This document shows, in pieces, positions 1 through 47,266 of a stretch of 47,266 nt of DNA. The position numbers were made by a program, and so were the translations under genes. How positions within the stretch are numbered: position 1 is the stretch's first letter; every line of letters starts with the position of its first letter. The notes beneath the pieces were generated by a model that was not told the DNA's origin, ran no database searches, and saw nothing but the letters and a program-made list of their open reading frames with translations. The DNA lies in NCBI GenBank assembly GCA_030055615.1, contig JASFYN010000001.1, positions 1 to 47,266 on the forward strand, in the 5' to 3' direction. This DNA comes from Methanothermobacter sp. GTDB lineage: Archaea; Methanobacteriota; Methanobacteria; Methanobacteriales; DSM-23052.

Positions 1-176
1 CACTAATGCTAAAACACCTAAACAAGAAAAAAGAAGCCACACTAATAGAAAAAGCCCTCACAAAAACACTAAAAAAAGGAATAAAAACACCAGACCTCAA
101 AGGAAAACACACAACAACACAAGTAGCCCAAAAAATCAGGGAACAAGTAGAAGAATATCTTTCAACCACCCCATAA
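1..176 (+). CDS. Isopropylmalate/homoisocitrate dehydrogenase family, C-terminal fragment (5' truncated by window)
   Basis: The reading frame is open from base 3 to a TAA stop at 174-176 and encodes about 57 C-terminal residues. The stretch ending in KTPDLKGKHTTTQVAQKI resembles the conserved C-terminus of the beta-decarboxylating dehydrogenases LeuB and AksF, which carry a T-P-D-L-G-G motif followed by a final helix. These enzymes oxidise and decarboxylate 3-isopropylmalate (leucine pathway) or homoisocitrate and its longer homologues (2-oxosuberate for coenzyme B in methanogens). The fragment is too short to tell LeuB from AksF. The active-site residues lie upstream, outside the window. It is followed after 23 bases by the cysteine desulfurase gene on the same strand. 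Confidence 0.7.
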   Translation, partial: LMLKHLNKKKEATLIEKALTKTLKKGIKTPDLKGKHTTTQVAQKIREQVEEYLSTTP

Positions 177-199
177 TTGCACCCTCGAGGTGATAAGGG

Positions 200-1402
200 A
201 TGAACCCCAGAGAACTTAGAAATGACATCCCCCTATTAGAAGATTATGTTTACCTTGATGCTGCAAGCACAACACCAACACCCAGACCGGTCGTAGAGGC
301 CATGGACAAATACTATTACGAGTATAATGCGAATACAGGAAGGGGTGCATATTCACTTGCAGTTAAAGCAACTGAAAAATTAGAAGAAGCAAGGAAAAAG
401 ATAGCGGATTTCGTGAATGCGCAAGCAGAGGAGATAATATTCACAAAGAATACAACGGAGTCAATAAATCTTGTTGCAACAGGCCTTAGATTTGAGAAGG
501 GAGATTCTATTATCGTTCCAAACATCGAACACCATTCAAATTACTTGCCATGGTTAAAACTCCGAGAAAAGGGAGTGAACATAAAAATAATCAAAGCAGA
601 TAAAAATGGTATTATCGACCCTGGGCGCGTAGAAGAGGCTGTAGATGAAAATACCAAGCTTATAACAGTAACACATGTATCTAACGCTATAGGCTCAGTC
701 CAAGATATAAGAGAGATCGGTAGGATCGCGGAAGAGAATAATATACTTTTCATGGTAGATGCTGCCCAATCATTTGGGCATATGAAAGTTGATGTTAAGG
801 AATTTAGGGCAGACTTCATAGCATTCCCAGGACATAAAGGGGCTCTAGGCCCTGTTGGCACAGGATTCCTTTACTGTAACATTCAGAGTGTCGATAAACT
901 TGAACCGCCAAATCTAGGCGGCGGAACCGTGGTTGACGTATTAGAAGATCAGTTTAAATTAGAAGAACCGCCAAGGAGGTTTGAAGCCGGAACATTAAAT
1001 ATAGCGGGTTTCATAGGCCTTGGAAGGGCAATAGATTATCTCAAGAAGATAGGTATGGATAAGATAGAAAAACATGGCAAAAATCTTACAAGAAGATTAT
1101 ATGAATCCCTCAATCAGATCGACACAGTTGAATGCTATGGAGATCCCAAAAATATTTATGGGATAGTATCCTTCAACATAGACAATATAAACCCTGATGA
1201 TGTCGCGAGAATGCTAGATGAGAGGGCTTGGATATGTGTTAGAAGTGGTCATCATTGCGCCATACCAGCTATGAGACACCTTGGAGTCCATGAAAAGGGC
1301 GGTACCGTTAGAGCCTCCATACACTATTATAATATCCCAGAAGATATTGAAATATTAACAGAAACTATAAATGAAATAGTGAAAATGGGGAGTTTAAAAT
1401 GA
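200..1402 (+). CDS. Cysteine desulfurase (NifS/SufS family)
   Basis: A 400-residue class V aminotransferase-fold enzyme that removes sulfur from cysteine with PLP and passes it on as a persulfide for Fe-S cluster or thiolation chemistry. Visible features are H111-H112 in the PLP-stacking region, the D187-A-A-Q-S motif that holds the PLP ring nitrogen, the Schiff-base lysine K213 in PGHKGALGP, and the catalytic cysteine C353 in RSGHHCA. The spacing and the RSGHHCA loop are of the SufS/CsdA group rather than classical NifS. The length is normal for the family. The ATG at 200 is preceded by GAGGTGAT at good spacing. The stop overlaps the start of a 25-codon ORF (ATGA). No SufBCD or scaffold gene lies next to it in this window. 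Confidence 0.93.
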   Translation: MNPRELRNDIPLLEDYVYLDAASTTPTPRPVVEAMDKYYYEYNANTGRGAYSLAVKATEKLEEARKKIADFVNAQAEEIIFTKNTTESINLVATGLRFEKGDSIIVPNIEHHSNYLPWLKLREKGVNIKIIKADKNGIIDPGRVEEAVDENTKLITVTHVSNAIGSVQDIREIGRIAEENNILFMVDAAQSFGHMKVDVKEFRADFIAFPGHKGALGPVGTGFLYCNIQSVDKLEPPNLGGGTVVDVLEDQFKLEEPPRRFEAGTLNIAGFIGLGRAIDYLKKIGMDKIEKHGKNLTRRLYESLNQIDTVECYGDPKNIYGIVSFNIDNINPDDVARMLDERAWICVRSGHHCAIPAMRHLGVHEKGGTVRASIHYYNIPEDIEILTETINEIVKMGSLK

Positions 1403-1476
1403 CAAAGGCACAGGTAATAGCCATACTAATAATAATCATAATGATTATAAGCACAATAGCATATGCGCTAATATAA
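1399..1476 (+). CDS. 25-residue single-span membrane microprotein (hypothetical)
   Basis: A short ORF starts within the stop of the cysteine desulfurase gene (ATGA overlap) and encodes MTKAQVIAIL followed by a run of isoleucines, methionine and leucine, ending in AYALI. Almost the whole peptide is one predicted transmembrane helix with a short, positively charged N-terminus, so an N-in orientation is plausible. Its stop lies just before the AGGAGG that serves lumazine synthase, so it would be translated from the same message as its neighbours. I do not recognise a family. The ATGA coupling and the sharp hydrophobic character argue for a real gene, but an ORF this short could arise by chance in AT-rich DNA. 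Confidence 0.5.
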   Translation: MTKAQVIAILIIIIMIISTIAYALI

Positions 1477-1495
1477 TATTCTAGGAGGAACAGTA

Positions 1496-1912
1496 ATGGA
1501 AAAAGTTAGGATAGGGGCTGTGGTAGCTGAATTTAATTATGACATAACCCAGATGATGTTAAAGTTGGCTGAGGAACATGCAAGATTTCTCGGTTCTGAG
1601 ATAACCAAAGTCGTGCCCGTACCAGGCGTCTTTGACATGCCCCTCGCGATCAAGAAACTCTTAGAAGATGACAATATAGATGCTGTCATAACATTAGGAG
1701 CTGTTATTGAAGGGGCAACAGACCATGATCAGATAGTAGCACAACATGCATCCCGTAAAATAGCCGACCTTGCACTAGAATATGATAAACCAGTAGCCCT
1801 AGGAATTTCAGGGCCTAGTATGAGCCGGTTAGAAGCCCATCAACGAGTAGATTACGCTAAAAGGGCTGTTGAAGCTGCCGTTAAAATGTATAGGAGACTT
1901 AAAAAACTCTAG
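1496..1912 (+). CDS. ribH: 6,7-dimethyl-8-ribityllumazine synthase
   Basis: A 138-residue protein of normal length for archaeal lumazine synthase, the penultimate step of riboflavin synthesis: it condenses 5-amino-6-ribitylamino-uracil with 3,4-dihydroxy-2-butanone 4-phosphate. Signatures are the N-terminal strand with AEFNYDI, VPGVFDMPLA (substrate ring-binding loop), LGAVIEGATDHD with the catalytic-region histidine, and the C-terminal helix RLEAHQRVDYAKRAVEAA. Such proteins assemble into pentamers or 60-mer shells in the cytoplasm. An AGGAGG lies 7-8 bases before the ATG. In methanogens flavin precursors also feed coenzyme F420 synthesis, so the gene is housekeeping here. It lies in a plus-strand run with the cysteine desulfurase and marker 11 genes. 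Confidence 0.95.
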   Translation: MEKVRIGAVVAEFNYDITQMMLKLAEEHARFLGSEITKVVPVPGVFDMPLAIKKLLEDDNIDAVITLGAVIEGATDHDQIVAQHASRKIADLALEYDKPVALGISGPSMSRLEAHQRVDYAKRAVEAAVKMYRRLKKL

Positions 1913-1920
1913 ATTTTGGG

Positions 1921-2862
1921 ATGGAATTGCAGATTCTAAAACCTGAAGAATTAAGGGAGAAATTTAAAGATCCATGGATAGCTCCTTATAAAAAAATCAT
2001 CACAATGGTAGACAAAGACCTTGTAGAGATAATAGAATATCATCCTTGTATCTCAGGCTCCCATTGGATGATCTACCAATACCCACGGACAAGCAAACTA
2101 ATACTAAAGGCAAAAAGGGATGGTAACCGCCACATTTACCTTACAAAGACGGGAAAAACACATCTAAAATTAAGGGCGAGCTTAAACGCTGCTGGAATCG
2201 AAGAAGTAACCGTAACAAATGATGAAGTTAAGGTCGTTCACGCCGGCCTTGCGGGGGCTGGTGTTGGCGCTGCAATGTGCCGTGGGATGGCCGAAGGCGT
2301 TAAACGGGTTGAACTATATGATGTTGGCGGAGGATCAAAGGTTGGAAGGGCCGCTGTGATAACACCAAGACTTGAGAAAGTTATCATAGGCATAGATGAT
2401 ACAGATACAAAGGATAAAGGAGCTACATGGACCCTCGCACATAATATTGGGGTTGAACTTTCAAGTGAAGGTTTCGAGTACTTGGATCATATTATAGTGC
2501 AACTTTATCCACACAACCCATATAAGACACAAAATTGCGTTTCCGTTGCATTAACATTCGCAGTTAAACCAGGAACCCAAGAAGAACTCATAGAAAGGAT
2601 TATAGAGAAGCTAAAGGAGAAAACTCTCTCTGATAAGACTTCAATCGCAATCTTTAATGGTATAATGATCCCAGAAAAGCTTAGAGAATATTCTATAAGA
2701 GCTAAGAAAAAATTAATCACTGCAGATGAAGCCAGAAAAGTTGCGGAAAAAGTTGGAGTCCGATTAATAGAAGTCACAGGAGCCCAAGGACAGATCGGAG
2801 CCCTTGCAGCTATAGGATTATCTGATGATGTTGATGAGGCTGTTAAAGTTTATCAGAGATGA
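1921..2862 (+). CDS. Methanogenesis marker protein 11
   Basis: A 313-residue protein recognised as methanogenesis marker 11, a family found essentially only in methanogens and close methane-metabolising relatives; its exact role is not established. The N-terminal part contains CISGSHWMIYQYPRTSK. The centre holds a glycine-rich stretch (GLAGAGVGAAMCRGMAEGV). From about residue 156 comes IGIDDTDTKDKGATW, which closely resembles the I-D-D-T-D-x-x-x-G nucleotide-binding motif of TiaS, the tRNA-Ile2 agmatinylcytidine synthetase. That likeness suggests ATP-dependent chemistry, but this is inference. The gene begins 8 bases after ribH and its 3' end overlaps the convergent glycosyltransferase gene by 20 bases. 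Confidence 0.9.
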   Translation: MELQILKPEELREKFKDPWIAPYKKIITMVDKDLVEIIEYHPCISGSHWMIYQYPRTSKLILKAKRDGNRHIYLTKTGKTHLKLRASLNAAGIEEVTVTNDEVKVVHAGLAGAGVGAAMCRGMAEGVKRVELYDVGGGSKVGRAAVITPRLEKVIIGIDDTDTKDKGATWTLAHNIGVELSSEGFEYLDHIIVQLYPHNPYKTQNCVSVALTFAVKPGTQEELIERIIEKLKEKTLSDKTSIAIFNGIMIPEKLREYSIRAKKKLITADEARKVAEKVGVRLIEVTGAQGQIGALAAIGLSDDVDEAVKVYQR

Positions 2863-4552
2863 TATTGAGGAATATACCCTCTTCTATTGTGGCAAATTGC
2901 ATATTACTCTTTATCGGCTTCCCAATCTCTACCATGATGACATGAGCATCCCAGTATATGGTATAGTTTTCCATGGGCGAATTTTCATTAAAGTATATTG
3001 TTTTAACATGCATTCCATTTATATAAATTGCATACGAACCATTCCTCATCGCGCCTAAGGCTGTTGCAATCTTTTTACCATCAAGGTATATGTTTACTTC
3101 ACGACCACTTTTATCATTATCTTCAATTAAAATACCATTTTCTATCGTAATATTAGATCGATTCGGAATTTTACGGATTGCAAATATATTATTGAAAACT
3201 TTCCGAAGGGCGCTGTCCCTAATCACATCCCCCACATTCACGTCTAATATTTCCCTAGCATTTACTGGTATTCTTATGATGTTAACATCGCTAGGCCTTG
3301 ATTCCTTTAATGTGTAATCTACTCCCCCAATATAGACTATATCACCATAGTTGAGCCCCAGGGTGTCAGCAGCCTCCTCTGGCAATCTTATAGTATCATT
3401 TTCGCCTTCAAGGGCACTATCTATAGTATATGGCCCCCTAACATCAAATGTCTTATTCTCCACATTCTTTTTCCATATTATAAGATTTCCAGGGTTGGGT
3501 TCGATGGATATTTTACCTTCATCAATATGAACCGCCCCAACAAGTGCTGAAATCATGGCAACGAGGATAAGGGCTGACACCAAAATGGGAAAATGCATGT
3601 AAACAAATGATCTTAAAACTTGTAAACGACCCTTTGAACGGGCTAAAACATAATATGATCTTTTAACCAACGCCACAAAATAATAAGCTGCTATAACAAT
3701 TCCCAAAACACCCATTATAATACCTACAACTGGGGGAATCGCCCTGATAAAAAATATGCTAAAGATTCCTAAGGTAATAAGTGAAAGTCCAAGTATGCAC
3801 ATTCGAATTGACTCCCCCATGGAATCCATCATGGTTATCCTACCATACTTAAGAGCCCTGTCAACGATGGTACGGACAACCTCTGTAGCTACAATATTAA
3901 GCTCAGAAAGACTTGCCATGTCATGTTCAAGTTCGCCTATATTAACCTCTTTAACATTTAACCCCTGGACATCGGCATCGAGAACTATCCCCACGTCAAC
4001 TCCATAATCATCTTCAAATTTCATCCGCTCGAGAACACTTCTTTTAGCGGCGAACTGGCCGCTTAATGGCTGCTCAAACTTTATTTCCGGAAAGAAAAAT
4101 CTCAAGAGTGGTTTTGCGGTTAATTCAGTGACTCTACCAGCTCTTCTTTTAAATTTGGTCTTTGTAATATCCGCCCGACCATCTATGATGGGTTTTATCA
4201 TCTTATCTATCTTGGCTGTTGTGATATTTTTAAGATCAGCGTCTAAAAAGACTACGATATCACCCTTCGAATGTTTAAACCCAGTTCTAAGGGCTGCGCC
4301 CTTGCCACGATTGCTTGCATGGCGTATTATCTTCGCACCCGCTCTTTTGGCCTCTTTGTAAGTATTGTCAAATGAACCATCATCAACCACAATAACTTCA
4401 TCCACATAGGATGAATTCTGGGCTGTCTTAACAACCTTTGCAACGGTTTTTTCTTCATTATAGGCGGGTATAACCACTGAAACACTGAAATCCTTTTCAT
4501 ACCCCTTCAAAGCACATAATAATATTACTATCATGAGGATTAACCAATACAT
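2843..4552 (-). CDS. Membrane-anchored family 2 glycosyltransferase with extracytoplasmic C-terminal domain
   Basis: A 569-residue protein. An N-terminal hydrophobic segment (about 1-16) is followed by a GT-A domain (24-240) with VVIPAYNEEKT, VVDDGS (55-60), RGKGAALRTGF and the metal-binding D104-A-D106. Two or three membrane spans occur around 251-297 and one around 320-343. Residues 344-569 are then probably outside the cell. This tail contains two similar short units, at 388-407 (IRLPEEAADTLGLNYGDIVY) and 426-445 (IRIPVNAREILDVNVGDVIR), separated by 18 residues. The GT part resembles dolichyl-phosphate or glucosyl-3-phosphoglycerate transferases and probably moves a sugar to a lipid or surface polymer. 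Typical family members lack the tail. It is divergent from purE across a 223-bp intergenic region. Confidence 0.85.
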   Translation of the reverse strand: MYWLILMIVILLCALKGYEKDFSVSVVIPAYNEEKTVAKVVKTAQNSSYVDEVIVVDDGSFDNTYKEAKRAGAKIIRHASNRGKGAALRTGFKHSKGDIVVFLDADLKNITTAKIDKMIKPIIDGRADITKTKFKRRAGRVTELTAKPLLRFFFPEIKFEQPLSGQFAAKRSVLERMKFEDDYGVDVGIVLDADVQGLNVKEVNIGELEHDMASLSELNIVATEVVRTIVDRALKYGRITMMDSMGESIRMCILGLSLITLGIFSIFFIRAIPPVVGIIMGVLGIVIAAYYFVALVKRSYYVLARSKGRLQVLRSFVYMHFPILVSALILVAMISALVGAVHIDEGKISIEPNPGNLIIWKKNVENKTFDVRGPYTIDSALEGENDTIRLPEEAADTLGLNYGDIVYIGGVDYTLKESRPSDVNIIRIPVNAREILDVNVGDVIRDSALRKVFNNIFAIRKIPNRSNITIENGILIEDNDKSGREVNIYLDGKKIATALGAMRNGSYAIYINGMHVKTIYFNENSPMENYTIYWDAHVIMVEIGKPIKSNMQFATIEEGIFLNIISDKL

Positions 4553-4634
4553 GCCTCCGACTCCAAAAGATTCTATATGTCATGAGGAAATATCCCCATA
4601 ACAACTCTAATGTTATTATAAAAAAATACTACAA

Positions 4635-4643
4635 TATATAAAT
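4635..4643 (+). promoter_or_regulatory. Candidate TATA box in the 223-bp divergent region before purE
   Basis: TATATAAAT within ACAATATATAAATTAG fits an archaeal TATA element pointing towards purE. About 10 bases further on, TTTATAAA at 4651-4658 reads as a TATA element on the other strand for the glycosyltransferase gene. A start from 4635 would give a leader of roughly 110 bases to the purE ATG, long for this genome, so another promoter nearer the gene is possible. Confidence 0.35.
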
Positions 4644-4775
4644 TAGACAAATTTATAAAGAAAAGCCTAGTATGATTTCACTTTAAAAAGATTAAAATGG
4701 GAACCTATCAACGAAAAGACATCTTTTACCCTCTATCAAAAGCTATGTTCACTTTCATAATTTTTAGGTGGTTAA

Positions 4776-5780
4776 ATGAAACCGAAGGTAATGATAGTTC
4801 TTGGAAGCGGAACAGATTATAGGATAGCTGAAAAGGCCATGGACGTCCTTGAAAAACTTAAAATATCCTACGATTTGAAGGTAGCATCAGCACATAGAAC
4901 CCATGAAAGGGTTAAAAGCATCGTTTTAGATTCTGTTAAAAATGGCGTGGAAGTTTTCATAGGCATAGCTGGATTATCAGCACATCTTCCAGGAATAATA
5001 GCTGCGAACACTCATCGACCAGTTGTAGGGGTGCCTGTTGATGTAAAAATAGGAGGCCTCGACGCTTTATTCGCATGTTCTCAGATGCCATTCCCAGTTC
5101 CGGTGGCCACTGTTGGTATTGACAGGGGCGAAAACGGCGCCTTATTCGCAGCCCAGATACTTGGAACCTATAACCAGAAAATAAGAGCCCGTATAATAAA
5201 ACTTAGAAAAGGATATTATGAAAAGGTCGAAAGGGATGAATCACATATCACTAATAACATCGAAGGAGATTATTACTCTCCAATTAAAATAGCGATCCCA
5301 GAGCCAACATGGACAACCAATGAGAAGAGTGCGGATAATGACAGCCCACTTGTTTCTGTCATTCCAGGCAGCTATTCTGATATGAAAATCACTAAAAAAG
5401 TCACCATGTTCTTGGATAGACTAGGCATATCCTATGATTTGAATGTTATATCCCCCATAAGATATCCTGAACGTTTCCAGAAATACATAGAGAATATGGA
5501 AACTGTCAAATTATTCATAGCGATCAGCGGATTATCTGCACATGTAACCGGCACAATAGCAGCCCTTACAGACAAACCAGTTATAGGAGTTCCCTGTGCT
5601 TTTAAAGCCTATGGTCTAGATTCTCTATTTTCTATGGTTAACATGCCCCCAGGAGCCCCTGTAGGTATTGTCGGAATAGGAAATGGTGGTAATGCCGCCA
5701 TATTAGCGGCTGAAATCCTCGGAATAAAAAATGAAAAAATAGAAACAAGAATAAAAAAACTAAAAGGAGGGATCCACTAA
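4776..5780 (+). CDS. purE: Tandem-duplicated PurE (N5-CAIR mutase / AIR carboxylase)
   Basis: A 334-residue protein made of two PurE domains, residues 1-135 and 190-320, joined by a charged linker. PurE interconverts carboxylated aminoimidazole ribonucleotides in purine synthesis. Domain 1 has GSGTD (10-14), SAHRTHER (38-45) with the catalytic-type H40, GLSAHLPG, and a VPVD loop. Domain 2 has the canonical-looking PGSYSD (197-202) and GLSAHVTG, but reads SPIRYPER (226-233) where SAHRTP is expected, so its catalytic histidine is replaced by isoleucine. A tandem PurE is known from Methanothermobacter. Only the first half looks fully active. The ATG is preceded by AGGTGG. A UbiD-family gene follows after 20 bases and is probably co-transcribed. 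Confidence 0.92.
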
Positions 5781-5800
5781 CTTCCAAACTAGGTGATCAA

Positions 5801-7066
5801 ATGAGAAAATTTCTACAAGCCATAAAAAACGAATTCGATATTATAAAAATCGAAAGGGAAGTTTCAACCCATATTGAAGCCGCCAAAATCCTCAGAGAAC
5901 ATCCCAAAGAAATAGTAATCCTAGAAAATATCAAGGAATCTAACATACCAGTGATTTCAGGAATATGCAACAGTAGAGAAAAAATTTCAAGAGCGCTTAA
6001 TTGCAAAAAAGAGAACATAACAAAACGCATAATCCAAGCAATGGATAACCCGACCCCAATAGAAAATATTAAAAAACTAGAAGGTTACCATTCCCAAAAA
6101 GCAAATTTAGAGAAGCTACCAATCCTAAAATACTATAAAAAAGATGGCGGCCATTATATTACCGCTGGCGCCATCATAGCCAAAGACCCAGAAACTATGG
6201 TACGGAATGCTTCTATCCATAGGATGATGTTACTCGATAAAAGACACCTAGCTGTCCGAATAGTTCCAAGACACCTCTACAATTACTACAAAAGAGCTGA
6301 AGAAATGGGAAAAGATTTGCCTGTAGCTATAGTCATTGGAATGCACCCTGCAACATTACTCGCAACAACAACCTCAGTACCAATAGATGTTGATGAACTA
6401 GAAGTTGCAAACAATTTCCATGACGGAAAACTTAAACTTTTCAAATGCGAAAAAGTGGACATTGAAGTCCCAGAGGCGGAGATAATAATAGAAGGGAAGA
6501 TCTTAGCCAACAAAAGAACTGATGAAGGCCCTTTCGTGGATTTAACTGGTACATATGATATCATAAGAAAAGAACCTATTATAGAAGTTGAAAGGATCCA
6601 CTTTAAAAAAGACCCATTATATCATGCTATTTTACCCGCCGGACTTGAACATAAACTCCTCCAGGGACTTCCACAAGAGCCGAGAATATTCAAAGCTGTG
6701 GAAAATACCGTACCAACTGTAAAGAATGTGATTCTTACAGAGGGCGGTTGTTGCTGGTTACATGCGGTCGTTTCCATGGAAAAACAGGCTGAAGGTGATG
6801 CTAAAAATGTTATAATGGCGGCTTTATCAGCCCACCCATCATTAAAGCATGTTGTGGTTGTTGACGATGATATAAACCCCTTCGATTTAGAAGATGTGGA
6901 GTATGCAATAGCTACGCGAGTAAAAGATGATGACATAATTATAGTCCGGGGGGCGAGGGGTTCATCACTCGATCCTTCAGCATTAGCCGATGGAACAACC
7001 ACAAAGGTTGGAGTAGACGCTACAAAACCATTAAAAGGATCCGAGAAATTTGAGAGGATAATCTAG
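5801..7066 (+). CDS. UbiD-family decarboxylase, probable anhydromevalonate phosphate decarboxylase
   Basis: A 421-residue UbiD-type decarboxylase, a family using prenylated FMN. Conserved blocks include the central [42 protein letters not shown] followed by [10 protein letters not shown] (glutamate-rich active-site region), and [13 protein letters not shown] near the C-terminus. The length fits archaeal members shorter than bacterial UbiD (about 490). In archaea this subgroup decarboxylates trans-anhydromevalonate 5-phosphate to isopentenyl phosphate, the step after phosphomevalonate dehydratase. That assignment is supported by the aconitase X gene at 27.6 kb in the same window. A role in another aromatic decarboxylation cannot be excluded. 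Its 3' end overlaps the convergent AmrS gene by 4 bases. Confidence 0.85.
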
Positions 7067-8067
7067 ATTATTATATCTATTTTCGCATTACAAGAAGGGC
7101 ACCTACCCTTTTTCAAATTTAACTGGTTTATCTGGAAACCATATCTTTGTACTAGAAGTTCGCCACAATTATAACAATAGGTGTTTTCCTCTGAAAGACC
7201 TGGAACATTCCCCACATAAACATATCTCATACCTTCTTCAAGTGCCATTTTACGGGCTTTGAGAAGCGTCTCTGTTGGCGTTGGGGGTAAATGTTGCATC
7301 TTATAATGGGGGTAGAAACGTGTGAAATGTAATGGGACTTCAACCCCAACTTCTTCTGCCATGAACTTGACAAGGGCCCGGAGTTCGTCCTCTGAATCAT
7401 TATATCCTGGTATTATAAGGTTTGTGACTTCAATGTGTATTCCTGCATCATGCATCCATTTTATACTGTCAAGTACTGGTTGTAACTTTGCACTGCAGAC
7501 AGTCTTATAGAATTCATCTTTCATCCCTTTCAGGTCTATGTTAGCAGCGTCCAACAATGGGGATAAGAGTTCAAGGGTTTCCTCTGTCATATAGCCATTC
7601 GTAACATAAACCGTTTTAATGTCATCCTTGTGTGCAAGTTTTGCACAATCAAGGGTATATTCTAGCCAGATAGTGGGTTCGTTATATGTCCATGCAATAG
7701 ATCTACAATTATACCTTTTAGTAGTCTCAATGGCCTCTTCAGGTGGTATATCCTCTGTATATGCTTCATCTATTACTGCTTGGGAAATATTCCAATTTTG
7801 GCAATGCTTGCAACGAAAGTTACAACCAACCGTCCCTAGAGAATAGACAAAACTGCCAGGGTAAAAATGAAATAATGGTTTTTTTTCAATTGGATCCACT
7901 GCAGAAGAGGATACTGCGGCATAAATTAGACTGTAAAGTTTACCATTTCTGTTTTCCCTTGTGAGGCAAAAGCCTCTTTTACCTTCAGGGATCGAACACC
8001 TCCTATTACATACGCTACATCTCACCCTTTCATTAACCTTTTCATAAAGAATGGCCTCTCTTATCAA
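7063..8067 (-). CDS. amrS: AmmeMemoRadiSam-system radical SAM enzyme (AmrS)
   Basis: A 334-residue radical SAM protein. The cluster motif is CNFRCKHC with C82, C86 and C89 (C-x3-C-x2-C). An N-terminal cysteine-rich segment (C17, C20, C24, C34) and a C-terminal zinc-ribbon pair (CYNC near 297 and CPSC near 323) are typical of the AmmeMemoRadiSam radical SAM family, once called pyruvate formate-lyase activating-like. The substrate of the system is unresolved. The usual partners AMMECR1 and Memo are not in this window. It is the last gene of a minus-strand run ThiL-AmrS, separated from thiL by a single base. The tail overlaps the UbiD-family gene by 4 bases. Confidence 0.9.
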
Positions 8068-8068
8068 C

Positions 8069-9076
8069 TTAACCCCTCAGATGTTCATATCCTTTTACTG
8101 GTGGTATGTATGTTCTTCCTTCTTTATCAACTATTTCGATTGTCCCTGTTTTAGTGACTTCACCTATGATATGAAAATCTAATTGATCGCGTAGGGGGAT
8201 AACATTTTCGGGTGGGATTGTGAAAAGAAGTTCGAAATCTTCACCATAATAAATTCCCAACTCAAGAGGGTCCTCTCCGATTAATTTCGCTATATCCTCC
8301 ACTTCTTTGGGGATGGGGAGCTTCTCCTCGTATAATCTTATTCCAATGTTGTTGGGGGTGGCATTTATCAGTTCATTCAATTCACTTACAAGGCCATCTG
8401 TTATATCGGTGGCTGCGTTTACAAGATGCGATTTTGCTAGTATTATGGCTTCTTTTAGTCTTGCTTTTGGTTTAAGCGCGTGATCCATTATCTTGGATAA
8501 TATATCATCTGCTAATGGTGTCTCCTTTATATTATGGAGAAGTATTTTTATCCCAGCTGCCGCAAGGCCTAATTGTCCAGTTACCCCTACCAGATCTCCA
8601 TCTCTTGATCCGCTTTTTAAAAGTGCATCCTCTTTCAGTGTTCTTCCAATGGCAGCCCCTGCTAATATTATTTCATCTGCTTCTTTTGTGTCTCCTCCGA
8701 TGAGAGGTATCTTGTAATGGTTGCAAGCTTTGAGAATGCCTCTAAGGAGTTCGTCGAATTCTTCAACTTTCATATGAACTGGAAGACCCATTGACACTAG
8801 GAATCCTACTGGTTCGGCCCCCATCGCGGCTAGATCGCTTATATTGACTGTTACGCTTTTCCAGCCCATTTGTTCATGGGTCATGGCCTTGGGGAAATGG
8901 GAGGTTTGTCTTAATAGGTCGGTTGTTGCAACGATGTACTCTTTGCCCATGTCTATGAGGGCGGCGTCATCGCCAAGACCTTTTATGTTAAAATCTTTCA
9001 GATGCAATTTTATATTGGCTATTATCCTTTTAATAAGCCTTTTTTCTCCTAGATCTGAGACTTTCATTTTTATCAT
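8069..9076 (-). CDS. thiL: Thiamine-monophosphate kinase
   Basis: A 335-residue PurM/ThiL-fold kinase that phosphorylates thiamine monophosphate to the coenzyme thiamine diphosphate with ATP. It shows the GLGDDAALID motif early on, ATTDLL, NISDLAAMGAEPVGFLVS, PLIGGDT, VTGQLGLAAAG and AATDITDGL, the expected order for ThiL. The ATG at 9076 overlaps the stop of cfbA (ATGA), implying translational coupling. A second ATG three codons later (9067) is an alternative start. Thiamine diphosphate would be needed by acetolactate synthase encoded at 41.7 kb, among others. Confidence 0.93.
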   Translation of the reverse strand: MIKMKVSDLGEKRLIKRIIANIKLHLKDFNIKGLGDDAALIDMGKEYIVATTDLLRQTSHFPKAMTHEQMGWKSVTVNISDLAAMGAEPVGFLVSMGLPVHMKVEEFDELLRGILKACNHYKIPLIGGDTKEADEIILAGAAIGRTLKEDALLKSGSRDGDLVGVTGQLGLAAAGIKILLHNIKETPLADDILSKIMDHALKPKARLKEAIILAKSHLVNAATDITDGLVSELNELINATPNNIGIRLYEEKLPIPKEVEDIAKLIGEDPLELGIYYGEDFELLFTIPPENVIPLRDQLDFHIIGEVTKTGTIEIVDKEGRTYIPPVKGYEHLRG

Positions 9077-9504
9077 GAGAGGGCGGAATTTACTCTGTCT
9101 TTTATTATTTCAACTATTCGGGGATCCGCGCCTAGTGGTTCTGTGTAAATTATTTCACCGTTAAATTCGATTTTTTCGGCGTGTTGATGTTCATGGGAAT
9201 GATGGTGTTCTTTTCCATCGTCTATTCCTAGTATGTGTGGTATGTCATATTTTGTGTGCACGCCATGTGCTAGGAATACTGGTGTGACGATTATTTTTCT
9301 AACGCCTTTTTTTGAAAGTTTTTTTACGGCTTCTGGAATAGTTGGTTTTGAAATGTTCATGAAGCCTACTGCAACTGGATATTCTACTTCCTTCTTGTAG
9401 AGTTTAGCGAGTTCTTTTATAACTTTTTCCCCATAGGGTAATCTGCTGCCATGGCCCACGAGCAGGACTCCTATTCTATTTGACTGGTTTGAATTTGAAG
9501 CCAT
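9073..9504 (-). CDS. cfbA: Sirohydrochlorin cobalt/nickel chelatase (CfbA/CbiX small type)
   Basis: A 143-residue small class II chelatase, the homodimeric archaeal type. It inserts cobalt into sirohydrochlorin for corrinoids and nickel for coenzyme F430. The metal-binding histidines are H18 in LLVGHGSR and H80 in FLAHGVHTKYD. An insertion at about 99-108 contains six histidines (HHHSHEHQH), typical of archaeal CbiX-small and thought to hold metal near the active site. The start at 9504 is supported by GGAGTGAT just upstream. The first 29 bases overlap the end of the DUF35 gene in another frame. The window also has cbiH, cbiG, cbiB and a cobT-like gene, so it is rich in tetrapyrrole functions. 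Confidence 0.93.
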   Translation of the reverse strand: MASNSNQSNRIGVLLVGHGSRLPYGEKVIKELAKLYKKEVEYPVAVGFMNISKPTIPEAVKKLSKKGVRKIIVTPVFLAHGVHTKYDIPHILGIDDGKEHHHSHEHQHAEKIEFNGEIIYTEPLGADPRIVEIIKDRVNSALS

Positions 9505-9874
9505 ATGTTATCACTCCGTCTTTTCCTTCTTCTCTTATTTTCCTGAATACCATTTCTACTTCATCCCCTATTTCTATATTTTCAGGTTTGCAGTCAACTA
9601 TTTGTGTGGTTATTTTAACCCCTTCTTCTAATTCAACTATGGCCACCACATATGGTGCTATGTTTTTAAATTCATCACTTGGGGCATGTATCACGGAGTA
9701 ACTGTGTATTTTACCTTTTCCTTTGAATTTTACGTCTTCTAGTCTGCCCTTTCTCCTGCAGTGAGGGCATACTATGCGTTTCGGGAAAAATATCGAACCA
9801 CATTTTAAGCATTTAGAGCCTAGTAGATTATAACGTTGGGGTATATGGCGCCATGTTCTCACGGTTTCTGACAT
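9476..9874 (-). CDS. DUF35 zinc-ribbon/OB-fold protein, likely thiolase-HMG-CoA synthase scaffold
   Basis: A 132-residue protein with an N-terminal rubredoxin-like zinc ribbon (CLKC then CPHCRR) and a C-terminal OB fold beginning near KGKGKIHSYSVIH. In methanogens this family binds acetyl-CoA acetyltransferase and HMG-CoA synthase in one complex that channels acetoacetyl-CoA into the mevalonate pathway. The thiolase and synthase genes are not in this window. An ATG at 9889 is in frame, but the sequence GGAGGTT at 9881-9887 lies within that extension at correct spacing for the ATG at 9874, so the shorter form starting MSETVRTWRH is chosen. It overlaps cfbA by 29 bases. Confidence 0.85.
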   Translation of the reverse strand: MSETVRTWRHIPQRYNLLGSKCLKCGSIFFPKRIVCPHCRRKGRLEDVKFKGKGKIHSYSVIHAPSDEFKNIAPYVVAIVELEEGVKITTQIVDCKPENIEIGDEVEMVFRKIREEGKDGVITYGFKFKPVK

Positions 9875-10067
9875 TTTATGAACCTCCATTTTGCGTTATT
9901 TTGTGGTTTAGAATATTTTTTAGTTTGTATCCATACTGTGGTGGGGTTGTTAAAACCTTTTTTACGTTTTCATGTTATTTAAATTATTCACAGGTAATAC
10001 TTTCTTTTATGATTTGCTAAATTATTATGATAATATTTTTATAATATTATGTATTATAGTATTATCT

Positions 10068-10967
10068 ATGATGAGGGATGAAGGTTATGTTTTGAATGGA
10101 ACGATACTTTTACTTATAATACCAGTTTTTATATTATTTTTCAGTACGTTAACCGTGTTAGATTATGAGAATAAGGTTAATTGCGATTTTTTAAGTTCAA
10201 ACAATGTCATGTCAACATTTAAAGACGTGAAAAGTAATATACCAATTATAACTTTGGAAGTTTTGAATAAAAGTGCCTATGAAGTTATCGAAGAGAACAT
10301 GACAATTATAGACAGTAGCGAATATGTAAAGGAGAAAGTACAGGAAAGAATTAATAAACTCAATTATGATTGCGAGGTTAACTGCACCATAAAAACTATA
10401 ACATCCTATGAAAAGGATCCATTCTATATTGAAGTGAACTCGACAATAACAGTCAAAAAAAGCGATATTAAACATACGGAAAACATTTCACAATTAGTAT
10501 CAGTTGAAGGCTTGCCAGATCCGCTCCCATTTACGAAATGTGATTCAATCTCACACAATCTCACCTGTATAGAATATCATCAAAACCTAGTAGCCTATCT
10601 CAGAGGTGTGGAAAACGGATCATTCTATGAAAACGCTACTTCACCTTTTATTATCAAAAAATGCCCATATGAACCCTATGAAACCCATGGATCAATTCCA
10701 GTCATGGTAGATTGCATCCAAAACGGCTATTATCATGAAAGTAATGATGGGCCTTGTTACCTCTGCCGTTTAGAAGGAAAAGCTACATGCCCCCATCAAG
10801 GCCTAGAGACTTTCATAATCTCTTATGTGTTAAATAATGGCTCTACCATAGCTTCAGTAGATCATGTGATATTCGGTGATTTATATGAAGGCCGACCTTT
10901 TATAATAAATTCTACATACGTGCTTTTTTTGGATGAAGCTCACCAGAAAAAGTATGGGATAAAATGA
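10068..10967 (+). CDS. Pilin-like membrane-anchored extracellular protein (hypothetical), first of a pair
   Basis: A protein of about 299 residues with a short charged N-terminus (MMRDEG) followed by a single hydrophobic stretch of about 20 residues and a large cysteine- and asparagine-containing domain with several N-glycosylation sequons. This layout, Arg/Asp/Glu then Gly then a helix, resembles archaeal type IV pilin-like or pseudopilin subunits. A longer frame begins at 9972, but its first 32 residues are low-complexity and no ribosome-binding site precedes it; AT-rich TTTATAATATTA-like sequence at about 10037-10050 could be the promoter for the shorter form. I do not recognise the family. 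The stop overlaps the start of the next gene (ATGA), whose N-terminus has the same pattern. Confidence 0.6.
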   Translation: MMRDEGYVLNGTILLLIIPVFILFFSTLTVLDYENKVNCDFLSSNNVMSTFKDVKSNIPIITLEVLNKSAYEVIEENMTIIDSSEYVKEKVQERINKLNYDCEVNCTIKTITSYEKDPFYIEVNSTITVKKSDIKHTENISQLVSVEGLPDPLPFTKCDSISHNLTCIEYHQNLVAYLRGVENGSFYENATSPFIIKKCPYEPYETHGSIPVMVDCIQNGYYHESNDGPCYLCRLEGKATCPHQGLETFIISYVLNNGSTIASVDHVIFGDLYEGRPFIINSTYVLFLDEAHQKKYGIK

Positions 10968-11803
10968 AAGAGGAAGGCTTGGTATTCTCAACAGATATGC
11001 TATTATCAATAATCGTCATAATTGTCATGATAGGAGTTTCCAGCGATCTGATGGATATGAACAGAGAAATAACCCATGAAAATTTTCAAAGGTACTATTT
11101 TGAAAGGATAGCAAGCGAAACAACAGAAATATTGATAAATATACCAGGATCTCCAAGTAACTGGGAGACTCTTCCAATTACTAACAATGTGATCCCGGGC
11201 TTATCTACTAATGAAAATTCCAAAATTTTATCTTATGATAAAATATGTAAATTAAGAGATAAGCCAGAACTTCTCAGCAAGGTATTACCACCACAAGTAC
11301 ATGCGAATATAACACTATACCCCAAGAATGAGATAATACCACCCATTATAATTAATGGTGGGGATGGAACACCCCACGAGATATTCATAGTAAACAGGAC
11401 AGTCCAATGTGACTTCTACAAAAAATATGTTATCCTAGAGTTAAATTCGAAATCTAATGGTTGCTATAGGCATGATAAATGGAAATGTAGCTACTTCGAA
11501 GCAACATTCGAAGAAACTGAAAGGAATAATTATTACCTTTTAGCAGATAACCCTCGGATATCATGGATTATAGACGCGCCCGAAAACAAGAGCGATGAAG
11601 AGAATACCTATAAGTCCCCTGTACTCTTAAATAATATGATAAGAAGCCTTTTATCTTCGAATTCTACTGGGATAATCTGGATACATGTAAAAGGTGATGG
11701 GAATGTTCTGATCATTTCAGTGCCTAAAGGATCCGCTGTACCACTTCAACCAGCTTATTTTCAAGTTCAACCATGCGATTTCGTCATGGTAGCATGGATT
11801 TAA
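10964..11803 (+). CDS. Pilin-like membrane-anchored extracellular protein (hypothetical), second of a pair
   Basis: A 279-residue protein starting [20 protein letters not shown]: charged residues, glycine, then one hydrophobic helix, with the rest predicted outside the cell. It contains N-glycosylation sequons and a few cysteines (around 153-180). The motif of charged residues, Gly, Phe/Val, Ser/Thr, Asp and Leu-Leu occurs in archaeal pilin-like proteins of unknown function. It is translationally coupled to the upstream gene through ATGA and so probably acts with it at the cell surface, perhaps as a structural or adhesive pair. No prepilin peptidase or assembly ATPase gene is nearby. Its stop overlaps the convergent transporter gene. 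Confidence 0.65.
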
Positions 11804-13125
11804 ACGTTCAAAAATAATATTATCATGAAAACAAGGCAAATATTCGCCATAGGATCCGTTAAACTCGTTGAAAGGGGTACTACAACATTATCAGGGTCTA
11901 GTTCTCTTCGATATGAAAGAGAGTTCAGGTAGAAGCCCAAAATCAAAAGGAAGGGTGTTAAAAGGTAACCTGCAAGCGCGCTTATCAAGATCATCTTATG
12001 AAGTGGAATTGTCGGCAAGCCCAACCCAGCGCTTACAATATTGGCTAAAACCCCTATAACTGGATAAATTATAATGGAAAGTATGATGATTATACCAAAA
12101 TTATAAAGAGCCCCCTTCCTTGGTATCAGTGTTGGAGGTATAATACCTGAATGTAGACCAGATGATAGTCTAGCACCTAATATACTTACTAGGTCTCCAC
12201 TTTCCCCTGAGAATAACGGTACAAGTGCAAGTATACTAGGATTATCTAATATGACAGATAATCTGCTGTTTAGAATGCTACCTGCACTTGTTCCAAAAAT
12301 AGAACAGAGAAGTAGCACTGGGACGCTTTGACTAATTATACCCTTCAAATATTCATCCCCTTTTAACCCTATTAAAAGACCCAATGTTCCCATTAAAATG
12401 AAAAGAAGAAAAAATGTTGATTCTAATATCGTGTTTTTTATTAATTCTAGGAATAGTATGGCCAAAAAAATTGATGGTAATGTGAAAAGGTCTCCTGATG
12501 CCGCTATCAAGGGAGTGGTAATATTATCAGGATCCCATCCGTTTTCATAACTTTTGAGTGCGATCAGAATCGTTGCAGGTAATAAAAAAGTCCCAGAGAT
12601 TACACCACCCATAACTGATATTATTGTGAAATCAACTATTCCCATGTTTTTAAAACTTGAAAGTTCACAGATTATCCAGGCCATAAACCCAAGGAATAAG
12701 GACATTATTATGGTCAAGATTATGGTAGATTCTATGTTATCATTTAAAATTTTAGATTTTTTAAGTTCCGTGGAGAGGGTACCTATATGAAGGTTCGATC
12801 CGAGACGTGAACCTAAAGCCCCGAAAATGTTACCCCGCATCCCTATCGCACCAGGTATAAGGACTATAAGACCTGGATAAGCTTCAAGAAAATGTGTCAT
12901 TTTACCTAGGACTATACCCGCTATGAGGTCGCCGATGGCACATATAAAAAGTGCGAATAGGCTTTCGCCAAGGATCCTTTTTATGCTTTTGATAAAAAAA
13001 TTTATTTTCTTGAAGATTTCGAAGAATTTTATAAAAGCCTTTGAGAACAATATTGAAATGTTAACTAGTATCATGAGCAGGTGATCCATTATAATCTTGA
13101 TTTTCTCTGTTAATTTTTTCATCAT
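11800..13125 (-). CDS. SLC41/MgtE-type divalent cation transporter, duplicated membrane domain
   Basis: A 441-residue membrane protein with about ten predicted helices forming two MgtE-like halves. The first half has [20 protein letters not shown] and [15 protein letters not shown]; the second has [19 protein letters not shown] and [16 protein letters not shown]. The paired DPDN-hydrophobic-P motifs and G-N/D-G-A-R segments are characteristic of SLC41-family magnesium transporters. There are no cytoplasmic CBS or N domains as in bacterial MgtE, so gating must come from elsewhere. The downstream neighbour, read first in the same operon, encodes a PhoU-RCK_C protein that could be the regulator. 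GGTGATCC lies just before the ATGATG start. It overlaps the convergent pilin-like gene tail to tail. Confidence 0.85.
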
Positions 13126-13154
13126 AGGATCACCTGCAACTTCTCCCCCTGTAT

Positions 13155-13739
13155 CTAAAGTTCATCAAGTGACATTTCATTCTTAGCAAGTTTTCTCAGT
13201 AATTCTGCCCCAGCTTCATTGCCCTTAGCAATAAGGGTATCCCCTTCGGCCAATACTGTGTTCCTGTCAGGCCCATAGATCCATGATTCACCCCTTCTTA
13301 TGGCGATTATCCTCATACCAGTCCTTGTTCCTAAAAGAATCTCCCCTAGTGATTTTCCAGCGAGTTCTGATCCCTCTTCTATGGTTACCCTCACGATTAT
13401 CTCATCAGATTCCTCCATCACCATCTTAAATACCGGATGGGGTTTTATACCCTTCAAAACTAATTCTGCAATGTCCTTGGCGGCGTCAGCTATGTTTTCG
13501 GTGGCTTGCCCCACCTCGAGTAAAGCTGTGAGTTCTTCCGCGTCTTCAACAGATCTTGCAGCGAGGAGGGACTCCTTCTTAATCTCATAATTAAGTCTGT
13601 TCACTTTATTTTCCAATTTTTTAACTTCCTCAGCAGCATCCCTACTATTAAATAAAAGTGCAGAATATGCTAAATCGACCATTAATTCCGAAAGATTTTT
13701 CATTTCAATTAGGATATCCTTAACACTAGCTTTAGACAA
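13155..13739 (-). CDS. PhoU-like plus RCK_C (TrkA-C) regulatory protein
   Basis: A 194-residue soluble protein. Residues 1-100 form a PhoU-like helical bundle (including [20 protein letters not shown] and [14 protein letters not shown]). Residues about 108-185 form a TrkA-C/RCK_C ligand-binding domain with [15 protein letters not shown] and [10 protein letters not shown]. This domain pair is common next to cation transporters in archaea, where it is believed to sense a ligand and control transport. The gene precedes the SLC41-type transporter by 29 bases on the same strand and is very likely co-transcribed with it. A separate role in phosphate control is less likely, since no Pst genes are nearby. 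Confidence 0.85.
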
Positions 13740-13749
13740 TTTTTCCCCC

Positions 13750-14814
13750 TCACATTAATCTAGTTTCATTAATGCAATTCCTTCTCAATTTTAAAAGCTC
13801 TTTCTTTTTCTTGTTAAGATCTTCGACCTCTGTGATAATATCATCCAAACTTTTCTTTAAACATTTAACGGTATCTTTTTTATGGATCCATTCACACTCT
13901 TGACAACTCCAAACACCCTTATCTTTTATCCAATAACCACCTGTCGAACCGTCACCACAAGGATAGAACGGACAATAACAGAATGTGCAATCCTGGCCCA
14001 TGAAATGACAAGGATAATATTCACATTCAATATTGGAACCTTCTTGAATCTCTCCATTAATGTACTTTTGATAATATTCGCGCGCGAGTGGGTGGATAAA
14101 GTATTTAAGAGCGTATCCCCGCGGTGTTATCATGTAACCCTCTTTAATGTAAGTTGTAGGATTGCCAATTATTATGGTAGTTGACATGTCCACTTCGTCC
14201 ACATCCAACCTTTGGAGGGTTGTTATCTTGGCTTTTTCACCCTTCACTATCCCCACTGGCGTATCAGAGGGCAGATGCTCCTCGATTATTTTCAAAGCTT
14301 CCATTAACGGCTTTTTCCTTTTTTTGCTTCTTGGGTTATAAAATGCTATTATAAATCCTGCCGTCACCGCATTTTCAACCTTTCTTTTTATCTCGGAAAG
14401 TGGTGTCAAAATGTCACTTAAACTTATGACAGCAAAATCATGTAACGGCGCTCCAAGAAGAGAAGCCGCATGATTTACCGCTGTCACTCCAGGTATCACT
14501 TCAACTTCAATATTGGAATATTTGTCGATTAAATGAAAGAATACATTGGCCATACCATAAATTCCAGGATCTCCTGAGCTTATTAGTGCGACATTTTTTC
14601 CTTCTCTGTGTTTTTTTATTGCGAGCTCTGCCCTTCTAATCTCTTCTCGCATCCCCTTCTCGATGACTTCTTTGTCTTTTATGATATCGCGGATTTTATC
14701 AATATACTTTTTGTAGCCTATTATAACATCAGCATCTTTTATAGCTCTAAAAGCTCTGAATGTCATGTCATCTCTTGTGGGTCCGATGCCAACAATTTTA
14801 ATCAATTTATCCAC
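13750..14814 (-). CDS. cbiH: Cobalt-precorrin-3 C17-methyltransferase with C-terminal cysteine-rich domain
   Basis: A 354-residue protein. Residues 1-235 are a tetrapyrrole SAM-dependent methylase: KIVGIGPTR (6-14), [11 protein letters not shown] (79-89), [17 protein letters not shown] and FYNPRSKKR, the pattern of CbiH/CobJ that methylates C17 with ring contraction in anaerobic corrinoid synthesis. Residues 264-318 form a compact cysteine-rich domain (C264, C269, C276, C279, C281, C286, C304, C307, C318), the 'cysteine-rich small domain' sometimes fused to corrinoid enzymes and probably holding a metal or Fe-S cluster. The end is a lysine-rich coiled coil. It is 10 bases downstream of the PhoU-like gene in the reverse reading sense, all on the minus strand. 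Confidence 0.9.
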
Positions 14815-14815
14815 C

Positions 14816-15307
14816 CTAATAAATGCGAATAACAGAAAGTATTCTTATTGTCCCTACATCTACTTTGATCTCGTTATCTTCGACTGTTGCAACTGCTGTT
14901 GCTGTTATCATGAACTGTGCTGTTGGTTTTATGACTATTTGACCAGTGGATTCTGTCACATTTTCTCTATAGGCGATTGCTGTAATGTTAACATTCACTC
15001 GCTCATTTTCAAGGTCCTCGAATGTTGTTGCATTGAGTGTTTCTAATTCAACGCCATCTACTTGGGCCTTTTTTTGGAGTGTTTCGGCTACTTCCATCTT
15101 ATTGGTGATGTTAACTATTTCTGGTTTGGGGCCTATTATCTCTTTACCTATTTTGAGATAGGATGAGAGTATATCTAATTGTGTGTTTATTAATTTTTCC
15201 ACGTCAGGTGGTTGGGAAGTAACTAGGGTATATGAGCTTATAACTCCCGCTTCGAAGAATATTATGAATAGTAAGAGGAATAAGAAGAATTTGAGTATCT
15301 TTGACAT
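14816..15307 (-). CDS. Small secreted or membrane-anchored protein (hypothetical)
   Basis: A protein of about 163 residues with an N-terminal hydrophobic segment ([20 protein letters not shown]) that may be an uncleaved anchor or signal peptide; the remainder contains N-glycosylation sequons (NIT, NAT, NVT) and beta-rich sequence and is probably outside the cell. I do not recognise a family. A GTG at 15316 is in frame, but GGGTGAT lies at proper spacing before the ATG at 15307, so the shorter start is preferred. The stop is one base before the cbiH start, suggesting a single transcript with cbiH, though the functional link is unclear. Confidence 0.65.
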
Positions 15308-15496
15308 TAAAATCACCCTTTAAGTTTTTGCACTTTAAATGCGTACTCTGTGTGAATCTCTATGATTTTTAAAATCTGTATTGTGTGGGGGGTAACTGAT
15401 TTATCATAGTTTTTATCATATATTTTTTAGTGATCTATAAGAAAGTTTCGACTACCTTATGACCTAATATCATAAAATTGTCAAAGATTGGTTATT

Positions 15497-16924
15497 ATGA
15501 GCCGAGATATACTTCTGAGACTTGCAGAGGATGGTTTGCTTGTGCAACCTGAAGCCTATGAAAAGATGAAATTGTTAGAGGAAGAAACTATTCTTAATCT
15601 TATTGAAAATTTAAAAAGCCAGAGGGAGGATGGTGAACTTTTAATTATAACACCTGAAATTCTTAGCATGGATTCTAGCAGTCAAAAAGTAGATTTAGAA
15701 GCCAAAAGGAAAAAGTTTGATTTTAAAATAATTAAGGATACAAGTATGAAATCTTATACAACTGGTGAAATAAAGGATATGGGTGACTACTTTAATAATA
15801 GATATAATAAATTAAAAGAAATATTCTTGGGAAGAAGTGAATTCAGGGATCTGATACCTATTTCAAGCGTTTCACCACGTCATGATGTGGTAACTATAAT
15901 TGGGATGATCCGAGATATTAGAGACACGAAAAATAATCATAAAATAATAGAAATAGAGGATGAAACCGGGGAAATAAACCTTATAGTCTATAAAGAAAAT
16001 CGTAAATTATTTGAGGAAGCTAACAGACTCGTAAGGGACGAGGTTATTGGAGTTAAGGGGAGTTTAAAGGGGAGATTCGTAATACCATCAGAAATAGTCC
16101 ATCCAGGTCTACCTAGGATAGAGGAAAAACCCATGGATTTTTCCACAGTTTTCATTTCAGACACCCATATAGGAAGCTCCACATTCTTAGAGGAATCATT
16201 CAAAAAGTTCATAAAATGGTTAAACTGTGAACTTGGAACCAAAGAACATGTGAAAATAGCAGAAGATGTTAAATATCTTATCATAGCTGGTGATATTGTT
16301 GATGGTATAGGAGTATACCCAAATCAGGAAAAAGAACTCATAATAAAAGATGTGAATGAACAATATGAAGAGGCCGCGAGGCTAATAGGTGAGATAAGGG
16401 ATGATATAAAGATAATAATAGCTCCTGGCAACCACGACGCCTCCAGGATAGCTGAACCACAACCAGCCATACCCAAAGAGTATGCAAAACCATTATACCA
16501 GATAAAAAACATAGAATTCGTAAGCAACCCATCAATAGTGAGCTTAGATGGTGTCAAAGTACTTATATATCATGGTAGAAGCTTTGATGACATGGCAATG
16601 ACCGTTAACCATTTATCACATGAAAAATCACATCTTATAATGGCTGAACTTTTAGAAAAGAGGCACTTAGCCCCAATTTATGGGGAGAGAACACCAATCG
16701 CCTATGAGGTTGAAGACCATCTAGTCATAGATGAAATACCACATATTTTCCATGCAGGACACGTCCATATCAACGCTTACAGAAAATACAAGGGAGTCCA
16801 CCTCATAAATTCAGGGACATTCCAGTCCCAGACTGAATTCCAGAAAATCTATAATATAGTTCCCACATGTGGCCAGGTACCAGTATTACATAGGGGAGAG
16901 ATAAAAGTATTACAATTCAATTAA
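15497..16924 (+). CDS. dp1: DNA polymerase D small subunit (DP1)
   Basis: A protein of about 475 residues, the exonuclease subunit of the euryarchaeal family D replicative polymerase. After an N-terminal helical region and an OB fold (around [14 protein letters not shown]), the C-terminal calcineurin-like phosphoesterase domain shows [41 protein letters not shown] and [10 protein letters not shown], the full set of metal ligands for Mre11-like 3'-5' proofreading. An in-frame TTG at 15488 was not used because ATG at 15497 gives the more usual [15 protein letters not shown] start; no strong ribosome-binding site decides it. The large subunit DP2 is not in the window. It lies about 3.4 kb from the replication origin. 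Confidence 0.95.
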
Positions 16925-16953
16925 ACCATTCTCCACCTATAAGGGGGTATGAT

Positions 16954-17514
16954 GTGAGAGAAAATATAAAAGAGATGGTTAGAGCAGCCCATTACTTGTA
17001 TAGTAACGGTCTTGTATCAGGGAGCGCAGGTAATATTAGTATCCGCTTAAGTATGGGTGAAATCGCTATAACCCCTACTGGTATTCCCCTTTCACTTGTG
17101 ACAGAAGAAAATGTAGCTATTGTTAGCATGGATGGGAACAGATTATTAGGAGGGGACCCCTCATCTGAGCTATACCTCCACCTTGGAATCTATAAAGTAA
17201 GGGAGGATATAAAAAGTATAGTACATACACATTCACCCTATGCAACCGCCTTCGCTTTCTCAGATAAAAGATTGAAAGGACTTGAAGGTTTCAATGGAGT
17301 AGATTTTGTGGAGGAAGTGACATATCATAGGCCGGGTAGTTTAGAATTGGCTAGAGAATGCGCCGAAAAGATAAAAGAAAGTAAGATTTTAATCTTAAAA
17401 AATCATGGTATTGTCTGTTGTGGTTCAAATCTCCAAGAAGCAATTCAACTTGCAGAGTTTATAGAAGGAAGTGCTAAGACACAATTCTTAGCCTATATAC
17501 TTACTAAAATTTAA
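16954..17514 (+). CDS. fucA: Class II aldolase (fuculose-1-phosphate aldolase type)
   Basis: A 186-residue class II aldolase/adducin-family protein. GNISIRL, PTGIPLS, SSELYLHLGIY (with the catalytic glutamate), VHTHSPYATAFA and KNHGIVCCGS supply the zinc-binding histidines and acid/base residue. Archaeal relatives cleave fuculose 1-phosphate to dihydroxyacetone phosphate and lactaldehyde; in methanogens lactaldehyde can be oxidised to lactate for coenzyme F420. The precise substrate here is inferred. The start is GTG at 16954, preceded by AAGGGGGTATGAT; the ATG two bases earlier runs straight into a stop. It follows the DP1 gene by 29 bases on the same strand. Confidence 0.85.
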   Translation: MRENIKEMVRAAHYLYSNGLVSGSAGNISIRLSMGEIAITPTGIPLSLVTEENVAIVSMDGNRLLGGDPSSELYLHLGIYKVREDIKSIVHTHSPYATAFAFSDKRLKGLEGFNGVDFVEEVTYHRPGSLELARECAEKIKESKILILKNHGIVCCGSNLQEAIQLAEFIEGSAKTQFLAYILTKI

Positions 17515-17525
17515 TTAGAGCATGT

Positions 17526-17774
17526 TCATATTGATTCAAGTTCACTTAAGATTTCCCATATTAGTGTCCTTGCATGTATGGGGATGTTAGGGTCGTTGCT
17601 AATCTCATCAAGTATTGATATAACAGTACTTGCCCGGATGGTTACATCTTCTTCCTCATTTTGTAATATTTCATTCGATTCCTCCGCGGCCCTTCTAATA
17701 TTCCTTGGGACGCTAGTATCCTCCATTATATTCTTTAAAATTTTGGAAACCTTCTCAAAAGTCTTGTCACTCAT
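17526..17774 (-). CDS. UPF0147 family protein
   Basis: An 82-residue all-helical protein matching UPF0147, a small archaeal family of unknown function. Recognisable segments are [18 protein letters not shown] and [20 protein letters not shown]. It is acidic, lacks cysteines and membrane spans, and is of normal family length. An AGGGAGGA ribosome-binding site precedes the ATG. The 3' end is 11 bases from the end of the convergent aldolase gene. The 93 bases upstream, before cbiG ends, are AT-rich and probably carry its own promoter. Confidence 0.9.
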
Positions 17775-17867
17775 GTTAAAATCCTCCCTTTCTTTTAAAA
17801 TAAAAATTTTAATAATACTTTTTCTCAGTGGTTTTATTTTGTTTCACACTCTTTAAAAAACTTTTTC

Positions 17868-18848
17868 TCAAGATACAGCTATTGCTATCGCAATCCCATT
17901 ATAAGTTGTTTTTCTTAAAATAAGCCGCGACTTTTTGCCTGCAACATGAAGTGCAGCGGCTTCACACACACTTCCCACACCAAACTTGCCCTCAACGAAA
18001 CTAGACCTTGAATAAGTATCCTCTAACTTCAAATCATCCAAATCCACGAATTCCAATGGCCTTTTCAAGATTTTTGAAGCATTTATTATACCTTTTTCGC
18101 CTTTTTTCATCTCTCCTGTTGCTATGACATCTAACCTTTCAAGTGGAAGATCTAAGAATGATAGAGTCTTTTTTAAACTTTCTATTATCTTTTTTTCATT
18201 GATACCTTTTTTCGTGCCTATACCTGCAACAAGCTTATTAGGTTTTATTAAGATTTCATCTTTATCTAGTATTGCCTTAATGGTTTTATCTTCCCCTCTC
18301 ATTATTATGTAACTCTTCTTGAAAAGCGGATCATCACATAAATATTCTAGGTTTTCAGGGGCCTTGATTATTATTTTTTCACCGTCTAATAATGCCATGT
18401 TAAATTTAACTATTTTATCTGTGTTTTTTATATCCCAATAATATTTTTTTGCAAGTGCATCTATACCCATGTAACCATGGACATCTGTAGATGTTGTGAT
18501 AACTGGCCTCGCGTTTATTAAATTTGCTATTTTTAATGCTAAATCATTTGCTCCCCCTAAATGTCCTGAAATTAAACTTATAACATGCTTTCCAGCATCA
18601 TCCATGACAATAATTGCGGGGTCTTCTTTTTTATCTGATAAGAGTTTGCAGATACTCCTAACCATTATACCAATGGCCATTATACCAATAATCGCATCAT
18701 AATCCTTAAATATTTTTTTGAGAGTTTTTTTAACATTTTTATGGAAAATATCAATTTGAAGTATTCTTGGATCTTGCGAAAGTTTGCTTTTAAGTTGTTT
18801 CGAGATTTCTAAACCGTTTTTTGTCACTGATAAAAGTGCTATTTTCAG
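17868..18848 (-). CDS. cbiG: Cobalt-precorrin-5A hydrolase
   Basis: A CbiG protein (about 326 residues with the start used here) that opens the delta-lactone of cobalt-precorrin-5A and releases acetaldehyde in anaerobic corrinoid synthesis. It shows AIIGIMAIGIMVRSICKLL, DDAGKHVISLISGHLGGAND, TTSTDVHGY, and the C-terminal CbiG domain with AGIGTKKGI and SVCEAAAL. A GTG at 18827 is the first conventional start, but the seven codons before it encode KIALLS, the expected first beta strand. They follow a CTG at 18846-18848 that is 5 bases after GGGGGTG and overlaps the stop of cbiB as CTGA. Initiation at CTG is therefore proposed. Confidence 0.85.
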   Translation of the reverse strand: MKIALLSVTKNGLEISKQLKSKLSQDPRILQIDIFHKNVKKTLKKIFKDYDAIIGIMAIGIMVRSICKLLSDKKEDPAIIVMDDAGKHVISLISGHLGGANDLALKIANLINARPVITTSTDVHGYMGIDALAKKYYWDIKNTDKIVKFNMALLDGEKIIIKAPENLEYLCDDPLFKKSYIIMRGEDKTIKAILDKDEILIKPNKLVAGIGTKKGINEKKIIESLKKTLSFLDLPLERLDVIATGEMKKGEKGIINASKILKRPLEFVDLDDLKLEDTYSRSSFVEGKFGVGSVCEAAALHVAGKKSRLILRKTTYNGIAIAIAVS

Positions 18849-19726
18849 ATTAACACCCCCAGGATTATGATGGGTAATATGAACAATGATATGGTAACAT
18901 ATGATAGTTTTAATGCATCAGCAATGGCTGATGTTTTTGGTCGATTGTTTTCGTCGCCTATTATGTATACACCTGGTTTTTCTAATCTGATATTGAGAGC
19001 TCCGGCAGCGGCAGCCATGGGGTAACCAGAATTGGGACTGGGAGTTAATTTACTGTCACGTAACATGATCTTCAAGCTTTTTTTCCAATCCATTCTTAAT
19101 ATGAAAGCTGCGGCTACTATGAGGAGTCCTGTTATCCGCGCGGGTATATAATTTAGTATATCATCTGTCTTTGCAGGGAACCATCCAATGGAACGATTTT
19201 GCTCGTCTTTGTAGCCTACCATAGCATCCAATGTATTAATAACCCGGTATCCTATTGCTCCTGGGAGTCCTAGTATCATGAAAAATATTATGGGGGATAT
19301 TATGGAATCTGTTATGTTTTCTGTTAAACTTTCTATTACCGCAGATGTAAGCTGTTCCTTGTTAAGTTTAGATGTATCTCTGCTTACTAAATTCGAAATA
19401 TGTAAACGGGCTTTTCCAATATCATTTTCAAGTTCATTTTTTGCTTCTTTTATCGATTTAAAGAAGAATCTGATGGAAAATGTTATAGAAAACAAAAAAG
19501 ATGATACCAGGATCTTTAATAGCCAAGGTAAAAGGTTGATGAATAAAATTGGAATAATAAATGCCAAGAAGATTATGGAAGTTAGTATTATTCCCGATAT
19601 TTTCTTTTTTCCAAATTTGTACTTCAATTTTTCAGTTATTCTACCCATCCATACTACTGGGTGGAAATAAACTGGTGGTTCTCCTAGTAGAATATCTATT
19701 AAAATTCCAAGTATGAATACTTCCAT
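18845..19726 (-). CDS. cbiB: Adenosylcobinamide-phosphate synthase
   Basis: A CbiB/CobD membrane protein (about 293 residues) that attaches the aminopropanol arm to adenosylcobyric acid. It starts MEVFILGILIDILLGEPP and shows HPVVWMGR, AVIESLTENITDSIISP, IGWFPAKTDD and SPNSGYPMAAAAGALNIRLE, with five or so membrane helices. A longer frame reaches 19780, but those 18 residues would overlap the TATA-like element at 19781-19790, so ATG at 19726 is preferred. The nearest purine-rich site (GGGAGGGG) is about 19 bases upstream, which is unusually far. Its stop overlaps the start of cbiG. Confidence 0.9.
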   Translation of the reverse strand: MEVFILGILIDILLGEPPVYFHPVVWMGRITEKLKYKFGKKKISGIILTSIIFLAFIIPILFINLLPWLLKILVSSFLFSITFSIRFFFKSIKEAKNELENDIGKARLHISNLVSRDTSKLNKEQLTSAVIESLTENITDSIISPIIFFMILGLPGAIGYRVINTLDAMVGYKDEQNRSIGWFPAKTDDILNYIPARITGLLIVAAAFILRMDWKKSLKIMLRDSKLTPSPNSGYPMAAAAGALNIRLEKPGVYIIGDENNRPKTSAIADALKLSYVTISLFILPIIILGVLI

Positions 19727-19780
19727 ATTATTAAATATGATAAAATTCCCCTCCCTCGAGAAAATTTTCCTTGCCTCCAA

Positions 19781-19790
19781 TTATATATTA
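19781..19790. promoter_or_regulatory. Shared TATA-like element between cbiB and the DUF2299 gene
   Basis: TTATATATTA is nearly palindromic and lies between two divergent genes, 55 bases before the cbiB ATG and about 30 bases before the DUF2299 start. It could be read as a TATA box in both directions. The short distance to the DUF2299 start implies a very short leader. Confidence 0.4.
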
Positions 19791-19818
19791 TACTATGACA
19801 ATATTTTAGGAGGAGAAG

Positions 19819-20298
19819 GTGATAATTTTGGAGAGTAAAATAAAACGATGGCTCACTGAAGAAGGTCTTCTAGGGCAGATAGTAGATGATGAAAACGCCA
19901 ATTTCCATTTCATTGTAAATTACCCAGAAGACCATGTAATAGATGTCATACAACCAAAGGGTAAAAAAGATCTAGTATTGGTTGCATGTGCCACGAGCGT
20001 AAGCCCCGAACATTTATCAAAGATCCGGGAATTAAGCGAATCCAAAAGGGAAGAGTTTCTTTGGCAGATCAGATTCTCCTTGAACAAATTTCTCGTGGAC
20101 TTCCAATTAGAACATCCAAGAAACATCCTAGAAAGTTATCTTGTAACTGATGAGATTTACAATGATGCATTAACTAAAGATAGACTAATATCTACCATCA
20201 AAAAAGTATTTAAAGCCAAATTACATGTTTTATGGCTCATACAGAAGAGATTCGGAGAAAAAAAGGGTGAATTACCTGAAGATGCAATGTATGTATAG
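19819..20298 (+). CDS. DUF2299 family protein
   Basis: A 159-residue cytoplasmic protein matching DUF2299, an archaeal family of unknown function with a mixed alpha/beta fold resembling secretion-chaperone-like domains. It has KIKRWLTEEGLLGQIVDD at the N-terminus, an acidic middle part, and a helical C-terminus (LHVLWLIQKRFGEKK). The start is either GTG at 19819, five bases after AGGAGG, or TTG at 19828, after GGTGAT; a transcription start predicted from the TATA at 19781 would favour the latter. It is the last gene before the replication origin and ends 18 bases before the first mini-ORB. Confidence 0.8.
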   Translation: MIILESKIKRWLTEEGLLGQIVDDENANFHFIVNYPEDHVIDVIQPKGKKDLVLVACATSVSPEHLSKIRELSESKREEFLWQIRFSLNKFLVDFQLEHPRNILESYLVTDEIYNDALTKDRLISTIKKVFKAKLHVLWLIQKRFGEKKGELPEDAMYV

Positions 20299-20304
20299 AC
20301 CAGA

Positions 20305-20334
20305 GAGAGGGGTGCATTTCAAGTGTAAAATTTG
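20305..20334 (-). repeat. Long origin repeat, left copy 1, with exact mini-ORB at 20317-20329
   Basis: The minus strand of 20317-20329 reads TTTACACTTGAAA, an exact mini-ORB. The identity with the second copy (20359-20388) extends to 30 bp, 54 bp apart. The flank after the mini-ORB (minus-strand sense) is pyrimidine-rich and ends in CTCTC. Confidence 0.9.
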
Positions 20335-20358
20335 GAAGAGCCCCCCCCATAATAATGG

Positions 20359-20388
20359 GAGAGGGGTGCATTTCAAGTGTAAAATTTG
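20359..20388 (-). repeat. Long origin repeat, left copy 2, with exact mini-ORB at 20371-20383
   Basis: A 30-bp perfect direct repeat of 20305-20334, again with an exact TTTACACTTGAAA on the minus strand. A C8 tract lies between the two copies at 20341-20348. Confidence 0.9.
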
Positions 20389-20400
20389 TTGAGGGTGAAA

Positions 20401-20413
20401 TTTACACTTGAAA
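20401..20413 (+). repeat. Mini-ORB, exact 13-bp match, left cluster, plus strand
   Basis: TTTACACTTGAAA exactly, inverted relative to the copy at 20371-20383 with 17 bp between them. Outside the 13 bp it shares less with the other copies (followed by TCTATCTGA). Confidence 0.9.
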
Positions 20414-20775
20414 TCTATCTGACTGCAACAAACTATCCTTCACAAAATGAAGGGATTATTTGGGTTGGAGTAAATTTCACGTTTTTTAGTTTTATCTGAC
20501 AATTCTGGGGGGTTCTTTCACTCACTACACTTGCCTTGCTCAATTATGAACTGTTTTATTTGATTATTTTAAATATCCCATGAAATAATATCTCACTACC
20601 AAAACCAAACCTTGAAAGGGATTTAATGTTTTATATCTCTTCATCCTAACATTTTTACTTGAAGATATTATCATAACCCTAATGCGAATTTCCACGCATT
20701 CATTATAAAGTAATTGGGTAGTTGATTAATATATTTCACTCAAATTTCAATAATTTTAAGTTATAAGCTTTGAGA

Positions 20776-21122
20776 TTAAATACTAGACACATTCTTTTTT
20801 CCCCGAATTTCTTCAACTAACACTTCCATTGTAACTACACGAGCAAGAGAACTTATTATCATCGGAATAAGAGAAGGCAAAAGAATCTCAACATGATCCT
20901 TTAAAGCTGGAAAAATAAATTGATTCCAATTATTATTGATAAAACATAATATTTAATATCCTTTTATAAGCCCCGTGAAAAGTCAACAGGTTTCTTCTTT
21001 CAAAGCTTTTATTTTTTGATAGGTTTTCGCCACATTTTTTACAAAAACTTTGCAGTGGTTAAATTTCTGATTCCACAACCTGGACAAATAAAACTCTTTC
21101 CATCATGACTTATTGATTTCAT
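20776..21122 (-). pseudogene. Frameshifted remnant of a zinc-ribbon protein gene inside oriC
   Basis: Reading the minus strand from ATG at 21122 gives MKSISHDGKSFICPGCGIRN and stops at 21039. Removing one T from a run of five near 21042-21046 restores the frame and gives KFCKKCGENLSKN, completing a four-cysteine zinc ribbon (CPGC and CKKC). That second frame stops at 20933. A third frame, open from 20952 to a TAA at 20776-20778, continues with PALKDHVEILLPSLIPMI and ends EEIRGKKNVSSI. The protein-like quality across three frames suggests one gene of about 115 residues broken by two frameshifts. I recognise the zinc ribbon but not the rest. Confidence 0.45.
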
Positions 21123-21324
21123 TAAAATTTATACTCTTGATGGAGATCGATATTATCTTGGTTATTTTTGCTTTTTCCTCTCCTTTCCGGTGATCTATTA
21201 TGCATTTTTTCTAATTGGGACTTTTTCCTTTCTTTTTTTCTAATTTCTTAAGTGTGGGGTGTTAATTTCTTAATTTTATTAAGTTCAGTGTAGTGGTTTG
21301 TTTATATGGTTTGTTTGGGGGCTT

Positions 21325-21726
21325 TTAGTGTTTGGTGGAATTTAAGTTATGGGTTTTTGCTTCGATTATTTTTCCATTCTCCGTTTTTTTGATTTTGAAT
21401 TCCCATGTTTCTTCTTTATGGGTTTCTCCTTCTACTACTTCAAAAATTTGATGAATGACGTTGTATGATGTATCGAGACTTGTAAATTCCATGAGAGTTT
21501 TGTTAACTTTGACTTCACTGTTACCTCATTTGGACTTGATAAGACTATATCTAAAATTTTTGGGTATTCATAAATATAACAACGGGCGCCTATCTCCAAA
21601 TTACGACTCATTCGTAGTCTAAATATTCATTAATTAGCACTTTTATCTTCTTTCGTTATTCCTTGATATACGACCCAAAATTATTAAAACTGAAACTATA
21701 AGAATAGGAAAGATTATATTCTTCAA
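21325..21726 (-). pseudogene. Frameshifted remnant of a secreted-protein gene inside oriC
   Basis: On the minus strand, GGGAGG at 21734-21739 precedes a TTG at 21726 that opens MKNIIFPILIVSVLIILG, a clear signal-peptide-like sequence, stopping at 21643. In other frames the same strand continues with MSRNLEIGARCYIYEYPKIL (ATG at 21611, open to 21435) and then with MEFTSLDTSYNVIHQIFEVV (ATG at 21492, open to a stop at 21325-21327). The latter two overlap around VKSK/VKVNK, where a frame change would join them. Together they look like one secreted protein of about 130 residues with at least two frameshifts. The family is unknown to me. Confidence 0.45.
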
Positions 21727-22069
21727 TGTACATCCTCCCATAAGATATGTATTTTGCGATTTGGAGGTATAGAACTTTTAGTTACTGTATTTTAAAAGGA
21801 TTTTTTTAGGAAAATGGTGCTTTAGATATGTCAACGAACTGTAGCTTTTAAACGGTCAAATAATTAAATGAATTGAGCATGCAATTTTTTCAAATTTTTG
21901 CTTGAGAATTTCTATCGTACGAAAATACTGATTTGTAGAGCTTCTCCACCATCTTTTACAAAATTTTTTCATTGACTTTTCTGACATGCTATGATATAAT
22001 TTTTCTGTGATTTTATTTATTGGCTATTTTCAGCGATATATTATCATCTTATGATCTCTAATTTTCCAT

Positions 22070-22082
22070 TTACAAGTGTAGA
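22070..22082 (-). repeat. Degenerate mini-ORB, 11/13
   Basis: The minus strand reads TCTACACTTGTAA, differing from TTTACACTTGAAA at positions 2 and 11. It lies about 170 bp left of the right cluster and points the other way. Confidence 0.45.
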
Positions 22083-22250
22083 TATTTATAAAATTTTTCA
22101 TTTCTTCATTTTTTTTCTGTGCATGGAATTTTTAAGGTTTTAAAATCATTCTTTTGGATTAATTTAATGTTTTCTAGCAAGAAGTCTCATAAGCTTTTTT
22201 TACTATTAAATATGAAGAATATTCTTGAAGAATTACTATTTTTATATGAG

Positions 22251-22275
22251 TGTTACACTTGAAATGTATCTCTCT
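22251..22275 (+). repeat. Long origin repeat, right copy 1, mini-ORB at 22252-22264 (12/13)
   Basis: GTTACACTTGAAA matches the mini-ORB at 12 of 13 positions. The identity with the copy at 22303-22327 extends to 25 bp. Its 3' flank (TGTATCTCTCT) corresponds to the pyrimidine flank of the left copies. A GGTGGGGGT G-string follows at 22281-22289. Confidence 0.88.
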
Positions 22276-22302
22276 GTTTAGGTGGGGGTGCTCATTTTTC
22301 CT

Positions 22303-22327
22303 TGTTACACTTGAAATGTATCTCTCT
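22303..22327 (+). repeat. Long origin repeat, right copy 2, mini-ORB at 22304-22316 (12/13)
   Basis: A 25-bp perfect direct repeat of 22251-22275, 52 bp downstream, on the same strand and followed by a CT dinucleotide run. The spacing is close to the 54 bp of the left pair. Confidence 0.88.
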
Positions 22328-22392
22328 CTCTATTGTAATATTTTTATAGTATATTTTTAATAAAAAGTTTTATGTAATATTGTTGAGGAAAA

Positions 22393-22405
22393 GATACACT
22401 TGCAA
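22393..22405 (+). repeat. Degenerate mini-ORB, 10/13, nearest to orc1/cdc6
   Basis: GATACACTTGCAA keeps the core TACACTTG. It lies 107 bases before the orc1/cdc6 start codon and is followed by a GGTGGGGGT at 22432-22440. A site here could let the initiator control its own transcription. Confidence 0.6.
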
Positions 22406-22512
22406 TATAACGGTTTCATGTGTTTTAAACGGGTGGGGGTACGTTATTAAAGTCATTTGATTCTTACAAGTGGAGCCCAAAGAGTTCCTAAAATTTTATT
22501 AGAAGTGGTATC

Positions 22513-23658
22513 ATGAATGTGTTCGATGAATTAGAAGGTAGAAAGTCAGTTTTTAAAGATAGAAGATTTTTGGATCATAGGTTTTTACCGGATAAGCTAC
22601 CTCACCGTGAAGAACAAATAAGGGCTATAGCTAAGTATTGGGTGGAAGCACTTAGGGGTGTTACGCCACCAGATATCACAATCTATGGGAAGACAGGAAC
22701 TGGTAAAACTGCAGTGGCTAAATTTGCCATGAAACAGCTTAATGAAGCATCTAAGAATTCTGATGTTAATGTGAGGACAGAATATATACGTTGTACAGAT
22801 TACACTACGGAGTATCAAGTTTTGGCAAGATTGTGTCAGCAGTTTGGTAGGGATGTTCCTTATCGTGGATGGACAAAAGCAGAAGTCATAAATACTTTTA
22901 GGAGTCTTTTTAAAAAAAATGTTTTTGGACAAGACCTCATACTCATTGTAGTGCTTGATGAAATAGATATTTTACTTAAAAATGATGGAGATGGCCTATT
23001 ATATACTCTTACACGTACTGATAATGTTTCAATACTTTCAATTAGTAATTATGTAGATTTTAAAAAATTCATAAAACCGAGGGTAAGGAGTAGTTTAAGG
23101 GATCGTGAAATTGTTTTCCCACCATATGCCGCGCCACAATTAGTTGATATACTTAAAGAGCGTTCTAAATTATCATTCAAGGAAGGAGTGCTTGAGGACG
23201 ATGTTATACCATTATGCGCTGCTTTAGCCGCCAAGGAAGAAGGTGATGCTCGTTATGCTCTTGACCTTTTAAGAACTGCAGGGGAAATAGCAGACGAACA
23301 AGGTTCTAATGTCGTTAGAGGGGAATTTGTGAGAGAAGCAAAGGATTATATTGAACATAATAAAGTCACTGATATTATAATGACACTTCCAAGTCAACAA
23401 CAGAGAGTATTAGAAGCAATACTTTATCTCACCAAAAGAGGTGAAGAAATAACATCAGGCAGGCTTTATGAAATTTACAAGAAGATATCGCAGGGAGATT
23501 CTGTATCATATAGACGAATATTTGACTTCGTTAACGAATTAGAATTATTAGGACTCATATCTACCAATACTGTCTCAAAGGGCAGAGGAAAGGGCAGGAC
23601 CAATATTATAAAGTTGCAGTGCGATACATCAGTCCTTGAAAATGCCCTTTGGATGTGA
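22513..23658 (+). CDS. cdc6-1: Replication initiator Orc1/Cdc6
   Basis: A 381-residue AAA+ initiator that binds ORB repeats and is needed to load MCM at the archaeal origin. Walker A is GKTGTGKT (59-66), Walker B is VVLDEID (146-152), sensor 1 is SISN (176-179), and sensor 2 is [10 protein letters not shown] (244-253) with R247. The winged-helix domain covers about 290-381, with a basic segment SKGRGKGR near the end typical of the DNA-contacting wing. The length fits the Methanothermobacter Cdc6-1 type. The gene lies immediately right of the mini-ORB cluster, as is usual for archaeal origins, so autoregulation is plausible. GTGGTATC precedes the ATG. It is convergent with pyrB with one base between stops. 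Confidence 0.97.
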
Positions 23659-23659
23659 T

Positions 23660-24574
23660 CTATTTTATAAGCGCTTTTAGGAGGGCCATTCTCACTGGCA
23701 CGCCATAGAATGCTTGTTGGAAATATTTGCACTGTGGCATATTATCAACGTCAACTGATATTTCATCTACGCGGGGGAGTGGATGCATTACTATAACATC
23801 TTTACCATTTAGCATTTTAGCGTCTATTCGATATGCACCTTTGATTTTAGAGTATTCCTCTGGGTCTGGGAACCTCTCCTTTTGTATCCTTGTCACATAG
23901 AGTACATCTACATCATCTATAACCTCTGCAATTTTAGTGGTTTCATGGACAGATATATTTTGTTCTTTAAGATCATGAATAATGTCACGTGGCATTTTAA
24001 GTTCTTTTGGGGATACAAATATCATATCCACATTGAACATGGCAAGTGCATATGCAAGTGAGTGAACTGTCCTACCATATTTAAGGTCGCCGATTAGGGC
24101 TACTTTTAGGCCTTCTATATTCTTGAATATCCTTTGCATGGTGTAGAGGTCTAGGAGTGTCTGTGTGGGGTGTTGGCCTGCCCCATCCCCTGCATTTATG
24201 ACTGGTATATCTATGATGTCTGAGATGTAACGGGCTGCTCCTTCTGCGTTGTGTCTTATTACGATTGCATCGGCGTAACATGCGACCACTCTTGCAGCGT
24301 CTGCTAGTGTTTCTCCTTTGGTGGCTGAACTTTCAGCGGCTTCTGAGAAGCCTATTACACTTCCTCCTAGCCTTTTCATGGATGCTTCGAATGATAGCCT
24401 TGTCCTGGTTGATGGTTCATAAAACATCATTCCTAGTATTTTACCTGATAGGATCTTTGAGGTTTTTTGGGAGCGGGCGATGGGCTCCATTTTTTCCGCT
24501 TCTTTTAATATGAATTTGATGTCCTTTTTTGTGAAATCTTTTATTGATATGACATTTTCTAATTGGAAGCCCAT
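23660..24574 (-). CDS. pyrB: Aspartate carbamoyltransferase, catalytic subunit
   Basis: A 304-residue catalytic subunit that makes carbamoyl-aspartate in pyrimidine synthesis. [13 protein letters not shown] (51-63) binds carbamoyl phosphate, [11 protein letters not shown] contributes the swung-in serine and lysine from the neighbouring subunit, [12 protein letters not shown] follows, and [10 protein letters not shown] near 265 binds aspartate. The length is normal. The regulatory subunit PyrI is not adjacent in this window. GGTGATC precedes the ATG. It lies 8 bases downstream of trmI in transcription order, so it may be read with the hef-trmI operon. Confidence 0.96.
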
Positions 24575-24582
24575 TTGATCAC

Positions 24583-25314
24583 CTATATTTTTCGGGTGAA
24601 TGTTAGGTAACCTGTATGTCCTATCATTCGTGTGCGGGGTCTTGTACCTTTCTTTTTTATTTCAATTTCTCTTGTAATAACTTCGATAGTTTTTATCTCT
24701 TTAAATCTACACTTTTTAGCTTTTTCATGGATGATTTTAACAGGTTCTATGTATGGATTGTAGAATACAAGCCATCCTCCATCTTTTAGGGCGTTCTTGG
24801 CGTCTTCAATGATCTCCCATGACTTTGGGAGGTCGAGGAATATGAGATCTAGGTTTTTCTCTTCTATACCTTTTTTTATATCTTTATTTTTAAGGATTAT
24901 ATTTTTCATCCCGGAATTTTTGATATTCTTTTCTGCTAATTTTGCGAAGTCTTCTCTTATCTCATAGGTGTATACTTTGCCTGTGTCCCCCACTATATTT
25001 GCGAGTGTTAGTGCAACACTTCCTGAACCTGTACCTGCATCTAATACTCTTTGGCCGCTTCCGAGGCCTGTATATGAAATAACTATTCCAATGTCCTTGG
25101 GGAGGATGATTGATGATCTTCTTTCCATTAGTTCTATGAAATCATTGATATTGGCTTCTATTACTTTGAATTTCTTCCCAAGGTGTGTTTTCAGTTCATC
25201 TCCTGGGAGGCTCTTTTCTATTTTTTCTTTTTTTATTATTCCAAGGTCTGTTTGGAGGTCTTCACCCATTTGGGGCATGTATTTTTTACCTCTTTCATCT
25301 ATTAGAATTTTCAA
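24583..25314 (-). CDS. trmI: tRNA (adenine-57/58-N1)-methyltransferase TrmI
   Basis: A 243-residue Rossmann methyltransferase of the archaeal TrmI type, which methylates N1 of A57 and A58 in the T loop. The N-terminal beta domain (residues 1-75) is followed by the SAM site [17 protein letters not shown] and [13 protein letters not shown], whose D-L-P motif is diagnostic of adenine methylation. The start is a TTG at 25314, preceded by GGGTGATG and overlapping the end region of hef by a few bases of leader. It lies between hef and pyrB and is probably in their operon. Confidence 0.92.
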
Positions 25315-25318
25315 TTCA

Positions 25319-27523
25319 TCACCCTTCGAATTCGGAGTCTAGGACTTTGCGAATTTCCTGTGCTATTTTTTCACCTATGCCCTCTACTTTTTTCAGTTCT
25401 TTTTCTGAGGCGTTTACTAAGTTTTTTATTGTTTTGAAATGTTTGAGGAGTTTTCTCGCGTTCACGGAGCCTATGTATGGTAATGATTCTACAATAAATA
25501 GTTGTCTTTCTTTTAGAGTTAATGGTTTTTTTTCAGTTCTTATTTGTATCTCTACCTTTTCTTTTGATTGTTCACGGATTGCTATCCTTTTTATCATGGC
25601 CGCGGTATCTTCTGGTGATCTTGTTGGGATTATGGGTATTCCGAAGTCCACCGCGATGGATGCTATGGCTCCTCTTATGGCATTTGGGTTGATGAAGGCT
25701 GAGTAGAGGTCTTCACCCTCTAGTATCATGATGGGTTTTTTAAATTCCTTTACAAGTTCTCTTGCTTGTTTGTAGAGTCTTTTGTCAATGAGGGAATTTA
25801 TGAAATCTTGTGTTGTCTTTCTTTCTATGGCAACTTTGTCGCTGATTTGGTAATCTGCAACTGCCATTGGTTTTATGATTACTTCAACGTCCATTCTAGT
25901 TAATTCTCTTAGAACTCGTGAATTGACTTCTCTGGAATCAGCATAGACAATATATTTATCTTTCAAGGTCTTTTGTTGTTCTATATTTCCTGGTTTTATC
26001 TCTATTTCCATGTTTTTAGCTTTCTGGAGGTGTTTTTTCATTTTATTTTCTTTGCGGATACTTGACCAATAGTATGCTTCGTCTCGGGTTTTTTCTGTTA
26101 TCATAACCATCATGCGGCCCATTTTTTTCCTCCCGGTACGGCCACGTCTTTGTATCATTCTTATCTCTGATGGTACGGGTTCGTATAGGATTACGAGGTC
26201 TACAGCTGGTATGTCCATTCCTTCTTCCGCGACACTAGTTGAGATAAGAATGTCATATTTTCCTATGCGGAATGCTTTTATGATTTCTTTTTGTTCTTTT
26301 TGTGTTAGGCCTTTGGTACCGGTTCTGGTGCCTTGTCCGTAAAATTTAGCTGCGTTTATTTTTTCTTCTTGGCATTTTTTGTATATTTGTTCGACGGTGT
26401 CTCTGAATTGTGTGAATACTATGATTCTTTTTATGTCTTCTTTTTTAAGCTCTTTTTTAAGTATTTTAATTAGTTTGTCAAGTTTTGGGTGTTCTATTCC
26501 TCTTTTGTATGCTCTTCTTGTTTCTATCATTGCACGTGAGAAGTTTGGATCTGCTATGAGGCTTTTAGCCGCTTTTGTACTCTTTTTTTGCAATCTTAGG
26601 AAGTAGTGGTGTAGTGTGCTTATGCCTTGTGTTTCTAGGAGTTCTATGGCATGTTCTATGTTGATGGCTGCGGCTAATAATGATATTCCAATGTAGTACT
26701 TTTTTGGCGGGTTTGTTGTTTTTGCGATCGTGTTTTGGAGTTTTCCCCTGGCTTTGAGCAAGTCTTTTTTTGTTACGGTTATTGTTGGTATGATGTGGAG
26801 GTGTTTTAGCATTTTTAGTCGGTGTTTGCGGGCTTTTTCCAAGTGTTTTTTTATATTTTTCAGGGTGCTTCCCATTTTAACTTTTATCCATTCTATTTCT
26901 ATGGGATTGAAATAGGGTGATACATCAGGATCGTCTTCCGTTTTTATAATGATTTCTTTTATGAAGAGGTTTTTGCATACGTTTTCTATTTTTTCTTTTT
27001 CAAATCCGGGGGATGCTGTTAGTCCTAGTATGAGTGGGTTTTGGGCTTCTTGTTGGTAGCGTGATGCTAGATATACATAGGAGTATGAGCCTATTGCATG
27101 GTGGCATTCATCAAAAACCAAGAGTGAAACATCTTTGAGGTTATATCTTCCATTTATTATGTCGGATTCAACTGTTTGGGGTGTTGCACATATTATCCTG
27201 GATTCTTTCCAACGTTTAACACGTTCTGTGGGGTTGATGGCTCCTGTGATGGATGTGCATGGTACTGTTAAGAACTCTTTAAAGCTGTCTTCATGTTGTA
27301 TTGTGAGGGGTTTGCTTGGTGCGAGAATTAGGATTTTTGATTTTTTATATTTTTGTAATCTTTCGGCAGCTACTAGCACAGCTATAACGGTTTTACCTAG
27401 GGCTGTTGGGGCTACTATCATTGAATTGCCCTTTTTTAGCACGTCTGCTGCAATTTTTTGTTGATATAATCTTGCTTCGATTTTTTCTGGTTTTATGAGA
27501 GGATGTTCAATATATTTTGCCAT
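25319..27523 (-). CDS. hef: Hef: SF2 helicase / XPF-family structure-specific nuclease
   Basis: A 734-residue two-part protein that processes stalled forks. The helicase half has motif I APTALGKT (39-46), motif II DECH (138-141), TASPG, and motif VI QRRGRTGRKK (458-467). The nuclease half (from about 522) has D529, D557 and the E567-R568-K569 motif followed by D573, all the active-site residues of XPF-type nucleases. Two helix-hairpin-helix motifs end the protein (LPYIGSVNARKLL and VEGIGEKIAQEI). This is the full euryarchaeal Hef, related to FANCM and Mph1. No ribosome-binding site precedes the ATG, and a TATA box sits about 28 bases upstream, so the mRNA is probably leaderless. It lies within 5 kb of the origin. 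Confidence 0.96.
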   Translation of the reverse strand: MAKYIEHPLIKPEKIEARLYQQKIAADVLKKGNSMIVAPTALGKTVIAVLVAAERLQKYKKSKILILAPSKPLTIQHEDSFKEFLTVPCTSITGAINPTERVKRWKESRIICATPQTVESDIINGRYNLKDVSLLVFDECHHAIGSYSYVYLASRYQQEAQNPLILGLTASPGFEKEKIENVCKNLFIKEIIIKTEDDPDVSPYFNPIEIEWIKVKMGSTLKNIKKHLEKARKHRLKMLKHLHIIPTITVTKKDLLKARGKLQNTIAKTTNPPKKYYIGISLLAAAINIEHAIELLETQGISTLHHYFLRLQKKSTKAAKSLIADPNFSRAMIETRRAYKRGIEHPKLDKLIKILKKELKKEDIKRIIVFTQFRDTVEQIYKKCQEEKINAAKFYGQGTRTGTKGLTQKEQKEIIKAFRIGKYDILISTSVAEEGMDIPAVDLVILYEPVPSEIRMIQRRGRTGRKKMGRMMVMITEKTRDEAYYWSSIRKENKMKKHLQKAKNMEIEIKPGNIEQQKTLKDKYIVYADSREVNSRVLRELTRMDVEVIIKPMAVADYQISDKVAIERKTTQDFINSLIDKRLYKQARELVKEFKKPIMILEGEDLYSAFINPNAIRGAIASIAVDFGIPIIPTRSPEDTAAMIKRIAIREQSKEKVEIQIRTEKKPLTLKERQLFIVESLPYIGSVNARKLLKHFKTIKNLVNASEKELKKVEGIGEKIAQEIRKVLDSEFEG

Positions 27524-27546
27524 GGATTTTTCTATGATATATCCGT

Positions 27547-27556
27547 TTATATAATG
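27547..27556 (-). promoter_or_regulatory. hef: TATA box of the hef operon (leaderless message)
   Basis: The minus strand reads CCATTATATAAACGG here, a strong TATA element centred about 28 bases before the hef ATG. At the usual archaeal distance of 25-27 bases transcription would begin at the start codon itself, matching the absence of a ribosome-binding site. Confidence 0.6.
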
Positions 27557-27593
27557 GTTTCAAGCTCCACACTTAAAACTTATAAATTATAAG

Positions 27594-28766
27594 TTATAAT
27601 CCTATTAATGTTCTCCAATCATCAAAAACAACATCAACCCCGCACATACCAGGAACATAATTAGCCGCCTTAGCTGAATCAACACCAACCACTTCAAAAC
27701 CAAGATCTTCAATAGGAGACACAACCATACAAGTATCAGAGACCATAACTCCACCAGACCCCTCTATAATATCACTATACCCCATTCGATCCGCAGCAAC
27801 TTTAAGAGCATGAGAAGTACAAACCCAAAGATCGCATGAAAGATTCTGACGTCGCAAATGACGGGCCAACAACCTAATTTCATCTAATGAATAATGGGGG
27901 CAACCAACACATATTAAATCCGGTTTATCATTAGTAGTGGAAAGCTCATCCATAGAATCTTTAAGGGACGCGCTGTCAACAGATATTTTATCCTCAAATT
28001 CACATGCAACCGCGGAAGTTAAACCCTCTACATAATATAATGCAATAGCACCCGAAGATGCGAGTGCAGCGCCCAATGATTTAAATTCATCACTTGAAGG
28101 CCGCCCATGAAACTGGAAATTAGGGACACCATCCCCTACAATTTTACCAACATGGTATCCAAGAACACCATACTCATAACCTTCTATGGGATCCTCAACC
28201 TTCACGAGAATATTAGCAGTTCTATTTTCATCCAAGTGATAACCATAAGCAGGTGTTCTTCCACAAATAGCGGCCGCAAGGGCACTAGGACCTCCTTCCC
28301 TATTAGTCCTCGCCCCCAGAATAGAATTTGCATATATGACGGCTGAAGATTCTGACCAAGCTATATGGGAGCCTCTTGTTGGAATGTTCCCAATAAGGTA
28401 TGGGGTGCAAGTGCAAGTGTTCATCACATCCATTTTAGTATAGGCATCTATAATCCTATATTGTCTATCTGCAAATTCTCTTGAAAATCCCAACTCATGC
28501 CACTTATCTAAATCCATACCTGCAGGATTCAAGCTGCTTTGAACCTTCACCCTCGCAGAGGGATCCTTTGAAAGTTCTTCTAAATATTCTAATCCAGCAT
28601 CTCCAATTGTTTTATAAGAAACACCCGAAATCTGGGCCGAGGATATCTTTACCATCTTCTCGGCCCCGTAAATGTCACCAAGGGCTACTAAAATTTTCAT
28701 GCTTTTTTCAACAGCTTCACCATATTCTCCGTCATACATTTTTTCTTCATGGGCTGTGAGATACAT
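27594..28766 (-). CDS. Aconitase X, probable phosphomevalonate dehydratase large subunit
   Basis: A 390-residue aconitase X (AcnX) protein. It shows [34 protein letters not shown], the NTCTCTPYL cysteine cluster (Fe-S ligands), [20 protein letters not shown] and [11 protein letters not shown]. In archaea AcnX dehydrates mevalonate 5-phosphate to trans-anhydromevalonate phosphate together with a small subunit, which is not in this window. This fits the UbiD-family gene at 5.8 kb. The frame extends to 28793, but AAGGAG just before the ATG at 28766 fixes the start, one base after the stop of the RecJ-like gene. The residue NTCTCTP also occurs in bacterial hydroxyproline-type AcnX, so the substrate [15 protein letters not shown] on context. 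Confidence 0.9.
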
Positions 28767-28767
28767 C

Positions 28768-30123
28768 CTAGCTCTCCTTTTTCTGAGTTCCAATTATATT
28801 ATCTACAAGGCGCAAAAAATTTTCAAGCTCCCTATAAGGGATCATGGCCCCGGCCGCTATGTCATGGCCTCCACCTGTACCCCCGAAGTTTGAGGATGCA
28901 TCCCTGAGGGCCCTTCCAAGGTCGACACCCTTTTTAATCATGTTTTGGGTGGCCCGTGCAGAAACTTTTACTTGATTGTCCATCCTTGAAAGGGCGAGTA
29001 TGGGTAAGTTGGGATCTGATAATCCTAAGGAGAATGATATGCTGGCTATGGTTCCCATCACGCCTTTGAGGGCTTTTTCTTTCGTGTAAATGTATTGTAT
29101 GTGTTCCATTTTCTTTGGTCTTTCCCTTTTGATCCATTCAAGGCCTTTTATGATATCTTCACGATACTTTCTTTGAAGGTTTAAAGCTTTTTCTAGGGAT
29201 TTTTCTTCTTCACCGAGGCATATTCCTATGGCCAGACCATATTCTTTATTTTTGCCACAGGCGTCTAAAAGTTTCGCGAAATCTGAAAGGTATCTTATAG
29301 TTAATGGAAGTCTTTTGTCTGTGAAGACTTGTCCAAATATGTCCGGGTTTATTTTAATTAATTCATTTTTTAAGGTGTCTTTTTCTTCGGCTGCGAGGTC
29401 TTGGAATCTTATGGCATATGATACTCCTATTTTTTCGAGGAATTCCTTGGAACCTTCTATGTTGGCTGTTATACCTGGAAGTATGGGGTTGAATGTATAT
29501 GCAAGGGCTTTGTATAATGGTTCGTCGTATCTTGATGCTATCCTAAGATCTTCATGAGTTTGCACTGAACCGTTTTTGAGCCCTTCTTCCATTATGAAAC
29601 GGTTCATGCCTATAAACTCATTAAAGTATTGCATGTCACCGAAGGCACCTACCAAGGCAAATGATGCGAGTGATTTTTCTAAGCCCCTTATTATCAAGTA
29701 GGCGGCTCCTGAGGCACTGAGTTCGCGGCTTCCATCAAACCCGAATAAATGGGGGTTGACATGGATTATATTAGTGTCTATAGTAGAATCTGTAGGTTGG
29801 TGATGGTCTGCTATTATAACATTTCCATGGAGGCGTGAAAGGGCAGGTAAATTGGCACTGCCCATGTCGCAAAAAAAGAAAATTTGATATCTTTCGTTTG
29901 AGAGTTTTTTTATGAAGTTATCAGTTAATCTGGAAATGATGGAAATATGGAATTGGCCATTTCTGGTGGAAATGGCTTTACCTATCATGCCAGCTGCTGA
30001 AAGGCCGTCCGCATCATTATGTGATATGATGCGTATGATATCTCCTTTATCTAAGTGTTCTTTAAGTATTTTGCAAGCTTCATCGCCTCTATTTAACAAT
30101 GAGCGCTGCTTTTTCTGGGTCAT
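28768..30123 (-). CDS. RecJ-like DHH-family single-strand exonuclease
   Basis: A DHH/DHHA1-family protein of about 451 residues. Motifs are [22 protein letters not shown] and ADHHQPTD (DHH motif) in the N-terminal half and [13 protein letters not shown] (DHHA1) at the C-terminus. In archaea such proteins are single-strand exonucleases and some bind GINS (the GAN/Cdc45-like group), so a link to the replication fork is plausible. The ATG at 30123 has GGATGG before it. It lies 35 bases inside the coding sequence of rps15 in another frame. A further in-frame ATG at 30147 was rejected because it overlaps even more. It is followed by AcnX after a single base. Confidence 0.88.
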
Positions 30124-30490
30124 ATTTCCATCCTTCTGGTAGTACACCCTTTCTCACGTAATATTTTACTAGTCGTCTGATTTTCGATTCAACGAGTTGC
30201 AGTCCTCTCCGGGTGTGAAGGTCTTTTGGGTGTTCTTTTAAGTGTTCTCTGATGTTAACAGCTTTTTTCATGAGGTTTATTAGATCCTCTGGGTACTCTA
30301 ATTTTATATCATGCTTTTCTAGGATCTCTGTTATCTTCATTCCTGTTATTGATTTGACGTTTGGGATCCCATATTGGTCCCTTAGGATTATACCTATTTT
30401 ACTAGGAGGGTTTCCTTCCCTGTATAATTTTATTATTAGTTCTTCTATTTCTTCATTGGAATATTCAACCCAATCTGGTTTTATCTTCAT
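30089..30490 (-). CDS. rps15: Ribosomal protein S15 (archaeal S15P/S13e)
   Basis: A 133-residue S15 of the archaeal/eukaryotic type, longer than bacterial S15 by an N-terminal extension containing [13 protein letters not shown]. The core has [16 protein letters not shown] and [11 protein letters not shown], contacting 16S rRNA helices 20-22. The frame extends to 30514, but AGGTGATCCT directly before the ATG at 30490 fixes the start. The start overlaps the stop of the ITPase gene (ATGA), and its 3' end overlaps the RecJ-like gene by 35 bases. Confidence 0.95.
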
Positions 30491-31047
30491 AGGATCACCT
30501 CTCTTTTGTACCATTTTGCAAATTTTCTGAAAGATTTGCTTCTGTGGGATATTTTATTCTTCTCTTTTCTGGTTAGTTCCCCGAAGGTTTTATTTTTTCC
30601 TTCTGGGTAGAATATAGGGTCAAATGCGAAGCCTTTATTTCCCCTTTCTTTAAATCCTATTTTGCCTTTCACCACGCCTAGAAAAGTCTCGGGTTCGGTG
30701 TCGGGTGCACAGTACCCTACAACCGACCTGAACTCGGCGTAGCGATCATCTATGTTTTCCATTAATTTGAGGATGCCCTTGTTACCGATGGTATCTTGTA
30801 CATATGCTGAATATGGTCCTGGAAACCATTTTAGAGCCCTTATAAATAATCCTGCATCCTCTACGATGACGGGTTTTCTAAGGAGTTTCGCAGCATACTT
30901 TGCACCATATTTTGCCACTTCTTCGAGTGTGCCTTGGAGTTCTGGGTATTCGATGTCTGCTTGTTCTACTTGTATACCAAACTCCCTGAAAATCCCTTTT
31001 GCTTCTAATACCTTATGTTTATTACCTGTTATAAATGTTATCTTCAT
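30487..31047 (-). CDS. XTP/dITP diphosphatase (RdgB/HAM1 family)
   Basis: A 186-residue nucleotide-sanitising enzyme that hydrolyses ITP, dITP and XTP to the monophosphates, preventing misincorporation. It shows [16 protein letters not shown] at the N-terminus, [16 protein letters not shown], and [14 protein letters not shown], the normal HAM1 order. Length is typical. It lies between the Kae1-Bud32 gene (18 bases upstream) and rps15 (overlapping by ATGA) and is most likely translated from the same message. Confidence 0.95.
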
Positions 31048-31065
31048 CTTAATCTACCTTACGAA

Positions 31066-32742
<1,677 letters not shown>

Positions 32743-32762
32743 TCACAAAAGGAGTGAGAGTA

Positions 32763-33833
32763 ATGTTCAAAGAATTGAAGGTTTATGGGTCTGAAGATTT
32801 CCTCCATGAAGTAAAGGATAAGAAACCATTATTTCTATGTGTACTTGCAACTACAGCCACTTCACATATCCCAGGTATAACAGGGGCTGGTGCTAGTCCC
32901 GATCTTACAGAATATACTCCAGCAGCTGACGTTGAATTGATAGTCCATGAAGCCCCCCTATGTCTTCCCGAAATACCTAAGACTGTAGTGGAAGGAGGAT
33001 CAACACCCACTCCAGCAGTAATAACAAAAGCATGCATAGAATTGGCTGATATACCATTCCTTGTAGCAGATGCAGGTGCTCGGATAAAACCTAATCTACC
33101 ATATATCCTTATCAATGAAAAACCAGGAGATGACATACGCACTGGGAAGGCTGTGGATAATCCGAGAAAAATATTTGAAAATGGTAAAATGCTTGGAAAG
33201 ATGTTATCTGGCCTAACAGAGCATCTCATAATAGGTGAAAGCACACCCGCGGGCACCACCACAGCACTGGGAGTTTTAACGGCCCTAGGGTATGATGCAA
33301 GTTTTAAAGTGAGCGCAAGTCTTCCTGAAAACCCACATAATCTTAAAAGGGACGTGGTCAAGGAAGGATTAAAGAATGCTGGTATAAAATGGGGTGAGAA
33401 GGTTGAGGATCCATTTAGGGCTGTTGAGGCTGTTGGGGATCCTATGATACCTGCTATAGCTGGTATATGCATGGGAACTGATATACCTATTACTTTAGCT
33501 GGTGGAACTCAGATGACGGCCATATGCGCTTTTATCAAAGCCATTGAGGAAGACTTTGATTTTTCAAGGACGCCCATCGCAACAACAATTTTTGTGGCCG
33601 AGGATGAAACATCAAATATTAATCAGATAGTTGGGCAGATAGATGATATAACAATCTATGCTGTGGATCCTGGTTTTGAAAAAGCTACACATAAAGGTTT
33701 GCATGGTTATCTCACAGGATCTGTTAAAGAGGGTGTTGGTGCGGGTGGCATGCTACTTGAAGCTCTTTTAAAGGGTGTGAGCATGGACGCCATAAGGGAT
33801 AAGATTGATGAATTATGTCACAAGTTATTTTAA
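32763..33833 (+). CDS. CobT-like nicotinate-nucleotide phosphoribosyltransferase family protein
   Basis: A 356-residue protein of the archaeal family related to CobT (UPF0284), which activates the lower-ligand base of cobamides. It shows ITGAGASPDLTEYTPAAD, PTPAVITKA, GESTPAGTTTALGVLTALG and AGGTQMTAICAFIKA, with a glycine-rich C-terminus (GVGAGGMLLEALL). The nucleotide-base substrate is inferred from the family. A GTG at 32754 is in frame, but GGAGTGA sits properly before the ATG at 32763. Its last 19 bases overlap the next gene. Confidence 0.85.
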   Translation: MFKELKVYGSEDFLHEVKDKKPLFLCVLATTATSHIPGITGAGASPDLTEYTPAADVELIVHEAPLCLPEIPKTVVEGGSTPTPAVITKACIELADIPFLVADAGARIKPNLPYILINEKPGDDIRTGKAVDNPRKIFENGKMLGKMLSGLTEHLIIGESTPAGTTTALGVLTALGYDASFKVSASLPENPHNLKRDVVKEGLKNAGIKWGEKVEDPFRAVEAVGDPMIPAIAGICMGTDIPITLAGGTQMTAICAFIKAIEEDFDFSRTPIATTIFVAEDETSNINQIVGQIDDITIYAVDPGFEKATHKGLHGYLTGSVKEGVGAGGMLLEALLKGVSMDAIRDKIDELCHKLF

Positions 33834-34483
33834 GGTTTTTCAAGAGCTTGAAACCATCAAATCCAATTTTAATAATCGCGCTGTTATTTTATATAGGGGG
33901 TTTTGTTTCCTATTTTTTTATAAAAACTTTTAATTTTGGCTTTTTAACAGGAGATTTTGTCGTATATTTCAAACCACATCCTATAACATGGGATTATGTT
34001 AGAATTCAATTTATAAATTATCTTGGGGGCGTGGCTTTTAATATATTTATTTCGAATGTATTGATACTATTTTTTTGTATATTTTTGGGTTTTCCCATTA
34101 TTAGTGCTGTATTTTTAAATCTTATAGGATTTTCTGGTGTTTTATTGAATGTTTTGATTTCTCGTTTTGGACTTAAGGGGTTGATAATATATCTCGGATT
34201 ACTTCATTTGCATTTAGAGATTTTAGGGGCTCTACTTTCAGTAAATGCCTTCTTAACCTTTTACACGTCCTTGTATCGTTCAATGAAGGCTCATTCAGCT
34301 AGTATTTTCATCAAAGAGCTTAAGAGAAAATTTTTACCACTATTGTTTAGGATATTAATCATATTTTTGTTCGCAGCATTTATGGAAGTGTTCTGGAGCA
34401 CTTGGTGGGTTTATATTTGGACTCATAAATATATTCCATGGCACCAATTTTATTTTGAAGTTTACAATGTTAAAATTTTATAA
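33815..34483 (+). CDS. SpoIIM-like (stage II sporulation protein M / DUF95) membrane protein
   Basis: A 222-residue membrane protein with five or six predicted helices. LHLHLEILGALLSVNAFLT matches the position and pattern of the conserved P-H-G-x-x-E motif of the SpoIIM family, although the proline and glycine are replaced. Archaea do not sporulate; SpoIIM-like proteins there are of unknown function, perhaps in envelope or membrane fission. The gene overlaps the end of the cobT-like gene by 19 bases and its stop overlaps the convergent uppP gene by 6 bases. Confidence 0.75.
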   Translation: MSQVILRFFKSLKPSNPILIIALLFYIGGFVSYFFIKTFNFGFLTGDFVVYFKPHPITWDYVRIQFINYLGGVAFNIFISNVLILFFCIFLGFPIISAVFLNLIGFSGVLLNVLISRFGLKGLIIYLGLLHLHLEILGALLSVNAFLTFYTSLYRSMKAHSASIFIKELKRKFLPLLFRILIIFLFAAFMEVFWSTWWVYIWTHKYIPWHQFYFEVYNVKIL

Positions 34484-35320
34484 GAGGCTTATAAGAAGTG
34501 TTAAACCTCCTATTATCCAACAATAACAGGAGAACAAAACAAGATTTTTCGTTCTTATAAACTTCAAGAAATATTTAATAGCCAAATAACCGGAAACTGC
34601 GGCTGCGATAAATCCTAATGTGAAACTCTGGGTTTCAAAATGGAATCCTCCCACTATATCCTTTAATTGGACTAATAAGGCCCCAAATATTGCAGGTATA
34701 GACAATAAAAAACTGTACCTTGCCATGAACTCCCTTTCAAGTCCAAGCGATAAACCAGTTGCTACAGTCGCTCCTGAACGGGATATACCAGGCATTATAG
34801 CGCAACCTTGGGCAAAACCGATCAAAAGAACATCAACCAAGTTCATATTATCAAAGAGTCTTTTCCTCGGAAATCGCCTATATAGTATCTCAGAACCCCA
34901 TAATATGAAACCTGTGACGATAAGTAATGATCCGACTGCAAACAAATTATTGAAAAGGCCCTCGAAAAAATCCTTGAAAAAAACACCCATTAAACCTGCG
35001 GGGATGCTCCCAATTATTATAAACCAGGACAATCTTTTGATAGGCTCATTTTTAATCCCTTCACTAAAAATCCCCTGCGGGATATCTCGGAGGCTCGAAA
35101 AAAAGCCTTTAAGAATATCCAACACTTCAACTCTGAAATATCCGATAACAGCAACAAGAGTAGCTATATGAAGAAGGGTGTCAAACGCAATATCTGAATA
35201 ATTCACACCGATAAGATAGGGTACTATTACAAGATGGGCAGAACTACTTACGGGTAAAAACTCGGTAGCACCTTGAACTATCCCTAATATTATCGCTTGT
35301 ATAATTTCCAATGAATCCAC
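34478..35320 (-). CDS. uppP: Undecaprenyl-diphosphatase (UppP/BacA family)
   Basis: A 280-residue integral membrane pyrophosphatase that recycles C55-type or archaeal polyprenyl diphosphate carriers. The two active-site segments are IVQGATEFLPVSSSAHL near residue 14 and GFAQGCAIMPGISRSGAT near 170, with the catalytic glutamate, serines and arginine. Eight helices are expected. In Methanobacteriales the lipid carrier serves pseudomurein and glycoprotein assembly. Convergent with the SpoIIM-like gene, overlapping by 6 bases. Confidence 0.93.
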   Translation of the reverse strand: MDSLEIIQAIILGIVQGATEFLPVSSSAHLVIVPYLIGVNYSDIAFDTLLHIATLVAVIGYFRVEVLDILKGFFSSLRDIPQGIFSEGIKNEPIKRLSWFIIIGSIPAGLMGVFFKDFFEGLFNNLFAVGSLLIVTGFILWGSEILYRRFPRKRLFDNMNLVDVLLIGFAQGCAIMPGISRSGATVATGLSLGLEREFMARYSFLLSIPAIFGALLVQLKDIVGGFHFETQSFTLGFIAAAVSGYLAIKYFLKFIRTKNLVLFSCYCWIIGGLTLLISLL

Positions 35321-35357
35321 CTTCTATAATTTATGTAGTGGGGCCTACTATTAGATT

Positions 35358-36278
35358 TTATTCAATGTATGTTAACCATTCAAATCTGTCCTCCGTTTCT
35401 GCTCTTAGAATTTTGAAGAAATTTTCTTGGAGTTTTTCTGTTAGGGGGCCTCTTCTTCCATCTCCAATTTTGATACCATCAACTGATCTTATGGGGGTTA
35501 TCTCAGCTGCTGTTCCTGTGAAGAACAGTTCATCTGCTAAATATAACATTTCACGTGGTATGCGCTCTTCTCTCACGTTGATATCCATTTCATTGGCTAA
35601 TCTTATAACGGAATCCCTTGTTATTCCAGGTAATAGTGAAGAGGATACTGGTGGAGTGTATAATTCACCATCCTTTACTATGAAAATGTTTTCTCCACTG
35701 CCTTCACTTACCATCCCATTGTAGTCGAGCATTATACCCTCGTCATAACCGTGTTTTATAGCTTCCATCTTCACTAGTTGAGAGTTGAGATAATTTCCAC
35801 CGGCTTTAGCCATGTTTGGGAGGGTGTTTGGTGCCATCCGCCTCCAAGTTGAAACTCCAACATCAACACCCTCTTCTAATGCTTCTTGTCCAAGGTAACT
35901 TCCCCATTCCCATGCTGCGATCACAACCTCTACTGGACAATTGAGGGGGTTCACACCAAGCTCTTTATACCCTCGGAAAACAATAGGCCTTATATAACAT
36001 TCCTTGAGATTGTTAACCTTGACAGTTTCAATTACAGCTTCACATATTTCTTCTTCGGTATAGGGGATATCAATCATATATATTTTGGCTGAATCAAACA
36101 GTCTCTTGACATGGTCTTCCAAGCGGAAAATTGCAGATCCTTTTCTGTTCTTATAGCATCTAATCCCTTCAAATACGCTGGATCCATAGTGTACTACATG
36201 TGAGAGTACGTGTATTTTTGCTTTGTCCCACTCTATAAATTGATTGTTAAACCATATCTTCCCTTTATTGGACAACAT
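35358..36278 (-). CDS. ilvE: Branched-chain amino acid aminotransferase
   Basis: A 306-residue fold-type IV PLP enzyme that makes valine, leucine and isoleucine from their keto acids. It shows [21 protein letters not shown], the Schiff-base lysine in [27 protein letters not shown] and [12 protein letters not shown]. The length is typical of IlvE. It lies 4-8 kb from the ilvBNC operon but is transcribed separately, with a promoter in the 131-bp region shared with tRNA-Val. Confidence 0.95.
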
Positions 36279-36374
36279 AAGGATAACCTCGGTTTATTAT
36301 TTTTAAGTATTATCTACTTGTATATAAGCTATAAATCAGGTGTATTATATCAATGGTATATTGTCGGGGGAAAC

Positions 36375-36382
36375 TTTATATA
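36375..36382 (+). promoter_or_regulatory. TATA box of tRNA-Val
   Basis: TTTATATA within AAACTTTATATAGC lies 36 bases before the tRNA 5' end, giving a short 5' leader to be removed by RNase P. It is the best TATA match in the region. Confidence 0.6.
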
Positions 36383-36410
36383 GCTTAGATTATAGTATTT
36401 TTTAATACGA

Positions 36411-36483
36411 GGGCCGGTGGTCTAGGGGTTAGGATACCTCGCTTACAACGAGGTGGTCGCGAGTTCGAATCTCGCCCGGCCCA
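36411..36483 (+). tRNA. tRNA-Val (anticodon TAC)
   Basis: The acceptor arms GGGCCGG (36411-36417) and CCGGCCC (36476-36482) pair perfectly, followed by the discriminator A. The anticodon arm CCTCG-CTTACAA-CGAGG gives anticodon TAC, read as valine. The T arm is GCGAG-TTCGAAT-CTCGC. CCA is not encoded. T runs follow the gene and may end transcription. Confidence 0.96.
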
Positions 36484-36601
36484 TTTTTAGCCAATTTTTT
36501 AAGATAAAAAGATTAATATAGTATGTTAACATAAAAAAGGTAGTAGGCATGGTTAAAAGAATTTCCTTTTTTTCTGTGCACTAAAATAAGGGGGGTGAAT
36601 G

Positions 36602-37246
36602 ATGAGGAGATTTGCAGTGGTACTTGCATTGGTAGTGGTAGTTTCTATACTGGGTGTTGGAGTGGTTACAGCACAACAGGAAGATAATGTTCAAGTAGAA
36701 AAAGAGGCCGATCTTGCGGTTAATGTTACTTTGGCTGATTCTGAGGGCAATCCTATAAATGAGGCTGATGTTGGTGACGAGGTTGTAGGTGTTGTTCAAG
36801 CGGCAAACAATGGACCCGATAACGCGACTGGTGTTATTGTTAGCTTATGGCAGCAAGGTTTTGGAAAACCTGAAGTGGAGAATATTGTCAATTGGTGGTC
36901 TGTTTCATGGGACGGTGTCAATTGGGTGAATTCTGATCCTTCCTTTGATCCAAAAGATGGCGTATGGTATATTGGTAACATGTCAGCTGGGGATGTTTAC
37001 ACGCTCTTGATAGGGTTCACAGCAAAAGAAGCCGGACCCGGCGTCCTTGGAGCGATGATAGAAGGCGAACAATACGATCCAGATTATTCAAATAATCAAG
37101 ATGAATACATCATCGATATCGTGGAATCTGTTACCCCAGTTTCTGCTGGGGAAGTTCCCATGCAACCTACAGGCGCTCCATTAACACTTGCGATATTATC
37201 AATTCTAATGACAATAGCCGGCTTCACAATACCCAAAATAAAATAA
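36602..37246 (+). CDS. Secreted DUF11/CARDB-type surface protein with C-terminal membrane anchor
   Basis: A 214-residue protein with an N-terminal signal peptide (about 1-24, ending VVTAQQ) and one beta-sandwich domain of the DUF11/CARDB kind: ADLAVNVTLADSEGNPI, DVGDEVVGVVQAANNGPDNA and YDPDYSNNQDEYIIDI. The closing helix PLTLAILSILMTIAGF followed by PKIK resembles C-terminal sorting or anchor segments of archaeal surface proteins. It is tryptophan-rich in the middle (NWWSVSWDGVNW). The start is ATG at 36602 (or 36599) after GGGGGGTG. It is monocistronic, with a T-rich terminator downstream, and probably is an abundant surface protein. Confidence 0.8.
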   Translation: MRRFAVVLALVVVVSILGVGVVTAQQEDNVQVEKEADLAVNVTLADSEGNPINEADVGDEVVGVVQAANNGPDNATGVIVSLWQQGFGKPEVENIVNWWSVSWDGVNWVNSDPSFDPKDGVWYIGNMSAGDVYTLLIGFTAKEAGPGVLGAMIEGEQYDPDYSNNQDEYIIDIVESVTPVSAGEVPMQPTGAPLTLAILSILMTIAGFTIPKIK

Positions 37247-37255
37247 AAAACACCC

Positions 37256-37272
37256 TTTTTTATTATTTTTTT
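37256..37272 (+). terminator. T-rich terminator after the DUF11-type gene
   Basis: TTTTTTATTATTTTTTT begins 10 bases after the stop codon. Archaeal termination often uses such oligo-T runs. The run reaches into the stop of the convergent Mrr-like gene. Confidence 0.5.
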
Positions 37273-38005
37273 AGATGAGTATTATGATTATGAGTATTAG
37301 GAGTGATATGAAGAATACTACTGTTCCCCTGAGTAATATGAAAATTTTTTCTTTTTCTCCTAGGGGCGTGATACCATATGACAAAATGAATGAGAAGAAT
37401 ATTTTTAGAATCCCAAGGATCCTATCATCTAATTTAATGAGAGTGTCTATGACCTGTGTGAGTCCAATTGAAATTCCAACCACTAATAATACTAGGAAAA
37501 ATAGGTTTTGGAATAATATTCTAAATTTTTTGAAAATAGGGGTTTTATGTTCTTTCCTGGATAATAAACTCCTCCTTGAGCTGTAAGCGGATTCTTTAGG
37601 CGTGTAAGATTCTATTTCATCACTAAATTCTTCTTCTGGTGCTTGCCATCTCTTTGAAAATTTTTCTGCTAATGATATTATGCCAGCCCTGTCTATAAGT
37701 TTAATATTTTTCCTCGCAGCATAATTGAGTGCCTGTTTCGTATAATCTGATGTGGTTACAATAACTATTTTAGAAGCTTTAAGATTTTTTGCAACCATCT
37801 CCATTTCTTTTAGAACATCTAATCCTACCTTCCATTTTTTATCATAATTTTTACAAGATACAACCACACTTATATCTCCAATAGCGGTGGGAATGATCCC
37901 ATAAATGTCCACAACATATTTTGAGGTTTTGAAATTCTTATAAACCTTGAAACCAGATTCCTCCATGATCTTGGCCATGAAATTTACTAGCTTCTCTTTC
38001 TTCAA
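37271..38005 (-). CDS. Mrr-like nuclease-fold protein with C-terminal membrane spans
   Basis: A 244-residue protein. Residues 1-115 form an Mrr/restriction-endonuclease-like fold with VVDIYG (D33) and VVVSCKNYDKKW (S50, C51, K52). The usual Q or E before C-K is serine, so nuclease activity is uncertain. A linker and at least two hydrophobic segments (about 165-185 and 222-244, possibly a third near 200) tether it to the membrane. Similar membrane-anchored Mrr-like proteins occur in methanogens without a known function; foreign DNA sensing is one guess. The start is TTG at 38005 after AGGTGG. Confidence 0.7.
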   Translation of the reverse strand: MKKEKLVNFMAKIMEESGFKVYKNFKTSKYVVDIYGIIPTAIGDISVVVSCKNYDKKWKVGLDVLKEMEMVAKNLKASKIVIVTTSDYTKQALNYAARKNIKLIDRAGIISLAEKFSKRWQAPEEEFSDEIESYTPKESAYSSRRSLLSRKEHKTPIFKKFRILFQNLFFLVLLVVGISIGLTQVIDTLIKLDDRILGILKIFFSFILSYGITPLGEKEKIFILLRGTVVFFISLLILIIIILI

Positions 38006-38040
38006 ATTATTCCACCTGAAAATTGATTTCCATTCTCATT

Positions 38041-38047
38041 TATATAT
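38041..38047. promoter_or_regulatory. Shared TATA element, Mrr-like gene / surE
   Basis: TATATAT lies between divergent genes. It is 36 bases before the TTG of the Mrr-like gene, giving a leader of about 10 bases, and would start the surE message near 38070, just before the AGGAGGTGG of the small upstream ORF. Confidence 0.5.
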
Positions 38048-38083
38048 GCTAATTATTAAAAATGTTGCCATAAGGAGGTGGAT

Positions 38084-38104
38084 ATGTTTATTGGTCATGG
38101 ATAA
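38084..38104 (+). CDS. Six-codon upstream ORF in the surE leader
   Basis: AAGGAGGTG at 38072-38080 is the strongest ribosome-binding site nearby and is followed three bases later by ATG TTT ATT GGT CAT GGA TAA (MFIGHG). surE itself starts 24 bases after this stop with only a GAGG-type site. The arrangement suggests a leader peptide that affects surE translation; its short length means this is a proposal only. Confidence 0.35.
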   Translation: MFIGHG

Positions 38105-38128
38105 AACATTGTAATTTGAGGACTTAAA

Positions 38129-38902
38129 ATGAAGATCTTGATAACAAATGACGATGGAGTGAATTCCTCAGGTATAATAGCTGCAAAGGATGCCGTGAAA
38201 AGCCTTGGAGAATGTATAATAGTGGCCCCTGCAACCCAGCAGAGTGGGATAGGACATGCTTTAACACTTTTTGAGCCTATCAGGGTTAATGATGTCACAT
38301 TAAGGGATGGTACCATGGCCTATTCTGTTTCTGGGACGCCAACTGATGCTGTTATCATTGGCATTTTTGAATTGGCAGAGGAAAAACCAGATCTTGTAAT
38401 ATCTGGGATAAATATGGGTGAAAACCTTGGGAAATCAGAGTTGACAACATCCGGGACTATTGGAGCCGCCATGGAAGCTGCTGTGCATGGAGTGCCGGCG
38501 CTTGCTGTTTCGTTGCAAGTGAAAAGGGGTGATATCAAATTCCATGATGGACATGTTGACATCGATTTTTCCACTGCTAAAAAAATAACCTATAGGATAG
38601 CTAAAAATATCCTAGAGAAGGGCTTGCCTGAAGGTGTTGACTTCTTAAACCTTAATATACCCTTGCACATGAAAAGGGAAGAAATTAAGATCACAAGATT
38701 GGGTGACAGAATGTATAATGTGCATGTGCAAAAGAGGCTCGACCCTCGTGGCAGACCATATTATTGGATTGATGGAGAGCCAGCAGGCCATGATATCCCG
38801 GGGACGGATGTTTATACGCTTAAAAAGGAGAATGTAGCGACCTTAACGCCTTTATCCCTTGATTGCACATCTGATCTTAAATCAATGGAAGGATGGCTTT
38901 AA
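38129..38902 (+). CDS. surE: 5'/3'-nucleotidase SurE
   Basis: A 257-residue SurE metal-dependent phosphatase that removes phosphate from nucleoside monophosphates. It begins MKILITNDDGVNSSGI with the metal-binding aspartates, has APATQQSGIGHALT, SGTPTDAVIIGI, SGINMGENLG with the metal-binding asparagine, and TSGTIGAAMEAAVHGVPALAVS. Length and motif order are normal. It is separated from the Lsm gene by 70 bases. Confidence 0.95.
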   Translation: MKILITNDDGVNSSGIIAAKDAVKSLGECIIVAPATQQSGIGHALTLFEPIRVNDVTLRDGTMAYSVSGTPTDAVIIGIFELAEEKPDLVISGINMGENLGKSELTTSGTIGAAMEAAVHGVPALAVSLQVKRGDIKFHDGHVDIDFSTAKKITYRIAKNILEKGLPEGVDFLNLNIPLHMKREEIKITRLGDRMYNVHVQKRLDPRGRPYYWIDGEPAGHDIPGTDVYTLKKENVATLTPLSLDCTSDLKSMEGWL

Positions 38903-38972
38903 ACTATTGACTTTTGATGGTTTTCCAAATCATTTATAAAATTTCATAGGTATAAAAATATAGGGGTATTAT

Positions 38973-39164
38973 ATGGTTGATAAGATTAACAGGCAATTTT
39001 TAAGGTTTAAGGACAAGAGGGTGCTTGTCACTTTAAAAGATAATAATGAACATGAGGGTAGGATTATATCCATTGATAATTATCTTAACACTGTCCTTGA
39101 GACAGATAATGGGATTCGGTTTATAAGGGGTACCAAGATAGCCTTTATATCACTTTTAGGGTAG
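38973..39164 (+). CDS. Sm-like (Lsm) RNA-binding protein
   Basis: A 63-residue protein holding little more than one Sm fold. The Sm1 motif is VLVTLKDNNEHEGRIISIDN and the Sm2 motif is IRFIRGTKIAFISL. It is shorter than the usual archaeal Lsm of about 75-80 residues, with the N-terminal helix reduced. Such proteins form heptameric or hexameric rings that bind U-rich RNA. Its stop overlaps the convergent marker 12 gene by 9 bases. Confidence 0.9.
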   Translation: MVDKINRQFLRFKDKRVLVTLKDNNEHEGRIISIDNYLNTVLETDNGIRFIRGTKIAFISLLG

Positions 39165-40166
39165 GCTTTCTACTTCAATTCCGAGGATTTCTTTTTTCCC
39201 ATGGTAGATGTCCCTGGCTATTTGGGCGCTGCCTAATGAGCCTGAAGTGGGCGGTAATCTACGAACTTCCATTGGACAGTCTAATTGTCTTTTGAGGATA
39301 TTATAAAAGTTTATGGGCTCTTTCATAGCCCCCATGGATCCTGTGAGTATTATACCATCTAGTTTATCTGCTATGCTTATAAGTCCCCATATTTCCATTT
39401 TTATAGTCATTACCATTGTATCGATAGCTAATCTTGCTTTATAGTCGCCTTCAAGATATTTTTTTATGAGTTCATCTTTCGCCCTTGTGACTTTTGTATC
39501 TATACCTGCTATCTTCACGGCCCCGGCATGTGAAAAGCATTCGTTAGCGGTCTTATAACCATCATCGATTGTTCTAATCATTTCAAGGTCTAATGGTCCA
39601 TGTATTATCCCCATTGCACCTATACACGCGTCCATGGCACCTTTTATAATACCGTCTTGGATTAGAATGGTTACTGTGTTGGAGCTTATATCTGAGACTA
39701 TCAAGTTTTCCCAGCCGGTTTCTAGGTGGGCATTATAGGATATGCTGACCTTTTCAGCGCTTCCATGATGAGAATATGCTGCCTTAAAACGTTCATCTAG
39801 ACAGGGAATGTTCCGATGCAACCCAGGGATCAGGACTGTTGGTATTCCTGATTTTTCTATCTCTGAATATACTGCTGTTCCACCCCCTGTGACTTTACCT
39901 GCACCACCAATGGAAATTATACCCCTATTTTCAACTTTTTCCAAAGGTTTGATTGTTGTTATAGCGTCCCCCATGGCATAAGTTATCGCCATGAGTTTGA
40001 TTTCTGCGGGATCTATTCTCTTGGAGAGCTCTTCTATTGCAGAGACTTCACCCTTTGATAGTTCTTCACGTCCTAGTTTGAAATGTTGGACTTCCTTCGA
40101 TAAAATAGTGAAGGATATACCCGTGGTGCCATGATCCATTCCAACAAATGCCAATGTTTTTTCCAC
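39156..40166 (-). CDS. Methanogenesis marker protein 12
   Basis: A 336-residue protein recognised as methanogenesis marker 12. FVGMDHGTTGISF at the N-terminus resembles the phosphate-1 loop of the ASKHA (hexokinase/actin) fold, GIISIGGAGKVTGGGTAVY a later glycine-rich loop, and LTGSMGAM a third. ATP binding is therefore likely, the substrate unknown. The family is confined largely to methanogens. It is separated from ilvC by one base and appears to be the last gene of the ilvB-ilvN-ilvC transcript. Confidence 0.9.
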   Translation of the reverse strand: MEKTLAFVGMDHGTTGISFTILSKEVQHFKLGREELSKGEVSAIEELSKRIDPAEIKLMAITYAMGDAITTIKPLEKVENRGIISIGGAGKVTGGGTAVYSEIEKSGIPTVLIPGLHRNIPCLDERFKAAYSHHGSAEKVSISYNAHLETGWENLIVSDISSNTVTILIQDGIIKGAMDACIGAMGIIHGPLDLEMIRTIDDGYKTANECFSHAGAVKIAGIDTKVTRAKDELIKKYLEGDYKARLAIDTMVMTIKMEIWGLISIADKLDGIILTGSMGAMKEPINFYNILKRQLDCPMEVRRLPPTSGSLGSAQIARDIYHGKKEILGIEVESLP

Positions 40167-40167
40167 C

Positions 40168-41154
40168 TTATTTTTCTAGGCCACAAAGTTTTCGCAATTT
40201 GGATCCTACTTTTTCTATTTTTAATTCTGCTTCAAGTTTTCGCATTCTTTTCAGCATCGGTCTGCCGGCTTTGTTTTCTAGTGTCCATTCTTTTGCGAAT
40301 TCGCCTTTTTGAATCTCTTCTAGTACTTTTTCCATTTCTTTTTTTGTTTCTGGGGTGATTATCCTTGAACGTCTTGTGAGACCTCCGAATTCTGCGGTGT
40401 TGCTGACGTTTTTCCACATTCCAGTGAATCCTTTTTCGTAGATAAGGTCTACTATTAATTTTAGTTCGTGGCATGTTTCGAAATATGCGAGTTCTGGTTG
40501 GTAACCGGCCTCTACCAAAGTTTCGAAGGCTGTTTTTATAAGTTCTGTGACACCACCACAAAGGACAGTTTGTTCACCGAAAAGGTCAGTTTCGGTTTCT
40601 TCCTTGAATGTTGTTTCTAGTATTCCTGCTCTCGCAAATCCACAAGCTTTACCCATTGCAAGGGCTATGTCAAGGGCTTCTCCTGTTGCATCGACTTCAA
40701 CTGCCACTAGTCCTGGTATTCCGAATCCTTCGAGGTATGTTCTTCTTACCATGGCTCCAGGACCCTTTGGTGCTATCATTGTAACGTTAACTCCCTTAGG
40801 GGCCTTTATGTACCCGTAGTGGATGTTATATCCATGTGAAAATGATATGGTGTTTCCCTCTGTAAGATATGGTTCTATGGACTGTTCATAGACTGTTGCC
40901 TGTATTTCATCAGGTATGAGAATATGTATGATATCGGCTTCCCTTGAGGCATCTTCTATTGTCATAACATTCATACCATCTTCCTTAGCCATGTTCCATG
41001 AATTTCCCCCGCTCCTTACACCTACTATCACGTTTAATCCGCTGTCGGCCATGTTTCTTGCCTGTGCTCTTCCTTGGCTACCATATCCTATAACTGCTAT
41101 TTTTTTATCGGCTATAACATCCATATTTATGTCATCTTCATAATAGATTTTCAT
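40168..41154 (-). CDS. ilvC: Ketol-acid reductoisomerase
   Basis: A 328-residue class I IlvC. It has [19 protein letters not shown] (Rossmann loop), [10 protein letters not shown] in the cofactor-specificity loop, [17 protein letters not shown], and the metal-binding glutamates in [14 protein letters not shown] and [14 protein letters not shown]. It isomerises and reduces acetolactate or acetohydroxybutyrate to the dihydroxy acids. It is 19 bases downstream of ilvN in transcription order. Confidence 0.97.
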
Positions 41155-41173
41155 ATTTTAGTCCTCCTCTAAT

Positions 41174-41671
41174 TTATATTGTCTTGGGGCCTCGGGACAT
41201 TGCTGTTGGGCCTGTTCTAGCCAACTCTTTTATGCCGAAGCCTGTCATGAGTTCTATGAATGCATCTATTTTGTTGGTGTCCCCTGTAATTTCTACTGTT
41301 AAAGTTTCTGTGCTCACATCAATTATCCTTCCGCGAAAGATGTTTGCATATTGTATTATTTCTGATCTTGCTCTTTCTTCGGGGGCGTGGACTTTTATCA
41401 AGCAAAGTTCTCTTTGGACTATGTTCGTGGGTTCGAGATCCCTTACCTTAATTACGTCGATTAGTTTGTTTAATTGTTTTGTTAATTGTTCGAGGAGTTT
41501 GTCATCACCTTTTGCTATAATTGTCATGCGGGCGAGTCCTGGAGTTTCGGATTCTCCCACAGTTATGCTTTCGATGTTGAAACCTCTCCTTGTGAATAAC
41601 CCTGATACCCTCTGTAATACTCCTGGTTTGTGTTGGACAATAGTGCTGATTATATGGGTTTTAAGTTCCAT
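41174..41671 (-). CDS. ilvN: Acetolactate synthase, small (regulatory) subunit
   Basis: A 165-residue regulatory subunit with an N-terminal ACT domain ([30 protein letters not shown]) that binds valine, and a second ALS_ss domain ([20 protein letters not shown]). It raises and feedback-regulates activity of the catalytic subunit. The start overlaps the stop of ilvB by one base (TAATG), so translation is coupled. Confidence 0.96.
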
Positions 41672-43392
41672 TATTCCCCCTCCACTTTCTCTTTTTTGAT
41701 GGTCTTTGTTTCTACTTTATATTCACCTACTATTTCTGTAAGCCCACGGCCTGGGGGTACCATTGGGAGTATCTCCATAGGATCTATCACGATATCGATG
41801 ATGGTGGGGCCCCCGGATTTTATAGCATTTTTTAGGGCTTCTTTAACTTCTCCGGGTTTTTCCACTTTTTCTGCGTCTATGTTGTAAGCTTCTGCTAATT
41901 TGACAAAATCTGGCACTTCACCTAGGTGTGTGTGTGACATTCTCTCATCATAGAATAGTCTTTGCCATTGTGCCACCATTCCAAGGCGTCTGTTATCCAT
42001 GATACAAATTGTAATAGGTATATCATATTCTCTAAGGGTTGCGAGGTCTTGTGATACCATTAGGAATCCGCCATCGCCGCATACTGCTACTACGTCTTCT
42101 TCTGGTAAGGCCATTTTCGCCCCCATCGCGGCTGGAAATCCGAAACCCATTGTCCCAAGGCCGCCTGATGATATGAATTTTCGAGGCTTTTTTGAAGTGT
42201 AGAAGTGGGCCATCCACATTTGGTTTTGTCCAACATCTGTTGTTACTATCGTATCATCGTCTATGGTTTCCATTATCTCTTTTATGGCCTGTTGAGGTTT
42301 TAGTGGGATTTCTTTATCAAATGACATTCTTGGCATGCATTTGTTTCGGAATTTTATTGTTTTTTCGATCCATTCTTTCTTTTCAGAATTTATATCTTTT
42401 TTTTCTAATATTTTTAGGATGTCCTGGAGGACTTTTTTGGCGTCGCCAACGATTGGTATATCTACTTCTATGTTTTTACCTATTTCTGCTGGGTCTATGT
42501 CGATGTGTATTATTTTGGCGTTTGGTGCGAATTCTGCTATGTTTCCGGTTGTTCGATCTGAGAATCTGCATCCTATTGCTATCAGGCAGTCGCATTCGTT
42601 CACTGTTAGGTTTGCGACTTTTCGGCCATGCATGCCTAACATGCCAAGCGAGTATGGATGGTCTTCCGGGAATGAACCTTTCCCTAGGAGTGTTGTCGTT
42701 ACCGGGGCCCTTATGATCTTAGCTAACTTTCTGAGTTCTTTTGAAGCGCCAGATATTATGACACCACCACCGGCTAATATAACAGGTTTTTTAGCGTTTA
42801 TGATGGCATTTACGGCCCTTTTTATTTGTAGTGGGTGGCCTTTTAATGTGGGTTTGTATCCTGGTAATTTGAATGGTCTGTTTATGTATTCATCTAATTC
42901 AGCTTCTTGTATATCCTTCGGAAGGTCTATTACAACTGGTCCTGGTCTTCCTGTTCTTGCTATTTTAAAACTTGATTTTATTATGCGGGGTATGTCGTTT
43001 GGGTTGTTTGGTCTGAAGCTGTGCTTTGTGATGGGCATTGTTATGCCAAGCATGTCCACCTCTTGGAATGCATCGTTGCCGATAAGTTGGGTTGCAACTT
43101 GTCCTGCTATTGCTATTATTGGTGATGAGTCCATGTAGGCTGTTGCGATACCTGTTACGAGGTTTGTTGCCCCTGGACCTGATGTGGCCATGCATACACC
43201 TACTTTACCCGAAGCTCTAGCATATCCATCTGCTGCATGGGCTGCACATTGTTCATGTCTTACAAGGATGTGTTTGAGTTCTGAATCATATAGTACATCA
43301 TATAATGGGAGCACTGCTCCTCCGGGGTATCCGAATACTGTTTCTACTCCTTCATCTAGAAGTGCCTGGACTATTGCTTGTCCTCCATTCAT
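41671..43392 (-). CDS. ilvB: Acetolactate synthase, large (catalytic) subunit
   Basis: A 573-residue thiamine-diphosphate enzyme that makes acetolactate and acetohydroxybutyrate. It has [17 protein letters not shown], the cofactor-activating glutamate in [34 protein letters not shown], and the thiamine-binding [12 protein letters not shown] followed by [11 protein letters not shown]. The frame runs to 43461, but an ATG there would lie before the predicted transcription start, and GGTGTTCCT precedes the ATG at 43392, which also fits family N-termini. It heads the ilvB-ilvN-ilvC-marker 12 operon. Confidence 0.97.
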
Positions 43393-43421
43393 AGGAACAC
43401 CTTTGTAGTACACCATCTTTT

Positions 43422-43441
43422 TATCATTATTGTTAATGATA
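43422..43441. promoter_or_regulatory. Perfect inverted repeat in the ilvB leader, candidate operator
   Basis: TATCATTA and TAATGATA form 8-bp arms around a 4-base spacer (TTGT). It lies between the TATA box at 43463-43474 and the ilvB start at 43392, covering the likely transcription start. This is a good position for a repressor site controlling the ilv operon. Confidence 0.45.
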
Positions 43442-43462
43442 TATGCTTTATACTCTTGCAAC

Positions 43463-43474
43463 TTTATATAAATA
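43463..43474. promoter_or_regulatory. Shared TATA element, ilvB operon / purD
   Basis: TTTATATAAATA is a strong TATA box for purD (start 46 bases downstream), and its TATATAAA core reads as TTTATATA on the minus strand for the ilvB operon. No other TATA match lies in this intergenic region. Confidence 0.55.
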
Positions 43475-43519
43475 ACTAAAAAATAAATTAATTTTATTGT
43501 CTAAAGGGAGGATCAACCC

Positions 43520-44833
43520 ATGAAGATCTTGGTAGTGGGTACAGGAGCGCGAGAACATGCCATATGCAAATCACTAGAAGGCGAAGCTGAAATTTATTCT
43601 TTCATGAGCAACAAAAATCCTGGTATAGCACGTATCGTGAAAGATTTCAAATTAGGTGATGAAACAGACACTGAAAAGGTTAAAAATTTCGCGATCGAAA
43701 AAGATATCGACATAGCATTCATCGGACCGGAATCCCCACTAGAAAAGGGCATAGTAGATAAGCTACTCGCCGCCGACATTGAAACAGTAGGCCCCACAGC
43801 CGAGGCCGCCAAGATAGAGACAGACAAAGCCTTTATGAGAATACTCTTCGAAAAATACAAAATACCAGGTTCACTCCAATACAATGTATTTGATGATTAC
43901 CAAGAGGTTAGCCAATTCTTGGACGAGTTCGAAGGCGAGGCAGTGGTAAAACCAGTTGGACTCACAGGGGGCAAAGGTGTTAAGATCGTGGGAGAACACC
44001 TAAAAGACAATGAAGAAGCGAAAAAATATGCTAAAAAAGTAATACAAGAAAAAATCGGAGGCCATCCGAGGGTTGTTATCGAAGAAAAGGTCACTGGCGA
44101 AGAATTCACTCTGCAAGCATTCTCTGACGGTAAAAAATTAGTCCCCATGCCCGCAGTCCAAGATCATCCACATGCATTCGAAGGCGATAAAGGACCAATA
44201 ACAGGAGGCATGGGATCCTACTCAGATAAAAACGGACTACTACCATTTCTAGAAAAAAAAGAATATGATGAAGCAGTTAAAATAATGGAAAAGACCATAG
44301 ATGCATTAGATAAGGAAACAGGCCCATACAAGGGTATACTATATGGACAGTTTATGTTAACCCGTGATGGACCACGTATTATAGAATACAACGCCCGATT
44401 CGGAGACCCGGAAGCCATGAACGTTCTACCATTACTCGAAACCAACATGGTCGACATATGCGAAGACATAATCAACACCAGATTAAAAAGTGCTAAATTC
44501 AAAAAATTAGCAACAGTCTGCAAATATATAGTGCCTAGAGGATACCCTGACAAGGGAGAAGCTGGAAAACTATTGAAAATAGATGAAAAAATGATAAAAA
44601 GTGAAGGTGCTGACATTTATTATGCTTCAGTGAATGAAAAGGATGGTAGGATATACACAACATCATCGAGGGCCGTGGCATTAGTGGCACTAGCAGAAGA
44701 TATTTACACAGCAGAACAGATATGTGAAAACGCCACAAAATTCATCAAAGGAGACGTATATCACCGAAGGGATATCGGAACAAGAGAACTCATCCAAAAA
44801 AGGATCAAACACATCAAACAGATAAAAAAATAG
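43520..44833 (+). CDS. purD: Phosphoribosylamine-glycine ligase (GAR synthetase)
   Basis: A 437-residue ATP-grasp ligase for the second step of purine synthesis. It has [46 protein letters not shown], the hinge [39 protein letters not shown] and [14 protein letters not shown] with the magnesium-binding residues. GGGAGGATC precedes the ATG. argF follows after 15 bases on the same strand. Length is normal for PurD. Confidence 0.97.
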
Positions 44834-44848
44834 AAATGGAGAAGAAAA

Positions 44849-45748
44849 ATGAGACACCTAATATCAGTATGTGACATGAAAGACAAAGTAGAATACCTAC
44901 TAGACCTTGCAGATAAATTCAAAAAGGGCCTAATAAAAGGAAAACCATTAAAAGACAAATACATGGCCATGGTGTTCGAGAAAGCTTCAACGAGGACAAG
45001 AGTATCATTTGAAGTTGGAATGAGCCAATTGGGGGGAACACCACTCTATTTGTCGGCCCAAGACTTGCAACTAGGAAGGGGCGAACCAATAGCAGATACA
45101 GCCAGAACTCTAAGTAGATATGTTGATGCCATAATGATAAGGGCATTCAGGCACAAAGATGTTATAGAATTAGCAGAGAACGCATCAGTACCAGTGATTA
45201 ATGGTTTAACGGATCTCGAGCATCCATGCCAAACACTCGCAGACATGCAGACCATCAAAGAATATAAAGGGGATTTCAATCGCAAATTAGCATTTATAGG
45301 TGATGGTAACAACGTTTGCAATTCCTTAATTTTGATATCAGCAATTCTAGGAATGGACATCCATGTTGCATCACCAAAAGGCTACGAACCAAATAAAGGG
45401 ATAATAAAAAAAGCTGAAGAAATTGCACAAGGCCAATCCATGATAAAAATAACCAATGACCCATACGAGGCCGTGAAAGAAGCTGATGTTGTCTATACTG
45501 ATGTATGGGTTAGTATGGGACATGAAAATGAGATACAAGAACGGTTAAAGGCATTTAGACCATACCAGGTGAACAAGGATTTAATGGATCATGCAAAGGC
45601 CGATGCTATATTCATGCACTGTTTGCCTGCAAAAAGGGGTCAGGAGACGACAAGTGACGTGATTGATGGTCCGAATTCAGTAGTATGGGATCAAGCAGAG
45701 AATAGGCTCCATGCTCAGAAGGCTATCATGTATTGGCTGATAAGATGA
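44849..45748 (+). CDS. argF: Ornithine carbamoyltransferase
   Basis: A 299-residue enzyme converting ornithine and carbamoyl phosphate to citrulline. FEKASTRTRVSFEVGMSQLGG (about 49-69) binds carbamoyl phosphate, HPCQTLADMQTI follows, DVWVSMG is the ornithine loop, and MHCLPAKRGQE near 253 holds the catalytic cysteine. It is distinguished from PyrB (23.7 kb) by the HCLPA motif. It is preceded by GGAGAAG and convergent with argS, 6 bases apart. Confidence 0.97.
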   Translation: MRHLISVCDMKDKVEYLLDLADKFKKGLIKGKPLKDKYMAMVFEKASTRTRVSFEVGMSQLGGTPLYLSAQDLQLGRGEPIADTARTLSRYVDAIMIRAFRHKDVIELAENASVPVINGLTDLEHPCQTLADMQTIKEYKGDFNRKLAFIGDGNNVCNSLILISAILGMDIHVASPKGYEPNKGIIKKAEEIAQGQSMIKITNDPYEAVKEADVVYTDVWVSMGHENEIQERLKAFRPYQVNKDLMDHAKADAIFMHCLPAKRGQETTSDVIDGPNSVVWDQAENRLHAQKAIMYWLIR

Positions 45749-45754
45749 GAGTAG

Positions 45755-47266
45755 TCACATCATAGTAGGGGCTTCTATTCCGAGGAGTTTGAGCCCGTTT
45801 TTGATGGTTTTTCTGACTCTATCAACTATAATTAGACGCGCTCCTTCAAATTCTGAACCGATTACTGGTGAAAACTTGTAGAATTTGTTAAATGCATTTG
45901 CAAGGTCTTGCAAGTATTGGGCTATTAAATGAACTCGTCTAGTTTCTGCGGATTCATCAACAACCCTTGGGAATTTAGCTAACAATCTTATAACCTCCTT
46001 TTCCGTTTCATCAGGGGACCATTCTCTTTCTATTTTAACATCATTATTGAATAAAGCTTTTTTGAGCAATTTACATGCTCTTGCATGGGCATATTGGATT
46101 GATGCACAACCCATTTCAAAATTTAATGCCTCATCCCATTTGAAGACAAGATGTTTCTCTGGGGATAATCTTGCGATATAATATCTTATGGCCCCTACAC
46201 CTATCTTATCAGCGATATCCTCAATTTCAACTATTTTTAGATCCTTCCTTCTCTTTTTTATCTCTTTGACAGCCCGGGACCTGGCTTCATCCAAAAGATC
46301 ATCTACTGATACGAAAACACCTTTACGGGTGGACATTGAACCTTCTGGGAGTGTTATGAATTCGTAGAATATGACTTCTGGTCTTTTACCGCCGAGTAAT
46401 TCCATAGTCGCCTCTATTTGTCTAACAGCTAACTTATGGTCGGATCCGAGGACGTCAATAACTATGTCGCAGTTATCTGACTTGTACAAGTGGTATGCGA
46501 GGTCTCGGGTAGAGTAAAGTGAGGTACCATCTGAGCGGGTTAATATAAGCTCTTTATCAATGCCGAAATCTTCCAAGTCGAGATATAGCACATCATCTTC
46601 TCGGATGTAATGGGTCTTTTTCAGTTTCTCAAGAACATTTTTGACTGATCCATCCCTTACAAATTTGCTTTCCCAGATAAATTTGTCATGTTTAATATGG
46701 AGTTCTTTGAGGGTCTCTTTTATACCCTTTAGGCACTTTTCAACAACCTCTTGGAACATGTTTTCTAGTTCTCCATTCTCATAAGATCTTATGAGCTTAT
46801 CAATTTCATCCTTTAATTTTGGATTTTTTTCAAGGTACTGGTTGACTTCAAAATATAATCTGCCGATTTTATGATCCCATTTGTCTCCGGGATAATCCTT
46901 TAATTTTTTTTGGAGGTTAAGAAGGCCCCATACTATCATGGCTATTTGTCTACCCATATCATTCACGTAATAATGGGTTTCAACATTATAACCTGCAAAT
47001 TTAAGTATCCTTGCAAGAGAATCGCCTATAATGGCATTTCTTACATGTCCGATATGTAGGGGCCCGTTGGGATTAGCAGAGGTGTGTTCTAAAATGACTT
47101 TTTCACTTTTCTTGGATAATCTACCGTAATCTTCATCTATGGAATCTAACAGTTCCCTTGAAAAACTCTGATAATCTATAAAAAAGTTTATATACGGACC
47201 CTTTGCTTCTACTTTTTTAAAGAATTTGGGTAACTTCACCATCTCTATTATAGTTTTGCTGATTTC
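45755..47266 (-). CDS. argS: Arginyl-tRNA synthetase (5' end cut off by window)
   Basis: A class I aminoacyl-tRNA synthetase of which 503 codons before the stop are visible; the frame stays open to the window edge, and family members have about 560 residues, so the N-terminal tRNA-binding domain is missing. The ATG at 47242 is internal. Catalytic motifs are [18 protein letters not shown] (HIGH) and [13 protein letters not shown], the KMSK counterpart. The C-terminal helical DALR domain binds the anticodon (from about [13 protein letters not shown] to the end). Confidence 0.97.

Follow-up and report, generated by a model that had tools for sequence, protein, structure and literature searches.

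Genetic work on which pairs of initiator boxes and which AT-rich stretch are needed to load MCM is known mainly from Sulfolobus and haloarchaea. Sulfolobus oriC1 (ORB2-DUE-ORB3) shares with the locus described here inverted initiator boxes that adjoin orc1 and accompany AT-rich DNA; the Sulfolobus region is about 130 bp long and carries a ucm motif that is bound by UBP (PMC12141716). In oriC1 and oriC2 of Haloarcula hispanica, as at our locus, AT-rich DNA next to cdc6 is enclosed by inverted ORBs, and a separate ORB-rich region acts on initiation in this haloarchaeon (PMC3936714). M. thermautotrophicus has a single mapped origin (PMC4010727) and a Cdc6 that binds cooperatively (PMC5333045), and the Methanobacteriaceae ORB motif of DoriC/Ori-Finder 2 reads TT[TA]CACTTGAAAT[GTA]T[CT][CG]TC (PMC4164010).

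We analyzed a 47,266-nucleotide stretch of DNA from a thermophilic methanogenic archaeon (hereafter the window) and compared genomes from three families of one order, including the four genomes of the window's genus (f1) and eight genomes of a family (f3) that we take to be Methanothermobacter, one member of which is presumably M. thermautotrophicus dH. Gene order and box arrays were examined in detail in four f1 and seven f3 genomes. An intergenic gap of 2,214 bp (20299-22512) extends exactly from the stop codon of a DUF2299 gene (20298) to the ATG of the initiator gene orc1 (22513). DUF2299 is the left neighbor also in f1 and Methanothermobacter genomes, and the order cbiG-cbiB-DUF2299-(boxes)-orc1-pyrB, in which the names cbiG, cbiB and pyrB are assigned from translations, is common to the window and Methanothermobacter, presumed M. 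thermautotrophicus dH included. The predicted Orc1 contains an AAA+ module with Walker A (GKTGTGKTA) and Walker B (VLDEID) motifs, a lid and a winged helix, shares 86% identity with its family f3 counterparts, and finds its nearest Protein Data Bank matches in archaeal Orc1 chains (2v1u and 2qby_A, E about 1e-78). An apparent Cdc6_C match that suggested a second initiator (G000:C1:80915) proved to be a PadR regulator, and an Rfam search of the interval returned only a sub-threshold chance match to HOTAIR_1.

Six initiator boxes occupy the gap between DUF2299 and the intact orc1 gene (Table 1), in keeping with a preliminary description that had placed boxes next to orc1/cdc6. That description had listed three exact mini-ORBs on the left, two on the minus and one on the plus strand, and these copies and their strands are borne out; the two 12/13 copies and one 10/13 copy that it gave for the right cluster were likewise found, all on the plus strand. 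Its 13-bp repeat is too short as a unit, as left minus and right plus boxes agree over 23-27 nt.

Table 1. Features of the predicted origin region and its flanking genes, in window coordinates.
Feature	Position	Strand	Description
DUF2299 gene	19819..20298	+	Left origin flank; Pfam PF10061, E 3e-45
ORB 1	20307..20329	-	Exact mini-ORB TTTACACTTGAAA at 20317-20329 with TGCACCCCTC tail; kept in 4/4 f1 genomes
ORB 2	20361..20383	-	Exact TTTACACTTGAAA at 20371-20383; 54 bp from ORB 1 and oriented alike
Gap between opposed boxes, about 18 bp	20384..20400	.	Center of box orientation
ORB 3 (TTTACACTTGAAATCTATCTGAC)	20401..20423	+	Exact TTTACACTTGAAA at 20401-20413; kept with ATCTGACTG tail in 4/4 f1 genomes
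Spacer	20430..22240	.	Poorly conserved intergenic DNA with gene remnants; about 1.8 kb, GC 0.288
ORB 4	22252..22274	+	12/13 copy at 22252-22264; -260/-261 from orc1 ATG in 4/4 f1 genomes
ORB 5	22304..22326	+	12/13 copy at 22304-22316; 52 bp from ORB 4; -208/-209 in 4/4 f1 genomes
Very AT-rich interval	22328..22391	.	Candidate site of melting, GC 0.156; the intergenic region's least stable 60-mer overlaps it
Conserved element AATAAAAAGTTTTATGT	22359..22375	+	BRE/TATA-like; 35-39 bp before the orc1-proximal box
ORB 6, orc1-proximal (GATACACTTGCAA)	22393..22405	+	10/13 copy, degenerate here
orc1/cdc6 initiator gene	22513..23658	+	381 aa, intact; Pfam Cdc6_lid, Cdc6_C

The boxes are specific to this locus within the genome. 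Allowing up to 2 mismatches, the window holds 11 box matches compared to 3.1 ± 1.8 in shuffled sequence, and none of 100 shuffles reached 11. The whole 1.49-Mb genome has 7 exact copies of TTACACTTGAAA, 5 of them here, and all five genomic matches to the approximately 22-nt box TTACASTTGAAAYNNAYSTCTC (up to 2 mismatches) fall at this locus, with 0 control matches and no other cluster of 22-nt boxes in the f1 genomes. The two remaining exact 12-mers (C2:32450 and C2:447892) are lone sites that we took as chance, as we did a minus-strand box with 2 mismatches at 22070 that is not conserved in relatives. Because TTACACTTGCAA stands at the position of ORB 6 (-119 to -121 from the ATG) in the three other f1 genomes, we regard this degenerate copy as a genuine conserved site. 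The published Methanobacteriaceae motif (PMC4164010) fits the window boxes, although the left minus boxes end in CCCCTC and one box is degenerate.

Given the box specificity and a gene order that matches Methanothermobacter, presumed M. thermautotrophicus dH with its published origin included, we predict that the interval is a chromosomal oriC of known type, orthologous to the Methanothermobacter oriC and split by a tolerated spacer, a reading to which we assign a probability of about 0.78 from sequence comparison. The earlier proposal of a replication origin with Orc1/Cdc6 boxes is well supported as a prediction by genome-wide specificity, synteny, box homology, the ORB motif and the intact orc1 gene. 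Origins of this type are already established, and finding one here is expected.

Each of the four f1 genomes arranges its boxes in the same pattern, with two on the minus and four on the plus strand, comprising two minus boxes 52-54 bp apart, a plus box 30-31 bp on (start to start), a long spacer and three further plus boxes. The right-cluster steps are 52 and then 87-89 bp in each genome, which puts the boxes about 260, 208 and 120 bp ahead of the ATG, and the conserved pitch of about 52 bp is near five helical turns. Orientation switches inside the left cluster, where two minus boxes are followed after about 18 bp by one plus box, and the stretch of about 1.8 kb is flanked by two plus boxes in the same orientation. 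The mirrored clusters around an AT-rich core that had been described therefore hold in part: left minus and right plus boxes are indeed opposed, but the flip lies within the left cluster and the core lies between plus boxes. In family f3, arrays of 5-6 minus and 5-8 plus boxes with a pitch of about 51-52 bp oppose each other at 64-119 bp (start to start), and the last step before orc1 measures 88-94 bp. The window departs from this compact layout of opposed arrays of 5-8 boxes around a short interval, with its two minus and four plus boxes and an interval of 1.84 kb. It shares with the M. thermautotrophicus oriC at the orc1/cdc6-1 locus the gene neighborhood, the box, the pitch of about 52 bp, a last step of 88-89 bp and a AATAAAAnnTTTTAT element, but has six boxes where that origin has about 12, places its arrays 1.5-1.85 kb apart compared to about 64-119 bp there, and leaves one plus box stranded by the left cluster. 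Unlike Haloarcula hispanica, the window showed neither a G-rich inverted repeat nor an ORB-rich region downstream. A milder split occurs in genus g16 of family f2, two of whose three genomes have a plus box near the minus array, 317-325 bp from the next plus box.

These comparisons suggest how the layout may have arisen and how it might work. The ancestor probably had two opposed arrays and a short interval, as in Methanothermobacter; the f1 arrays would then have shrunk to six boxes, now parted by 1.5-1.85 kb of decaying DNA. Orc1 from the adjoining gene would bind the approximately 22-nt boxes, oppositely oriented Orc1-bound boxes would recruit the MCM helicase by analogy with Sulfolobus, and the DNA would melt in an AT-rich stretch between boxes, where replication would presumably initiate. 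Two candidates for this stretch are the 89-bp interval next to orc1, which is flanked by boxes of the same orientation, and the 1.8-kb spacer, which is not conserved.

Within f1 the spacer measures 1.48-1.85 kb, and that it is long in all four genomes, something pure accident need not give, counts against our reading. Among f1 genomes, long alignments cover the flanking boxes and the promoter region, unlike the spacer itself, for which blastn with the window sequence found matches at this locus in G003 only, as patches of 64-74% identity, and none in G001 or G002. The window spacer contains no intact gene, and a Pfam search of its six frames gave no match. On its minus strand, around 21000-21110, it does hold the remnant of a zinc ribbon, broken by a frameshift near 21050, that scores E 5e-6 only when the frameshift is read through, the frameshift having been chosen post hoc after seeing the sequence. 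The G002 spacer (L061:4231-5741) instead carries a broken fragment of a DUF2085 membrane protein (E 9e-8) that was not detected in the window spacer, and a further remnant peptide has no intact relatives among 151 genomes. Because the debris differs between two sister genomes, these observations suggest that the spacer is a tolerated stretch that collects and loses DNA, and its sequence appears to be tolerated rather than functional.

The preliminary description had instead proposed that the wide mirrored layout serves a purpose. In this alternative, the whole 1.8-kb core is the unwinding region and each cluster loads one MCM hexamer, with the hexamers meeting across or melting the core. The opposition of left minus and right plus boxes and the length of the spacer in all four f1 genomes agree with such a model, as does the Sulfolobus case, where MCM is steered by inverted ORBs into the DUE between them (PMC12141716), but the third left box breaks the mirror and the known inverted-ORB intervals are far shorter, at 130 bp for Sulfolobus ORB3-DUE-ORB2 and 64-119 bp in Methanothermobacter. 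The core is also only slightly more AT-rich than the other intergenic DNA of the window (GC 0.288 compared to 0.317), the markedly AT-rich stretch being at about 22328-22391, and it varies in length and sequence and holds gene remnants while its flanks are nearly fixed. We therefore find a purpose for the wide layout unsupported, and consider it unlikely that the core unwinds as a whole. Genus g16 speaks for a functional core and against a dispensable spacer: the homologous gap of 317-456 bp between its arrays is very AT-rich and is the least stable DNA there, unlike in most f1 genomes and the f3 genomes tested, and the f1 spacer could thus be derived from a genuine unwinding region.

Returning to the split origin, conservation and the lowest stability coincide in the 89-bp orc1-proximal interval, which carries AATAAAAnnTTTTATnT. 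The least stable 60-mer falls in this interval in the window genome, two of the three other f1 genomes and the four f3 genomes tested; in L059 the interval ranks second. Within the interval, a conserved element agrees with AATAAAANNTTTTATNTNA at every position in the four f1 genomes, in the seven f3 genomes examined over extended regions and in several f2 genomes. Genome-wide, 24 similar sites occur with up to 1 mismatch compared to 6 for a reversed control, counts in which some palindromic sites appear twice. Several of these sites stand 24-108 bp ahead of a gene on the same strand. Because similar sites often precede same-strand genes, we favor a promoter reading, in which the element is probably the BRE/TATA of the orc1 promoter; it and the 89-bp interval may possibly also be part of the unwinding element and the site of melting. 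A promoter-like interval between same-orientation boxes, in place of canonical inverted ones, counts against the split origin as the best explanation. A transcript driven by the AATAAAAnnTTTTAT promoter-like element would begin about 25 bp on, at the orc1-proximal box, and because this last box falls at the expected transcription start, Orc1 probably represses its own gene.

The same promoter architecture bears on a second alternative, in which the inverted pair of the left cluster alone is the working origin and the right cluster is an Orc1 operator of the orc1 promoter. The only closely spaced inverted pair does sit on the left, and the right boxes flank the promoter-like element, with the last of them at the expected transcription start. 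However, the right cluster retains the Methanothermobacter pitch and the 87-89 bp step, the 18-bp gap on the left offers no obvious room for MCM, and the left cluster is GC-richer (0.42), making this division of labor improbable, more so than unwinding of the whole core.

To examine strand asymmetry, we used purine excess at fourfold sites in 40 sampled 20-kb stretches of the presumed M. thermautotrophicus genome as a control. Strand-corrected purine skew places the control origin at 1.28 Mb, the position of orc1 (t 6.9), with a residual of 5.6 that none of 200 rotations equaled. For the complete f1 genome G002, the best uncorrected axis lies near 0.4/1.02 Mb and codon usage dominates the skew (PC1 84%). 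With the codon-usage axis removed, the G002 residual is 2.7 at orc1, a value as high in 3.5% of rotations, and the global maximum lies elsewhere and is non-significant; this residual is weakly compatible with an origin at orc1. Neither raw nor strand-corrected GC skew in G002 was counted for or against an origin at orc1, since the axis of A3/C3 versus T3/G3 codon usage makes up 84% of variance. Across the sampled G002 stretches (L079-L118), GC and AT skews are strongly anticorrelated, unlike in the M. thermautotrophicus control.

The lack of a clear G002 skew minimum at orc1 counts against the oriC reading, and together with the uncorrected axis elsewhere it would fit a third alternative, in which the boxes serve chiefly as Orc1 operators or are a relic, and f1 replication begins elsewhere or needs no origin. 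Deleting its mapped origins does not prevent a haloarchaeon from replicating (PMC3984812), and the window has fewer boxes than Methanothermobacter. Nevertheless, conservation of the boxes and their spacings is strong across the four f1 genomes, no second box cluster offers itself as an origin, and the dominant codon-usage axis blunts the skew argument, and we judge this alternative the least probable of the three, with only a slim chance of being correct.

The locus amounts to a natural experiment, as sister lineages have initiator and box in common: about 12 boxes form compact arrays in one, and in the other a six-box array is split by kilobases. This contrast makes it testable which box pairs and which AT-rich stretch MCM loading requires. 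A promoter-like element with a box at the expected start likewise makes orc1 autoregulation testable. We propose only tentatively, as somewhat doubtful, the stronger claim that the origin works across the genus with clusters held about 1.5-1.85 kb apart by poorly conserved gene debris, by MCM loading over the long gap or by initiation at the 89-bp interval; if true, it would mean that opposed arrays need not lie side by side.

Beyond the locus, each of the eight f3 genomes has one or two boxes of matching sequence some 100 kb away from orc1 (for example L159:5144-5251, the same site as G148:C1:1377133-1377250). In those read in detail, the distant boxes sit between a YchF-like GTPase gene, which ends shortly upstream of them, and a P-type ATPase gene, both named from translations. 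These boxes may be an initiator-titration or regulatory site, as has been proposed for Haloarcula oriC2 (PMC3936714). Lone degenerate copies stand at the equivalent place in two f1 genomes (G000 C2:400484 and G003 C4:3208).
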